Assembly (NCBI GenBank): GCA_021818675.1 | Contig: JAKATR010000029.1 | Span: forward strand, 1 to 57,780 | Direction of reading: 5' to 3' | DNA: 57,780 nucleotides | DNA from: Thermoplasmata archaeon | GTDB taxonomy: Archaea; Thermoplasmatota; Thermoplasmata; Thermoplasmatales; Thermoplasmataceae | Shown here: one piece after another, positions 1-57,780 of the stretch | How positions within the stretch are numbered: the first letter of the stretch is position 1 | Layout: each line of letters begins with the position of its first letter | Notes under the pieces: generated by a model | What the model was told of the DNA's origin: nothing | The model's database searches: none | What the model saw: only the letters and a program-made list of their open reading frames with translations | Position numbers and translations under genes: made by a program

Positions 1-86
1 TTTATCTCAATAAGTGATTTGGGAATCTCATCTGTCAGAGGTTTTAATCTCTTCCCGTAGCCACCCGATAATATTGCTCCAATCAT
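1..86 (-). CDS. Sugar-phosphate nucleotidyltransferase, N-terminal part only (gene runs off the left edge)
   Basis: Reverse-strand translation from ATG at 86: [28 protein letters not shown]; matches the GGxGxRLxPLT...PKxL nucleotide-binding signature of NTP transferases. Not in the ORF track. Confidence 0.8.
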
Positions 87-152
87 TGCGAGTGAATCAT
101 AGGAACATATAAAAATTATGTTTAAAATTAAATTTGTTTATATTCCTGAAAA

Positions 153-1334
153 TCAGATTACCTTTAATTTTTTACCGGTTGCTTCAAATGCCTCTACTGC
201 CTTCTTTATGTCCTCACTAGAATGGATGGCAGATGGCATCAGTCTTATCCTTGCTGTCCCCATAGCTACCGTTGGATAAACGATTGGAGATGCAAATATA
301 TTTTCCTTCTCATAAAGCATTTTACTGAATTCCACTGTTTTCTTTTCATCTCCAATAACTACCGGAGTGATGGGTGTTTTTGTTGTTGTTAACCTGAATC
401 CATTACCAATAAGACCTTTCTTAAGAATATCAGAATTTTCCCATAATTTCTTTGTCAATGAGTCGTCTCTGCCCATAATTTCAATAGATTTTAAGACAGC
501 GGCAGCATCTCCAGGATTTAGAGCGCTGCTGAATAGAAATGGTCTGGCCCTCTGCCTTAGAAGATCTATGAGGTGTGAATTGCCAGCTACAAAACCCCCC
601 ATAGAGCCCAGTGCCTTTGAAAATGTTCCCATTTCCACCTCTACCTTTCCTGCCAGAGAAAAGTGGTCCACTATACCTCTGCCATTTTTACCAAGGACAC
701 CTTCCCCATGTGCATCATCCACGTAGCACATTGTATCGTACTTCTCCTTAACCTCTGCTATTTCATCAAGAGGTGCTATATCTCCATCCATACTGAATAC
801 ACCGTCTGTTATTACAAGCGATCTCTTTCCTTCAGACCTGTGTTCCTTAAGCTGTTTTTCAAGATCTTCTGTATTCATGTGTTGATACACATATCGTTTA
901 GCTGAACTGAGCCTTGTTCCATCTATAATACTTGCATGATTCAGTTCCTCGCTGAATATTACATCTTCCTTCCCCACAAGCACAGGAATAGTCCCCAGAT
1001 TTGCCAGCAGGCCACCCTGATAAACCAGTGAATCTTCCATGTGCTTAAATTCGGCAAGTTTTTCCTCAAGTTTTCTGTGAATTTCGTCCGTGCCTGCTAT
1101 GGATCTTACGGCCCCTGCGCCTACTCCAAAACTTTCAATGGCATCTATGGCAGCTTTTTTAACTTCCGGGTGATTTGCAAGTCCAAGATAATTATTGGAA
1201 CACATATTGAGCACTTTCCTTCCTTCTATTCTAACCCATGCTCCCTGCGGGCTTTCAAGAACTCTTATTGGCACATATCTTCCTGAAGATTTCAAAGATG
1301 CGATTTCATCATCTACCCAACTTAGATTTACCAT
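153..1334 (-). CDS. kbl: 2-amino-3-ketobutyrate CoA ligase / glycine C-acetyltransferase (PLP, AOS family)
   Basis: 393 aa; CSNNYLGLANHPEVKKAA, VDDAHGEGVLGKNGRG, GTFSKALGSMGGFVAG; divergent from a threonine dehydrogenase-like gene. Confidence 0.88.
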   Translation of the reverse strand: MVNLSWVDDEIASLKSSGRYVPIRVLESPQGAWVRIEGRKVLNMCSNNYLGLANHPEVKKAAIDAIESFGVGAGAVRSIAGTDEIHRKLEEKLAEFKHMEDSLVYQGGLLANLGTIPVLVGKEDVIFSEELNHASIIDGTRLSSAKRYVYQHMNTEDLEKQLKEHRSEGKRSLVITDGVFSMDGDIAPLDEIAEVKEKYDTMCYVDDAHGEGVLGKNGRGIVDHFSLAGKVEVEMGTFSKALGSMGGFVAGNSHLIDLLRQRARPFLFSSALNPGDAAAVLKSIEIMGRDDSLTKKLWENSDILKKGLIGNGFRLTTTKTPITPVVIGDEKKTVEFSKMLYEKENIFASPIVYPTVAMGTARIRLMPSAIHSSEDIKKAVEAFEATGKKLKVI

Positions 1335-1420
1335 AATGTCATATCCCTACTGACTTTATAATTTTACTTTGTTAATATGATAATCCGTTGACTATTTTAA
1401 CGGCATATTGATTACCTGAC

Positions 1421-2356
1421 GTGTCTAAAATACTTATGACCGGTTCTGCCGGTCAGGTTGGTGGAGAACTGTTATCTGAGCTTGAAAAGAAATTCTCATC
1501 AAATGATATAATCGTTTCTGACATCAATGGATTGGACAGAATTTCCCATAAGTATGAAAAAATTGTTCTTGATGTGAGAAACTATGATCTGCTTAAACAG
1601 ATAATTAAGGAAAAGGATATAAAATATATATTTCATCTCGCCTCAATTCTTTCAGCCAAGGGGGAAGAAAACCCAAAACTTGCATTTGATGTTAACATGA
1701 ATGGTACACATAACGTTCTTGCTGCATCTGCAGAACTTGGTGTAGAAAGGGTATTTATACCATCCACAATAGGTGTTTTTGGTCCGGAGGCACAAAAGGA
1801 TAATACTCCCATATTAAATTCATCAAGACCCAGAACAATGTATGGTATCTCAAAGTTTACTGCAGAATATTTGATGCAATATTATTTTGAACGAAGCAAC
1901 CTTGATGTAAGGGGGATAAGATACCCTGGGCTGCTTAGCTATAAAACGCCGCCAACAGCAGGTACTACTGATTACGCAGTCGATATGATAATTCATGCTG
2001 CAAGGGGAAAAGATTATACATGTTATCTGAAAGACGATGCCATTCTCCCGATGATGTACATGCCGGACGCCATGGAAAATACCATGAGGCTTTTTGATGC
2101 ACCTCTAAAAAATTTAAGATATCGTGGAGAGTATAACATATCAGCATTCTCTTTTTCGCCAGGTGATTTAGCTGAAGCGATCCGGGAATTCGTTCCTAAC
2201 TTCACCGTTAAATACAAACCAGATAGCAGGCAAAAGATTGCAGAATCCTGGCCGAGAAGCCTTGATTGCTCAGATGCAGTAAAAGATTGGGGTTTCAATG
2301 CCAGATTTACTCTTCGGGAAATGATCAGAGATATGATATCCAACATTAAAGAATGA
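1421..2356 (+). CDS. tdh: NAD-dependent epimerase-fold L-threonine 3-dehydrogenase
   Basis: 311 aa, GTG start; MSKILMTGSAGQVGGEL Rossmann motif, YGISKFTAEYL; adjacent to kbl, as expected for the Thr to Gly pathway. Confidence 0.8.
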   Translation: MSKILMTGSAGQVGGELLSELEKKFSSNDIIVSDINGLDRISHKYEKIVLDVRNYDLLKQIIKEKDIKYIFHLASILSAKGEENPKLAFDVNMNGTHNVLAASAELGVERVFIPSTIGVFGPEAQKDNTPILNSSRPRTMYGISKFTAEYLMQYYFERSNLDVRGIRYPGLLSYKTPPTAGTTDYAVDMIIHAARGKDYTCYLKDDAILPMMYMPDAMENTMRLFDAPLKNLRYRGEYNISAFSFSPGDLAEAIREFVPNFTVKYKPDSRQKIAESWPRSLDCSDAVKDWGFNARFTLREMIRDMISNIKE

Positions 2357-2386
2357 ACTTTTTATGTTAAACCCTTAAGATAAATC

Positions 2387-3844
2387 TCATTTGAACCTAT
2401 CTAAAATATCATTATTCAGAAAAGGTCCGCCAACAGTCAAAGATGACATAGGTACCTCTTTTATCTGCCGCTGAGAATCTCTTTCTCTAATTGTAACAAT
2501 GTCCCGTGAAAGCGTATCATAATCAACAGTTATGCAGTATGGTGTTCCGATTTCATCCTGTCTTGAATATCTTCTTCCAATGGAACCGCTATCATCGAAC
2601 AGAATTCTGGGTTCAAATTGCCTCATTGCGTTGAAAATCTCCTGGGCCTTCTCTGTGAGGCCATCCTTTTTCTGAAGCGGTAATATTGCCAATACATAAG
2701 GCGATATTTCTTGTTTTAAGGACAGAACCTTATACCCGCTATCTCTTTTATTATACGATGAGGACAGAATTGCCATAATCATCCTATCGATCCCATAGGC
2801 GGGTTCAAGTACCTTGGGTATAATATCTCCATTCTCTCCAACGCTCATATTCTGACCTGAAGAATTTTGATGGTTCTTGACATCGAATTGCCCACGGTCA
2901 GATATTCCGACTATTTCAACCCAGTCTTCGTCTAGTTGGAATTCCAGATCCCAGCAATCCGATGAATAATGTGCCAGTTCATCTTTGCGATGTTGCCTGA
3001 ATCTAAGCCTGTTTCTGTCAATACCCATTCTCAGTGCGATTCTCAATGTTATTTCCATGAAATAGGCATGTTCCGGCGTTCCAATTATACCGTCCACAAA
3101 TGCCTTTTCAATGTCAGTTTTCTGCTCTTTGCCATCATTGCTCAGGAGAGTTATTAACTCACCTTTGTAAGGATAAAACGAAGATTTATTTGATGGGTCC
3201 AAGAACACCTCAACCTCAGCCATGTTGAATTCCCTTTGCCTGATGATTGCCTGTCTGGGAGAAATTTCATTCCTGAATCCTTTTCCTCTCTGGATTACGA
3301 TCAAAGGCAATTTTCCCCTGTTATAGGTGATCAGGAGTTTGAAATTCACGAAAATTCCCTGTGCAGTTTCAGGCCTTAGGTAAAGTTTTTCCGCTCCATT
3401 CGAGGATATCTGAAACATGAGGTTGAAATTGTAAGCGCTTTTAAGGAATGCTCCACATTTTGGGCAACGGATCTTATTGTCTATGAGAAGCGAAGCAGCC
3501 TGTTCCTCATTTAATGGAACCATATTTATTCCCTGGCTTGATAGTAATGATTCTACCTTGAAGCTTGATTTGCACTGTTCGCATGTTGTGGCAAGATCTG
3601 CGAACCTCTGCAGATGACCGGATGCTCTGAAAACTGCTTCTGGTGTTATGGATGGTGAGTCATAGGGAATCGCTCCTATTTTCAGATATTCGTCCATCCA
3701 TATTTTATATACATTCTCTTTCAAAATTGTGCCAAGCGGAGCGTAATCATACAATCCTGCAGATCCACCATATATTTGGAACGAGGGCCAGAAAAACCCC
3801 CTTCTTTTACAGATTTCAATAATTTCATCAAAGTTTGACATCAA
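2387..3844 (-). CDS. glyS: Glycyl-tRNA synthetase (archaeal/eukaryotic type)
   Basis: 485 aa; GSAGLYDYAPLG, LRPETAQGIFVNF, zinc-type CxxC...CPKC, EPAYGIDRM. Confidence 0.95.
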   Translation of the reverse strand: MMSNFDEIIEICKRRGFFWPSFQIYGGSAGLYDYAPLGTILKENVYKIWMDEYLKIGAIPYDSPSITPEAVFRASGHLQRFADLATTCEQCKSSFKVESLLSSQGINMVPLNEEQAASLLIDNKIRCPKCGAFLKSAYNFNLMFQISSNGAEKLYLRPETAQGIFVNFKLLITYNRGKLPLIVIQRGKGFRNEISPRQAIIRQREFNMAEVEVFLDPSNKSSFYPYKGELITLLSNDGKEQKTDIEKAFVDGIIGTPEHAYFMEITLRIALRMGIDRNRLRFRQHRKDELAHYSSDCWDLEFQLDEDWVEIVGISDRGQFDVKNHQNSSGQNMSVGENGDIIPKVLEPAYGIDRMIMAILSSSYNKRDSGYKVLSLKQEISPYVLAILPLQKKDGLTEKAQEIFNAMRQFEPRILFDDSGSIGRRYSRQDEIGTPYCITVDYDTLSRDIVTIRERDSQRQIKEVPMSSLTVGGPFLNNDILDRFK

Positions 3845-4679
3845 ATACCCCCATCAGATCAAGGTCATAAAGCATTCCTGATAATCTACCAGGGCCATCA
3901 AGTACCGGTAAGTGATTGAAATTTCCCTCACTCATCTTTCCTGCAATTGATCCTATCTTCTCGTTGGAATATGCAACAACAGGATCCTTTATCAATATAC
4001 TTTCTACTGTTTCCTGTGGCAGCTTTATCTGGTTTCGTTCAATGAAGTATGAACCCATATTCCGGATACCTCCCCATGTCCATGGATCATCATCAAGATC
4101 GTTTCCCGGATTGGCTCTATTGATATTTGAAATAATATCAATTTTATCAAATAAGTCTCTGTCTGTGATTAAACCCTTGAATGTACCTTCCATGTCAATT
4201 ATTGGATTTGCAAATGTTCCACTATATCTCATTGTATAATAAGCGACTGATAGGGGTGTTTTTTCCCACATGGGAAATGTAATTCCCAAACTTAAATTCT
4301 TAATCCCCAAATTTGGAAAGCGTTCAGAAATAATTCCAAGAAAGTTCTGTGGGGTAAGTATACCGCATACTTTGTTTGAATGATCAGTGACAATTATGTG
4401 TCTTCTTCTCTGCCTTATCATCTCTCTGGCAGCGAACTCAATTGAATCCTCAGGATTCACTGTTTTTGCCTTCCTCATTACCATTGCAGCCTGAATTTCA
4501 TTGGGATTGTTGAATATGTCTCTCCTTGTTATAACACCAGCAAAGATACCATTGGAATCCGCAACAGGCATACCGGTTATATTATTCCTAACCAGAGCAT
4601 CAACAGCCTCTGACAATGTTCCGGGAACCTTAAAAATGATTGGGTGTTCGGTCATTATATCTTTTACTGACAGTTCCAT
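3828..4679 (-). CDS. Multi-CBS-domain protein
   Basis: 283 aa with repeated CBS units (VKDIMTEHPI, GMPVADSNGIFAGVITRRDI, HIIVTDHSNKVCGILT); overlaps the glyS start. Confidence 0.85.
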   Translation of the reverse strand: MELSVKDIMTEHPIIFKVPGTLSEAVDALVRNNITGMPVADSNGIFAGVITRRDIFNNPNEIQAAMVMRKAKTVNPEDSIEFAAREMIRQRRRHIIVTDHSNKVCGILTPQNFLGIISERFPNLGIKNLSLGITFPMWEKTPLSVAYYTMRYSGTFANPIIDMEGTFKGLITDRDLFDKIDIISNINRANPGNDLDDDPWTWGGIRNMGSYFIERNQIKLPQETVESILIKDPVVAYSNEKIGSIAGKMSEGNFNHLPVLDGPGRLSGMLYDLDLMGVFDVKL

Positions 4680-4786
4680 ATTAAGGTGTATGCATTTCCG
4701 CTTATGATAATATTGCTATTGATTCATTATTTTGTTCTTAAACGAACTAAAAACATTTAAACTAAATAGATTATACACTTTGGAAA

Positions 4787-6247
4787 TTGGTATATATGAC
4801 AAGCTCTAATGATTATGATGTAATTGTCGCAGGAGCAGGGATGTCAGGTAGTTTGGCTGCAGCTATGGCAGCCAGAGGAGGGGCATCAGTTTTGCTTGTG
4901 GATAGAAACAAAGAAGAATCAGTGGGAAAAAAAACGGTATGGGGATGGACATGCGGTGATGCGGTAGCAGGAAGCCATATTGACTTTCTCCAAAAGAATA
5001 CTGGCATAACATTTTCACATCCGGAACTAGACCAAAAGGTTGCAGGGGTACTTGCTTTATCGCCAGATCTTTCCTCAAGATATCCATTTGATGGTGTAGG
5101 ATATTCATTGGATCGACCAGAATTTGAAAGAAAATTACTGCAGATAGCAAAGAAGAGTGGAGTAGAGTATATTCCTGAATTTGAAGTGGATGGCCCCATA
5201 GCAGAAAATAATGTAATCACAGGGATTTCCGGAAGGGCAAAAGGTGGAGAAAAAAAGACCTTCAGATCAAAGATAGTTATAGACTGTTTGGGAATTTCCA
5301 CAGTGATAAGAAGAAAACTTCCAGATAACCAGTATGTAGACAGAACTGTTGATATTGATGATATTGAAAGTACTGGCAGATATATTTTTGAATTTGAATC
5401 CCTTGACCACGAGGATGAACGATATTATGACAGGAAATATGCTCTTATACATCTAAACAATGAGATTGCACCAGGTGGTTATGGATGGGTTTTCCCCAGA
5501 TCTGGAAACAGAGTTAACATTGGGCTAGGGGTGCAGAAAAGGAGCCTTGATATCAGAAATAAAGCACTTGGAAAGTCTGATAATCTTCAGACTTTAATTG
5601 ACAATTATGTAAAAATGCTCCCTGTTTTTAAGGACCTGAAACTATACGATAAAGATGGTAACGGAAAGGGATCATGGTCGGTGCCCGTAAGGAGACAGAT
5701 GGAAAGCCTGGTATTCAATGGATATATGGGTGCTGGAGACAGTATGGTTATGCCAAATCCAATAAGTGCTGGAGGAATTGGCCCGGCTCTTATCTCAGGT
5801 ATAATCTGCGGAAAACATGCTGCGAGAGCAGTACAGGATGGGGATGTCTCTGTGAAGAATTTGTGGAGTTACAATCTGGAATATAACGAGCTCTACGGAA
5901 AGAAAATGGCTGGGATGGAAGCGTTTAGGATATATTTACAGTCGCTGAACAATTCTATTCTTAACTACGGAATGAAATCATTCCTGACCAATGAAGAAGC
6001 ATCTGATCTCACTGTAGGTTTGATCCCGGAGCTATCCATGGCACAGAAATTCAAAATGATCCTGAAAGGTGCAAGGAATATCACAGCATTCTCCAATCTC
6101 GTATACACCGTAAAGAAGATGAAGGAACTGAATGAAATATACGAAAATTATCCAAAAACACCTGAAGAATTCCCCAAATTCAAATCGACTGTTGTTCATG
6201 AAATAGAAGAGGTTAAAGAAAGATTCAAACCTAACCCAATCGGATAA
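4787..6247 (+). CDS. Geranylgeranyl reductase family FAD-dependent oxidoreductase
   Basis: 486 aa; VIVAGAGMSGSLAAAMAARGGASVLLVDR dinucleotide-binding motif; GGYGWVFPRSGNRVNIGLG; GAGDSMVMPNPISAGGIGPALISG. Confidence 0.88.
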   Translation: MVYMTSSNDYDVIVAGAGMSGSLAAAMAARGGASVLLVDRNKEESVGKKTVWGWTCGDAVAGSHIDFLQKNTGITFSHPELDQKVAGVLALSPDLSSRYPFDGVGYSLDRPEFERKLLQIAKKSGVEYIPEFEVDGPIAENNVITGISGRAKGGEKKTFRSKIVIDCLGISTVIRRKLPDNQYVDRTVDIDDIESTGRYIFEFESLDHEDERYYDRKYALIHLNNEIAPGGYGWVFPRSGNRVNIGLGVQKRSLDIRNKALGKSDNLQTLIDNYVKMLPVFKDLKLYDKDGNGKGSWSVPVRRQMESLVFNGYMGAGDSMVMPNPISAGGIGPALISGIICGKHAARAVQDGDVSVKNLWSYNLEYNELYGKKMAGMEAFRIYLQSLNNSILNYGMKSFLTNEEASDLTVGLIPELSMAQKFKMILKGARNITAFSNLVYTVKKMKELNEIYENYPKTPEEFPKFKSTVVHEIEEVKERFKPNPIG

Positions 6248-6275
6248 ATTTCAAACTTTTATTAACACTTCATTT

Positions 6276-6827
6276 TCAAACATTCATTAATTCTTTACCG
6301 GTTTTCCTCTCGTATTCACCCTTTATATATCTGTCCCTGAGTATCTGATAGCCCTTACCGTTGCGTTCCGCCATCATTGCAATATCCTCTCCGCTTCTTT
6401 TTACAGTTGCAGGTATGCCGGCGATGATTGAATTGGTGGGACAGTTAAAATTCTCCTTTACCACGGCTCCTGCACCCACAATACAACCTGAAGAAATGTG
6501 TGCTCCGTTGAGAATTACAGAGCCCATACCAATTATTACATTATCATCTACCCTTGCCCCATGAACAATGGCATTATGCCCAATGGAAACATTGTTCCCT
6601 ACAACGACTGGATTTTCTTTTTCTGTATGAATGGTAGCATTATCCTGAACATTGCTGTTCTTTCCAATCCTGATACTGTTCAAATCTCCCCTCAATACTG
6701 CATTGTCAAACACTGACACCCCGTCATCCAGCTCAACATTTCCTATCAAAACAGCAGTGGGAGCTAACATAACATTGTTTCCAATTTTGATCATAGGACA
6801 TAATAGTTTTTCAATTAAAATATTCAT
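6276..6827 (-). CDS. Gamma-carbonic anhydrase-like hexapeptide repeat protein
   Basis: Left-handed beta-helix repeats; NAVLRGDLNSIRIGKNSNVQDNATIHT, GHNAIVHGARVDDNVIIGMGSVILNGA. The track start at 6911 overlaps the promoter; internal ATG at 6827 (or 6794) preferred. Confidence 0.85.
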   Translation of the reverse strand: MNILIEKLLCPMIKIGNNVMLAPTAVLIGNVELDDGVSVFDNAVLRGDLNSIRIGKNSNVQDNATIHTEKENPVVVGNNVSIGHNAIVHGARVDDNVIIGMGSVILNGAHISSGCIVGAGAVVKENFNCPTNSIIAGIPATVKRSGEDIAMMAERNGKGYQILRDRYIKGEYERKTGKELMNV

Positions 6828-6916
6828 AGTTTTTTCAAAGCAATTTTGTTTCCATACAAAATAACCCCTCTCTAATTTCATATAAAGGTATTTTATGCTG
6901 TATGAATTCACACTGT

Positions 6917-7315
6917 ATGGATAATGAAGAATTTTTTCAGAGGATCCTTCAACTTGACGGTTTCCTTGCTCACCTTGATCTTTCCCTAAAGTCAGCCGAC
7001 GCAGGAAAGGCTTCTATTATTGTTGAATTCAATGAGAAAATCATGAGACCTGGAGGGATAATGCATGGTGGAGCTATTTCCAGCCTCTTTGACCTGTGTG
7101 GAGGTATTGCGATTTTCACCGCTGCCGATATAATTAATAGTGTAACCATCGAACTTAATATTCTGTTTATGAGACAGGTCAACAATGGACCAGTTGAAAT
7201 ATCAGCCACTGTTGAAAGAATGGGAACAAGAACTGCTTTTGCCACTATGGAACTATTCGATGGAAAGGGAGAATTGTGCTCAAAGGGAAGCGGAATCTGG
7301 TCAGTGTTCAGGTGA
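6917..7315 (+). CDS. PaaI-family hotdog-fold thioesterase
   Basis: MRPGGIMHGGAISSLFDLCGG hotdog motif; track ORF begins at 6902, ATG at 6917 fits the TATA spacing better. Confidence 0.82.
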   Translation: MDNEEFFQRILQLDGFLAHLDLSLKSADAGKASIIVEFNEKIMRPGGIMHGGAISSLFDLCGGIAIFTAADIINSVTIELNILFMRQVNNGPVEISATVERMGTRTAFATMELFDGKGELCSKGSGIWSVFR

Positions 7316-7319
7316 AAGT

Positions 7320-8495
7320 ATGAGCCGAAGTGAGTTCTCCAGTGGAGAGAAACCATTGCTGGGAGAAACTGTTATATTTGCCATGGGGGCCAGCATTTCT
7401 ATTTATCGGGTACCAGATATCATAAGGAATCTCAAAGATGCCGGAGCTTCTGTTTTACCAGTTATGAGCCAGAATTCACAAACGCTTATCACCAAAACCA
7501 CAATGCAATGGGCGGCACAAAATGATGTTCTTGATAGCCTTTCAGGAGATATGGAACACATTAGTATTTTTGAGAATGAACCGGAAAAGAAAGTTTTTCT
7601 TATATGCCCTGCTACATATGATCAGATAGGCAAATTCGCCTCAGGCATCGCAGATGGAATAATCGATACAATGTTTGCTTATGCTCTGGGCCACGGTATA
7701 AGGATAGTTATCGTGCCCGCCATGCATCTTGATATGTATAAAAATATTATAATTACTCAAAACATAGAGAAGCTTAGAAATGCCGGAGTTACAATAGTTG
7801 ATCCAATTATTGCAGATGAAAAGGCAAAAATACAGGACTCTGAAGAAATAATAGATACTATTATAAGATCAGGAGCCAACAAGAATGGAAAGAACATTCT
7901 GATTATAAGTGGTAGGAGTGAGTTGCCCATAGATCCGGTAAGATCAATTACAAATCGAAGTTCAGGAAAAACAGGTATCTGGCTTGCCAGATGGGCCTAT
8001 AGAACAGGCTTTAATAAAATAACTATCGTTGGAAATGCATCTGAATGTTTTCCGAGCTATGTAAATCTTATATCATGCCATCTTAATATAGATTTCTATT
8101 CCAGGGCAATAGATGAGTTAAGGAATAGCCGCTATGATTATGTTATTGTTTCAGCCGCTTTATCAGACTATGAATTTGAGCCTTCAACAAAGAAAATTGA
8201 CAGTTCCAGGAGTCTCTCCCTCGAGTTACAACCTGCAAAAAAACTGAAAACAATATTAAAGGAAGACTTCAAGATTCCAATAGCAAGTTTCAAGCTTACC
8301 CATAAAGATAAAAAAATTGCTGCAGAAAATGATGAGATTATTGTTGTTAATTATATAGAAGATAATGTAATTGGATCTGAATCTGGAAAATATAGATATC
8401 TCATAAGAGGTAAGGAAGGAAAAGAAGAGTTGCTGACAAAAAGTTCCATGGCCCAAAAGTTGATCAGGATAATTCAAGAGGAAACCGGGCAATGA
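7320..8495 (+). CDS. coaBC: Phosphopantothenoylcysteine decarboxylase / phosphopantothenate-cysteine ligase
   Basis: Flavoprotein-like N-terminal domain (VIFAMGASISIYRVPDIIRNLKDAGASVLPVMS) and ligase domain (GRSELPIDPVRSITNRSSGKTG). Track ORF from 7185 runs out of frame through the thioesterase gene; ATG at 7320. Confidence 0.85.
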   Translation: MSRSEFSSGEKPLLGETVIFAMGASISIYRVPDIIRNLKDAGASVLPVMSQNSQTLITKTTMQWAAQNDVLDSLSGDMEHISIFENEPEKKVFLICPATYDQIGKFASGIADGIIDTMFAYALGHGIRIVIVPAMHLDMYKNIIITQNIEKLRNAGVTIVDPIIADEKAKIQDSEEIIDTIIRSGANKNGKNILIISGRSELPIDPVRSITNRSSGKTGIWLARWAYRTGFNKITIVGNASECFPSYVNLISCHLNIDFYSRAIDELRNSRYDYVIVSAALSDYEFEPSTKKIDSSRSLSLELQPAKKLKTILKEDFKIPIASFKLTHKDKKIAAENDEIIVVNYIEDNVIGSESGKYRYLIRGKEGKEELLTKSSMAQKLIRIIQEETGQ

Positions 8496-9253
8496 ACGAC
8501 ATTTCAATAATTGGAATACAGCTTCCAGTTGTAAATCTAAATGACTCTTTGAATCTTCTGGAAAAAACCCTGCAAGAGGCTAAGGCGAGCCATGGTGATG
8601 TTATGGTATTTCCCGAACGCTGGATTTCTGACATTATCATTAAAGATGATGAAAAATTTTCCTTAATTCTGGACTGGCTGCTTCAGATATCCAGAGAGAA
8701 TAAACTGTGTATTGTTCCCGGCTCGTTTCTTATTGAAAATGAAGGTAAAGTCACAAATCGTTCACCCTTTATCCTTAATGGAAAAATTATGGGATGGCAG
8801 GAAAAAATATCACCGTTTCTTAATGAAAGATTAAAAGTGAGTGGTGGAAAGGAGATTAATGTCTTTCAATTTAATGGTATTAAGATTGGAATAGCTATTT
8901 GCTATGATATTGATTTCCCTTACTATTCAAGAATATTGGCACTCAAGGGCTGTGATCTAATAATAAATCCAGCCCTCATTGCAGAAAATTTTCATGATAT
9001 GTGGCATCTCTATGTTAAAGCAAGATCACTGGAAAACAGAATCGGGGTTGTATCTGTAAATTCATCTTCGGACATTTTCATGGGGGAATCAATTGCTTCA
9101 TTTCCGTTTCCTTATAAGTTCGGGGCAAAGCTAAGTGTAATGACAGCAACCCAAACCTCAAAACTCACGGCAAAATTTCAATGGGAACCACTCCGGGAAC
9201 TGAGAAAAAAAAGGTTAGAAGATGATCCTGGATCTTATGAACTGCCTAAATAA
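8492..9253 (+). CDS. Carbon-nitrogen hydrolase (nitrilase superfamily)
   Basis: 253 aa; VFPERW, GIAICYDIDFPYYSRILALKGCDLIINPA (Cys of the Glu-Lys-Cys triad); ATGA overlap with coaBC. Confidence 0.88.
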   Translation: MNDISIIGIQLPVVNLNDSLNLLEKTLQEAKASHGDVMVFPERWISDIIIKDDEKFSLILDWLLQISRENKLCIVPGSFLIENEGKVTNRSPFILNGKIMGWQEKISPFLNERLKVSGGKEINVFQFNGIKIGIAICYDIDFPYYSRILALKGCDLIINPALIAENFHDMWHLYVKARSLENRIGVVSVNSSSDIFMGESIASFPFPYKFGAKLSVMTATQTSKLTAKFQWEPLRELRKKRLEDDPGSYELPK

Positions 9254-9528
9254 AATAAGTTCTTCGTTGAAATAATATTCCCCATTTCGTGAACCTTTTC
9301 ATATTTTTGCAAGAAATGTTCCAATTAAGATGTATATGCTCTGGCGTCCATGTACTTAAAATACTCTCTGTGAGAAATCTCCATATTCTTTGCTCGGATT
9401 TGTATAGCCTTACTCTTGTAGAAACCATTACATAAATTCGAGATTCTATTTTTGTTTCTGTCCCATATGATCAAACGCGTATTTTGATCTCATCCATCGC
9501 TAACCTGAATATTCATCGGGGCAGATTT

Positions 9529-10245
9529 TCATGGGAATAGAGGTTCCAAAAACTGGTTAATACTTTTACAGACTTCTTCATAGTGGCTATAATGAATGTT
9601 GTGCCCTCCTCCCTGGATAATCTGCATTTTAGAATTTTTAATTTCTTTCGATAGTTTAACACCGTAGTCCACGGGTATTCTTGGGTCATCAGAACCCCAC
9701 AGTATGAGGGTTGGTATCTTAATTTTCTTTAAAAGATCCTCTCCGATCTTTATATCTTCCTTATTATTATTCATTATAATATTTCTCATTGTATCCCTGT
9801 CATTGCTTTTGTTTACTGCCACAACCTGATTCAAAAATTTTTCAATTTCTGATTCCCCTGCTGTGGCAAGTGTTGGGTTGGTTCCGGCGCTTCCAATTAA
9901 GATCAGCCCTGAAATATCTTGATGTGTGGTCGCGTAGCTCAGTGATACCCAGCCTCCGTATGAATGCCCTCCTATAACAGGGTTTTTCAAATTGAGATTT
10001 TCAATAAAATCTTCAATTGATTCTCTCTGCATTTGGATAGTAACATCAGCTGATTTCGATTTTGAATGACCATGCCCCAGAAGATCAGGGAATATCAATC
10101 TGTATTTTTTTGGGATACATCCGGATAGCTTAAAAAAGACATTACCCATTCCTCCCAATCCGTGAAGAAGCACTACGGGTATTTGCCCTTCTCCGTCTAA
10201 AAATGATATTTCTCCATGTCTTGTTTCAACGATGTTCCTTTTCAT
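9529..10245 (-). CDS. Alpha/beta hydrolase
   Basis: 238 aa; LHGLGGMGN, GHSYGGWVSLSYA nucleophile elbow, LWGSDDPRIPV, GGGHNIHY. Confidence 0.9.
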   Translation of the reverse strand: MKRNIVETRHGEISFLDGEGQIPVVLLHGLGGMGNVFFKLSGCIPKKYRLIFPDLLGHGHSKSKSADVTIQMQRESIEDFIENLNLKNPVIGGHSYGGWVSLSYATTHQDISGLILIGSAGTNPTLATAGESEIEKFLNQVVAVNKSNDRDTMRNIIMNNNKEDIKIGEDLLKKIKIPTLILWGSDDPRIPVDYGVKLSKEIKNSKMQIIQGGGHNIHYSHYEEVCKSINQFLEPLFP

Positions 10246-10386
10246 ATTAAAGCCTTATGTAACAATAAATCAAAATGTTTGCCTGAAAAAGATTTTGATA
10301 CGTTTCTCGTAATTAATTCATATTGTAATTGTTTTTTATGCTGAAAAAATAGTAAAAATTTAATTACCGGTCACTATGAATTTCTT

Positions 10387-13056
10387 GTGACTGCTCAAAA
10401 AAAGTATGTTTATGATTTTGCGGAAGGAAGCAAAGAAATGGTTAATCTTCTCGGAGGAAAGGGTGCAGGTCTCGCAGAGATGAGAAAAATTGGCCTTCAG
10501 GTACCTCCGGGTTTTACAATTACAACAGAAGCATGTATATCATTTCAGAAAAATCAGAAGTTTCCAGAAGGGATGGTTAAACAATATGAAGAAGCACTTT
10601 CAAGATTGGAAAAAGAAACGGGTAAGACATTTGGGGATACCAAAAATCCTCTTCTGGTGTCTGTTAGATCAGGTGCCCCAATTAGTATGCCAGGAATGAT
10701 GGATACCATTCTTAATGTGGGCCTAAATAGCGAAACAATACAGGGTCTAAGCGCTAAGACTGGAAATCGCAGATTTGCACGCGATTCTTTCAGAAGATTA
10801 AAGCAGATGTTCGGCACAGTAGTTTTGGGAATTCCTCATGAAGAATTCGAGGATGCCATTGAGGCACTTAAAATTAAGAAGGGAAAAAAGTTCGATATAG
10901 AGCTAAACGAAAGCGATATGGAAATTCTCATAAATGAATTTGATGATGTTTACAGGAAAAACAATAAGAAATTCCCAGAGGATGTAAGGGAACAGCTTGA
11001 TATGTCTATAAAAGCAGTGTTTTTATCCTGGAATTCTGAAAGGGCAAAGGCATACAGGGAAATCAATGGAATAGACAATAGTTTAGGTACCGCAGTAAAC
11101 ATAGTATCCATGGTCTTTGGAAATATGGGCGCAGATTCAGCAACAGGAGTTGCTTTCACAAGAGACCCAAACACCGGCGAACCTGGCATATTTGGAGAAT
11201 ATCTTGAAAATGCACAGGGTGAAGATGTCGTTGCTGGAATCAGGACACCAAGGAAAATTTTAGATCTTGAAAAATTCATGCCAGGAGCTTATAATGATCT
11301 CATATCCTCCGCAAAAAAACTTGAACTCCACTATAAGGATATGCAGGATATTGAATTTACAATAGAAAAGGGAAAATTCTATCTACTCCAGACAAGAAAT
11401 GCCAAGAGAAGTTCCAGATGTGCAGTAAGGGTAGCCACAGATCTGGTTAAGGAAGGAGTAATTGATAAACGGGAGGCACTTCTTAGAATAACTCCAAACA
11501 CCCTGGATACGCTTTTCCATTACCAGGTGAAGAAAACCGGCAAAGAGAGAGTTCTGGGAACAGGTTTGGCGGCCTCTCCTGGAGCTGCTGTGGGATCCAT
11601 AGTATTTTCCTCGGATAGGGCAGTAGAACTGGCCAAACAGAAAAAGAAGATAATTCTGGTTCGTCCTGAAACAACCGCGGATGATGTCAGGGGCATGTCA
11701 GCTTCTGAAGGATTCCTTACTCAAAAAGGAGGAATGACATCTCATGCTGCAGTAGTTGCAAGGGCAATGGGTAAACCCGCAGTAGTTGGGGCAGAAAATA
11801 TTACAGTAAATGTGAGAGATGGAACTTTAACGTGTCAAGGCATAGTGCTCAGAGAGGGTGATATCATAACCGTTGATGGAACAAATGGCGAGTTCATAAT
11901 AGGTGTCACGGATCTTGAAAAGCCATCCGTGGGAAACGATACTGATCTTCTTTTGAAGTGGGCCGATGAGTTCAGGAAGCTTGGCATCAGAGCGAATGCA
12001 AATACTCCAGAGGAAGCCAGACTTGCAAGGAATAATGGAGGAGAAGGCATAGGACTTGCAAGGACCGAAAGGATGTTTCTCGGCGACGGTAGAATTGAAA
12101 TAATGAGAGCTATGATCATGTCCAAGTCAAGGGAGGACAGGCAATTTTATCTCTCTAAGCTTCTTCCCATGCAGATATCTGATTTTACAGAATTTTTTAA
12201 GACAATGGAAGGTTTTCCAGTCATAATAAGGCTTCTCGATCCCCCACTGCACGAGTTTCTTCCCGATAAGGAAGAGATAATGAACGATGTTTTTTCCCTG
12301 AAGATGAGACTTTCTTCAATGAGAGATCCGAAGGAAATTGACGATGCCGTTGCAGTGTTAAGTGAGAAGAACAAGATTTATCAGGTAATTAAGTCCCTTG
12401 AAGAGTTCAATCCTATGCTGGGTTTCAGGGGATGCAGACTGGGAATTAGCTATCCTGAGATCTATGAAATGCAGGTTAATGCCATAATAAAAGCTGCAAT
12501 CAATGTATCAAATGAAGGCAAGAAGATATTACCAGAAATAATGATACCGCTTGTTGGGGAGAGCAGAGAACTGGAGATACTGAGAGAAAGACTGGAAAAA
12601 GTTGTTCAATCAATCGATGGACATGAAAAGATAACATACAAATTCGGAACGATGATAGAAATACCCAGAGCATGTGTTACTGCAGATAAAATTTCAAAGT
12701 TTGCTGATTTCTTCTCATTTGGAACAAACGATCTTACTCAGATGACTTTTGGATATTCAAGAGATGATGCAGAGGGGAAATTTATGTCCAAATACCTTGA
12801 TAATCATATCCTTCCGGGGGATCCTTTCAGGACTGTAGATGTTGAGGGTGTAGGAGAGCTAATGAAAATGGCAGTTGAAAAAGGCAGAAAGGGACAACCT
12901 AAACTTGAAATTGGTATCTGTGGAGAACAGGGTGGAGATCCTGAAACCATAGAGTTCTGCCATAAAATAGGGCTTGACTATGTTTCTGCATCGCCGTTCA
13001 GGATTCCTGTGGCAAGGCTTTCTGCTGCAAGGGCAGCCATAATGAATATTTCATAA
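10387..13056 (+). CDS. ppdK: Pyruvate, phosphate dikinase
   Basis: 889 aa, GTG start; GGKGAGLAEM, GGMTSHAAVVARAMGKPAVVG phosphohistidine motif, LGFRGCRLGISYPE, FSFGTNDLTQMTFGYSRDD. Confidence 0.96.
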   Translation: MTAQKKYVYDFAEGSKEMVNLLGGKGAGLAEMRKIGLQVPPGFTITTEACISFQKNQKFPEGMVKQYEEALSRLEKETGKTFGDTKNPLLVSVRSGAPISMPGMMDTILNVGLNSETIQGLSAKTGNRRFARDSFRRLKQMFGTVVLGIPHEEFEDAIEALKIKKGKKFDIELNESDMEILINEFDDVYRKNNKKFPEDVREQLDMSIKAVFLSWNSERAKAYREINGIDNSLGTAVNIVSMVFGNMGADSATGVAFTRDPNTGEPGIFGEYLENAQGEDVVAGIRTPRKILDLEKFMPGAYNDLISSAKKLELHYKDMQDIEFTIEKGKFYLLQTRNAKRSSRCAVRVATDLVKEGVIDKREALLRITPNTLDTLFHYQVKKTGKERVLGTGLAASPGAAVGSIVFSSDRAVELAKQKKKIILVRPETTADDVRGMSASEGFLTQKGGMTSHAAVVARAMGKPAVVGAENITVNVRDGTLTCQGIVLREGDIITVDGTNGEFIIGVTDLEKPSVGNDTDLLLKWADEFRKLGIRANANTPEEARLARNNGGEGIGLARTERMFLGDGRIEIMRAMIMSKSREDRQFYLSKLLPMQISDFTEFFKTMEGFPVIIRLLDPPLHEFLPDKEEIMNDVFSLKMRLSSMRDPKEIDDAVAVLSEKNKIYQVIKSLEEFNPMLGFRGCRLGISYPEIYEMQVNAIIKAAINVSNEGKKILPEIMIPLVGESRELEILRERLEKVVQSIDGHEKITYKFGTMIEIPRACVTADKISKFADFFSFGTNDLTQMTFGYSRDDAEGKFMSKYLDNHILPGDPFRTVDVEGVGELMKMAVEKGRKGQPKLEIGICGEQGGDPETIEFCHKIGLDYVSASPFRIPVARLSAARAAIMNIS

Positions 13057-13141
13057 ACACTATTTACAAAACCAAATTTTCCCACATTATTTTAGTTAAA
13101 ATTGACATCAAAATGAAATAGGAAATAGAAATATATGGAAA

Positions 13142-14587
13142 ATGCAGGAATCTGATCACAGTCATAAAAATATCATATTGATGGTCCTGATAATTGGAAC
13201 AATGATGTCTGCAGTTGATTCGACAATAGTCCTGCTGGCTTTGCCGAAAATCAATGGAGCCCTTTTTACAGATTTCACCTCTTCCATATGGGTCATCCTG
13301 ATTTATTTAATGGTAGTCGCCATCTTTACAACACAATTGGGGTCGGTTGGCGATTCTCTGGGCAGGGGAAGGATATTTTCTGCTGGAATTGCATTGTTCA
13401 CAATTGCTTCCGTAATATGTGGACTTTCACCTAACATTTCTGTACTAATTTCCATGAGGGGTGTTCAGGCTTTTGGTGCTTCAATGATGCAGGCAAACTC
13501 AGGAGCCATAGTTGCAGACACATTCGACCCAAAAATCAGAGGAAAAGCCTTTGGATATACCACCCTTGGCTGGAATATAGGAGGAACTCTGGGAATTGTC
13601 CTAGGTGGAGTCATTACTTATTATCTGTCTTGGAACTACATCTTTCTCATAAATGCACCAATAGGCCTTGTAGCTTTCATATTCAGCATAAAATATATTA
13701 AAGATTCAAAAACAGTAAAACATGTATTCGATTTCCCCGGAATTGCTGCTCTTGCCATATCGCTATTCTCTCTATCATATTCCGGAGTAGATGTAGCATC
13801 AGCGGCAGGACTGTTTACTGTTTTAACATATCTTGCAATCGGACTAATTTCATTTGTAGCATTCCTTATAATAGAAACAAAGAGTAAAAATCCCATAATT
13901 GATCTGGGAGCATTTAAATCTAAATACCTTAGCCTTTCCCTAATGGCCACATTTCTCCAGGCCACAGGTTATCTTTCAGTGGTCTTTCTCCTAATATTAT
14001 ATCTACAGGGTGTCAGGGGCCTTTCACCGCTCTATGCTGCCTTGATTTTGGTGCCCGGTTATGTAATTGCAAGTTTTCTTTCCCCTAAAATGGGAAAGGT
14101 TACAGATAGATTTGGATCTAGAACCATGGCCACTCTGGGAATATTTCTAATGATTGTGGCGGTTATTATTTATACACAACTTAACAGTACTTCCTCATAT
14201 TATCAGGTCATCACCGGATCGTCCATAGCAGGAGTTGGAGGATCAATGTTCTGGCCCTCAAACAATAAAGCAGTAATGGCAGCAGCTCAGTCAAATGCAT
14301 TTGGATCGATATCGGGTTTGCAGAGAACTCTGGCGAATATAGGCACGCTTCTAAGTTTTGTCATAACAATTTCCGTGGCTTCATTAACTGTTCCCAGATA
14401 TGTATCCTATCAAATATTCCTTGGAGATGGTGCCCTGAATTCTTCACAATTTTTGGCGTTCATGGGTGGCCTGAGGTATGCTTTCATAGCCTCAGCAATT
14501 ATTCTTCTTGCAGCCGGCTTTTGCTCATTTATGAGATCAGGAAATGAAATTCACATAACAGGGACTCATCCTGAAAAAAAATCGTAA
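13142..14587 (+). CDS. MFS transporter, drug/proton antiporter-like (14-TM type)
   Basis: 481 aa hydrophobic; VDSTIVLLALPKI near the N-terminus, LGSVGDSLGRGRIFSAG. Confidence 0.85.
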   Translation: MQESDHSHKNIILMVLIIGTMMSAVDSTIVLLALPKINGALFTDFTSSIWVILIYLMVVAIFTTQLGSVGDSLGRGRIFSAGIALFTIASVICGLSPNISVLISMRGVQAFGASMMQANSGAIVADTFDPKIRGKAFGYTTLGWNIGGTLGIVLGGVITYYLSWNYIFLINAPIGLVAFIFSIKYIKDSKTVKHVFDFPGIAALAISLFSLSYSGVDVASAAGLFTVLTYLAIGLISFVAFLIIETKSKNPIIDLGAFKSKYLSLSLMATFLQATGYLSVVFLLILYLQGVRGLSPLYAALILVPGYVIASFLSPKMGKVTDRFGSRTMATLGIFLMIVAVIIYTQLNSTSSYYQVITGSSIAGVGGSMFWPSNNKAVMAAAQSNAFGSISGLQRTLANIGTLLSFVITISVASLTVPRYVSYQIFLGDGALNSSQFLAFMGGLRYAFIASAIILLAAGFCSFMRSGNEIHITGTHPEKKS

Positions 14588-15345
14588 TCGTATATTACCA
14601 TAACTTCTGATGCTTCCTCCATAGTTCTTACTTTATTTATTATATCTTTTGCTTTTACCGTGTTCTCCGTAAAACATATAAAAACTCCGTATTTTGCATC
14701 AGTTATGGAAAATATCGTGCTTTCGAGAAGTGTTTTCCTGATGTCCTCATTGTATCCACAGAAGATACTGAAAAGAACCACATCGGTCTTTGATAGATCT
14801 ACCTTAACTGTTACATTAAGAAGATTGTTCTTCTTCATAATATTGTAACGCCATTTTACTCTCATTAGAGGAGCGTTGATCTGCTTTGCTATATCAGAGA
14901 GATTTGCCCTCGGATCTTTCCTGAGCTGGTTAATTATTTCTCGATCAATTGCTCTGGAATTTTGATTATACGAAATGAACTTTGGAAAGTATTTCATCAC
15001 CGGATTGCCAAGTTCTTCTGCCGCCTTTGATATCTGAACATTTACATCGGCCTCGTTCTCTCCTTCAAACCCATAAAGAGTAATTTTTTCCAGACATTTG
15101 ATTCTGGTTCTTGGTTTCCCACTAAATTCCCTGTCCGACACAAATGCTGCGAATCCTTCTACTTTTCCGGTTAAAAAAGGCGATTCCATAACAACGAAAT
15201 TCTTAATAATCCCTTCCTCAAGCATCTTTCCCATTCTGTAATTAAGAGTCTGGGCTGAAATCCCTATGCTGCTGGCAATCTGTCTCTGTGGAGTCCTCGC
15301 ATCTTTTAAAAGAGCAAATAAAATTCTCTTATCAACCAGATCCAT
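14566..15345 (-). CDS. Lrp/AsnC-like transcriptional regulator with two winged-HTH units
   Basis: 259 aa; MDLVDKRILFALLKDARTPQRQIASSIGISAQTLNYRMGKMLEEGII and a second IDREIINQLRKDPRANLSDIAKQINAP. Confidence 0.75.
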   Translation of the reverse strand: MDLVDKRILFALLKDARTPQRQIASSIGISAQTLNYRMGKMLEEGIIKNFVVMESPFLTGKVEGFAAFVSDREFSGKPRTRIKCLEKITLYGFEGENEADVNVQISKAAEELGNPVMKYFPKFISYNQNSRAIDREIINQLRKDPRANLSDIAKQINAPLMRVKWRYNIMKKNNLLNVTVKVDLSKTDVVLFSIFCGYNEDIRKTLLESTIFSITDAKYGVFICFTENTVKAKDIINKVRTMEEASEVMVIYDYDFFSG

Positions 15346-15407
15346 TCGCTTCTTAACCCATTGTAATAAATAAAGTTTCCAGTTTTACAACGCGGTGGAT
15401 TTCTAAA

Positions 15408-18098
15408 ATGTTCAATAAAATTTTTTTTTACAAAAAATTTATAGGTTACGATTTATCCAATTTTATGAAATTATCAAAGATACCCATCAAGTATCCAAAG
15501 ATTATCGCGTTGATATGGGTAGCTGTTTTCCTTTTATCCATACCTGCTTTCCTCAATTATGGCCATTACGTAGATTATAGAAATTCCAATGTTTCTGGAT
15601 CTGGCACAGAATCTGGTAAAGCGGCCAGCATAATGGAAAATGTCAGTTCTCTGAATGAATCATTGACTGTAGTTATTACAGGAAACCCTTTTAATAATTC
15701 TACAATTGCAGCAAATGCCCTAGGATTCCAGTCAAAACTTTCAGGTTTAAAACTTCTGAATTACAGTTCATCTGCCTCACCATTTTCTCGGTATGCTGAT
15801 TTCATAAACAAAGCATATGGGTCTTTAACCACCGTTATAAAAGCTAATTATGATCAAATTAACTTTACTTCCCAGAAATTATTTCTTTTTCCAAGTTCAT
15901 TTTATATATTATGGGGAGAAACAGGGTTTTCTCCATCAACTATTTGGAATTCTGAATTGAAAGCTGGCTTTAACGGATCAAGTTATGAACAAAACTTTAG
16001 CTATTATTTTAATACTTCATACAACAGCAAAATTTCACCGCTTTCCAACACATTACAGGCGGTGAATTATTCGGCTCCGTTGAACAGCTACTTCGCCCAG
16101 GATCCTTATACAGTTCCTATTCTTCAAAATGAAAACATTACAAACTTTAATGAAATCTGCGCAATGAGCAAATCTGAATCAGATTATCTTTCTCAGAAAG
16201 GATATTCTTTGACCTGGCAGATAATATATTCTGAAGTTAACTTTACTGATGCCGGCGATGGCTATGTTGAACATTTTGGTTTGGTTAACGCCCCTTTTGA
16301 TTTGATTTCAGATCTGGTTAGCCCAAATCATAAGATATTTCTAATAACAATAGAGTTCAACGTTAAATCGGGCTTTGAATATAAAAACGGTTCTTCACCA
16401 TCAGAGGTTGATTATAAAACAATAAATTCACTTGCCAAAAATTATTTTGGCTCTGCAGCGGAAGTAACAGGAAATGGAGCAATATCATATCAGACTTCTC
16501 AGCTGACTTCATCATCAGGCGCCGCTTTCGGACTCATTTTCATCTTTCTTATAATTGCCGTATTTATAACTCTCGTATCATACAGAGCAGCTATTCTTTC
16601 CATTTTCTTCGTAGGTATTGCAACATTACTGGGATACACATCCATATTTATAACAGGTCTCTTAATAGGACATGTAGATTATGTTGTTACCTACACGCTA
16701 ACCGCAGTAATACTCGGTATTTCTACTGATTACCTTGTATTCATGATAGCAAGGTACAGGCAGGAAATAAGGGAGGGAAAGGATGAAACCATGGCCATGG
16801 AATTGGCCATTGAAAGGGCGGGCAAGGCCATAATTATAAGCGGGATAACGGTTGCTGCCACTCTTGGAATGTTTTCTCTATTGCCACAATTTAAATCGTG
16901 GGGTCTGGTATTGATGCTATCCATTATATTTACGGTTCTACTTATGACCACTCTCCTTTCTTCAATTATGTTTGTTTTCAGAAAGAATCTCATAATGAAG
17001 AGAGGAATGGCGCCTTATGAGAAAAGTTACAGACAGAACTCTTTATTTTACAAAACCAGTGAATTTTCAATCAAGCATAAATTCTTTGTTGCTCTTGTAA
17101 TAATACTTCTTGGAGTTCCTGCTGGATATTTCTTCCTTAATGTGCCTACAACGTATAACTTGGAGACAGGGCCCCCTTCTTCATTATCATCTGTAAAGGC
17201 TTTCAATTCAATAAATTCAAATTTTGGAGCAAGCCAGCTTTATCCGGTCATCGTTATAGTTCCAATCTCACCTTACTTTATTAATGGAAACCTGAATCAA
17301 ATGGGAAATAATGATTTAATGCATCTTACCGGAAAATTCCTATCTATGGATGGAATCAGCGAAGTAATTGGCCCATATTCAAATGGTACCGCATTGAATG
17401 CGTCATCTCATGATTCGCCATATATAATTGACAATGGAAAATACGCTTATTATAGCATTTTTACCAGATATGATCCATATTCATCAAATGCAATAAATTT
17501 AGTTCAAACCATTAGGGGCAACAATACACTTATAGTAGGTGGCTTAACTTCAACTATCATTGATGAAAAGAATCAAAATTCCATAATTTATGGAGAACTT
17601 GAGGTACTGATAATTGCCGCGATCTTTGTCATTCTATTCATCTCTTTCAGAAAGTTAAGATACCCCATAATATCCCTCTCCGGTGTTTTTTTCAGTGTGT
17701 CATGGAGCACTTTCATTTTGTGGGTTATTTCCAACTTTATTTTGCATGAAGCTTTGATATATCTCATACCAATAATTCTGTTTATAATTTTATTTTCCAT
17801 TGGGAATGATTATACTGTCTTTTTAATTTCAAGGATTCGGGAAGAAACAAAAAATAGAAGCCATGATGAAGGGGTAAAAATGGGAATGGTTGGTTCTGGA
17901 AAAGTTGTTACTTCGCTTGGTCTCATACTTTCAATTTCATTGGGTTCTCTGGCGTTCATTCCAATTTCATTTCTTAAGGAACTGGGATTTTCCTTTGTGA
18001 TTTCGTTGCTCATTGATACATTCATCATCAGAACATTCTATTTCCCATCAATGTTGAGCATTTTTGACAGGTTTTTCAAATTAAAAGTGGATCAGTGA
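15408..18098 (+). CDS. MMPL/RND-superfamily membrane transporter
   Basis: 896 aa; two TM blocks separated by large extracytoplasmic loops, GISTDYLVFMIARYRQE and GNDYTVFLISRIREE duplicated motifs. Start may be the downstream MKLSKIPIKYPK. Confidence 0.9.
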   Translation: MFNKIFFYKKFIGYDLSNFMKLSKIPIKYPKIIALIWVAVFLLSIPAFLNYGHYVDYRNSNVSGSGTESGKAASIMENVSSLNESLTVVITGNPFNNSTIAANALGFQSKLSGLKLLNYSSSASPFSRYADFINKAYGSLTTVIKANYDQINFTSQKLFLFPSSFYILWGETGFSPSTIWNSELKAGFNGSSYEQNFSYYFNTSYNSKISPLSNTLQAVNYSAPLNSYFAQDPYTVPILQNENITNFNEICAMSKSESDYLSQKGYSLTWQIIYSEVNFTDAGDGYVEHFGLVNAPFDLISDLVSPNHKIFLITIEFNVKSGFEYKNGSSPSEVDYKTINSLAKNYFGSAAEVTGNGAISYQTSQLTSSSGAAFGLIFIFLIIAVFITLVSYRAAILSIFFVGIATLLGYTSIFITGLLIGHVDYVVTYTLTAVILGISTDYLVFMIARYRQEIREGKDETMAMELAIERAGKAIIISGITVAATLGMFSLLPQFKSWGLVLMLSIIFTVLLMTTLLSSIMFVFRKNLIMKRGMAPYEKSYRQNSLFYKTSEFSIKHKFFVALVIILLGVPAGYFFLNVPTTYNLETGPPSSLSSVKAFNSINSNFGASQLYPVIVIVPISPYFINGNLNQMGNNDLMHLTGKFLSMDGISEVIGPYSNGTALNASSHDSPYIIDNGKYAYYSIFTRYDPYSSNAINLVQTIRGNNTLIVGGLTSTIIDEKNQNSIIYGELEVLIIAAIFVILFISFRKLRYPIISLSGVFFSVSWSTFILWVISNFILHEALIYLIPIILFIILFSIGNDYTVFLISRIREETKNRSHDEGVKMGMVGSGKVVTSLGLILSISLGSLAFIPISFLKELGFSFVISLLIDTFIIRTFYFPSMLSIFDRFFKLKVDQ

Positions 18099-18163
18099 AA
18101 TGATATTTGGAAATTTTTCCTCGGCGAAATCTGAGGATAAAATTTAATTTCTAAATCAATATA

Positions 18164-19447
18164 ATGGCGAAATCTGATTCAATGAGAAACGAAGTTCTTA
18201 TGGCTCTGCGTTCATTTATCATAGCCGCAGGAGCTTCCGCAGCAGCAACATTTGTAGGCGTATATGGTGTTTTCATAGGCGCAACTGCCGTGGATATGGG
18301 ATGGTTGCAATCCACCTCTAATGCCATAAGCAATTCAGGTCAGCTTATCTGGGGAAGGATCAGCGACAGAGTTGGAAAGAGGGCGCCGTTCATCATAATA
18401 GCCAGTATTGCAAGTGCAATTTTATGGCTGTACATGGCTTTCATAACTTCACCGGTTGTGCTTATTCTCACATATGCCCTGTTATCTTTGTTCGGAGCCA
18501 TGATAGCAATTAACTGGTATTCTCTAATAGCTGACAATATTTCCTCTCAGGGCAGGGGTCATTTTCTGTCCAGAATAAATAATATAGCGTCAATTGGAAC
18601 CATCATTGCTGTTCTTGTTATGATAATATTTTTTAGCGGAGATGTCTCTTCAGATATTCTCATCCCCTTTGGTGCAGCTTCCGCTTCATATGTTGCATCG
18701 GCAATCATCGCATACAGATTCAAAGAGGCGAAATCAGCCCCTAAAATGTCATCTAAAATCAGGAACACCTTCCATGAGATGAAAAAAAATTCTGTTTTCT
18801 ATAGATATTTTACAGCAACTAATGTTCAGTCACTTTTCTGGTCAATGGCCTGGCCAATGTTTCCAATCACGGTCGTTTCAATTATGAATTTTTCCCTTGC
18901 AACTATTGGCCTTCTCACGGTAGTTTCACTTCTCTCCAGCATTGCAGGACAATTTGTTTTAGGGAGACTTGTTGATAAGGTTGATCGTGTGCCACTCATA
19001 TTTCTCAACAGGGTTATGCTTTGTCTCATACCAATTATGTACGCGTTTTTCATAAATTTTAGAGAGTTTCTTCTTCTTGAAGTATACAGTGGTTTTGTTG
19101 GAGCTATTCAAAGCACTGTTATGGTCTCATATATGATGGATATTGTACCAATGAACCAGAAGGCAGAATATATGTCTCTGGTAAATGGGGTCAATGGAGG
19201 TATATATTTTGTGGGCGCTCTCATAGGTGGATATATGTTAAGTTTTTTCATAACATTGTATCCTCTTCGTGAAGCTCTTATTTTTTCGTATATTATAGTA
19301 TTCGTGGGAAGATTCCTTTCGTCTCTTCTCTTTCTAAGAATCAAAGAACCAAACAGGAGAACCAATAGTGGCCTAGGTATCTACTCAATTATATTTCGGC
19401 AAAAGGACCCTGGAATTCCCTCAGGCGGAATAATCAAACCAAAGTGA
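18164..19447 (+). CDS. MFS transporter
   Basis: 427 aa; GRISDRVGKRAPFII loop, multiple TM segments. Confidence 0.85.
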   Translation: MAKSDSMRNEVLMALRSFIIAAGASAAATFVGVYGVFIGATAVDMGWLQSTSNAISNSGQLIWGRISDRVGKRAPFIIIASIASAILWLYMAFITSPVVLILTYALLSLFGAMIAINWYSLIADNISSQGRGHFLSRINNIASIGTIIAVLVMIIFFSGDVSSDILIPFGAASASYVASAIIAYRFKEAKSAPKMSSKIRNTFHEMKKNSVFYRYFTATNVQSLFWSMAWPMFPITVVSIMNFSLATIGLLTVVSLLSSIAGQFVLGRLVDKVDRVPLIFLNRVMLCLIPIMYAFFINFREFLLLEVYSGFVGAIQSTVMVSYMMDIVPMNQKAEYMSLVNGVNGGIYFVGALIGGYMLSFFITLYPLREALIFSYIIVFVGRFLSSLLFLRIKEPNRRTNSGLGIYSIIFRQKDPGIPSGGIIKPK

Positions 19448-19488
19448 TTGAAGAAGCATAATTGTCAAAATGAAAGCATTTTCAATTC

Positions 19489-21162
19489 TTAATTCCTCTT
19501 TTCCATCCACTTTAATGCGCCAGCATTAGAAATGAGATCTTCTGATAATCTGCTATTTTTCAGGATATTTTTCTGGTAATAAACTTCAGCCATGTTCAAA
19601 AGGCTTTCCATATCCTCATGGTTCTTAGCTGAATAAGATATGCAAAACATCAGAGTTGAGGCAACCATATGACCCATCATATTCAAAATGTCTTTGGAAT
19701 AAAGCTCCACATTACTTTGTAAAAGTAGGTGATCCACATCCATTTTCATTTCTTCAATAGATTCCTTTAATCGTCCCTTAGTTTTATCATCCTCAATATT
19801 TTCTAATAAATCATAAAGAACCTTATAAAGTGAAATATGTACCTTCTTTTTCAATATTGCCTCAAGCATATCAAGTGCCTGAATATTACTGGTACCTTCC
19901 CAAATAGATGTTACAATAGCATCTCTGTGAAACTTTGCGATTGGAAATTCCTCGAAGAACCCTATACCACCAAAAATTTCCATTGCGTATCTGGTTATCG
20001 CTGTAGAAGTTTCTGCAGCTATATTCTTTGATAGGTGAGACAGTAATCTTGCCATGTTATAGCTATCTGAATATGGTGGTTCCTCATTACATGAATTGGA
20101 GAATTTCATTGCTGCAAAGAGAGATAGGAACATTGAGCCCTCCAGTTCAGATTCAAGTTCAATAAAATCCCTTCTAAGGAGAGGATGTTCTATTATTTTT
20201 TTCCCAAAGGAAGTACGTTCGTTTGCATACAGATATGCTTCCCACAGGGCCTTTCTGGCAATCCCGCATGCCGCAAGAGCATCATCTATCCTGGAAATTG
20301 TAAGAACCTCCATTGCATAATATATTCCTTTATTCAGGTTACCGAGAGGGAAAGCTATTGTGTCCCTGAATTCAACTTCACCTGTTGGAACTGCTGTTGT
20401 CCCAAGTTTTTCTTTCAACCTTCTAATCTCATAGTTAGGTTTATTTTCTAAATTAAGAGCGGGGACAAAAAAAAGACCAATGTTTCTTACTCCATATCCT
20501 TCCTTAACCTTGGCAGTTACAATTGCCCCATCTGCCAGACCTGCATCACTTGCAAAATATTTATCTGAACCTCGTAGTGTCCATCCGGTTCCTGTTTTAA
20601 TTGCAACTGTTGTGTTATTCCCCAGATCACTTCCTCCCTGTATCTCACTATAGTAAGTTGCCCCCAGCCATCCTTCAGAACCTGCAATATAAAACGGAAA
20701 ATATTGGTTTTTTAAAAGAGCATCCCCATATTTGGAAATAGCATAAGCGGTTTGTGCTGTTAATGTTAAAGTACAAAATAAACCCGAATCAGAAATTATG
20801 TATCCGGAAATAAAGTGATAGATCCATGGAAACTCTCCAGAAGAACTCTTGCTTACAACACCAAAACCTAATAGTTTTTTTAGAGCTCGTTCATGGTCAG
20901 GGGATATTCTTACATAATCTATTCTTTTACCCAGAATACTCCACGTTTGGAGCTTTGGCTTGGACCCATGATCGATGAAATCTGCTGATTCAATCATTTC
21001 TTCTGAAACATATTTTCCTAACTCTATGAGATCTTTGTCAGGAATAAAATTAAAAAAATGAAGTGCACCGTTCAAAGGCATGTCGCTCTTGGCATAATTC
21101 AGTCCCTTGCTTAAAAATAGCTCCGAGAATTGATTCCTCATTTTAAAATATCTAGTCTGCAT
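19489..21162 (-). CDS. Acyl-CoA dehydrogenase family protein, AidB-like long form
   Basis: 557 aa; GATYYSEIQGGSDLGNNTT, GSDKYFASDAG, EIFGGIGFFEEFPIAKFHRDAIVTSIWEGTSNIQALDML. Confidence 0.85.
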   Translation of the reverse strand: MQTRYFKMRNQFSELFLSKGLNYAKSDMPLNGALHFFNFIPDKDLIELGKYVSEEMIESADFIDHGSKPKLQTWSILGKRIDYVRISPDHERALKKLLGFGVVSKSSSGEFPWIYHFISGYIISDSGLFCTLTLTAQTAYAISKYGDALLKNQYFPFYIAGSEGWLGATYYSEIQGGSDLGNNTTVAIKTGTGWTLRGSDKYFASDAGLADGAIVTAKVKEGYGVRNIGLFFVPALNLENKPNYEIRRLKEKLGTTAVPTGEVEFRDTIAFPLGNLNKGIYYAMEVLTISRIDDALAACGIARKALWEAYLYANERTSFGKKIIEHPLLRRDFIELESELEGSMFLSLFAAMKFSNSCNEEPPYSDSYNMARLLSHLSKNIAAETSTAITRYAMEIFGGIGFFEEFPIAKFHRDAIVTSIWEGTSNIQALDMLEAILKKKVHISLYKVLYDLLENIEDDKTKGRLKESIEEMKMDVDHLLLQSNVELYSKDILNMMGHMVASTLMFCISYSAKNHEDMESLLNMAEVYYQKNILKNSRLSEDLISNAGALKWMEKRN

Positions 21163-21485
21163 ATAATACCTTTGTTGTTGTCAGTAAAGGTTATGTCTCT
21201 TTAATTTCTAATGTTTAATAGAAAAAATCATGATTGCATCTTATGGTATAAGAGTATAATTATCGCAATTTAAAAATTTGGTAATCAGGATCATTGTTTC
21301 AACAGGTTATCCTCAACTTTGAATTTTTGATTTGGTGATAACCATGTCAATAAATTGATGAAATCCTCAGATTGCATTACAAAGTGTGCTACGATTTGTC
21401 TTTAAGATACTATCATGGTGGAAATTATGACCTTTACTATCACAGAACTGGAACACCCTATAAAATAAGTGGTGAGATTCCCAAA

Positions 21486-21558
21486 TGGGCTTGGCCGGAT
21501 TTGAACCGGCGACCTCCGCTGTGTGAGAGCGACATCATAACCGCTAGACTACAAGCCC
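21486..21558 (-). tRNA. tRNA-Val (anticodon CAC)
   Basis: Reverse complement folds as a cloverleaf: acceptor GGGCTTG/CAAGCCC, anticodon arm TCGCT-CTCACAC-AGCGG, T arm GCCGG-TTCAAAT-CCGGC; discriminator A; CCA not encoded. Confidence 0.93.
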
Positions 21559-21772
21559 TTTGAAGGGATAATTTCTTTCAGGTTATAATTTTTACAGTAC
21601 ATTATGAATGTTGTTTATAGATATTATTCAATAATGCAAATTGCATATGTTTACTCCCATATTGAATGACGTAGTTTTAATTACTAAAAAAGCATTTTCA
21701 ATCCGTATTATTACTAATGCGAAATATTTTAGCAGATCAAAAGATTAATACAGCCGTTCTTGATCGTTTATT

Positions 21773-23197
21773 ATGAATAAAATTGGAGCCATAATAGCAA
21801 TTGTGGTCGTATTGATAGTAGTAGTAAGTGGAAGCCTTGTTTTATCTGGCATTATCAAACTGCCGAGTTCAAGTTCAAGCTCGAGTACGACAACAAGCGT
21901 GAATTCGAATACTCTTAATTCAAACGTGCAGGAAAAGGCACCCAATGTTGTAAGTTCAACAGTAGTGAACAGTTCACTGGGAGGCCAATGGACTCAAAAG
22001 GCCGGTGCATCAGGAACAGCATCAAATTTATCATCAGCTGGTTCGATTACATCATTTGGCATGATAGGTCCAAGTTCTACTCCATATAAAGCAGATTTGA
22101 GCGTTGCTGTACGAGGAATTACTAATCCCCAGTTTGATATAATTACGCCTATGACGATGAGTACACAGAATTTTAACCCCTCAAACGCAACAATTAAACA
22201 ATTTGAAGCAAACCTGTATGAACCCTCAGGGAATGGGTTTGCAGCTCTAGGTTATATACAGTTTACTAACTCAACGGTTGCATCATATATATATCAATAC
22301 ATGAATGCGTCTGCACATTCATCTTATAACTATACAAGTGGAACAGGCCAGAAAATATTCCTCACCAATGGCGTGAACTATTTATATCAATGGACGCAAC
22401 AGGCATTTGGAACAAACAATATACTTTGGAACCTTTCAATTACAGTTAGCTTGGATAATTCATATATAATAGGAATCTTCTACTTTACCCCTGATAATTT
22501 GAGTCAGGGCCATTTTACAAGTCTGCTTAATGCAGAAATATCCAAGCTATCAAATCCGTCGTCTAATGTCATAAATAACGTATTTCTCACAACTGCACAG
22601 GTGGATACACAAACAAATATGAATTTTGTTCAGGGAGTAAGTTTAATTGTAGGAATAAGTAACGGAACGCAGATGTTTAACGAATATGCAAATGCATATA
22701 ATTTGAAGCAAAGCATATCAAGCCCCAGTGAACATCTCCTAATCAATGACACAATCGGAAATCTAACACTAATTGGATTCTCAGAATATGTAGCAGGAGA
22801 GTTTAATTATTCTTCGACAAATGGAGGTATGTCTGGATCTATGCCAATTTTAACTATGGTAGGAATGGCAAACTTTACCAACACAAATATCCCTTACAGT
22901 ATCTTCTTGGGAATTGATAGTGCGGCAACCCAAAACTCCCAGACATCAGCAAACACTTCAACAGGAACAATAAGCTATGGAAATCTTGGATCTGGACAGT
23001 ATTTATATATTCATGGCCCTGCAACTACTACTACTTTTTACAATGGGCAAAGTTATCAAACTGAATCTTTTGGAAATGCATCAGCAATTTTCAGTTATGA
23101 TGGTTCCTTTGTTACTGTGATATTCTATGTGGGACACTATGCCCTGAGTAAAACTGCGGTTCTTAACCTTCTCAGTGATGAATACTCATACCTTTAA
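21773..23197 (+). CDS. Membrane-anchored Ser/Thr-rich extracytoplasmic protein of unknown function
   Basis: 474 aa; N-terminal TM then low-complexity SSSSSSSTTT stalk and many N-x-S/T sequons. Confidence 0.75.
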   Translation: MNKIGAIIAIVVVLIVVVSGSLVLSGIIKLPSSSSSSSTTTSVNSNTLNSNVQEKAPNVVSSTVVNSSLGGQWTQKAGASGTASNLSSAGSITSFGMIGPSSTPYKADLSVAVRGITNPQFDIITPMTMSTQNFNPSNATIKQFEANLYEPSGNGFAALGYIQFTNSTVASYIYQYMNASAHSSYNYTSGTGQKIFLTNGVNYLYQWTQQAFGTNNILWNLSITVSLDNSYIIGIFYFTPDNLSQGHFTSLLNAEISKLSNPSSNVINNVFLTTAQVDTQTNMNFVQGVSLIVGISNGTQMFNEYANAYNLKQSISSPSEHLLINDTIGNLTLIGFSEYVAGEFNYSSTNGGMSGSMPILTMVGMANFTNTNIPYSIFLGIDSAATQNSQTSANTSTGTISYGNLGSGQYLYIHGPATTTTFYNGQSYQTESFGNASAIFSYDGSFVTVIFYVGHYALSKTAVLNLLSDEYSYL

Positions 23198-24077
23198 TTT
23201 TTAAAATATCCAAATATTTCCTTTTTAAAATAGAATAATCATTTATTTTTTTAACTTTATAGTCCTGTGAATTCAGCTCCCTGATTAGTGAAATTATTTC
23301 TTCGTTTTCCCCCAGATCGACTATAATTTCATTTCCAAGGACCTCATATTCTTTTGATAATGAGAGATTCGATTGCACGTCGCGTGATAGTGTTATTATT
23401 TTTTTATTCCCGAAATGATCCATTGCAACGATTTCCTCTATTTTCCCATCTATAAGTATGATTACTTTATTGCAGAATTTTTCAAGCAAACCCAAATCGT
23501 GAGATGCCATTACAAGGATCTTATTTTTTCCGTTTGATATTTTATTGATTATATTGTCTAGAACTACTTCACCTAAAATATCAAGATTGTCCAAAGGCTC
23601 ATCAAGCAAAACTATGTCTGGATTTCCAATAATGGCAGCCCCGAGAGATAATCTCTTTAATTCTCCCGTTGAATATGTGTTTATAAGCGCATTTCCTTTC
23701 TTAACCAGTCCTGTTTCATCAAGTACTGATTTTACCTCTACTTTAATTCCAACATCTGATCCTCTTCTGATGCTGTCAATGAAATTAAGAAGATGACTGC
23801 CTGATACAAACTGATAAAACCGGGGATTCTCAATAAGCGATCCTATTCTTTTTACTGCGTTTTTCTTTTCCTCCCTAATATTTATACCATTTATTTTAAT
23901 TTCACCATCAAAGAATTCAACTGAACCAGACAATAATTTCAAAATCGTTGATTTTCCAGCACCATTAGGACCTAAAAGTCCAATTATATTCGGAGATTCT
24001 ATATTGAGTTGTTTTATTTCTAGGGTTTTTTCTGGTCCCATATTTTTTTTTAGATTTTTAACAACAATACTGCTCAT
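23172..24077 (-). CDS. ABC transporter ATP-binding protein
   Basis: 301 aa; Walker A GLLGPNGAGKST, YSTGELKRLSLGAAIIGNPDIVLLDEPLDNLD, MASHD. Confidence 0.95.
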   Translation of the reverse strand: MSSIVVKNLKKNMGPEKTLEIKQLNIESPNIIGLLGPNGAGKSTILKLLSGSVEFFDGEIKINGINIREEKKNAVKRIGSLIENPRFYQFVSGSHLLNFIDSIRRGSDVGIKVEVKSVLDETGLVKKGNALINTYSTGELKRLSLGAAIIGNPDIVLLDEPLDNLDILGEVVLDNIINKISNGKNKILVMASHDLGLLEKFCNKVIILIDGKIEEIVAMDHFGNKKIITLSRDVQSNLSLSKEYEVLGNEIIVDLGENEEIISLIRELNSQDYKVKKINDYSILKRKYLDILKIKGMSIHH

Positions 24078-24910
24078 TTAACAATCCCCCTTCTTAGAAA
24101 CATCAGATACGCGATAAACAAAAAACAGCCTGAATATGCCAATAATATTTCTAATGAGTACAAAATTTGCCAAATAGGGGCTGGAGATATAGATCCACCA
24201 TAATATAGAACATATGGATCAAGATTCATAAAAACACGATAAACTATTCTGTCTGCGTTGGTCTTAATCAACAAAGGATTCAATCCGGAGGCTTGAAAGA
24301 TCAATGAAAGTATGTCCATGACTACAATGTATAATATTAAATACGAAATGTATGCATTTGACTGTTTTGAAAAGAAGGTACTCACTGCAATTCCCATGGA
24401 AACATCTGAGAATGTGAGCAATAGCGCTAGAAAATAATAGGTAACAAAATTTAAAGAAGGAAGAGTTTGAAACGCTATTATAAAAGAAAGAAACTGAATA
24501 GATATATATATTGTGACAATAGTTGCTGTCGCGATAAACGATGAGATCAATTTTCCAAGAAGGATCACTTCCCTTGATACTGGCAGCGAAAAAAGCTGAT
24601 ATATTGTTTTCTGCTCCAACTCATAGGATATTGAACCTGCAGCAAAGAATGCAGCCCCGAGGATTGGTAAATAAATGAATATGTTCCCCCATATAAAATT
24701 AAATGTTGCTTCTTTCAATTGCTCGGGCAAATACAATGAAATCCCCCCCTCCTGAACAAAACTTTGAATTATTGATCCAAAAGTAAAAAATGTAAGAATA
24801 AACATAAGGAGCGATATGACGATAGTTAGAAACGCCATAAAGGCAAATGCACGGGAGTTCCAGAAGTTCAATGTAAAAAAACCAGATATTTTTTTGAGTT
24901 CGAAAAGCAT
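24074..24910 (-). CDS. ABC-2-type transporter permease
   Basis: 278 aa; six predicted TM segments; GSISYELEQKTIYQLFSLPVSREVILLGKLIS motif; overlaps the ATPase start. Confidence 0.85.
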   Translation of the reverse strand: MLFELKKISGFFTLNFWNSRAFAFMAFLTIVISLLMFILTFFTFGSIIQSFVQEGGISLYLPEQLKEATFNFIWGNIFIYLPILGAAFFAAGSISYELEQKTIYQLFSLPVSREVILLGKLISSFIATATIVTIYISIQFLSFIIAFQTLPSLNFVTYYFLALLLTFSDVSMGIAVSTFFSKQSNAYISYLILYIVVMDILSLIFQASGLNPLLIKTNADRIVYRVFMNLDPYVLYYGGSISPAPIWQILYSLEILLAYSGCFLFIAYLMFLRRGIVK

Positions 24911-24914
24911 TTCT

Positions 24915-25718
24915 TTACCCTATCCCTGCTGACAATATTATTTTTGCAATAGATTCGAGTCCATTAACGTTCCCTATTGATATCCTTAGTTCTAACTTCT
25001 GGCCTACTGGAGGATATACCAATACATAAGAAGGTAAAATAGCAATGAGATAAATATAAATTTTATTTACGTTGACTGAATTATTGAACATAATTGAAAC
25101 AAAAAATGCATTGTAGGAAAGATTGGCACTTATAAATCCAACTGGAGTGCCGTGTTGAGGCATATATAAAAGTGAGAATTGTGAAGAGGTGTCTATAAAG
25201 TTCTCTAAGCCCGTCTTGCCTCCTTGATTTTTTGAGTAGGCTGTCAGCGCCTCTTCTATAGCTCTGAGTTTTCCCAATACATCTATACTGGGAAGTGGAT
25301 TGGAGAAATAAAATGTATTACCAATATTCAGTTTCTGGTAAAGCCCTAATGAACTGTTTGACACATTTAAATCCTTTGGAGCAACGGTAATTTTATAGAT
25401 TGGGTATCCCCGCACCGATGAAATATAAGCCAGTGTGATGTTATCCCTGATCTCACTGGAAAAAACTGTTGAAATGCCTCCAAATTGATTTACTGGTAAA
25501 TTAATGACTGTTCCGCTGGTGCTACTGGTCACAAAGGTAAATTCTTTTATGTTTCCCACATCACTGTAAAAAATAAGTGTTGAATTTTCAGGTATAAAAT
25601 AAAATGGGTTACTTAATTCATTAACCTTATTGCCAGAATATGAGATAGAAAGCGTCATTCCCGCCATAAATAGAGAAAATACTACCAGAGCAGAAATAAT
25701 TTTATATTTATATCTCAC
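24915..25718 (-). CDS. Extracytoplasmic protein of unknown function, first gene of the ABC operon
   Basis: 267 aa; N-terminal signal/TM (KIISALVVFSLFMAGMTLS), sequons, 4 bp upstream of the permease. Confidence 0.7.
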   Translation of the reverse strand: MRYKYKIISALVVFSLFMAGMTLSISYSGNKVNELSNPFYFIPENSTLIFYSDVGNIKEFTFVTSSTSGTVINLPVNQFGGISTVFSSEIRDNITLAYISSVRGYPIYKITVAPKDLNVSNSSLGLYQKLNIGNTFYFSNPLPSIDVLGKLRAIEEALTAYSKNQGGKTGLENFIDTSSQFSLLYMPQHGTPVGFISANLSYNAFFVSIMFNNSVNVNKIYIYLIAILPSYVLVYPPVGQKLELRISIGNVNGLESIAKIILSAGIG

Positions 25719-25828
25719 AATTTCCCATATAATTAGATTTAATAAATTTGTTCAACCGTAGTCAAATGATTTTTTTAAAAACAGATGATGACCCAAATTA
25801 AATATTCCAAGTGCAGTTAATCAGTTCC

Positions 25829-25836
25829 CAAAAATA
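25829..25836. repeat. Left 8-bp direct repeat CAAAAATA (candidate target-site duplication)
   Basis: Identical to 26019..26026 and abuts the terminal inverted repeat. Confidence 0.75.
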
Positions 25837-26018
25837 CTATGGCGGCAACAGGATGTCATGTCGTTTTCTGATATTTCTCAGTAATTTACCACGTTTTCAT
25901 GCAATTTCCTGTGTGGGCAAACTTACCTAACACCCTTGACTGTTGCGATTGTCTCGGTTCTTACAGGTCTGGGCAGCAGAATCTGTGTCAAATTTCTAAC
26001 AACCTTTTGCCGCCATAG
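25837..26018. mobile_element. 182-bp MITE-like non-autonomous element with terminal inverted repeats
   Basis: Left end CTATGGCGGCAACAGGATGTCA; reverse complement of right end CTATGGCGGCAAAAGGTTGTTA: first 12 nt identical, 19/22 overall. Flanked by perfect 8-bp direct repeats; no internal coding capacity. Confidence 0.78.
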
Positions 26019-26026
26019 CAAAAATA
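26019..26026. repeat. Right 8-bp direct repeat CAAAAATA (candidate target-site duplication)
   Basis: Identical to 25829..25836 and abuts the terminal inverted repeat. Confidence 0.75.
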
Positions 26027-26054
26027 GAAAGATATATTTGTTATTAATTCAATT

Positions 26055-26684
26055 ATGTTTATGGAAACTTTTGAAGTTATAGAACATTCCATAAATTCAA
26101 ATTTAGAGAAGGGACAGAAAGAAATCATAGGTATTGAATATATAAAACCAACTTATATAAAGGGCATAATCTCGTCCGAGATAAAGAAGGGGGATAAAAT
26201 TAATGTTGAAAATGATAAGATATATAAGAACGGAAAGGAGATAGGACATGTTATTATTAATAAGAGTTCATCCGATGTGGTTTTGGATACCAGCCATGAC
26301 ATAAAATATACGGGTGGTTATTCAATTGATGGCAAGACAATCTATCTGGATGAACATTTTCCTAAAATTCTCAAGGTTGAAGGTAAGGATATCGATACAA
26401 CTGCCACGATTGGTCTGCACCACGAACTGCCTGAGAAATGGCTTTCTGACAATGATTTCGAATACCCATATGCGCATGAAGTCGCCACAGGCATTGAAAA
26501 GAAGTATGTTGAGTATCTTGGAGTTACATGGAAAGGGTACTGTGAGCAAGTGGACAAATACCTGAGGAAGGTCTATAGTCAGAAATTAAGAGAATCTCCT
26601 GCTTCCCTGGATCTGGCACCATATCTATATTGCAGAGATAGGGAAGCCTTGAAAGAAATCAGGGAGAGCGAACCAGAAAAATAA
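26055..26684 (+). CDS. Uncharacterised protein with a His/Glu-rich, possibly metal-binding C-terminal domain
   Basis: 209 aa; IYLDEHFPKIL...GLHHELPEKWL...YPYAHEVATGIEKKYVEYLGVTWKGYCEQVDKYL. Confidence 0.75.
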   Translation: MFMETFEVIEHSINSNLEKGQKEIIGIEYIKPTYIKGIISSEIKKGDKINVENDKIYKNGKEIGHVIINKSSSDVVLDTSHDIKYTGGYSIDGKTIYLDEHFPKILKVEGKDIDTTATIGLHHELPEKWLSDNDFEYPYAHEVATGIEKKYVEYLGVTWKGYCEQVDKYLRKVYSQKLRESPASLDLAPYLYCRDREALKEIRESEPEK

Positions 26685-26709
26685 ATTGCCATACAATTTT
26701 TGTTTCAGA

Positions 26710-26937
26710 TCAATTTCGTTTATTCCCGGTGTGCATATTTCGCAAAAATAGAGAAACTCTTCCCACATCATAATTTAGATTCTCCACTATCTTATCTCCT
26801 GCAGGTCTCTTTTTCAACATAAATCCGTTCTTTGTAGCCAAAAATAAATATGACTTATTCTTCATATCAATGCCAAGACATATTCCACTATTTTCAATTA
26901 GATATTTTATGAAGAATTTCTCTGAATAGAATTTCAT
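26710..26937 (-). CDS. Small hypothetical protein
   Basis: 75 aa ORF filling the gap between two genes; reasonable composition, no recognised domain. Confidence 0.4.
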   Translation of the reverse strand: MKFYSEKFFIKYLIENSGICLGIDMKNKSYLFLATKNGFMLKKRPAGDKIVENLNYDVGRVSLFLRNMHTGNKRN

Positions 26938-26998
26938 CTAAACCTATAAATGCAGTTCAAATAGATTTATTTTAGCATATGTTATTTGTTTCATATAA

Positions 26999-28141
26999 AT
27001 GAAAAATAATGAGGATTACTTAATCCTGAAAATCGGTAATAAAGCAGTACCTCTTGCATTTGTCGAGGCTTACTCCTCATTTTATGTAATTTCTTCAGGC
27101 AATTCAAATCGATGGCCAGGAGAAGTACTGAGAGCGGGGGCTGCAATACTTTCACTTCATGGGGAGAACATTACTGTCAAAGCTAAACTTTTAACAAATT
27201 CCGATCAGCAGAAAGAAATCAAAGATGCTATGAGAGCAAAATATGGAAACATGAATTTCAATAAATGGTTTTCAGAAATATCACGGATTATTAAATTTTC
27301 ACAGACAGAAGGATTAAATGAAGAAAATATTAATCATTATGAGGAATGGTTAAAGGACGAATTTGATTCCATTGCTCAGCACTATGACCATCATATATAT
27401 GACAATCTTGTAAACAACTACCTCAGGGAACGATCTCTTTCCCTGATGAAAACATTTTTCCCCCCTTTGCAAAGACTCATGGAGATAGGCTCTGGAACAG
27501 GTACTGAAACTCTGGAAATGCTAAAAAGCGGACATGAAATTACAGCCATAGATATATCAGAAAATATGAATTCTATATTGAGAAAGAAAGCAAATGATGC
27601 TAACGTAAGTAATCTTCTTACAACCATGACTGTGAAAGCATCAGATCTTGTAAATTATGAAAAAGAATTTATGAATAAACCCTTCGATGGATTATACTCA
27701 AATTATGGAGCACTAAATTGTGAAGCCAATATTGATGCCATAATGGAAATTGTTCATAAAATAGTTAAACCCCATGGGAAGATTGTTTTTGGGATTTTCA
27801 ATAAGTTTTGTCTTGTAGAAATGATTGCACATCTGATTGGGAGGAAACCGGGACGAGTATTTGAAAGATTTTCAAACAGGATTCCTGAGGGAGCTTCAAG
27901 ATTCTGTATCGATGTATACCCTTATTCCCCTGCCTATCTCAAAAAGCTGTTTTCAAAATGGTTTAACATCGAAATGATATATGGTTGTCCTGTCATCTTA
28001 CCCCCATCCAATTATTCCTTCATGATCAAAGGAAGAATCAATGAGGAGCGAGTGAAGAAAGCAGACATATTCTTTTCAAAAATGTGGCCATTCAAATTTA
28101 TTGGTGACCATACGCTATACTTAATGAGCAATAAGAAGTAA
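26999..28141 (+). CDS. Class I SAM-dependent methyltransferase with an N-terminal split-barrel/nitroreductase-like domain
   Basis: 380 aa; MEIGSGTGTETLEMLKSGHEITAIDISENM motif I; N-terminal KAVPLAFVEAYSSFYVISSGNSNRWPGEVLRAGAAILSLHGENITVKAKLL. Confidence 0.8.
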   Translation: MKNNEDYLILKIGNKAVPLAFVEAYSSFYVISSGNSNRWPGEVLRAGAAILSLHGENITVKAKLLTNSDQQKEIKDAMRAKYGNMNFNKWFSEISRIIKFSQTEGLNEENINHYEEWLKDEFDSIAQHYDHHIYDNLVNNYLRERSLSLMKTFFPPLQRLMEIGSGTGTETLEMLKSGHEITAIDISENMNSILRKKANDANVSNLLTTMTVKASDLVNYEKEFMNKPFDGLYSNYGALNCEANIDAIMEIVHKIVKPHGKIVFGIFNKFCLVEMIAHLIGRKPGRVFERFSNRIPEGASRFCIDVYPYSPAYLKKLFSKWFNIEMIYGCPVILPPSNYSFMIKGRINEERVKKADIFFSKMWPFKFIGDHTLYLMSNKK

Positions 28142-28154
28142 CGTTTTCTCACGT

Positions 28155-29024
28155 TCAGGATTTTGACGTTTCAATATTTTTCCATAAAATCTGATCATGG
28201 TTTGTCATAATATCTATGTAAGCAGATAATTTTGCAATTATCTCGACGAGAATGAGGATTGGAAATATCAGGACCCACCTTTTATTTTTCTTCAAAGTCT
28301 TCTTAAGAATTGACAGCGTTCCCCGGCTATTATTTAATACCATAAATGAAACTGAGCTTGGTTTTTCTAGTTTTTTCCCTATCTGAATATGTCCATAATT
28401 AATTCGTCTTCTTTGTTGTACCAGATCCGTTAGCGTTGATGGAACAAAGTTTTTTACTTCCAGATCTCCAAAATATACACCCTTAGCACCATTATTCTGG
28501 GCAAGAAGACACTGATATGCGTCATCATTTACGACCTCAGGAAGCTTCTCCAAAAATTTTCTGTTTATGTAAAGGAATTCCCCACCGTGGATTGGAATTC
28601 CGTTTTCAGAAAAATATCTCAATTGAATATCTCTTATGCACCAGAGAAGGCATCCAACCTTCCTGATTAAACCGTTTATCTTTATCTGCGTAACGTTCGT
28701 AAGTGCTAAGCCATGACCATCAATTCTTTCCAGTATAGATTTAAATATAGATGGCTCGAATGTAATATCTGAAGAAATTAAGAAAACATTTTCATTCTCT
28801 ATTAATCTGAGAGCGCGATTATAAGCTGCGCTCTTGCCAAGTCGTATATGGGAATATGAGACTATATCGGTTTTGTTGTTATGAGATAATATAAAATCAG
28901 GAATACCCCTATCACCATCTATAGCCCAAATTATCTGGTTTAGTCCTGTATTGTGTAATATTGGATAAATTCTCTCAACTGAAGTTAGATCATTGTTTGA
29001 GAACACTATTGCAGTGCTATTCAT
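28155..29024 (-). CDS. Glycosyltransferase family 2-like protein with C-terminal TM
   Basis: IWAIDGDRG, LGKSAAYNRALRLIENENVFLISSDITFEPSIF, QRRRINYGHIQIG; start ATGAATAGC at 29024 overlaps the stop of the preceding gene (track start 29078). Confidence 0.8.
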   Translation of the reverse strand: MNSTAIVFSNNDLTSVERIYPILHNTGLNQIIWAIDGDRGIPDFILSHNNKTDIVSYSHIRLGKSAAYNRALRLIENENVFLISSDITFEPSIFKSILERIDGHGLALTNVTQIKINGLIRKVGCLLWCIRDIQLRYFSENGIPIHGGEFLYINRKFLEKLPEVVNDDAYQCLLAQNNGAKGVYFGDLEVKNFVPSTLTDLVQQRRRINYGHIQIGKKLEKPSSVSFMVLNNSRGTLSILKKTLKKNKRWVLIFPILILVEIIAKLSAYIDIMTNHDQILWKNIETSKS

Positions 29025-29658
29025 AGTTATCATCACCCTTGAAATCCATCTCATACCTTCTATACTTTTCCGAATCAAGGTAAAAATATTTTCTGGAAAT
29101 CATGGGACTGAATTTTGCCGATTCACCCTTTTTTATTATATCCATATGCGAGTTAATTTGCGTTTTAATATACAAGAAAGGTGCCAGAAATAAGAAAACT
29201 AGAAAATCTATGATTCCATGCATGTCTGTATCCAGATCATTTTCAGGGTTTGTGTGAAATTTCATCCTTTTTAAAAGTTCCTGGTAATATTCAGAACCGT
29301 GAATAGGTATAACCTGTTTAGCATCCAATTTTTTCAGCGGACTCATATCCCCGGAATAAAAATGTGCTGCATACTCTTCATCCATGAATAAAGAAAGACA
29401 AATCTCCCTGTCTCTTAGAATCCGCCTTGCTATGAGAGCTCTTAATATTACTGTCCATAACTTGCTTTTTTCTGATATAATGAAAACATCAACATCATCC
29501 TCCTCTTTTGGTTCATATGATACCGATCCAGAAATTCCAATAAATTTGACCCATTTCTTTTTCATGAGACCTGAAAAGTTTATGGCCTGTTGAATCTTTC
29601 TGGTCTTTGGCTGTGAGATTACCTGGCTGCCACTAGTATTTATCGATTCAATTTGCAA
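29017..29658 (-). CDS. Nucleotidyltransferase-fold protein
   Basis: 213 aa; FIGISGSVSYEPKEEDDVDVFIISE fits the GS-Xn-DxD nucleotidyltransferase motif; C-terminal hydrophobic segment. Confidence 0.7.
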   Translation of the reverse strand: MQIESINTSGSQVISQPKTRKIQQAINFSGLMKKKWVKFIGISGSVSYEPKEEDDVDVFIISEKSKLWTVILRALIARRILRDREICLSLFMDEEYAAHFYSGDMSPLKKLDAKQVIPIHGSEYYQELLKRMKFHTNPENDLDTDMHGIIDFLVFLFLAPFLYIKTQINSHMDIIKKGESAKFSPMISRKYFYLDSEKYRRYEMDFKGDDNYE

Positions 29659-30940
29659 CGATTATACCTCCAATTATCATTATTATGAAAAAAATGTTTG
29701 AAAAAACAATGAGGGGAAAACATAGCTTCTAATATAATTTGCAGTTATTAAATGTTTATCAGATATGATCAGGAATACCTCATGACCTGGCAGGGGGATG
29801 GGAGCGAATGCAAACTTCAATATTTTGTATCATAATCTATTAAACAATATTCAGGACTATTAAACTGAAACTCACCTATGACAGATCACTTCTGGAGACG
29901 GGAGAGATTCAGGGAAGCATGTCAGAAGGTTCTGGACTACGGCTTTTCTGCACACACATTCAACAGGAACAGGCTTAAGAGGTAAACATACAAAGATATC
30001 AGGAAAACAATACCAACACTTCCGTCTGCACTTGTTCAGACTGCAAGGGATACTACATCTGAATCATTGAAGCAGACACAACTTCAAAAGAAAATACGCC
30101 GGAACTCCCTGACAATCAGGTATGACAGAAGAACATTCAAATTCTATCCAGATTCTCACACAATATCATTAACAACGGTCAGTGGCAGGTTAGTATTTCC
30201 AGTTGCACACTCACCACTCATAGGGAAATACAGGGGTGAATACACCAATGCACATGTCTTCATCGATGTAAAGCACCGGAAGATATCTGTGATGATACAG
30301 GTTAAAATACCGGACAGGGAGGTAAACATTCAGGCAGATCATGAAGTAAGGGTAATAGGAATAGACAGAGGAATAAAGAATATAGCAGTCTTGTCAAATA
30401 ATAAATTCATCAATTCAGCACACCTGAAAGATGTGAAGGGGAGATATAGATACAATAAAAAGAAATTGCAGCACGCAGGCACTCGTTCCGCCCACCGTAA
30501 ATTAAGGGAATTGAGCGGAAGAGAGAGACGGTTCGTGCAGGATACAAACCATATGATTTCAATGCAGATCGTAAACCTTCCCTTTAATGTCATTGCAATT
30601 GAGGATTTGAGATCAGCCAGAATGAAAAAGAAAACCAACGGAAGGAGATTCAACCATTAACCCGGTTCATGGTCTCCATACCATCTGGATCAATTCATAG
30701 AATACAAGGCGGAGGAGATGGAAAAAACCATAATCCATGTTAATCCAAAATTCACATCACAGAAATGCTCAAAATGTGAATATATCCATAAGAATAACAG
30801 AGAAGGAAATATTTTCCACTGCCTGAATTGTAATTTCGAACTTCATGCTGATCTCAATGCGGCAAGAAACATTGAGATACCTGGTAAATCTGAGTATTTC
30901 AGGCTGCTGTCAACCAGCCAGTCGTTGCGGTTCCATGAAT

Positions 30941-30958
30941 CCATGCCTATGGGCATGG
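30941..30958 (+). other. Perfect hairpin CCATGCC-TATG-GGCATGG near the tnpB 3' end
   Basis: 7-bp stem, 4-nt loop; possible right-end or omega-RNA structure. Confidence 0.55.
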
Positions 30959-30976
30959 TAGAGACCAGCAACAAGC

Positions 30977-30995
30977 CCCTTCCATCAGGGAAGGG
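30977..30995 (+). other. Perfect hairpin CCCTTCC-ATCAG-GGAAGGG at the tnpB 3' end
   Basis: 7-bp stem, 5-nt loop just before the TnpB stop; typical position for an IS605-type right-end structure. Confidence 0.6.
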
Positions 30996-31085
30996 TAGTT
31001 AATACATGCCTTTGTCATAAAGATAAAAACAATAAAAAAGCCATTAAATGTCAATGTTTATATATTATAATCATGTATATATCAT

Positions 31086-31556
31086 ATGGATAAATCGATG
31101 TTAACAGGAAAAGAGGGCAAGATCAGAATTTTAGGTTTTTTGCTCCTGATTAATTTTATTGTCACGACAGTAATTTTATTCACTGACAAAAATCTCCAAA
31201 ACGATTTTAGCTATTACCAAGGTAGTGGATATTTTCTACACTGGTATGGATTGCTTGTTACTGGGATCCTTGACATCGTTGGAGCAATTATACTATTCAT
31301 TAAACCGGAAAAACTCTTCCTCATATTTGGTACCATATGGTCAGTGTTTATGATATGCTTCACCTTTGGTGACATATTCCTTTACAATGAGGTTCACTTG
31401 GGCAGTGCTAACCAGTTTGCCACTTATCTGTTCGGACTGTCCAAATATCCGGATGCTGAATCCTATTATCCTGGGCTTTATGATGTGCTTGTGGCCATAT
31501 ATATAATTGCATTTGTCTACGCTTTGATTCTTTTTTTAAAGATTAAAAAAGAATAA
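31086..31556 (+). CDS. Small integral membrane protein of unknown function
   Basis: 156 aa, four predicted TM segments; immediately upstream of an ABC transporter. Confidence 0.7.
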   Translation: MDKSMLTGKEGKIRILGFLLLINFIVTTVILFTDKNLQNDFSYYQGSGYFLHWYGLLVTGILDIVGAIILFIKPEKLFLIFGTIWSVFMICFTFGDIFLYNEVHLGSANQFATYLFGLSKYPDAESYYPGLYDVLVAIYIIAFVYALILFLKIKKE

Positions 31557-31587
31557 ACAAAACATTTCATATATATGCTCTTAATCG

Positions 31588-32514
31588 GTGCAGGTGATCG
31601 AAATTGAAAGCGTTTCAAAAAAATTCAAAGGAACACGCTTTCCGGCAGTTCAGGATCTGAACCTTTCTATTCCAAACGGAGAGGTTCTGGGACTTGTGGG
31701 ACTCAATGGTGCAGGAAAAACTACTACTCTGAGACTTTGTTCTGGTGTATTATTACCAACGTCAGGCAAAATAATTGTTGATGGTATTGATCTGTCTGAG
31801 GATAAGAGAGAAGCATCCAGAAACATTGGATGGGTTCCGGAACAAACCAATTTTAATTTGTATGAAAACCCGATTTCATTAATGAAGTATTACTCAACAC
31901 TTTATGGCATGGATAAGGATTCTGCAGACAGAATAATCATTAATCTTTTATCCATGGTTGGTCTTGAATCAAAATTCAACAAAATATCTTTTCTAAAAAT
32001 GTCTCAGGGAATGAAAAAGCGATTCATGATTGCAGTGGCACTCCTTGCAAATCCTGACAACATTCTCCTTGATGAAACAATCAATGGTCTGGATCCAGGT
32101 GGGATCAAATTTGTCATAGATCTCATAAAAAAATTAAGAGATGAGGGGAAAACCATAGTATTATCTTCCCACATTCTAAAGGAGGTCGAGGCTGTATCAG
32201 ACCGTGTTGCCATTATACATAAGGGAAAGCTTGTAAAGTTAATGACAAAAGAACAGATTTCGTTGACTGATTCTATTACCGTTATGGTTAGAATTGAGAA
32301 TCCAGATAAGGCTCTTGAACCTATATTGGGAGAATTTGGAGATTTTACAATAGACGGAAAGAATGTAATTTTAAAGAATGTAAGGGTACCCGCAAATGAA
32401 GTGTACAGAATAAATGGGATTCTTGTCTCCCATAACTATTATATATCCTTCTTCCAGGCAACTTCAGGTAATCTGGAGGATGTGTTCTTTAAGGCAACAG
32501 GTGATTTAATGTGA
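31588..32514 (+). CDS. ABC transporter ATP-binding protein
   Basis: 308 aa; GLVGLNGAGKTTTLRLCSG, MSQGMKKRFMIAVALLANPDNILLDETINGLDPGG. Confidence 0.95.
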   Translation: MQVIEIESVSKKFKGTRFPAVQDLNLSIPNGEVLGLVGLNGAGKTTTLRLCSGVLLPTSGKIIVDGIDLSEDKREASRNIGWVPEQTNFNLYENPISLMKYYSTLYGMDKDSADRIIINLLSMVGLESKFNKISFLKMSQGMKKRFMIAVALLANPDNILLDETINGLDPGGIKFVIDLIKKLRDEGKTIVLSSHILKEVEAVSDRVAIIHKGKLVKLMTKEQISLTDSITVMVRIENPDKALEPILGEFGDFTIDGKNVILKNVRVPANEVYRINGILVSHNYYISFFQATSGNLEDVFFKATGDLM

Positions 32515-33998
32515 ACCGGTTTTTATCAGAGATCATTTACTTTTTCAGGAAAAAGAATGTAATCGGTGTGGCATTAATACTATTGATATTTTCGGTCATA
32601 TTTGTTTCCTTTTATCCTGATCCTCCCAAGGCTTCCACTGCATTATCATACGATATGACCACCTATTTTAACGCTGAAACCCATACGTTTAACGCAACAA
32701 TTTATGCATTTAACGGCCAGGGATTTTCGGCGGGTGGCTTGGGAATCAATTATAATTTCTATCTTGATAGCAATTCGACATCTTTGCCTCTATTCAAAGG
32801 AACCGGAACAACAAATTCGGATGGATTCCTCATACTAAGTTATATTATTCAGGGAAACAAAAATGTTTCTTACTTATCACTTAGAGAATATAATCTGACA
32901 TATTCAAATGGGTATTTCTCAAAAAACTCGGAAGTACAGATTTACAACGAAGGAAAAACAGTGGTAAATCCATACTTTGTTACCTGTGTATACGGTCAGA
33001 CAAATCTTGAAGACCGCTCACTGGTACTGGCCTATCTCTCACCTAACCTTTCAGGTGCTCCTTCTGTAAGTCTAACCGTTCAAAACTCTACATGCTATTT
33101 TGGCCCTGGGTCCTCACAATTTGGTGCCCAGACTCTCATGGGTAATTATTCTGGTTTTACTCATGAAGATATACATTTTTCCAAATATCTTTTAAATAGT
33201 CAATACTTTTTTGTATCTTTCAATATTAAGATATTTGAACAGAATAATACAAATGGCAATCCCCTCTTCTCCTATGTATTTAATGATGAATCAACCACAA
33301 CATATTCAACCCAGGGCGTAGGTCTTGCAACAGATATTGCCCTATTTTTCATGGTATTCCTTTTTATATGGTTTACTGAAGATTATTTTATGAAACCTGT
33401 GAAGAGCGGTACCATGGAATCCGTAATTTCTAAACCAGTGGGAAGAAGAGAAATTTACCTCTTGAGATTTTCTGCAGTGTTTATGGGTTCCCTCATAATT
33501 TTGCTAATAGATTTTTTAATTTCTGATTTGGTGCTTAAAGCATTTACCGGTAATTTTGCCTCTTCAGGAGCTTTTGTCGGGACAACCACTACCCTCTTCT
33601 ATTTTGTGCTTGCCTCAACTTCCATAACATTTATGCTCTCAACTTTCGGAGGAAGAAAATTAAGTGATAAAGTTATATTTCTGATTATTTTTCTGGTCAC
33701 CTGGGTCTACCCTGCAGTAGTTCTAGCATATTCAAATATTATTTTCTTACTGAAGATTCTATCCCCGGCATATAAATCAATGGTCACCACATTAACTATA
33801 CTACAATATGCAAACCCATTCATGATGCCTTACCTCTTCAATGATATTATGACAAAGAGCATACTGATACCCGGTGAAGCATACGGTCCCCTGTATGATT
33901 ACGGCATTAACCCCATATTCGCAATAATTGTTGCTGCGGCATGGATTGTGCTTCCATTCTTTGTGGGATACCGGAGAATGAAAAATTTGGATTTCTAA
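32511..33998 (+). CDS. ABC-2-type permease with a large N-terminal extracytoplasmic domain
   Basis: 495 aa; TM near the N-terminus, about 250 aa sequon-rich ectodomain, then multi-TM block with KSGTMESVISKPVGRREIYLLRF; 4-nt overlap with the ATPase. Confidence 0.82.
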   Translation: MNRFLSEIIYFFRKKNVIGVALILLIFSVIFVSFYPDPPKASTALSYDMTTYFNAETHTFNATIYAFNGQGFSAGGLGINYNFYLDSNSTSLPLFKGTGTTNSDGFLILSYIIQGNKNVSYLSLREYNLTYSNGYFSKNSEVQIYNEGKTVVNPYFVTCVYGQTNLEDRSLVLAYLSPNLSGAPSVSLTVQNSTCYFGPGSSQFGAQTLMGNYSGFTHEDIHFSKYLLNSQYFFVSFNIKIFEQNNTNGNPLFSYVFNDESTTTYSTQGVGLATDIALFFMVFLFIWFTEDYFMKPVKSGTMESVISKPVGRREIYLLRFSAVFMGSLIILLIDFLISDLVLKAFTGNFASSGAFVGTTTTLFYFVLASTSITFMLSTFGGRKLSDKVIFLIIFLVTWVYPAVVLAYSNIIFLLKILSPAYKSMVTTLTILQYANPFMMPYLFNDIMTKSILIPGEAYGPLYDYGINPIFAIIVAAAWIVLPFFVGYRRMKNLDF

Positions 33999-34055
33999 TT
34001 CCTTCTTATAATTTATAACGTTTTCATAATATATTCCCATACATTTTCACTATAT

Positions 34056-34075
34056 TTTAACTTCATAAAGTTAAA
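34056..34075. other. Perfect inverted repeat TTTAACTT-CATA-AAGTTAAA
   Basis: 8-bp arms, 4-nt loop between an ABC permease gene and pepA; terminator or operator possible. Confidence 0.5.
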
Positions 34076-34165
34076 TGTATACATTTTTCCGCACGCAGCA
34101 TATCTTCTATTAAATTGTGTAATCATAAAGAAAGAGTAAATAATGATAAAGCATTAGATTAAATT

Positions 34166-35605
34166 ATGAAAATAGATGTTTTTGATAATGATAAGAAGAA
34201 TACTTCTGTAAAGAGCATAAGTTTGATACCTTTTTTTGAGCAAGAACCTGTAAATAGTATAAACCCCAGTCTAAAGCAAGCCCTGGAAGAAATTGGTTTC
34301 ACAGGTAAATCATCTGATATAAGAATCATATCTTTGCCAACTATAAAGGAGAATTTCTGTACAATGGGCCTCGGGAAAAGAGATAAATATTCAATAGAGG
34401 TCTATAGACGTGCACTATCTCAATCACTTAGAGATATTGAGAAAACTGGAATTGCAACTGTTATTTCTATTCTTCCTGGAATTGATAGGCCTGACGCAGA
34501 AGCTTTTGAAACGGCCTATATTGCTGAAACAACCCTTTACAAGTTCTCAAAATATAAATCTCAACATAATGAGAATCACGAGATCAGGGAACTGTTAATA
34601 TCAGGCAAAGGTGACCTGAATTCATCATTGAGAATGGGGCAAATTCTTGGTAAATCCACAAATTATGCCAGAGATTTTGCAAACATGCCACCATCTGAGG
34701 GGACTCCATCATATTATGAGAAATTGGCCCGGGAATTGAAGAATGTGAAGGTTTCTGTAATTGAGAAGGCCCAATTCAAGGAACTGGGCATGGGAGGTTT
34801 AGAGGGTGTTTCAAGGGCTGCAAAAGAACCAGCCAAACTTGTAATAATGGAATACAAAAACTCCTCTGACAAACCCTTTGCTATTATTGGAAAAGGAATT
34901 ATCTTTGACAGTGGAGGAATATCAATAAAACCATCTGCAGGTATGCAGGAAATGAAGTTTGATAAGTGTGGGGCTTCTGCAGTTCTTGGTGTAATGAAAG
35001 CGCTCAGTGAAATGAATGCAAAAGTCAACGTAATTGGCCTTGCACCTCTGACAGAAAACCTTCCTGGAGGAAATGCATACAAACCCGGAGACATTCTGCG
35101 TCACTATAATGGAAAAACTTCAGAAGTGATTACAACCGACGCTGAAGGACGTCTTGTAATGGCAGATGCTCTGTCCTATGCTGTTGACAAATACTCTCCA
35201 AAGGCTATTCTTGATATATCAACACTCACAGGAGCATGCGTCACAGCATTAGGGAACAATATAGCCGGGTTGATGGGCAATAGCGAAGAACTTGTCAATA
35301 AAATGCTTGACGTTTCATCAAAAACCTGGGAAAAGGTCTGGCATCTTCCCATTGATGATGATTTCAGAGAACAGATTAAAAGTACAGTGGCAGATATAAA
35401 GAACACAGGAGGTTCTCAAGGTGGAGCGGAAACAGCCGGAGCTTTTCTTGAAAATTTCATAGGGACGACGCCATGGCTTCATCTCGACATAGCAGGTACT
35501 GCCTGGACTCAGGAAAAAACAGCAAAAAAGGAATACGTTGGAAAAGGGGCAACTGGCTTTGGAGTCAGGCTCCTTACAGAATTCGCAATTTCTCTATTTA
35601 ACTAA
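34166..35605 (+). CDS. pepA: Leucyl aminopeptidase (M17)
   Basis: 479 aa; GKGIIFDSGGISIKPSAGMQEMKFDKCGA, NTDAEGRL-type motif TTDAEGRLVMADAL. Confidence 0.93.
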   Translation: MKIDVFDNDKKNTSVKSISLIPFFEQEPVNSINPSLKQALEEIGFTGKSSDIRIISLPTIKENFCTMGLGKRDKYSIEVYRRALSQSLRDIEKTGIATVISILPGIDRPDAEAFETAYIAETTLYKFSKYKSQHNENHEIRELLISGKGDLNSSLRMGQILGKSTNYARDFANMPPSEGTPSYYEKLARELKNVKVSVIEKAQFKELGMGGLEGVSRAAKEPAKLVIMEYKNSSDKPFAIIGKGIIFDSGGISIKPSAGMQEMKFDKCGASAVLGVMKALSEMNAKVNVIGLAPLTENLPGGNAYKPGDILRHYNGKTSEVITTDAEGRLVMADALSYAVDKYSPKAILDISTLTGACVTALGNNIAGLMGNSEELVNKMLDVSSKTWEKVWHLPIDDDFREQIKSTVADIKNTGGSQGGAETAGAFLENFIGTTPWLHLDIAGTAWTQEKTAKKEYVGKGATGFGVRLLTEFAISLFN

Positions 35606-35607
35606 TT

Positions 35608-37392
35608 TTAAGGATATGAGCATTTTATGCTCTTTCCGCTTTTTATTGCTTTCTGTATGGCTGAACCGGCGCCGCTGTCTATTTTGATTCTAACAATGCC
35701 CTTATTGGAACTTATTGCCTGTAGAATAATAATATCATCGACATAGATATTTACAGAACTGTTCTTTTTTCCAGTATCAAGATAAATAATTCTGTTCTTG
35801 ATCACAGGAATAATATCAATCTTATCATCCCGCTCCTGCTCGTTTGCCTCAACATCTATTCTTACACCTAACTTCCGCTCCAATTCTGATATGGAGGCAC
35901 CTTTTCTCCCAATGAGTCTTGCCATCATTGGTTCGGGCACATTTACCTGAACTCTGCTCCGACCCTTCATCTTAACCGATATATTTTCAGTTCCAAGAAA
36001 TTTTGAAATTTCATCTTTAACCCTGTTTTTTGACTCTTCCGACATGGCAGGATCCTGTTCCTGTGTCACAGGAACAACGACTACCTGATCCCCGAATGTA
36101 TATATTTCATACTTTGGCTCATTGGAAGGATGTTCCGTTATAACTATAACCGGTCTTGAGAGATCGTCCTGAGTCATGCCTGATGGGACTTTAACAACAT
36201 AACTAACTTTCAAAATGCTTGAGATATCCCCCTTGCTCACATAAAGAACAGTGTCTATAACCTGAGGGATTAATCCCAGTTCAATTCTTCCTATGAACCT
36301 GTGAATAGCATCAATGGGTCTGGTGGCATGAACCACTCCAATCATTCCAACACCGGCCAATCTCAGATCACTGAATACTTTAAAATCTGAGGTGACTCTC
36401 ATTTCATCAAAGATCGTATAATCGTTCCTCACCAGAAGTAATAAATCCCCTGTTTTTTCCATTGATCCGTCCAAAGCAGTATACTGTGTTATTTCCTTGT
36501 TAACCTGCAAATCCCTTGGTCTTTCCATGGTCTTCACAATGAGATTTTTTTCATTAAGAAGATTGGCAAGAGCCTGAACAAATGTGCTCTTTCCTGCACC
36601 CGGACTGCCAGCAACAAGAATACCTGATGAACCTGAAAGCACCTGATCCAGGATTTCTCCATCGAGTGAATAATCCTCTATTGTGGTAGTTTTGATTGGC
36701 CTGACCGCCGTGATTTCAAGACTGCTGGCAAAGGGCTGCCTGGCAATTACAATTCTGAATTGACGGAGCTGAACTACTGTTGCTCCAAGATTGTCCATTT
36801 CGATGAAGGATTCGTGATCCCCTCGTGCGCGCTTAATGATGTTATTAGCAATTGCTTCTGCTTCTGCCTCGGTAATCTCCTTCCCAACGACTTCAACCTT
36901 TATCTGCCCTGGATATCCCTTCTTCAACTTTGTTTTTGAACCTGATTTTATGTGCGCAGAAATAGTCATATCGTCGAAGAATTCTTCTATATTCCTGTTC
37001 ATTGAGTCTTTTGATTCCAGAAATTGAACCCTTATGCCCTTTATTATTGCAATCTCTCTTTGCACGTTGTCTCCGGTAACCAGTATTGCGTCATATTCTG
37101 CTGCGACATTGCGAATGAGGTCGTCTATTTCGCCGACTCTAGCCTTCTCTATCTGCCATTCACCGGGTCTCTTGCCTGTTATCTCAAGCGATATTTTTCC
37201 CTCGTCTGCCATAATCCGGATTCTCTTTAGCTCTTCAAGAGCCGCAAAACCTATGCTCATTCCTTCGTTTGCCTGATGCTCAACCTCGGATAGCATTGCT
37301 TCAGTAAAGATAACTCTGGAGTCAATTTTATTCCTTATAAATTCAAAAAATCTTCCGTCTACGATCACTGAGGTGTCCGGTATATAATCCAC
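35608..37392 (-). CDS. PIN-domain/PilT-like ATPase with C-terminal KH domain
   Basis: 594 aa; YIPDTSVIVDGRF PIN motif, GSPGAGKSTFVQALANLL Walker A, RLIGRKGASISELERKLGVRIDV KH motif. Confidence 0.92.
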   Translation of the reverse strand: MDYIPDTSVIVDGRFFEFIRNKIDSRVIFTEAMLSEVEHQANEGMSIGFAALEELKRIRIMADEGKISLEITGKRPGEWQIEKARVGEIDDLIRNVAAEYDAILVTGDNVQREIAIIKGIRVQFLESKDSMNRNIEEFFDDMTISAHIKSGSKTKLKKGYPGQIKVEVVGKEITEAEAEAIANNIIKRARGDHESFIEMDNLGATVVQLRQFRIVIARQPFASSLEITAVRPIKTTTIEDYSLDGEILDQVLSGSSGILVAGSPGAGKSTFVQALANLLNEKNLIVKTMERPRDLQVNKEITQYTALDGSMEKTGDLLLLVRNDYTIFDEMRVTSDFKVFSDLRLAGVGMIGVVHATRPIDAIHRFIGRIELGLIPQVIDTVLYVSKGDISSILKVSYVVKVPSGMTQDDLSRPVIVITEHPSNEPKYEIYTFGDQVVVVPVTQEQDPAMSEESKNRVKDEISKFLGTENISVKMKGRSRVQVNVPEPMMARLIGRKGASISELERKLGVRIDVEANEQERDDKIDIIPVIKNRIIYLDTGKKNSSVNIYVDDIIILQAISSNKGIVRIKIDSGAGSAIQKAIKSGKSIKCSYP

Positions 37393-37444
37393 ACTATTGT
37401 AAGGTATACAGCTTATTTATCTCTTAGTATGAAATGACGTAAAA

Positions 37445-38200
37445 ATGGTACGAACTTTTGATGGAAGGTTACTTACACAAAGGCTTAAAGATAGCCTTGA
37501 TTCAATAAGTGAACCTTATACTTTGGGACTTTCCGGTGGTCTTGATAGTTCGTTTTTGTTTTATCTCTCCGGAAAACAATGTGAGCCATGCGTAGTTGGA
37601 GTTGATGGTGCAAGAGATATAACACACGCTAAAATTGTTGCCGAACATTATAAAAAGCATTTAAAAATTGAGGTATTTTCGGAGTCAGAAGTTGTTGAGG
37701 CAGCTTCGCTTGTTCTCCGTGCCGATCCGAATTCGTCATTTATGGAAATTTCATATGATGCCGTTCTGGCGGGATTAATGCAAAGATCTGAACGGGATTT
37801 TATTGTTACAGGCCAGGGGTCTGATGAGATATTCTACGGTTATTCAAAATTTATTGATGGCAGGGAAAGTTCAAATGACGAAAGCCTCAGGATCCTCCGC
37901 GAGAGGACTATCCCAAGAGAAATGAAATTAGCCTCAATTATGGAAAAGGAACTTGTTACTCCATACCTTCACAGAGATATCATTGATTCATTTGCAGGCC
38001 TTACCAGAACGATGCATATTTCTGAAGGTGTTGGAAAATTAATATTGAGGAATACTGCACTTGAAGCAGGATTCGAAAAAAAATTTACCGAATCAAAGAA
38101 ACTCGCAGCACAATACGGCTCGGGTTTTAAGAGAATAATAGCATCTGCAATAAAATCCGGAATTATTGGAAATACCGAAAGAATCAGTGGTGATTTATGA
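37445..38200 (+). CDS. Asparagine synthase-type PP-loop protein lacking the glutaminase domain
   Basis: 251 aa; LGLSGGLDSSFLFYL PP-loop, VTGQGSDEIFYGY. Confidence 0.82.
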   Translation: MVRTFDGRLLTQRLKDSLDSISEPYTLGLSGGLDSSFLFYLSGKQCEPCVVGVDGARDITHAKIVAEHYKKHLKIEVFSESEVVEAASLVLRADPNSSFMEISYDAVLAGLMQRSERDFIVTGQGSDEIFYGYSKFIDGRESSNDESLRILRERTIPREMKLASIMEKELVTPYLHRDIIDSFAGLTRTMHISEGVGKLILRNTALEAGFEKKFTESKKLAAQYGSGFKRIIASAIKSGIIGNTERISGDL

Positions 38201-39354
38201 GAAAATTTACACCGGTACAGTCTGTTGCCCTAATGCTCATATTGCGTTTTGTATATGCGATGAACTGGTATAATGTTTCACCGTTCCTTACCTCTATCAG
38301 TGGGTCCTATGCAGAGGGATCATCCGGATCAGGACTAATTCTATCTGCATTCCTTCTTGGAGCTGGAATTTTTCAGATTCCCTCAGGATTTCTAGCCTCA
38401 AGGATAGGGACGAGGAATGTGGCTTTATGGGGAATGATAATTATGTCTATTTCTGTGTTTCTATCACCTCTGTCCCCGGATTTTCTTGTTTTCCTGGTTT
38501 CGAGATTCTTCGTTGGAATCGCCTCCGCATTTTTCTTTTCCTCAGGTATAGTTTTACTTGGGCAGATAGACAAAAAGAATATAGATGGCAAAATTACAAT
38601 GTTCAACGTCTCCTTTGCGGCAGGGGGAGGTTTTGGAATCATTCTTTTTGGAGAGCTTGGAAGATTTATCTCATGGCAAACTTCACTTTACATTGCCGGA
38701 ATATTAACGGCAATTCCTTCAGTAATAGCACTGGCACTGATTCCTGATCCCGGAGTCATAAGAAAAACAATGAAAGGCATTGCTTCAAAAGCTTTCTCTC
38801 CTCTGATGTTGATGCTTTCCTTAGGAATTGGTGGATACTGGGCTCTAAATTTCACAGCGGTTGAATATCTCAACCCCTATACCCTTTTTAGAACTGGTTC
38901 TGTGAATTATGCCGGTATAGTGGGGAGTCTTGCGCTTTTCTCAGGAATTCTTGGCATTTTCATACTTCCGTTTGCAAGAAAATATAAGCCTTTAATAGTA
39001 ACGGGAACCCTTGTCATATTTCTATCCGTGCTGGTTATAATAATACCATTTGCAGATGTTGCTGGCTTGGGGGCAATAGCCCTTGCGGAAGGAATTTTCA
39101 GTATAACAATTTTTTCTGCTGAATATTATTATGTTGTTCTCCTGGAGACCGATGAAACTGTTGTTCCATTAAGCATTGCAACAATGAATTCCTTCCAGAT
39201 TGGGTTGGGCTCATTGATTGCCTTTGTATTTTCCCTTATATATTCTTCAAACAAAGACCTTGCCTGGTACTCTTTGGGGTTAATTTCACTCATACTTCTG
39301 CCACTTTCCATTCCCGTTTTGTTGAAGGTTGAAAAGATTTCACCCGCTGCCTGA
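38197..39354 (+). CDS. MFS transporter
   Basis: 385 aa; GFLASRIGTRNVALWGM, 12 hydrophobic segments; 4-nt overlap with the upstream gene. Confidence 0.85.
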   Translation: MRKFTPVQSVALMLILRFVYAMNWYNVSPFLTSISGSYAEGSSGSGLILSAFLLGAGIFQIPSGFLASRIGTRNVALWGMIIMSISVFLSPLSPDFLVFLVSRFFVGIASAFFFSSGIVLLGQIDKKNIDGKITMFNVSFAAGGGFGIILFGELGRFISWQTSLYIAGILTAIPSVIALALIPDPGVIRKTMKGIASKAFSPLMLMLSLGIGGYWALNFTAVEYLNPYTLFRTGSVNYAGIVGSLALFSGILGIFILPFARKYKPLIVTGTLVIFLSVLVIIIPFADVAGLGAIALAEGIFSITIFSAEYYYVVLLETDETVVPLSIATMNSFQIGLGSLIAFVFSLIYSSNKDLAWYSLGLISLILLPLSIPVLLKVEKISPAA

Positions 39355-40575
39355 CAGAGGGTCATCCTGATACTTTACGACCCTCGACCAGAATAGCAGA
39401 GTAACTGCAGTTATCAGTAAGCTGATAAGAAGAACTACTATCCAAAGAATGCCCAGATTACCCGGGAAATACTGAATAAAGAATGTACCCATTACCGGTG
39501 CGCTGGGGCCGATAACACCAGCAATTACCTGGAATGCTCCAAAGTATTGTCCTCTCTTGTTGTATGGTGCCAGTCTGCTAATGATGGTACTAATTATGGG
39601 TGCAGTAATGTTCTCTGCCATTGTAAGAACAAATACATCTGCCAGAAGAAACAGGAAACTCCTGAAGAAGATCAATGCAAAAAAGCCGAATGCGTATATA
39701 TTAAGGCCTATGAGCAATCTTATGTGATCCCTTACCCTTGCGAAGATTTTATTAGTATACATCTGGAAAATAGCAACATACAACCCATTTGTTCCATATA
39801 AAATACCAACCTCTACGTCAGAAATATTATCATATGCTTTCCAGAACAGTGTAAGAGTTGTACCCCACTGCCCCATAACCAGAAACATTATTGAAATTGC
39901 AAAGACAGCAAAAATAAATGCCATGTCCTTTTTGGGAAAACTGAAACCACCTGATTTTGGTTGTCTGTTTTCAGCTTTAAGAGTCTCGGGGACATATAGA
40001 AAATAGAGAATCATTTCGATTAAAGTCAGCACTGCAGGTATAAGGAAAATATACCCATAGGATATTCCTGCTATAAATCCTCCAATGGCTGGTCCCATTG
40101 CAAAACCAATATTCAGGAGTATTCTGACCAGACCAAAAGCATTTGTTCTTTCCGCAGAAGTAGTGGAATCTGTTATTATTACATTATCTGCTGAACCCTG
40201 AATATTCATGAAAGGTTCGGTCAATATGAGAAGCACATAAAAGAGAAATACGTTTAGGTCCAGAAATATACTGGCTGATATTAACATAAAAAGAATGGCT
40301 ATGGCAGGTGTGGCCATGAGAAGCATCTTTCTTCTGCCAATACGGTCCATCAAATTCCCTCCGTAAATGCCAAATGGAACGGAGGTTACAGCCATTATGA
40401 ATAGAACAATACCGATGGTAAAGTAAGGAACGTTTCTGACTTCGTTCAGATACAGAGGCAAAAATATCCATGCCTGAGATCGCCCGAATACTCTTATAAA
40501 CTGATTAAATGATATTGTGGCTACAATTTTGTTTTTAAGAAGGCTCCTTACAGATCCTTCCAGAAGTTCTGGCAA
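39340..40575 (-). CDS. MFS transporter
   Basis: 411 aa, TTG start; GGNLMDRIGRRKMLLMATP. Confidence 0.87.
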   Translation of the reverse strand: MPELLEGSVRSLLKNKIVATISFNQFIRVFGRSQAWIFLPLYLNEVRNVPYFTIGIVLFIMAVTSVPFGIYGGNLMDRIGRRKMLLMATPAIAILFMLISASIFLDLNVFLFYVLLILTEPFMNIQGSADNVIITDSTTSAERTNAFGLVRILLNIGFAMGPAIGGFIAGISYGYIFLIPAVLTLIEMILYFLYVPETLKAENRQPKSGGFSFPKKDMAFIFAVFAISIMFLVMGQWGTTLTLFWKAYDNISDVEVGILYGTNGLYVAIFQMYTNKIFARVRDHIRLLIGLNIYAFGFFALIFFRSFLFLLADVFVLTMAENITAPIISTIISRLAPYNKRGQYFGAFQVIAGVIGPSAPVMGTFFIQYFPGNLGILWIVVLLISLLITAVTLLFWSRVVKYQDDPLSGSG

Positions 40576-40676
40576 TCGATGACACCGTAAAATACCTTAT
40601 ATGGTTCAAATATTTAATTTAGTTGACTTGAAAATAATGAAGAAATCTTATTTTTACACGTATTAAATTACTGTGG

Positions 40677-40898
40677 TTAAAAGAGATCCTCCAATGCCAT
40701 CATACATGCTGATATTACCTGGATCAATTCCTTCCTTGTCATTTCCAAATTTTCTTTATTCTTTATATCAAACCAGAATTCGTCAAATTCTTCCATTATT
40801 ATTGAGTGCGCTTCGTGCAAACTTGATATTTTTCCGTACTTTTGCCTTGCCTCATAAATTTCAGCAGAAATTTCATCAAGCATTTCTTTATTAACCAT
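40677..40898 (-). CDS. Small MazG-like protein
   Basis: 73 aa; HEAHSIIMEEFDEFWFDIKNKE...RKELIQVISACMMALEDL resembles short MazG-like helical proteins. Confidence 0.6.
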   Translation of the reverse strand: MVNKEMLDEISAEIYEARQKYGKISSLHEAHSIIMEEFDEFWFDIKNKENLEMTRKELIQVISACMMALEDLF

Positions 40899-40983
40899 GT
40901 ATTGTTATAATAATCAGACATATTAACTAAGTTATAAAAAGCCTGACATTCCAATTGAAAATAGTGGGTGATAGAGCGTGAAA

Positions 40984-41136
40984 ATGCTGGTCAGATGCAA
41001 GAGATGCGGTGATTTCTTCCAGATAGAGAAAGAGGAAAATGACATCATAAGAGTTGATCTACTCCCGGAATCTGAAACATTGTGCCCCAGATGTAAAACT
41101 GAATTGTCCAGCCACAGAAAACCAAGGAAAATGTAA
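40984..41136 (+). CDS. Small zinc-ribbon protein
   Basis: 50 aa MLVRCKRCGDFFQIEKEENDIIRVDLLPESETLCPRCKTELSSHRKPRKM with two CxxC knuckles (GTG at 40978 alternative). Below the ORF track size cut-off. Confidence 0.65.
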   Translation: MLVRCKRCGDFFQIEKEENDIIRVDLLPESETLCPRCKTELSSHRKPRKM

Positions 41137-41216
41137 AAAACAAATCCTGTACTAATTATTGACCCCTATAATACGGGATTTTTTATATATTAAGTATGTT
41201 TTGCCAAAAGAAAGTA

Positions 41217-41298
41217 CGCCGAGAGGGAGATTCGAACTCCCGATCCACAAAGGGAACCAGATCTCAAGTCTGGCGCCGTACCGCTGGGCCACCTCGGC
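41217..41298 (-). tRNA. tRNA-Ser (anticodon TGA)
   Basis: Reverse complement GCCGAGG...CCAGA-CTTGAGA-TCTGG...variable arm...CGGGAG-TTCGAAT-CTCCC...TCGGC; long variable arm and discriminator G fit archaeal Ser. Confidence 0.9.
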
Positions 41299-41309
41299 AT
41301 TCCTATTGT

Positions 41310-41906
41310 TTATCTTCTGAGTCTGTTATTTGATCTTATTGATGGCCTGCTCTTTGCTGATCCCTTTCTCCCAGTTCTTAGTCCTCTTGTCTTATAACCA
41401 GCTGATGTAAGACCCCTGTATACTCTTCCCTTATTTTGGGGTTCGGCTATCCATGAAATATTCCTGTCCTTGAATATTTCTGGAACATTTTTATCTACAA
41501 GTATAGCTTCGTAATATTTGTAATATCCATCTTCCCCAACATAGTATGAATTTAGTACTTCCATATTTGGGTATTTGTCTGCAATTCTCTCTTCGGCAAT
41601 CCACTGTAAGCTCTTCTTTCTGGTGAGTTTGTTGTAAGCCAATCTTCTTGGTCTTCTTCCACCCATGATCTTCGGGCGGTTGCTTCCTCCCCTTCTCACC
41701 CTAGCCCTTACTATGGCATATCCTCTTTTTGATTTATAGCCTAGATTTCTTGCTCTGTCAAGCCTTGTTGGATATTCCAATCTCTCCATTGCTGGACCGT
41801 TTCTCCATGCAATCATTCTCTGCTTATGCATGTTGTAAATCTCTGACTCTTTGAGTGATTTCCACGCTTCCTTAACTACATCGTATGAACCTGAAACTCT
41901 ATCCAT
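41310..41906 (-). CDS. rpl15e: Ribosomal protein L15e
   Basis: 198 aa; [67 protein letters not shown]. Confidence 0.97.
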
Positions 41907-41985
41907 CTCTTTCTACCCTGTTAGAATACCACGCATATTATTAAGTGTAATAAATACCTTTACAATAGTTTGGAAGGAAGTGCCA

Positions 41986-42069
41986 ATGCCTAAAAGAGGA
42001 TATTATAAAAAGCTTTATTCCGGGGCAATTCAGTTTTTTTCTAAAAAAGTAATCATTTATTTTGAATGA
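41986..42069 (+). CDS. Candidate 27-codon mini-ORF upstream of the Pop5-like gene
   Basis: MPKRGYYKKLYSGAIQFFSKKVIIYFE; its stop overlaps the start region of the next ORF. Confidence 0.25.
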   Translation: MPKRGYYKKLYSGAIQFFSKKVIIYFE

Positions 42070-42073
42070 TCAC

Positions 42074-42367
42074 ATGGTGAAGCGTTTGAAAAGTTCGTTG
42101 ATCAGGAAGAGGTATGTTCTTGTCTCCTATGGAGATAATATTGAAGAGTTGCTGAAGATGGAAAATTCACTGAATCGTCTGTTTAATATTAAAAGAAAGT
42201 TTAAGTCGGAAGGATTTTACATATTCCTGACTGATCAATTTAAGAAACAGAAAATTTGCTCCTATATTGAAACTAACTTTACTGGGATGACCATTGAAAC
42301 GGTAAGCGGAACAATAAAAAAATGCAAGAGTATAATGAAAGAGAAAAACTCCCAGATTAACCAGTGA
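42074..42367 (+). CDS. rnp2: Ribonuclease P protein component 2 (Pop5)-like
   Basis: MVKRLKSSLIRKRYVLVSYG... and C-terminal TIETVSGTIKKCKSIM resemble archaeal Pop5; beside rpl15e. TTG at 42062 is the alternative start. Confidence 0.6.
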   Translation: MVKRLKSSLIRKRYVLVSYGDNIEELLKMENSLNRLFNIKRKFKSEGFYIFLTDQFKKQKICSYIETNFTGMTIETVSGTIKKCKSIMKEKNSQINQ

Positions 42368-43643
42368 TAATCTCCATCTCCTTGTCATCCAGTCCAAGAA
42401 GTTCCATAAGTGCAATCTTATTCTCTTTCGAAGTTGAAGCTATTGCTGAATAAAACCAAAGGAGGTTAGAAGCACCTTTTGATGATGAATGTGTTATTTT
42501 ACCAATTTTCTTAAGCGCGTTCTTCCTCATTGATCTCGAGCTTTTTGATCTCGACATACTCATAATCATTGATGGAAACTCATACTTAACAAATTTTTTG
42601 TTAACGGTAGATATTCCATTAAACACGCCAGCGGAGATATCTTCAGCATAGACTTTGTAGCGGAAATGCTGTTTTTTAATAACTCTACCTAGATAGATAT
42701 CTGCAGTAGACAATATTTCAAATGCATGTACAAGATCCAAGGGGTCCTCGGCCTCCATGGGAAGATTGTTATCTACCCATAATACTAAATCAGATGTATC
42801 AAAGTCTTTGTCCCGAAGTAATTCCAATATTTTCTCGTAATTTCTACCTCTGAATATCTCTTTCATTATTTCAAAAATTGAAGTAGTGGAATCCCTTTGC
42901 CCCTCCGCCAGGTTCTCCATCATTGAACTATTGCTGTTTATGGCTATGGATTGAACATCGTTAATGATCCCCCGGATATCCGGGAAATTTCTCTCAATTA
43001 TTACACTCACATCATTCTGAGAGATTCTAAAACCATTCTCTTCCACAATTTTTATAATATTAGTTCGAAGTTTCCTAATGTTCTCGTTATAGTCAATATC
43101 TCTCCTCCTGTTGTAAAGTTTGAACTCAATTGAAAGAGAATTATTTATTATATCACTTCCTCCGCCCTTCCTTCTAAAACCATAATAATCATTCATTGTG
43201 AGTATTATGGGATTTCGAGTGTTCTTGATTACATTGAGGAGTTCATTCATACCGCCGGTATCTGAACTTCCGCTCTTGGATCTTGAATCGTTTATGTTAT
43301 CTGCTTCATCCATTAGTATGACCTTGGAGAACCCTTTTTTCTCAATGGAGAAAAGATCCATATAAACTGATGCAAGACCTGCGATATTCTTAATGCTCTG
43401 CCGATCTCTCAGGTCTGAAGCATTCATTTCTATTACTGGAACTCCAAATTCGTTTGCTATGGCAAATGCTGTGGTTGTCTTCCCGAGGCCAGGTTCTCCC
43501 CATAGAATCATTGCATTCTTTGTTACTTCTCCACTTTGCCATGATTCTACCCAGCCCTTTATTTTGATTCTAATGTCATTTGCCATCAGAGTCTCATCAA
43601 GGCTTTTCGGCCTGTAAAAATCGTTCCAGAATAATCCTTTCAT
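42357..43643 (-). CDS. rfcL: Replication factor C large subunit
   Basis: 428 aa; FYRPKSLDE, LWGEPGLGKTTTAFAIANEFG, NASDLRDRQSIKNI, ILMDEADNIN. Confidence 0.95.
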   Translation of the reverse strand: MKGLFWNDFYRPKSLDETLMANDIRIKIKGWVESWQSGEVTKNAMILWGEPGLGKTTTAFAIANEFGVPVIEMNASDLRDRQSIKNIAGLASVYMDLFSIEKKGFSKVILMDEADNINDSRSKSGSSDTGGMNELLNVIKNTRNPIILTMNDYYGFRRKGGGSDIINNSLSIEFKLYNRRRDIDYNENIRKLRTNIIKIVEENGFRISQNDVSVIIERNFPDIRGIINDVQSIAINSNSSMMENLAEGQRDSTTSIFEIMKEIFRGRNYEKILELLRDKDFDTSDLVLWVDNNLPMEAEDPLDLVHAFEILSTADIYLGRVIKKQHFRYKVYAEDISAGVFNGISTVNKKFVKYEFPSMIMSMSRSKSSRSMRKNALKKIGKITHSSSKGASNLLWFYSAIASTSKENKIALMELLGLDDKEMEIITG

Positions 43644-43847
43644 ATCTTCACCTGCATTTTATCCATAAAACTTCCCCATATACCTTCATATAATTTCAAA
43701 TCTTAAAGAATAATTCGTATTTGGATATGATTCTTTACATTATAATCGTGGATGATGTTCTTAAATTTACTGCTACCTATGAATAAAAAAATTGAAGAGA
43801 ATTACATGAAATGCAAATCTTTTAAAGTCTGTTAACTTCACAGTTAT

Positions 43848-44840
43848 GTGACAGCAAAAAACACTCTCGCTTTCAGTCCTTTAAGGGTAAGTTTTGCGGG
43901 TGGTGGAACAGATATTTCGCCATTTGTTGAAGAATATGGTGGTTCCGTTGTTAATTCTACTATTGAAAGAGGCGTTTTCGTAACTTATCGGGAGGATCCA
44001 TATCCTGTTGAAATATCGTCCAGAGATTTTCTCAAAACATTTGTCCTGGGCAATCACGAAGAAAATAGTGTACAAAACAAAATCATTGAACTCATGGGTG
44101 AATTCGGAATAAAAACGGGAAGAATATTCATATCAGACGAGGTGCCGCCCGGTTCTGGATTGGGTTCTTCATCGGCCCTCATTACTGCACTGCTGACCAT
44201 AATTCATGAATTGAGAGGAGAGGAAATTTCCAAGATAGAACTTGCGGAGGAAGCTTACAGAAGGGAGAGGGATTTTTTTGGCATAACTTTGGGAAAACAG
44301 GATCCTTATGCAATTTCAATTGGGGGACTCAAATTCATGGAATTCAAAGGAGATGAAGTAAAAACAGAATATTTTAAGGCAAATTCCATAAGTGAATACA
44401 TTGACGAAAGAATGCTCCTTGTATATTCTGGAAGGACAAGGGAAAGCAGTGCTATTTTAGGAGATCAGGTTTCAAAATCCAAAACAGGTGATCAGGAAAC
44501 AATAAAAAGACTCAAGGAGATAAAGAATATTGCAGAACATATGCGGGAAGCACTGTTGCAAAAAGATTTTCCTCTATTTTATAATCTTATTAACAGGGGT
44601 TGGGATGTAAAGAAAAATCTTGGGAAAAATGTTTCCTCTGAAAAAATAGAATCAATCATCACCAGATCAATTTCAATGGGTGCAAAAGCCGGGAGGCTTC
44701 TTGGTGGAGGGAATCAGGGATTCGTTCTTATTATGGCAGAACCGGATAAGCTCACATCGATCCAGATGGAAATGACCAAAATCTCAACCTTTGTAACAAG
44801 AATATCCACCTCTTCACTTGGTACAAGGATAATTAAATGA
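43848..44840 (+). CDS. GHMP kinase family protein (heptose-7-phosphate kinase-like)
   Basis: 330 aa; PLRVSFAGGGTDISPFVEEYGGSVVN, EVPPGSGLGSSSAL, GAKAGRLLGGGNQGFV. Confidence 0.85.
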   Translation: MTAKNTLAFSPLRVSFAGGGTDISPFVEEYGGSVVNSTIERGVFVTYREDPYPVEISSRDFLKTFVLGNHEENSVQNKIIELMGEFGIKTGRIFISDEVPPGSGLGSSSALITALLTIIHELRGEEISKIELAEEAYRRERDFFGITLGKQDPYAISIGGLKFMEFKGDEVKTEYFKANSISEYIDERMLLVYSGRTRESSAILGDQVSKSKTGDQETIKRLKEIKNIAEHMREALLQKDFPLFYNLINRGWDVKKNLGKNVSSEKIESIITRSISMGAKAGRLLGGGNQGFVLIMAEPDKLTSIQMEMTKISTFVTRISTSSLGTRIIK

Positions 44841-44860
44841 TAGAAAAAATATAATATCTT

Positions 44861-45346
44861 TTATTCAGGCTTATCATAAAATGATTCATTTCCTGAAAAG
44901 AAACTATCCAGTATTCTGAATGTGAGTCCCCAAATTACTATATTGCCCTTTACGAAAACCTCTCCTTTAACGTCATCTTTTTTTCTGACGAAAGAAGTTA
45001 TGTCTTCGAAACTCCCCCAATCAATTTCGTCACCGATTTGGAGTTCTTTTTTCTCTTTCAGTGAAAAAACAAACGGATACACTTTAACACCTGCGCCTTT
45101 CATTGGCTCAAAATAATCCATAGATTGAATATATTCCAAAAATAATGAATTTATTCCTGCTTCCTCTTCAAACTCCCTCTTCGCAGTTTCTATGAGTTTT
45201 TCTGTGTTTTTGGAGAAACCTCCGGGGAGACAATAGTCTCCTGACCATGGATCATCATCTCTTTTCTTTCGTTTCAGAAGAATAAATTTATTTTGATAGA
45301 AAACCAATACGACGGATGCTTTCCTTTCGGCTGTCTTTTCACTCAT
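44861..45346 (-). CDS. NUDIX hydrolase
   Basis: 161 aa; GGFSKNTEKLIETAKREFEEEAGI Nudix-box-like motif. Confidence 0.85.
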   Translation of the reverse strand: MSEKTAERKASVVLVFYQNKFILLKRKKRDDDPWSGDYCLPGGFSKNTEKLIETAKREFEEEAGINSLFLEYIQSMDYFEPMKGAGVKVYPFVFSLKEKKELQIGDEIDWGSFEDITSFVRKKDDVKGEVFVKGNIVIWGLTFRILDSFFSGNESFYDKPE

Positions 45347-45439
45347 GGTGACATCATACTTATGTCGTATAAACCATTAAATGTAATATTGGGAGAAACC
45401 AATGGGATTCATAAATCCATTTTTTAACATTTCATTAAG

Positions 45440-45736
45440 TTATAATTTTGATATTATGGATTTAACCGGCATTCCCACTTCTATACCAATTGCTTTTGCT
45501 TTCAATGAAACAGCCTCCACATTGGATGCCAGGATCGATTCTGCATCTTTTACTCCCTTTACTCTTACGGCAGTATCACCCAACTTATCGGCAGTTTCCA
45601 TATTCAGATAGCCACACATAACATACCCTATTTTCCCCTTAATAAGAACAAGTGGGGCCTTTTCCATATCCATCTTCAGATAAGTGAAAGACTTACCTTC
45701 AATTTTCATTTCCTTTGTTTCTACCATATTCAACAA
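45440..45736 (-). CDS. DUF1805 (YunC-like) protein
   Basis: 98 aa; LVLIKGKIGYVMCGYLNMETADKLGDTAVRVKGVKDAESILASNVEAVS. Confidence 0.75.
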   Translation of the reverse strand: MLNMVETKEMKIEGKSFTYLKMDMEKAPLVLIKGKIGYVMCGYLNMETADKLGDTAVRVKGVKDAESILASNVEAVSLKAKAIGIEVGMPVKSIISKL

Positions 45737-45852
45737 TCATTAAACAGTATATATAATCTATTTATTGAGAAATAACTCAATTATTCACAATATCATACTA
45801 TTTTTTTGTTAAAAATTTTAAACTCTTATTCTTAAATATCATAATTTCTATC

Positions 45853-45877
45853 GATGCATCAAACTATTGCATATGCA
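45853..45877. promoter_or_regulatory. Two adjacent palindromes GATGCATC and TGCATATGCA upstream of the thermosome TATA box
   Basis: 45853..45860 and 45868..45877, centres 16 bp apart; TATA-like CTTATATAG at 45907..45915. Confidence 0.4.
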
Positions 45878-45942
45878 CATCTATAATCGCTTGGAGAATA
45901 TAAAAGCTTATATAGAAGTTTATTTTTACTTAGCTGATAGTC

Positions 45943-47571
45943 ATGATAGGAGGACAACCAATTTTCATATTAAAAGAAGGAGCTAAAAGAGAAACTGGCA
46001 AAGATGCCATGAAAGGCAATATTGAAGCAGCCAAAAGCATTGCAGCAGCAGTAAGATCAAGTCTTGGGCCAAGAGGAATGGACAAAATGCTTGTAGATTC
46101 TCTGGGAGATATCGTAATAACAAATGATGGTGTAACAATTCTAAAAGAGATGGATGTAGAACACCCTGCTGCCAAAATGATGGTAGAGGTATCCAAGACT
46201 CAGGATTCCTTTGTAGGTGATGGAACAACGACCGCTGTCATTATCTCAGGTGCACTGCTTCAAGAAGCGGAAGGCTTAATAAATCAGGAAGTCCACCCTA
46301 CTGTTATAGCAGAAGGTTACAGAATGGGGGCAGAGAAGGCAAAGGAGATTTTGGATCAGATGTCCAAACCGGTTACAATAAATGACAAAGCACTGCTTGT
46401 TAAAATGGCTCAAACTTCACTGAGCAGTAAATCAGCATCGGGAAGCAGGGACAAACTGGGCGAGATATCATATGAAGCAATAAAGGCAGTTGCAGAGAAA
46501 ACCGAATCTGGATATTCAGTGGATCTGGATAATGTTCAGATAGTTAAGAAACAGGGCGGCGATATTGAGGACAGCGAACTTATCTCAGGAATAATTGTTG
46601 ATAAGGAAAAGGTTCACCCTGGAATGCCTGACACAGTTAAAAAAGCAAAAATTGCATTGCTGAATGCAGCTTTGGAAATAAAAAAGCCTGAATTTGATAC
46701 AAACATTAGAATAGATGACCCGTCAATGATTCAAAAATTCCTTTCACAGGAAGAATCATTGCTCAAAGAAATGGTAAAGAAGGTAAAGGATTCAGGTGCG
46801 AATGTTCTCATAACCCAGAAAGGAATTGATGATCTTGCACAGCATTACCTCGCAAAAGAAGGAATATATGCAGTGAGAAGAGTGAAGAAAAGTGATATGG
46901 AGAAACTGGCAAAGGCCACTGGAGCTGCAATCGCCTCTTCTATGGACGAGTTAAGTTCTTCAGACCTTGGTGCAGCAGAAACTGTTGAACAGATAAAAAT
47001 TGGAGATGATTACCTTACCTTTGTGACCGGATGCAAGAATCCAAAAGCCGTGAGTATACTTGTCAGGGGCGGTACAGAGCACGTTGCAGATGAAATTGAG
47101 AGATCCATAGTCGATTCAATTCATGTCGTGGCGGCAGCAATAGAAGATGGAAAATATGTTTCTGGTGGAGGTTCTGCAGCAAGTGAAATAGCATTCCATA
47201 TACGAGAGTATGCCACAAAGATAGGAGGAAGACAACAACTGGCAATTGAAAGGTTTGCTAATGCTGTTGAGGAAATCCCGCGAGCCCTTTCAGAAAATGC
47301 AGGTCTTGGAGCAATTGATGTTATAATCAACCTTAGAAATGCCCACGCCAAAGGAAAGAAGAACGCTGGAATAAACGTTTACAGCGGAGAAATTGAAGAC
47401 ATGGACAAAATTGGAGTTATCGAACCAATCAGGGTTGGGAAACAGGCAATAGACGCAGCTACTGAAGCCGCAGTTATGATATTAAGAATTGATGATGTCA
47501 TTGCAACAAAAGGTTCCAAGGGCGGTGCAGGTGCACCCGGCGGCGAAGGAGGAATGGGCGGAGAAGATTAA
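45943..47571 (+). CDS. thsB: Thermosome subunit (group II chaperonin, beta-like)
   Basis: 542 aa; [67 protein letters not shown]; closely resembles the Thermoplasma beta chain. Confidence 0.97.
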
Positions 47572-47664
47572 TCTTCCCCTTAATTTTTATTAAATATAAG
47601 CTAAAATAAACAAAATTTAAAAAGATCAAAAGTATTAATATTTAAGTTCCACTGCACAAAAACA

Positions 47665-49179
47665 GTGTTTGCGAGAAAATCCCCCATACTTGTATTTCAG
47701 ACTTTGTTTTCAGCAATTCTGGGATATATATCTCTATTCTTTATCAACAGATATATGGGCCCAATTTACTGGGGTTATCTTTCCTATGCCATTGCTTTTG
47801 CCGGCCTTTATACGATAATTATCGATCTGGGTTTTTCCACTGCACATGTTAAAATTTTATCATCAGGGGAGGATAAGTCAAAGGCCCTCGGTACCTTCGT
47901 CGCCATACGTGGTACGCTAAATGCCATATATGTTTTTGCCGTAATCGGTACCTTGCTACTGTGGGTATATGTCCTTCACAGAGGTTTCTATAATCCAATT
48001 GAATTTTGGGTTATTCTTGCTATTTTACCATATTACGCCATAGCAAACATGATCCCTGTTTTTTCAACGTATTATTCCGTAACGTATCAATCAAATAAGA
48101 TGGCTATTCCCCCACTCATTGAGGCAATATTGAGAAATTCCATCTTCATATTTATCGGCGTAGTATATTTCCTTGGCAAAGAGGGCAATATTGGAAACAA
48201 TATTTCTGTTATACTCGCAATTATATATGGTATTACTTATAGCATCTTCATAATTATTTCATATCTGATTGGCAGGCCATGGAATATAGGAAGACCAAGT
48301 TTAGTGCTCTTTAAAAAATACATTTCAATTGCATTACCCTTAGCACTTGGAACCAGCATTGCCATAATAAATGCAAATGTAGACAAAGTGATAATTCAAT
48401 TCTTCTGGGGAACCATAGCTACAGGCGCTTTTTATGCCAACCAGAAACTAACCTCCGCAATGCTTGCAATTTCTGCCTCAGTTTATGTTTTCTTTATACC
48501 ATTGCTAACCTCATCAGGCCACAAAACGGCGGAAGATTTCAATGATCAGGTGCATGAATATGAAAGAATAATTTCACTGGTAACTCTCCCCATTGCCATA
48601 AGCATGATCTGGATGTCACCATTCATTCTGAATCTGTTTAACAGGGTATACCTTCCGTATGCACTTTCACTGTCTATCCTTGCCTTGGGAACTTATTTCT
48701 CTGTGCTGTCATCGCCATTCACCTCGGCAGTTATTTCCAAAAGCGGACAGAAATATATCGCTATTATAGGGTTAGGCGCCGTCATAATTAATCTGGTTGC
48801 CAATATACTTCTGATTCCAAGGGAAATATTAGGCATAAAACTTGGAGGATTGGGGGATTCAGGAGCAGCCATCGGCTTTCTCTTTGGTGCTCTGTTTGCA
48901 TACATTGTTTTTAAAGAATATTACAGAAAACTCAACGGTGTGCGCACCTCATCCAAATTTTACCTTCAGATAATTCCAGCTGCTTTGCAGTCGTTATTTC
49001 TCATAGGAGCATATTTATACATCAGACCTTATGATATTCTGGAATTGTTACCGGTCGTTGTTCTCAGTTATCTCGTATATATCGGTATATCAATAGGAAT
49101 AAGAGAGATAAGCCTGAAAGAAATAAGAGAAGTTCTGGTTGGATTAAAATTATTAAAAGAAAAAAGAGAGAATAAATAA
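47665..49179 (+). CDS. Oligosaccharide flippase-type (MOP superfamily) membrane protein
   Basis: 504 aa polytopic; GYLSYAIAFAGLYTIIIDLGFSTAHVK. Confidence 0.82.
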   Translation: MFARKSPILVFQTLFSAILGYISLFFINRYMGPIYWGYLSYAIAFAGLYTIIIDLGFSTAHVKILSSGEDKSKALGTFVAIRGTLNAIYVFAVIGTLLLWVYVLHRGFYNPIEFWVILAILPYYAIANMIPVFSTYYSVTYQSNKMAIPPLIEAILRNSIFIFIGVVYFLGKEGNIGNNISVILAIIYGITYSIFIIISYLIGRPWNIGRPSLVLFKKYISIALPLALGTSIAIINANVDKVIIQFFWGTIATGAFYANQKLTSAMLAISASVYVFFIPLLTSSGHKTAEDFNDQVHEYERIISLVTLPIAISMIWMSPFILNLFNRVYLPYALSLSILALGTYFSVLSSPFTSAVISKSGQKYIAIIGLGAVIINLVANILLIPREILGIKLGGLGDSGAAIGFLFGALFAYIVFKEYYRKLNGVRTSSKFYLQIIPAALQSLFLIGAYLYIRPYDILELLPVVVLSYLVYIGISIGIREISLKEIREVLVGLKLLKEKRENK

Positions 49180-49181
49180 AG

Positions 49182-50375
49182 TTAATTCATGAACTCCTTT
49201 CCAATTGTTTCTCGTGCAATTATGAGTTTCATGATCTCTCTGGAACCTTCTGCAAGCTGGAAGGATCTTATTCCCCTAAGGGCCCATTCTTCCGGGCAAT
49301 CCTTTGAATATCCATATGCCCCCTGCCATTGAAGTGCATCATTTATGGCATCGAATGCCCATGTAGTTGAAAGGAGCTTGGCTTTTGCTATTTCTTTGCT
49401 AACTCTAAATCTGTCATACTTTCCAAATCTCTGCTCCTGATCATAAAACCAGAGTGCCCGGTAACCAAGATCAAGTGCAGTTTCCATTCTGGCAGTGTGT
49501 TCTGCTACGGAAAACTGGAGACCCTGATTCCTCACAATCTCCTTCCCGAAAGCAACGCGGTTCTTCATATATTCTATTCCTCTACCTATGGATTCCAAAG
49601 CTGCGCCCCCACTGATGACTGAAATTATCGCCCTAGCAAATTCGAAACCTTCATGGATGATATTGAATCCTTTATCTACAGTACCTATGAGGTTCTCTTG
49701 GGGAATGTCATAGTCCTTAATTTTGAATGCACCCCATGATGATCCTTCACGACCCATTTCCTCAAGAAATGTCACATCCATATGCTCCTTACTGTATGGA
49801 ACAAAAAACAGCGATACCCCCCTGGATCCTTTTTCAGGGGATGTTTTTGCCACGGTGACAAAACCTCCACCACAATCCATGATGTTTTTCATAAGGCTGA
49901 TATAGCTCTTTTCTCCGTTCAGAGTATAGCTTTTCCCGTTTTTCTTTGCCGTTGTCTTCATTGATGCTACATCCGATCCAAAATTTGGTTCGGTTGATGC
50001 GATACCTACAAAGTTTTCTCCCCTTGCAACTTTTGGCAGGTATTGCTCCTTCAGGCTTTCTGTGCCATACTTGGATACTAAATATGCCCATGCATTATTC
50101 ACCAGAAACATTACGGGTATGGATACCGTCGGGTCGGCTCTTCCTATCTCCTCGGCGATTATTCCAACGCTCACGGCATCCCTGTTGCTACCACCATATT
50201 TTTCAGGGATGGTTAATCCAAAAAACCCCTGTTGTGCCATCTTTTTTATGAGTTCAGGGTCAATCTTCTTCTGTTTAATCATATCCCTGATTCTGGGAGA
50301 TATCTCCTTTTTACAGAACGCTCGTGCGGATTCTCTTATGATCTGCTGCTCTTCACTAAATGTAAAATCAAGCAT
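49182..50375 (-). CDS. Acyl-CoA dehydrogenase
   Basis: 397 aa; DFTFSEEQQIIRESARAFCKKEI, GIASTEPNFGSDVASMKTTA, QWQGAYGYSKDCPEEWALRGIRSFQLAEGSREI. Confidence 0.93.
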   Translation of the reverse strand: MLDFTFSEEQQIIRESARAFCKKEISPRIRDMIKQKKIDPELIKKMAQQGFFGLTIPEKYGGSNRDAVSVGIIAEEIGRADPTVSIPVMFLVNNAWAYLVSKYGTESLKEQYLPKVARGENFVGIASTEPNFGSDVASMKTTAKKNGKSYTLNGEKSYISLMKNIMDCGGGFVTVAKTSPEKGSRGVSLFFVPYSKEHMDVTFLEEMGREGSSWGAFKIKDYDIPQENLIGTVDKGFNIIHEGFEFARAIISVISGGAALESIGRGIEYMKNRVAFGKEIVRNQGLQFSVAEHTARMETALDLGYRALWFYDQEQRFGKYDRFRVSKEIAKAKLLSTTWAFDAINDALQWQGAYGYSKDCPEEWALRGIRSFQLAEGSREIMKLIIARETIGKEFMN

Positions 50376-50459
50376 GAAACTACATAGTAGGGTTGTATAG
50401 AAATTTAAGCGTCCAATTTCTTTGTTTAATAATGAAAATGGTTGGATTCCAGGATAGAC

Positions 50460-51422
50460 TCAGCTTATTGTTATTGCTTTCTCATCAATTTCATTGAAAT
50501 TTATGAATCTGTTGGCAGGATCCTTGCATAGAAGTGTAACCCGGCTATCCCTTCTTTCTGAGGTAAAGTCGTAGCCTAATCTGGAAGCAAGCTCTCTGGA
50601 GAATTCAACTATTGAGTCGTGAGAAGGCATATTATCCTGCGTTAACCTTGTTATGGATTGCCCTACGTGGACATATCCCTTGGATTCGATGAAATCTGGA
50701 TCTGCAGTTTTATCCATCCTTGCATATTCTTCAATGTATGGCATATTCACATCTTTTACCAGAGTATGCCTGATTACCCTTCTGGTATCCAGGGATGGCA
50801 AAAGCTCAAGTGTCCTGTTGAAGTTTTCCCATGCATTCCCGATTGCAGGATTGAGTACTTCATTGAATATTTCCTTAGTGGGACCAGCTGTCGTGACATA
50901 CAGTTGCGTTGGAAGTGGATTGAGCTTCTCCAGCACCATTGGAAGTGTTCCATTCGTTACGAGGAATGTTGATATTCCTCTCTTTCCTGCCAGCTCTATA
51001 AATTCTCCTAATCGGGTATATAGAGTGGGCTCCCCTGTTAAAGAAATAGCAATGTGCTTTGGTTTTGATGCTTCCTTCCACATTTCTTCCGTGACCTTGG
51101 GATTACCCTTAAGACCGGAGATTAGTTTCATGTGCGCCTTTATACTCTCTTCCAGAATGAATTCAGGATCATCTTCATAGGAAATCTTCATGCTATCAAA
51201 TCCCTGAAATCTCCAGCAAAAAGAGCAATTTTCAGTACATGAATTAAGTGCAGGGGTCATTTGCACGCACTGATGCGAATTGATTCCATAGAAAGTACCT
51301 TTATAGCAGGATGCGCCCCCGGTCATCTGGCTCTTTGTCCAGTGGCATACCTTGACCGCAGAATGTTCGCCTACAAGGGCATAATGTTGTTTCTTATAAA
51401 TTTCAGCGTATTTATTTGCCAC
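50460..51422 (-). CDS. taw1: tRNA 4-demethylwyosine synthase (radical SAM, TYW1/Taw1)
   Basis: 320 aa; CTENCSFCWRFQGF cluster motif, SLTGEPTLYTRLGEFIELA, FLVTNGTLP. Confidence 0.92.
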   Translation of the reverse strand: MANKYAEIYKKQHYALVGEHSAVKVCHWTKSQMTGGASCYKGTFYGINSHQCVQMTPALNSCTENCSFCWRFQGFDSMKISYEDDPEFILEESIKAHMKLISGLKGNPKVTEEMWKEASKPKHIAISLTGEPTLYTRLGEFIELAGKRGISTFLVTNGTLPMVLEKLNPLPTQLYVTTAGPTKEIFNEVLNPAIGNAWENFNRTLELLPSLDTRRVIRHTLVKDVNMPYIEEYARMDKTADPDFIESKGYVHVGQSITRLTQDNMPSHDSIVEFSRELASRLGYDFTSERRDSRVTLLCKDPANRFINFNEIDEKAITIS

Positions 51423-51604
51423 ATCACTTTAGAAAAACCATTTATATAACATTTCTGTAATTACAATGGTTGCCAATGAATAATTATTCTAAAAATTCTT
51501 TAAATTCGGGTTTGAAAAGGTTAATGTATGGATTTAAGTTGCAATCCATTTGCATGACTCATTCTGAAGCTTTCAATAATTTCAAAATAAGGAGATTGAA
51601 ATAG

Positions 51605-52885
51605 ATGAAAATATTCGGTATTAGTGCCCCATACACTGGCTCCGGAAAAACCACAGTAACCTTGGCGCTCCTTTCAAGATTGAAAAATTCAACGTCTGTG
51701 AAAATTGGCCCTGATTATATAGATAAGAGTCTTCATTCGACTGTGTCTGGCATCAATCCATACAATTTAGACCGCTGGCTTCAGGGACCAGGATATAAAA
51801 ATATATTTCTTTCATCAATCGCAAACTTTGATTATGCAGTTATTGAAGGAGTAATGGGCCTTTATGATTCGGGATCGCCCATGAAACTCAATTCCATTTA
51901 CTATTTCAGACGTATGAACATACCCTATATTCTTGTTGTTGATGTGTATAAAGTAGCAGAGTCAGGTTACTATATTGCTAAATCCTTCATAACAGGTCTT
52001 TGCATTGGCGTAATAATCAATAACTATGCGGGCGAAAGACATCTTGAAATGGTCTCAAAACCCTTTCTGGATCATGGCATAAAGATTTTAGGGGCCATCC
52101 CACGCAGGAAAGAATTTGAACTCCCAGAAAGGCATCTGGGATTGTCCACAGATGCCCCTGAAGGAAATATCAGGAAAATTGCCATGAAAGTCTCGGAATT
52201 TCTCAACCTTGATTTTCTGGAGGATTTGCCGGAGATCAAACCCGAACCAGCAGATTTGTTTGCCCCAGATCAGACTTCCGGAAAATACAATATATATATT
52301 GCTAAGGACTCCGCTTTTAACTTCTACTACGAGGATTCCATCGAAACGCTGAGAAGAATTGGCGAGGTTCATTATTTTTCTCCCCTGAAAAATGAGGTTC
52401 CTGAAGATGCAGATTTTATTTATCTGGGGGGCGGGTATCCAGAGCTCTTCTCGGGTGAATTGTCCCGCAATTTTAAAACGCTTGATTACATAAGAAATTT
52501 CTCTGAATCCGGGAAGATTATTGTAGGGGAATGTGGCGGTTTAATGTATATGGAATCTGCCATTGAAACGCCCAATGGAAGAAATAAACTGTTAGGTATC
52601 TTTGAAGGCCTCGTAAAGGAAAATGGAAAGCTTACAATAAGTTATACCCAGATGAAAGTTATCAAGGATACCCCTTTATTTAAAAGGAATGATATTGTAA
52701 GAGGACATGAGTTTCATTATAGCTCCATAGTTGATTACGGGGAAAAGAGCATGTTGATGGAAATAGGAAGAGGCATAGATGGAATGGACGGTCTCATATC
52801 AGTAAATTCTTTTGGCTCTTATTCGCATTTTTCACTTTCAAGATATTCAAAGAGACTTCTAAATTCACTCAAAAATTCAATATGA
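51605..52885 (+). CDS. cbiA: Cobyrinate a,c-diamide synthase
   Basis: 426 aa; GSGKTTVTLALLSRL, VKIGPDYIDKSLHSTVSG, VIEGVMGLYDSG, GECGGLMYM; SD-like AAGGAG upstream. Confidence 0.9.
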   Translation: MKIFGISAPYTGSGKTTVTLALLSRLKNSTSVKIGPDYIDKSLHSTVSGINPYNLDRWLQGPGYKNIFLSSIANFDYAVIEGVMGLYDSGSPMKLNSIYYFRRMNIPYILVVDVYKVAESGYYIAKSFITGLCIGVIINNYAGERHLEMVSKPFLDHGIKILGAIPRRKEFELPERHLGLSTDAPEGNIRKIAMKVSEFLNLDFLEDLPEIKPEPADLFAPDQTSGKYNIYIAKDSAFNFYYEDSIETLRRIGEVHYFSPLKNEVPEDADFIYLGGGYPELFSGELSRNFKTLDYIRNFSESGKIIVGECGGLMYMESAIETPNGRNKLLGIFEGLVKENGKLTISYTQMKVIKDTPLFKRNDIVRGHEFHYSSIVDYGEKSMLMEIGRGIDGMDGLISVNSFGSYSHFSLSRYSKRLLNSLKNSI

Positions 52886-53004
52886 ATAAATTTTCAAACT
52901 TCAGGATGTTTATCCGTATGATTTTGGAGAAAATATCCAATCTCATGATATTTAGAGAAGCAAATTATTCGTAAATGTTAAATCTTATAGAATAATAGAA
53001 TTTT

Positions 53005-53949
53005 ATGAAATTTGGATTGGTTAGCCTTGGCAATCATGCTATAAACAGGGTAGCACCTGCAATCGTATCGTCCGGAAACAAAATTGCTGCGGTTTTCAGT
53101 ACAAACCAGAATAAGGCAAGTGACTTTGCAAAAAAATATGGATGCAACCAGCATGGCGTTCTTGAGGAGCTTCTTAAGGAGGATATTGATGCCGTTTATA
53201 TCAGCTCGCCAAACTTCCTGCATTATGATTATGCCATGGCTTCGCTCAGACATGGAAAACACGTTCTTCTTGAAAAACCCATGACCCTGAAAATGGAGCA
53301 TGCAGAAGAGCTGGTGAGATATTCACAGGAAATGAATCTTAAACTTGGGGTAGGATTTCACATGAGATTTCATCCTGCAGCTAAAATGATTAGAGGAATG
53401 ATAAAAAACCGTTCCATAGGAGAAATAAGTTATATGGAAGCATCCTGGGGATCATTTTCCCAGGGTACAAGAACAAATCCCGAATCCAGATGGTGGAGCG
53501 ATGATGACAAGGTTGGTGGCGGAGCCATAATGGGAATGGGTGTGCATGTTCTGGACTTTTTTAATTACTTATTGGATAGGGCGCCAGATGAAATTAAAGG
53601 CATGGGCTCACCCCCAGGAAAGACCATTGACGATACCAGGGTGGCCATTCTGAGATTTGGAAATACATTGGGAACCATAAATGCGTCAAGGAAGTATTAC
53701 GCTCCGTGCAATTCCATAAGGATTTTTGGAACCAATGGAACGATAGAAGGATCCAATATATTCGGAACGAAGACTATTGGTGAATTAAAAGTAAACGGAA
53801 AAACAGACATGGCATTCAATGAATCCACCAGCATGTATGAATTGGAAATTCAAGCATTTGTTGACCTTGTGAACAATAAAAAGTCAGAAATAGCTCAGGG
53901 GAAGGATGGGGCAGAGGTTGTAAGAGAAACCATAGAATTGATGAAATAA
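53005..53949 (+). CDS. Gfo/Idh/MocA family oxidoreductase
   Basis: 314 aa; Rossmann N-terminus, VYISSPNFLHYDYAMASLRHGKHVLLEKPMTL. Confidence 0.92.
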   Translation: MKFGLVSLGNHAINRVAPAIVSSGNKIAAVFSTNQNKASDFAKKYGCNQHGVLEELLKEDIDAVYISSPNFLHYDYAMASLRHGKHVLLEKPMTLKMEHAEELVRYSQEMNLKLGVGFHMRFHPAAKMIRGMIKNRSIGEISYMEASWGSFSQGTRTNPESRWWSDDDKVGGGAIMGMGVHVLDFFNYLLDRAPDEIKGMGSPPGKTIDDTRVAILRFGNTLGTINASRKYYAPCNSIRIFGTNGTIEGSNIFGTKTIGELKVNGKTDMAFNESTSMYELEIQAFVDLVNNKKSEIAQGKDGAEVVRETIELMK

Positions 53950-53994
53950 CCAACATATGGTAATGTTTAAGATACAAATTTCCCTGTAGTTTCA

Positions 53995-54534
53995 ATGGCA
54001 AATGAAAGTTTATGGCATGCAATAGGACCCGGTGAGAAAGCTCCTGAAGAAGTGAATGTGATTATAGAAACACCCAGAGGCAGCAGGAATAAGTATGAGA
54101 TCAGCAAAGAACATAATGGTATCGTGCTTGATCGTGTTTTGCATTCATCAGTTGTTTATCCTGCAGATTATGGGTTAATTCCTCACACGCTCTATGACGA
54201 TGGTGATCCCATAGATGTGGTTGTTATCATGAGCTTTCCAACATATCCTGGCATAATGCTGAAGGCCCGCCCTATTGGCATTATGCATATGATCGATGCG
54301 GGAGATAAAGACAACAAGATAATTGCAGTACCCTCGAAGGACCCCGCATTTTCTCATGTAAAGTCAATGGATGATCTGAATCCGCATCTTCTTAGGGAAT
54401 TCAAAAACTTCTTCGAAACATATAAACTGCTTGAGGGTAAGAAAACATCTGTAGATGGTTTTGGATCCAAAGAAGAGGCATATGAAGAAATAAGACAGTC
54501 CATAAAAGTCTACAAAGAAAAATACCCCAAATAA
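53995..54534 (+). CDS. ppa: Inorganic pyrophosphatase (soluble, family I)
   Basis: 179 aa; NKYEISKE, VYPADYGLIPHTLYDDGDPIDVVVI. Confidence 0.96.
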   Translation: MANESLWHAIGPGEKAPEEVNVIIETPRGSRNKYEISKEHNGIVLDRVLHSSVVYPADYGLIPHTLYDDGDPIDVVVIMSFPTYPGIMLKARPIGIMHMIDAGDKDNKIIAVPSKDPAFSHVKSMDDLNPHLLREFKNFFETYKLLEGKKTSVDGFGSKEEAYEEIRQSIKVYKEKYPK

Positions 54535-54675
54535 TATTAAAACACACAAAAATTATCCTTTTTTTTGTAAACATATGTTACGTCTAACAAACGGATAAAT
54601 AGATTGATTAACTAACTGCATACGCGAAGACCTCACATTATTAATCTCATAAAGAATTATAACAGATCCTTCTGG

Positions 54676-55851
54676 GTGGCTGGATCAGCTTCCATGATAA
54701 GATCATTTGGAATTGGTTCAACATGGCCGTTCCTTGCAATATTTTTTGAAGTGAATCTCCATGTCCAGATTCTCTACGTGGGAGCAATTTTCACAGCTAT
54801 AGCTGCAGTATCAATGCTATTCAGTCTAGTCGGTGGAACGCTTGGTGATCTCTTTGGCAGAAGGAAAACCATAATGCTAGGCAGTTTTCTGGGATTTTTA
54901 ACGTATTTTACAGTTTATTTACTGGTAGTTGGAAATGTAATGGCCCTGTACATAGCCATAATTTTCGTAGTATCATCCATTTCAGGATCACTTACTTTTC
55001 CCGCAACTTCCGCCATAGTAGCAGATGTGACTACTGTTGAAAACCGGAGAGAGGGGTATTCCATTTACCGGATTTTAACCAATCTGGGGTGGGCTATTGG
55101 TCCTGTACTTGGTTCATTTCTATACAGTTCAGGTGTTGGCAATATATTCCTGTTTTCTTCCATAACTTTACTATTACAACTGCTTATCGTTCTCCTGTTT
55201 TTAAAAGAAACACACAGGACTGAAGATCATGATACTAGAGAGAAGAAACAGTATATTTCCTTTGACAGATTCCTCATAATTTTTTCCATAGGAACTTTCT
55301 TTATGACAGTTGTTTCGTCACAATTCAGCGTTACCTTCCCTTCATATGCAGTTCTTAGAGGCAATATTCTTCCCTATGAAATAGGGTACATTTATGCAGT
55401 AAATGGAATTGTTGTTGTCCTCGGGCAATTTCCCACTACCAGAATAACCAGAAAGATCAGCGATCTTATCTCAATGGAACTTGGAATGGTCTTCTACTCT
55501 GTCGGTTATCTCCTTTCTGCTTTTTCTTCCAGTCTGACGGCATTTATAATAGACATGGTGATAATTACAATAGGAGAAAATTTATCCTCACCTGGCATAA
55601 GTTCCATAGTATCAAAAATAGCCCCAAAGGAGAAGGTTGCCAGATATAACGGATTTAACTCGATGGTAAACAATGTAGGCAGAGCTATAGGCCCGTCTGT
55701 TGGAACATTTTTCATGTTCATATTTAATTATAATGGCCTTAGACTTTGGGCATCCATTGATCTGTTTGGGGTTTTCTCCATATTCCTGTTCTCACTATTC
55801 GGAAGATCTGTTCGGGGAACAAAAAATAACCTTGTCAATGAACATATATAG
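54676..55851 (+). CDS. MFS transporter
   Basis: 391 aa; GGTLGDLFGRRKTIMLGS; frame is open upstream of the GTG, so the true start is uncertain. Confidence 0.82.
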   Translation: MAGSASMIRSFGIGSTWPFLAIFFEVNLHVQILYVGAIFTAIAAVSMLFSLVGGTLGDLFGRRKTIMLGSFLGFLTYFTVYLLVVGNVMALYIAIIFVVSSISGSLTFPATSAIVADVTTVENRREGYSIYRILTNLGWAIGPVLGSFLYSSGVGNIFLFSSITLLLQLLIVLLFLKETHRTEDHDTREKKQYISFDRFLIIFSIGTFFMTVVSSQFSVTFPSYAVLRGNILPYEIGYIYAVNGIVVVLGQFPTTRITRKISDLISMELGMVFYSVGYLLSAFSSSLTAFIIDMVIITIGENLSSPGISSIVSKIAPKEKVARYNGFNSMVNNVGRAIGPSVGTFFMFIFNYNGLRLWASIDLFGVFSIFLFSLFGRSVRGTKNNLVNEHI

Positions 55852-56686
55852 AAAGAATGACCCCGGCCAGAAATATGAAACCTATGAAGGAATTTGAGTT
55901 GAGAAAGGATACCCTGATTGATTTTGGATCGTCCGGCTTCAAAATAATGTGCTGATAAATAATGAGAATGATTATTACAGTAGCTGCCACCAGATAAATA
56001 TAGGACTTTATGAAAAATGCTATGGACAGAAACAGAGCTCCTGTGACAGCATGAACTGATTCAGAATAGTGAATTCCTTTCTTTACTCCCCTTCTGCTCA
56101 TAACCGTTTTCAATCCGTTCTGCCGGTCATATTCAATATCCGGTATAGTGTAAATCATATCAAACCCTGCAATCCATAGACCAGTTGCAAGTATGAGGAT
56201 ATAAATTTCCGGTATTGCCGGAAAAGATGGAGTTACTGCAAGGTAACCTGCCATAACTCCAACGCCAATAACCAGACCCATAAAGAAATGGCGGAGCATT
56301 GTTATTTTCTTGAGAAGCGGATCTATTATAAAGAGGGCAAGAACTATTGGCGATAATTCAAAAACAAGCCTGTTAAGCATAAAAGCACATGTTTCAAATA
56401 AGAATGCTGAAATCACTGTGAACAAGATGGCCTTATTAATGGTGAATGACCCCCTTACAAGGGCCCAGTCTTTCTTCCTCGGATTTATTATATCATACTT
56501 TCGTCCCAGAATCCTGTTGATGGACATACCCGTTGCTCTGGCAAAACTTCCTGCCAGTATAACCAGAATAAGAACAAGAGTTCCGGGATAACCGTCGGCG
56601 GCTATGAAGCTTCCCGACACTATGAATGGTATATCAAATACTGTGTGTTCCAGCTTTATATAGTCTGCAATTTCCTTAAACTTCAT
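55835..56686 (-). CDS. ubiA: UbiA-family prenyltransferase
   Basis: 283 aa; NRILGRKYDIINPRKKDWALVRG, GFDMIYTIPDIEYDRQNGLKTV. Confidence 0.88.
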   Translation of the reverse strand: MKFKEIADYIKLEHTVFDIPFIVSGSFIAADGYPGTLVLILVILAGSFARATGMSINRILGRKYDIINPRKKDWALVRGSFTINKAILFTVISAFLFETCAFMLNRLVFELSPIVLALFIIDPLLKKITMLRHFFMGLVIGVGVMAGYLAVTPSFPAIPEIYILILATGLWIAGFDMIYTIPDIEYDRQNGLKTVMSRRGVKKGIHYSESVHAVTGALFLSIAFFIKSYIYLVAATVIIILIIYQHIILKPDDPKSIRVSFLNSNSFIGFIFLAGVILSIYVH

Positions 56687-57780
56687 TTATTATACCTTTC
56701 CAGTATTGCTGCGACCTTTTTAATTACATCCTGATCCATTTCCATTACATCAGGCCATCTCCTGTTAAACCCTTCCTCCTTCCATTTCCTTGTTGCGTCT
56801 ATTCCTATCTTTGAGCCGAAGTTAAACATCTCAGAAGCATGATCCAGGGCGTCTGTCTGGGTTCTTGGAACAATTGTAATGTCTCTTGCCGGATCCACTC
56901 TGGTAGTCATTGCCCATATAACCTGCTTTCTGTCATGTATATTAATATCATCATCAACCACGAGAACAAACTTTGAGAACATAAGTTGTCCCGTTCCCCA
57001 TATTGAAAACATAACCTTTCGTGCATGTCCCGGATATCTCTTCTTAATTGAAACGACCACCATGTTGTGGAAGACCGCTTCCTCCATGGTGTTAAGATCA
57101 ACAATTTCAGGTATTTGCAGTTGAATGAGAGGCAGGAACATCCGTTCTATAGCTTTTCCCATTGTAACATCCTCGTGCCAGAGCTTACCAACTATTGTTG
57201 TTGGGTAAACCGGATTTTTTTTCTCAATTATCTTCTTTACATGAAAAACAGGAAACTCTTCCTCGAGTGAATAATAACCCGTATGATCACCAAATGGCCC
57301 CTCAATTCTGGTCTCAGATGGATCAACATAACCTTCCAGAACTATTTCTGAATTCATTGGATATTCCAGATCTACAGAGTTTCCTTTTACAAGATCGATC
57401 CTTTTTCCAGATATAAGTCCTGAGAAAGAAAATTCGTCGAACGGATCCGGAAGAGGAGCGACCGCTGAAAAAATGGTCAATGGATCGGAACCGATTGTAA
57501 CTGCAACATCCATAACCTCCTTTTTTTCTCTCGAATCCTGCATGTTCTGTGATCCTCCTTTGTGAATCTGCCAGTGCATTCCCAGGGTTTCACTATCATA
57601 TTTTTGAAGACGATACATTCCGGCATTTCTTTGGCCAGTAACCGGATTCTTTGTAATAACAATGGGAAGTGTAATGAAAGGTCCGCCGTCCTTTGGCCAC
57701 GTCGTGCATATCGGGTATCTGTCAAGATCAACTTTATCAAGCACTTTTGTTGATGAGGGCAGAGATGCATGTATCTTTGG
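56683..57780 (-). CDS. ubiD: UbiD-family decarboxylase, N-terminus beyond the right edge
   Basis: PICTTWPKDGGPFITLPIVITKNP, GPFGDHTGYYSLEEEFPVFHVKKI; the frame stays open from the track start (57744) to the end (PKIHASLPSSTK), so the gene is truncated by the window. Confidence 0.9.
   Translation of the reverse strand, partial: PKIHASLPSSTKVLDKVDLDRYPICTTWPKDGGPFITLPIVITKNPVTGQRNAGMYRLQKYDSETLGMHWQIHKGGSQNMQDSREKKEVMDVAVTIGSDPLTIFSAVAPLPDPFDEFSFSGLISGKRIDLVKGNSVDLEYPMNSEIVLEGYVDPSETRIEGPFGDHTGYYSLEEEFPVFHVKKIIEKKNPVYPTTIVGKLWHEDVTMGKAIERMFLPLIQLQIPEIVDLNTMEEAVFHNMVVVSIKKRYPGHARKVMFSIWGTGQLMFSKFVLVVDDDINIHDRKQVIWAMTTRVDPARDITIVPRTQTDALDHASEMFNFGSKIGIDATRKWKEEGFNRRWPDVMEMDQDVIKKVAAILERYNK

Follow-up and report, generated by a model that had tools for sequence, protein, structure and literature searches.

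MITEs are known in Sulfolobus (SM1–SM4), in halophiles including Haloquadratum and in other archaea (PMC10969869), and new archaeal insertion sequences (ISs) of unassigned family, including some from Ferroplasma, have been reported (PMC3852290). Thermoplasmatales MITEs are described neither in the former review (PMC10969869) nor in the other literature that we searched. Here, we analyze a 57,780-nucleotide stretch of DNA from an acid-loving member of this order (hereafter, the window), which carries a 182-bp element between two divergently transcribed loci. Like the Sulfolobus SM1–SM4 and Haloquadratum elements, it is short and non-coding, has TIRs and a target-site duplication, is present in several copies and has partner ISs in the same lineage. 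It differs from them in having other ends, another partner transposase and fewer copies. The 182-bp element is a genuine MITE, of a new family but a known kind. We found no description of this family in the literature searched, which was mostly open-access, and it may already be in ISfinder. Our results add a MITE family and its partner ISs for the Thermoplasmatales, and the ends CTATGGCGGCAA, together with the 8-bp duplication length, let annotators mask elements of this family.

A short insertion between divergent genes

The MITE occupies positions 25837–26018 of the window and is bounded on each side, without intervening bases, by an exact copy of the 8-mer CAAAAATA (25829–25836 on the left and 26019–26026 on the right). 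Its left TIR, CTATGGCGGCAACAGGATGTCA (25837–25858, plus strand), and its right TIR, CTATGGCGGCAAAAGGTTGTTA (25997–26018, minus strand), agree at 19 of 22 positions, with the first 12 identical and three mismatches in the 22. Identical 8-mers at the spacing of the element are found at 3 of 57,572 window positions, and a 22-bp inverted repeat with six or fewer mismatches at that spacing is found once, as the element itself. Because each feature is this rare at that spacing in the window, duplication and TIRs jointly lie far beyond chance. The element has no coding capacity: it contains no ORF of 50 or more amino acids and is too short for a transposase. The original prediction had described a 182-bp MITE-like element with a perfect 8-bp target-site duplication, 19/22 inverted repeats and no room for a transposase, all of which we confirm by direct reading. 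Its interpretation of the element as a MITE is likewise supported, as every check that it proposed had a favorable outcome.

The predicted location, between a minus-strand ABC transporter operon and a plus-strand gene of unknown function, also proved correct. The divergent operon starts with an ORF for an unknown protein (24915–25718) and includes genes for an ABC2 permease (24074–24910) and an ABC ATPase (23172–24077), all on the minus strand. On the other side, the downstream gene (26061–26684, plus strand) is listed as an ORF from 26055, but alignment with relatives places its conserved start at the ATG at 26061 rather than at the ATG at 26055 of the mechanical ORF.

Two relatives, E-plasma (genome G003; contig C3, around 277991–278037) and the congener G001 (contig C26), have the orthologous intergenic region without the element and without a pair of CAAAAATA copies. 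Without the element and one copy of CAAAAATA, the window sequence aligns straight through with both of these empty sites. Insertion into a single CAAAAATA in the intergenic region would have generated the 8-bp duplication. Downstream of the same neighbor gene in a further genome, Thermoplasmata archaeon TL1-4.bin52 (G002), there is another MITE copy, which is flanked by a separate duplication, TTTTGAGC.

Copies and subfamilies

No second copy had been seen in the window, which is correct for a full copy; one exists elsewhere in the same genome (G000:C87:7519–7700), is 95% identical and has a flanking duplication that matches at seven of eight positions. The congener G001 has one copy that is 98% identical (contig C88) and two degraded copies. 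A sister subfamily of 181 bp has ends in common with the window MITE and a core that looks unrelated. TL1-4.bin52 contains six full copies of it and a contig-end fragment; E-plasma contains two full copies, plus an 80-bp derivative that arose by deletion. Homology between the two subfamily cores was considered but is not supported: their ungapped identity of 47 compares with a shuffle mean of 42, and 71 of 1,000 shuffles reach 47. Copy number ranges from two in the own genome to as many as seven in a congener.

The copy search that the original prediction had proposed recovered further copies with these ends elsewhere, flanked by 8-bp duplications of their own. Among 16 short copies examined, the duplication is an exact 8 bp in ten, matches at seven of eight positions in two and is missing in four; the 8-bp duplications all differ in sequence. 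A degenerate paired-end pattern, which detects only well-kept ends at near-180-bp spacing, gave hits in each of the genus's four genomes and in 0 of 113 other genomes of the order. Two outcomes had been named as speaking against a transposon, namely a lack of other copies and orthologous loci that are all filled and have covarying arms; what we find instead is copies at other sites and empty loci in relatives.

In E-plasma, a 181-bp MITE and the 80-bp derivative lie 4 kb apart (C3:894401–898624; L076:14402–18625). The 8-mer GTGGTTTA flanks both on the left and belongs to a longer stretch of similarity there, which may point to a duplication or rearrangement of this region.

Partner insertion sequences

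By tracing unpaired TIRs into adjacent DNA and then searching with the protein, we located a transposase that is found in 34 of 117 Thermoplasmatales genomes. Full-length transposons with related ends, another expectation of the original prediction, take the form of intact ISs of ~2.1 kb across the order, with TIRs that start with CTATGG and 8-bp duplications. Complete ISs with an exact 8-bp duplication are found in G015 (2113 bp; CTTCTGTA), E-plasma (2117 bp; TCACCGTA; orfB is broken by a stop), G076 (2125 bp; GTCCAATG; hereafter, IS_G076), G105 (2114 bp; CCAATAAT), G011 (2176 bp; CTAAAATG) and G082 (2282 bp; CCATATTT). These ISs contain orfA, of ~103 amino acids, and an overlapping orfB of ~540–580 amino acids; the open frame of orfA is shorter in the E-plasma copy. 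Five of the six have an in-frame candidate start codon for orfB, ATG or GTG, that shares bases with the orfA stop (ATGA/GTGA overlap).

The ends of IS_G076 are CTATGGCGGCAAAAGAATGTTAGATT and CTATGGCGGCAATAGACCGTCAGAAG. Of the two, the first agrees with the right end of the window element at 22 of 24 positions and with the left end at 18 of 20, and the ends of an IS from I-plasma (G042) give the same values. Intact ISs with matching ends and the same duplication length come only from other genera, the ends of the E-plasma IS being divergent. In the own genome, a 1.42-Mb draft that is 83.8% complete, we saw no intact autonomous element. Its only IS copy is truncated (C58:1–1264), has an end identical to the right end of the MITE over 15 bp and is orthologous to a frame-disrupted copy in E-plasma. 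Hence, the draft misses the source enzyme, or the enzyme has been lost or was present in an ancestor or neighbor. Carriage by viruses was considered and rejected, as neither the end pattern nor the transposase had a match in viral contigs.

Several features of these ISs were recorded in passing. Many orfB frames have a conserved in-frame TGA near their start, reminiscent of recoding (L092:817–960, L118:1039–1395 and others). Programmed readthrough of this TGA near the orfB N-terminus was rejected: reading the conserved C-terminal part of orfA in another frame produces this stretch, and orfB can start at the ATG or GTG that overlaps the orfA stop. At least five TL1-4.bin52 contigs (L063–L066 and L068) break off ~75–220 bp into family ends that are nearly identical (CTATGGCGGAAATAGATGGTTG...), which suggests that a multi-copy IS interrupted the assembly. 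I-plasma contains a 1900-bp element (L096:1452–3351) with family TIRs and a duplication that matches at seven of eight positions, in which two small adjacent ORFs replace orfA and the start of orfB. One of these ORFs has a sub-threshold match to a PIN domain (22.5 versus 23.6 bits) and the other a very weak antitoxin-like match; the element could be an IS derivative with a toxin–antitoxin pair.

Proposed origin and mobilization of the window MITE

We consider it almost certain, judging from the copies, ends, duplications and empty sites, that a 182-bp MITE inserted at one CAAAAATA, presumably mobilized in trans by a transposase of the Thermoplasmatales IS family with CTATGG ends. In this model, the IS-family transposase would recognize ends of ~20–24 bp and insert the MITE with an 8-bp stagger. 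We propose these ends as the recognition site; they are all that the MITE and the ISs have in common, and the 134-bp core of the window MITE matches no IS. From these comparisons, we infer that the window MITE has transposed, that the partner transposase family acts on its ends and that the reaction uses DDE chemistry of a cut-and-paste or copy-paste type.

The window element might instead be a solo derivative of one particular IS that arose by internal deletion, rather than belonging to a MITE family that has a core of its own. The same IS family has produced exactly such a derivative in the congener G001, where a 270-bp element (C10:8656–8925; L084:2157–2426) with an exact duplication, AGGTCATA, is 70% identical to an IS end over 211 bp; moreover, the ends of the window element match IS ends. 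However, these matches extend over only ~24 bp per end for any IS found, no IS among those compared has a subterminal 60–100 bp that matches the window core, and both subfamilies, despite their dissimilar cores, measure 181–182 bp. A simple internal IS deletion is thus an unlikely origin for the window element.

A BRE/TATA-like motif, GAAAGATATATTTG (26027–26040, plus strand), directly adjoins the right duplication, lies ~20–33 bp before the ATG at 26061, is intact and is conserved in the alignment with E-plasma, G001 and TL1-4.bin52. It resembles an archaeal BRE/TATA box, and the gene would be leaderless or nearly so. The insertion would therefore appear to leave the downstream gene with an intact core promoter and to displace only its upstream context, by 190 bp. 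At reconstructed empty sites of the family, no ORF of 100 or more amino acids crosses the junction in 12 of 13 cases, and the MITE family is therefore mostly intergenic. Several of these copies are no more than ~45 bp from the start or end of an ORF, and this proximity, like the position of the window MITE beside a conserved BRE/TATA-like motif, is what might be expected if selection maintained the element as a domesticated promoter or insulator serving the ABC operon or the downstream gene. Congeners nevertheless do without the element at this locus, and purifying selection alone accounts for the intergenic placement; domestication is improbable. The window MITE may possibly act in regulation, and a promoter-adjacent insertion with a known empty site offers a ready test for the effect of an archaeal MITE on expression.

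It is wildly improbable that the element is primarily a cis-regulatory element or structured RNA with arms that pair at the RNA level; this is ruled out by the empty sites in E-plasma and G001, by core folding and by Rfam, which gave no match above chance for the element. Taken as a whole, the element does fold better than its shuffles (z of −2.9 and −3.3), but the core with 24 bp trimmed per side folds like shuffles (z of 0.8 and 0.1), so that the excess is attributed to the TIRs. The arms within copies differ at 3–10 of 22 positions and do not covary, with the exception of one copy (G002_C160) that has the same change in both arms.

Classification of the transposase

IS256 elements generate duplications of 8–9 bp. 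The orfB product of the partner ISs has a DDE triad of D149, D204 and E459 (numbering of L092), and these acidic residues, together with C225-x2-H228 and TNNGME459, are invariant in three full-length proteins. The triad, the C/H motif and TNNxxE are those of the IS256/Mutator superfamily. Profile matches to IS256, MULE and Transposase_mut are weak but consistent, with a best match to the IS256 model at E = 7.7e-10. Against NF033543 (NCBIfam IS256), orfB scores 38.3 bits, far below the curated-family cut-off of 150, and only one member, at 21.7, exceeds the Pfam Transposase_mut cut-off of 21. For orfA of G076, we found no Pfam or NCBIfam match. Because the motifs are kept and the scores are weak, we place orfB as a distant member of the IS256/Mutator superfamily, outside the curated IS256 family. 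The partner ISs thus resemble IS256 and Mutator (MULE) elements in their DDE transposase, the C-x2-H after the second D, TNNxxE and 8-bp duplications. In contrast to IS256, they add an upstream orfA that overlaps orfB and have a stretch of ~255 residues between the second D and the E. One weak plasmid relative of orfB, from Rhodovastum (26% identity over a partial match covering 45% of the query), has been annotated by others as ISNCY ('not classified yet').

Apparent insertion next to family ends

Family elements are stacked head to tail at three loci: L170:1929–6265 (G090:C86), L169:375–2574 (G011) and L171:265–485 (E-plasma). The G090 stack comprises three distinct family elements or ends, and the 8-mer between them is CTAAAATG each time; at the E-plasma locus, another family end comes immediately after a MITE whose duplication is GGTTCTAA. 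This arrangement suggests that the family may prefer to insert beside its own ends. More broadly, and with rather more doubt than confidence, we propose that the partner elements could constitute an undescribed archaeal IS family, with orfA and an overlapping IS256/Mutator-like orfB, that targets the flanks of its own resident ends and thereby builds head-to-tail IS/MITE stacks. A near-adjacent pair is found in TL1-4.bin52 (L028:1501–1700), where the right duplication of a MITE overlaps the first base of another end.
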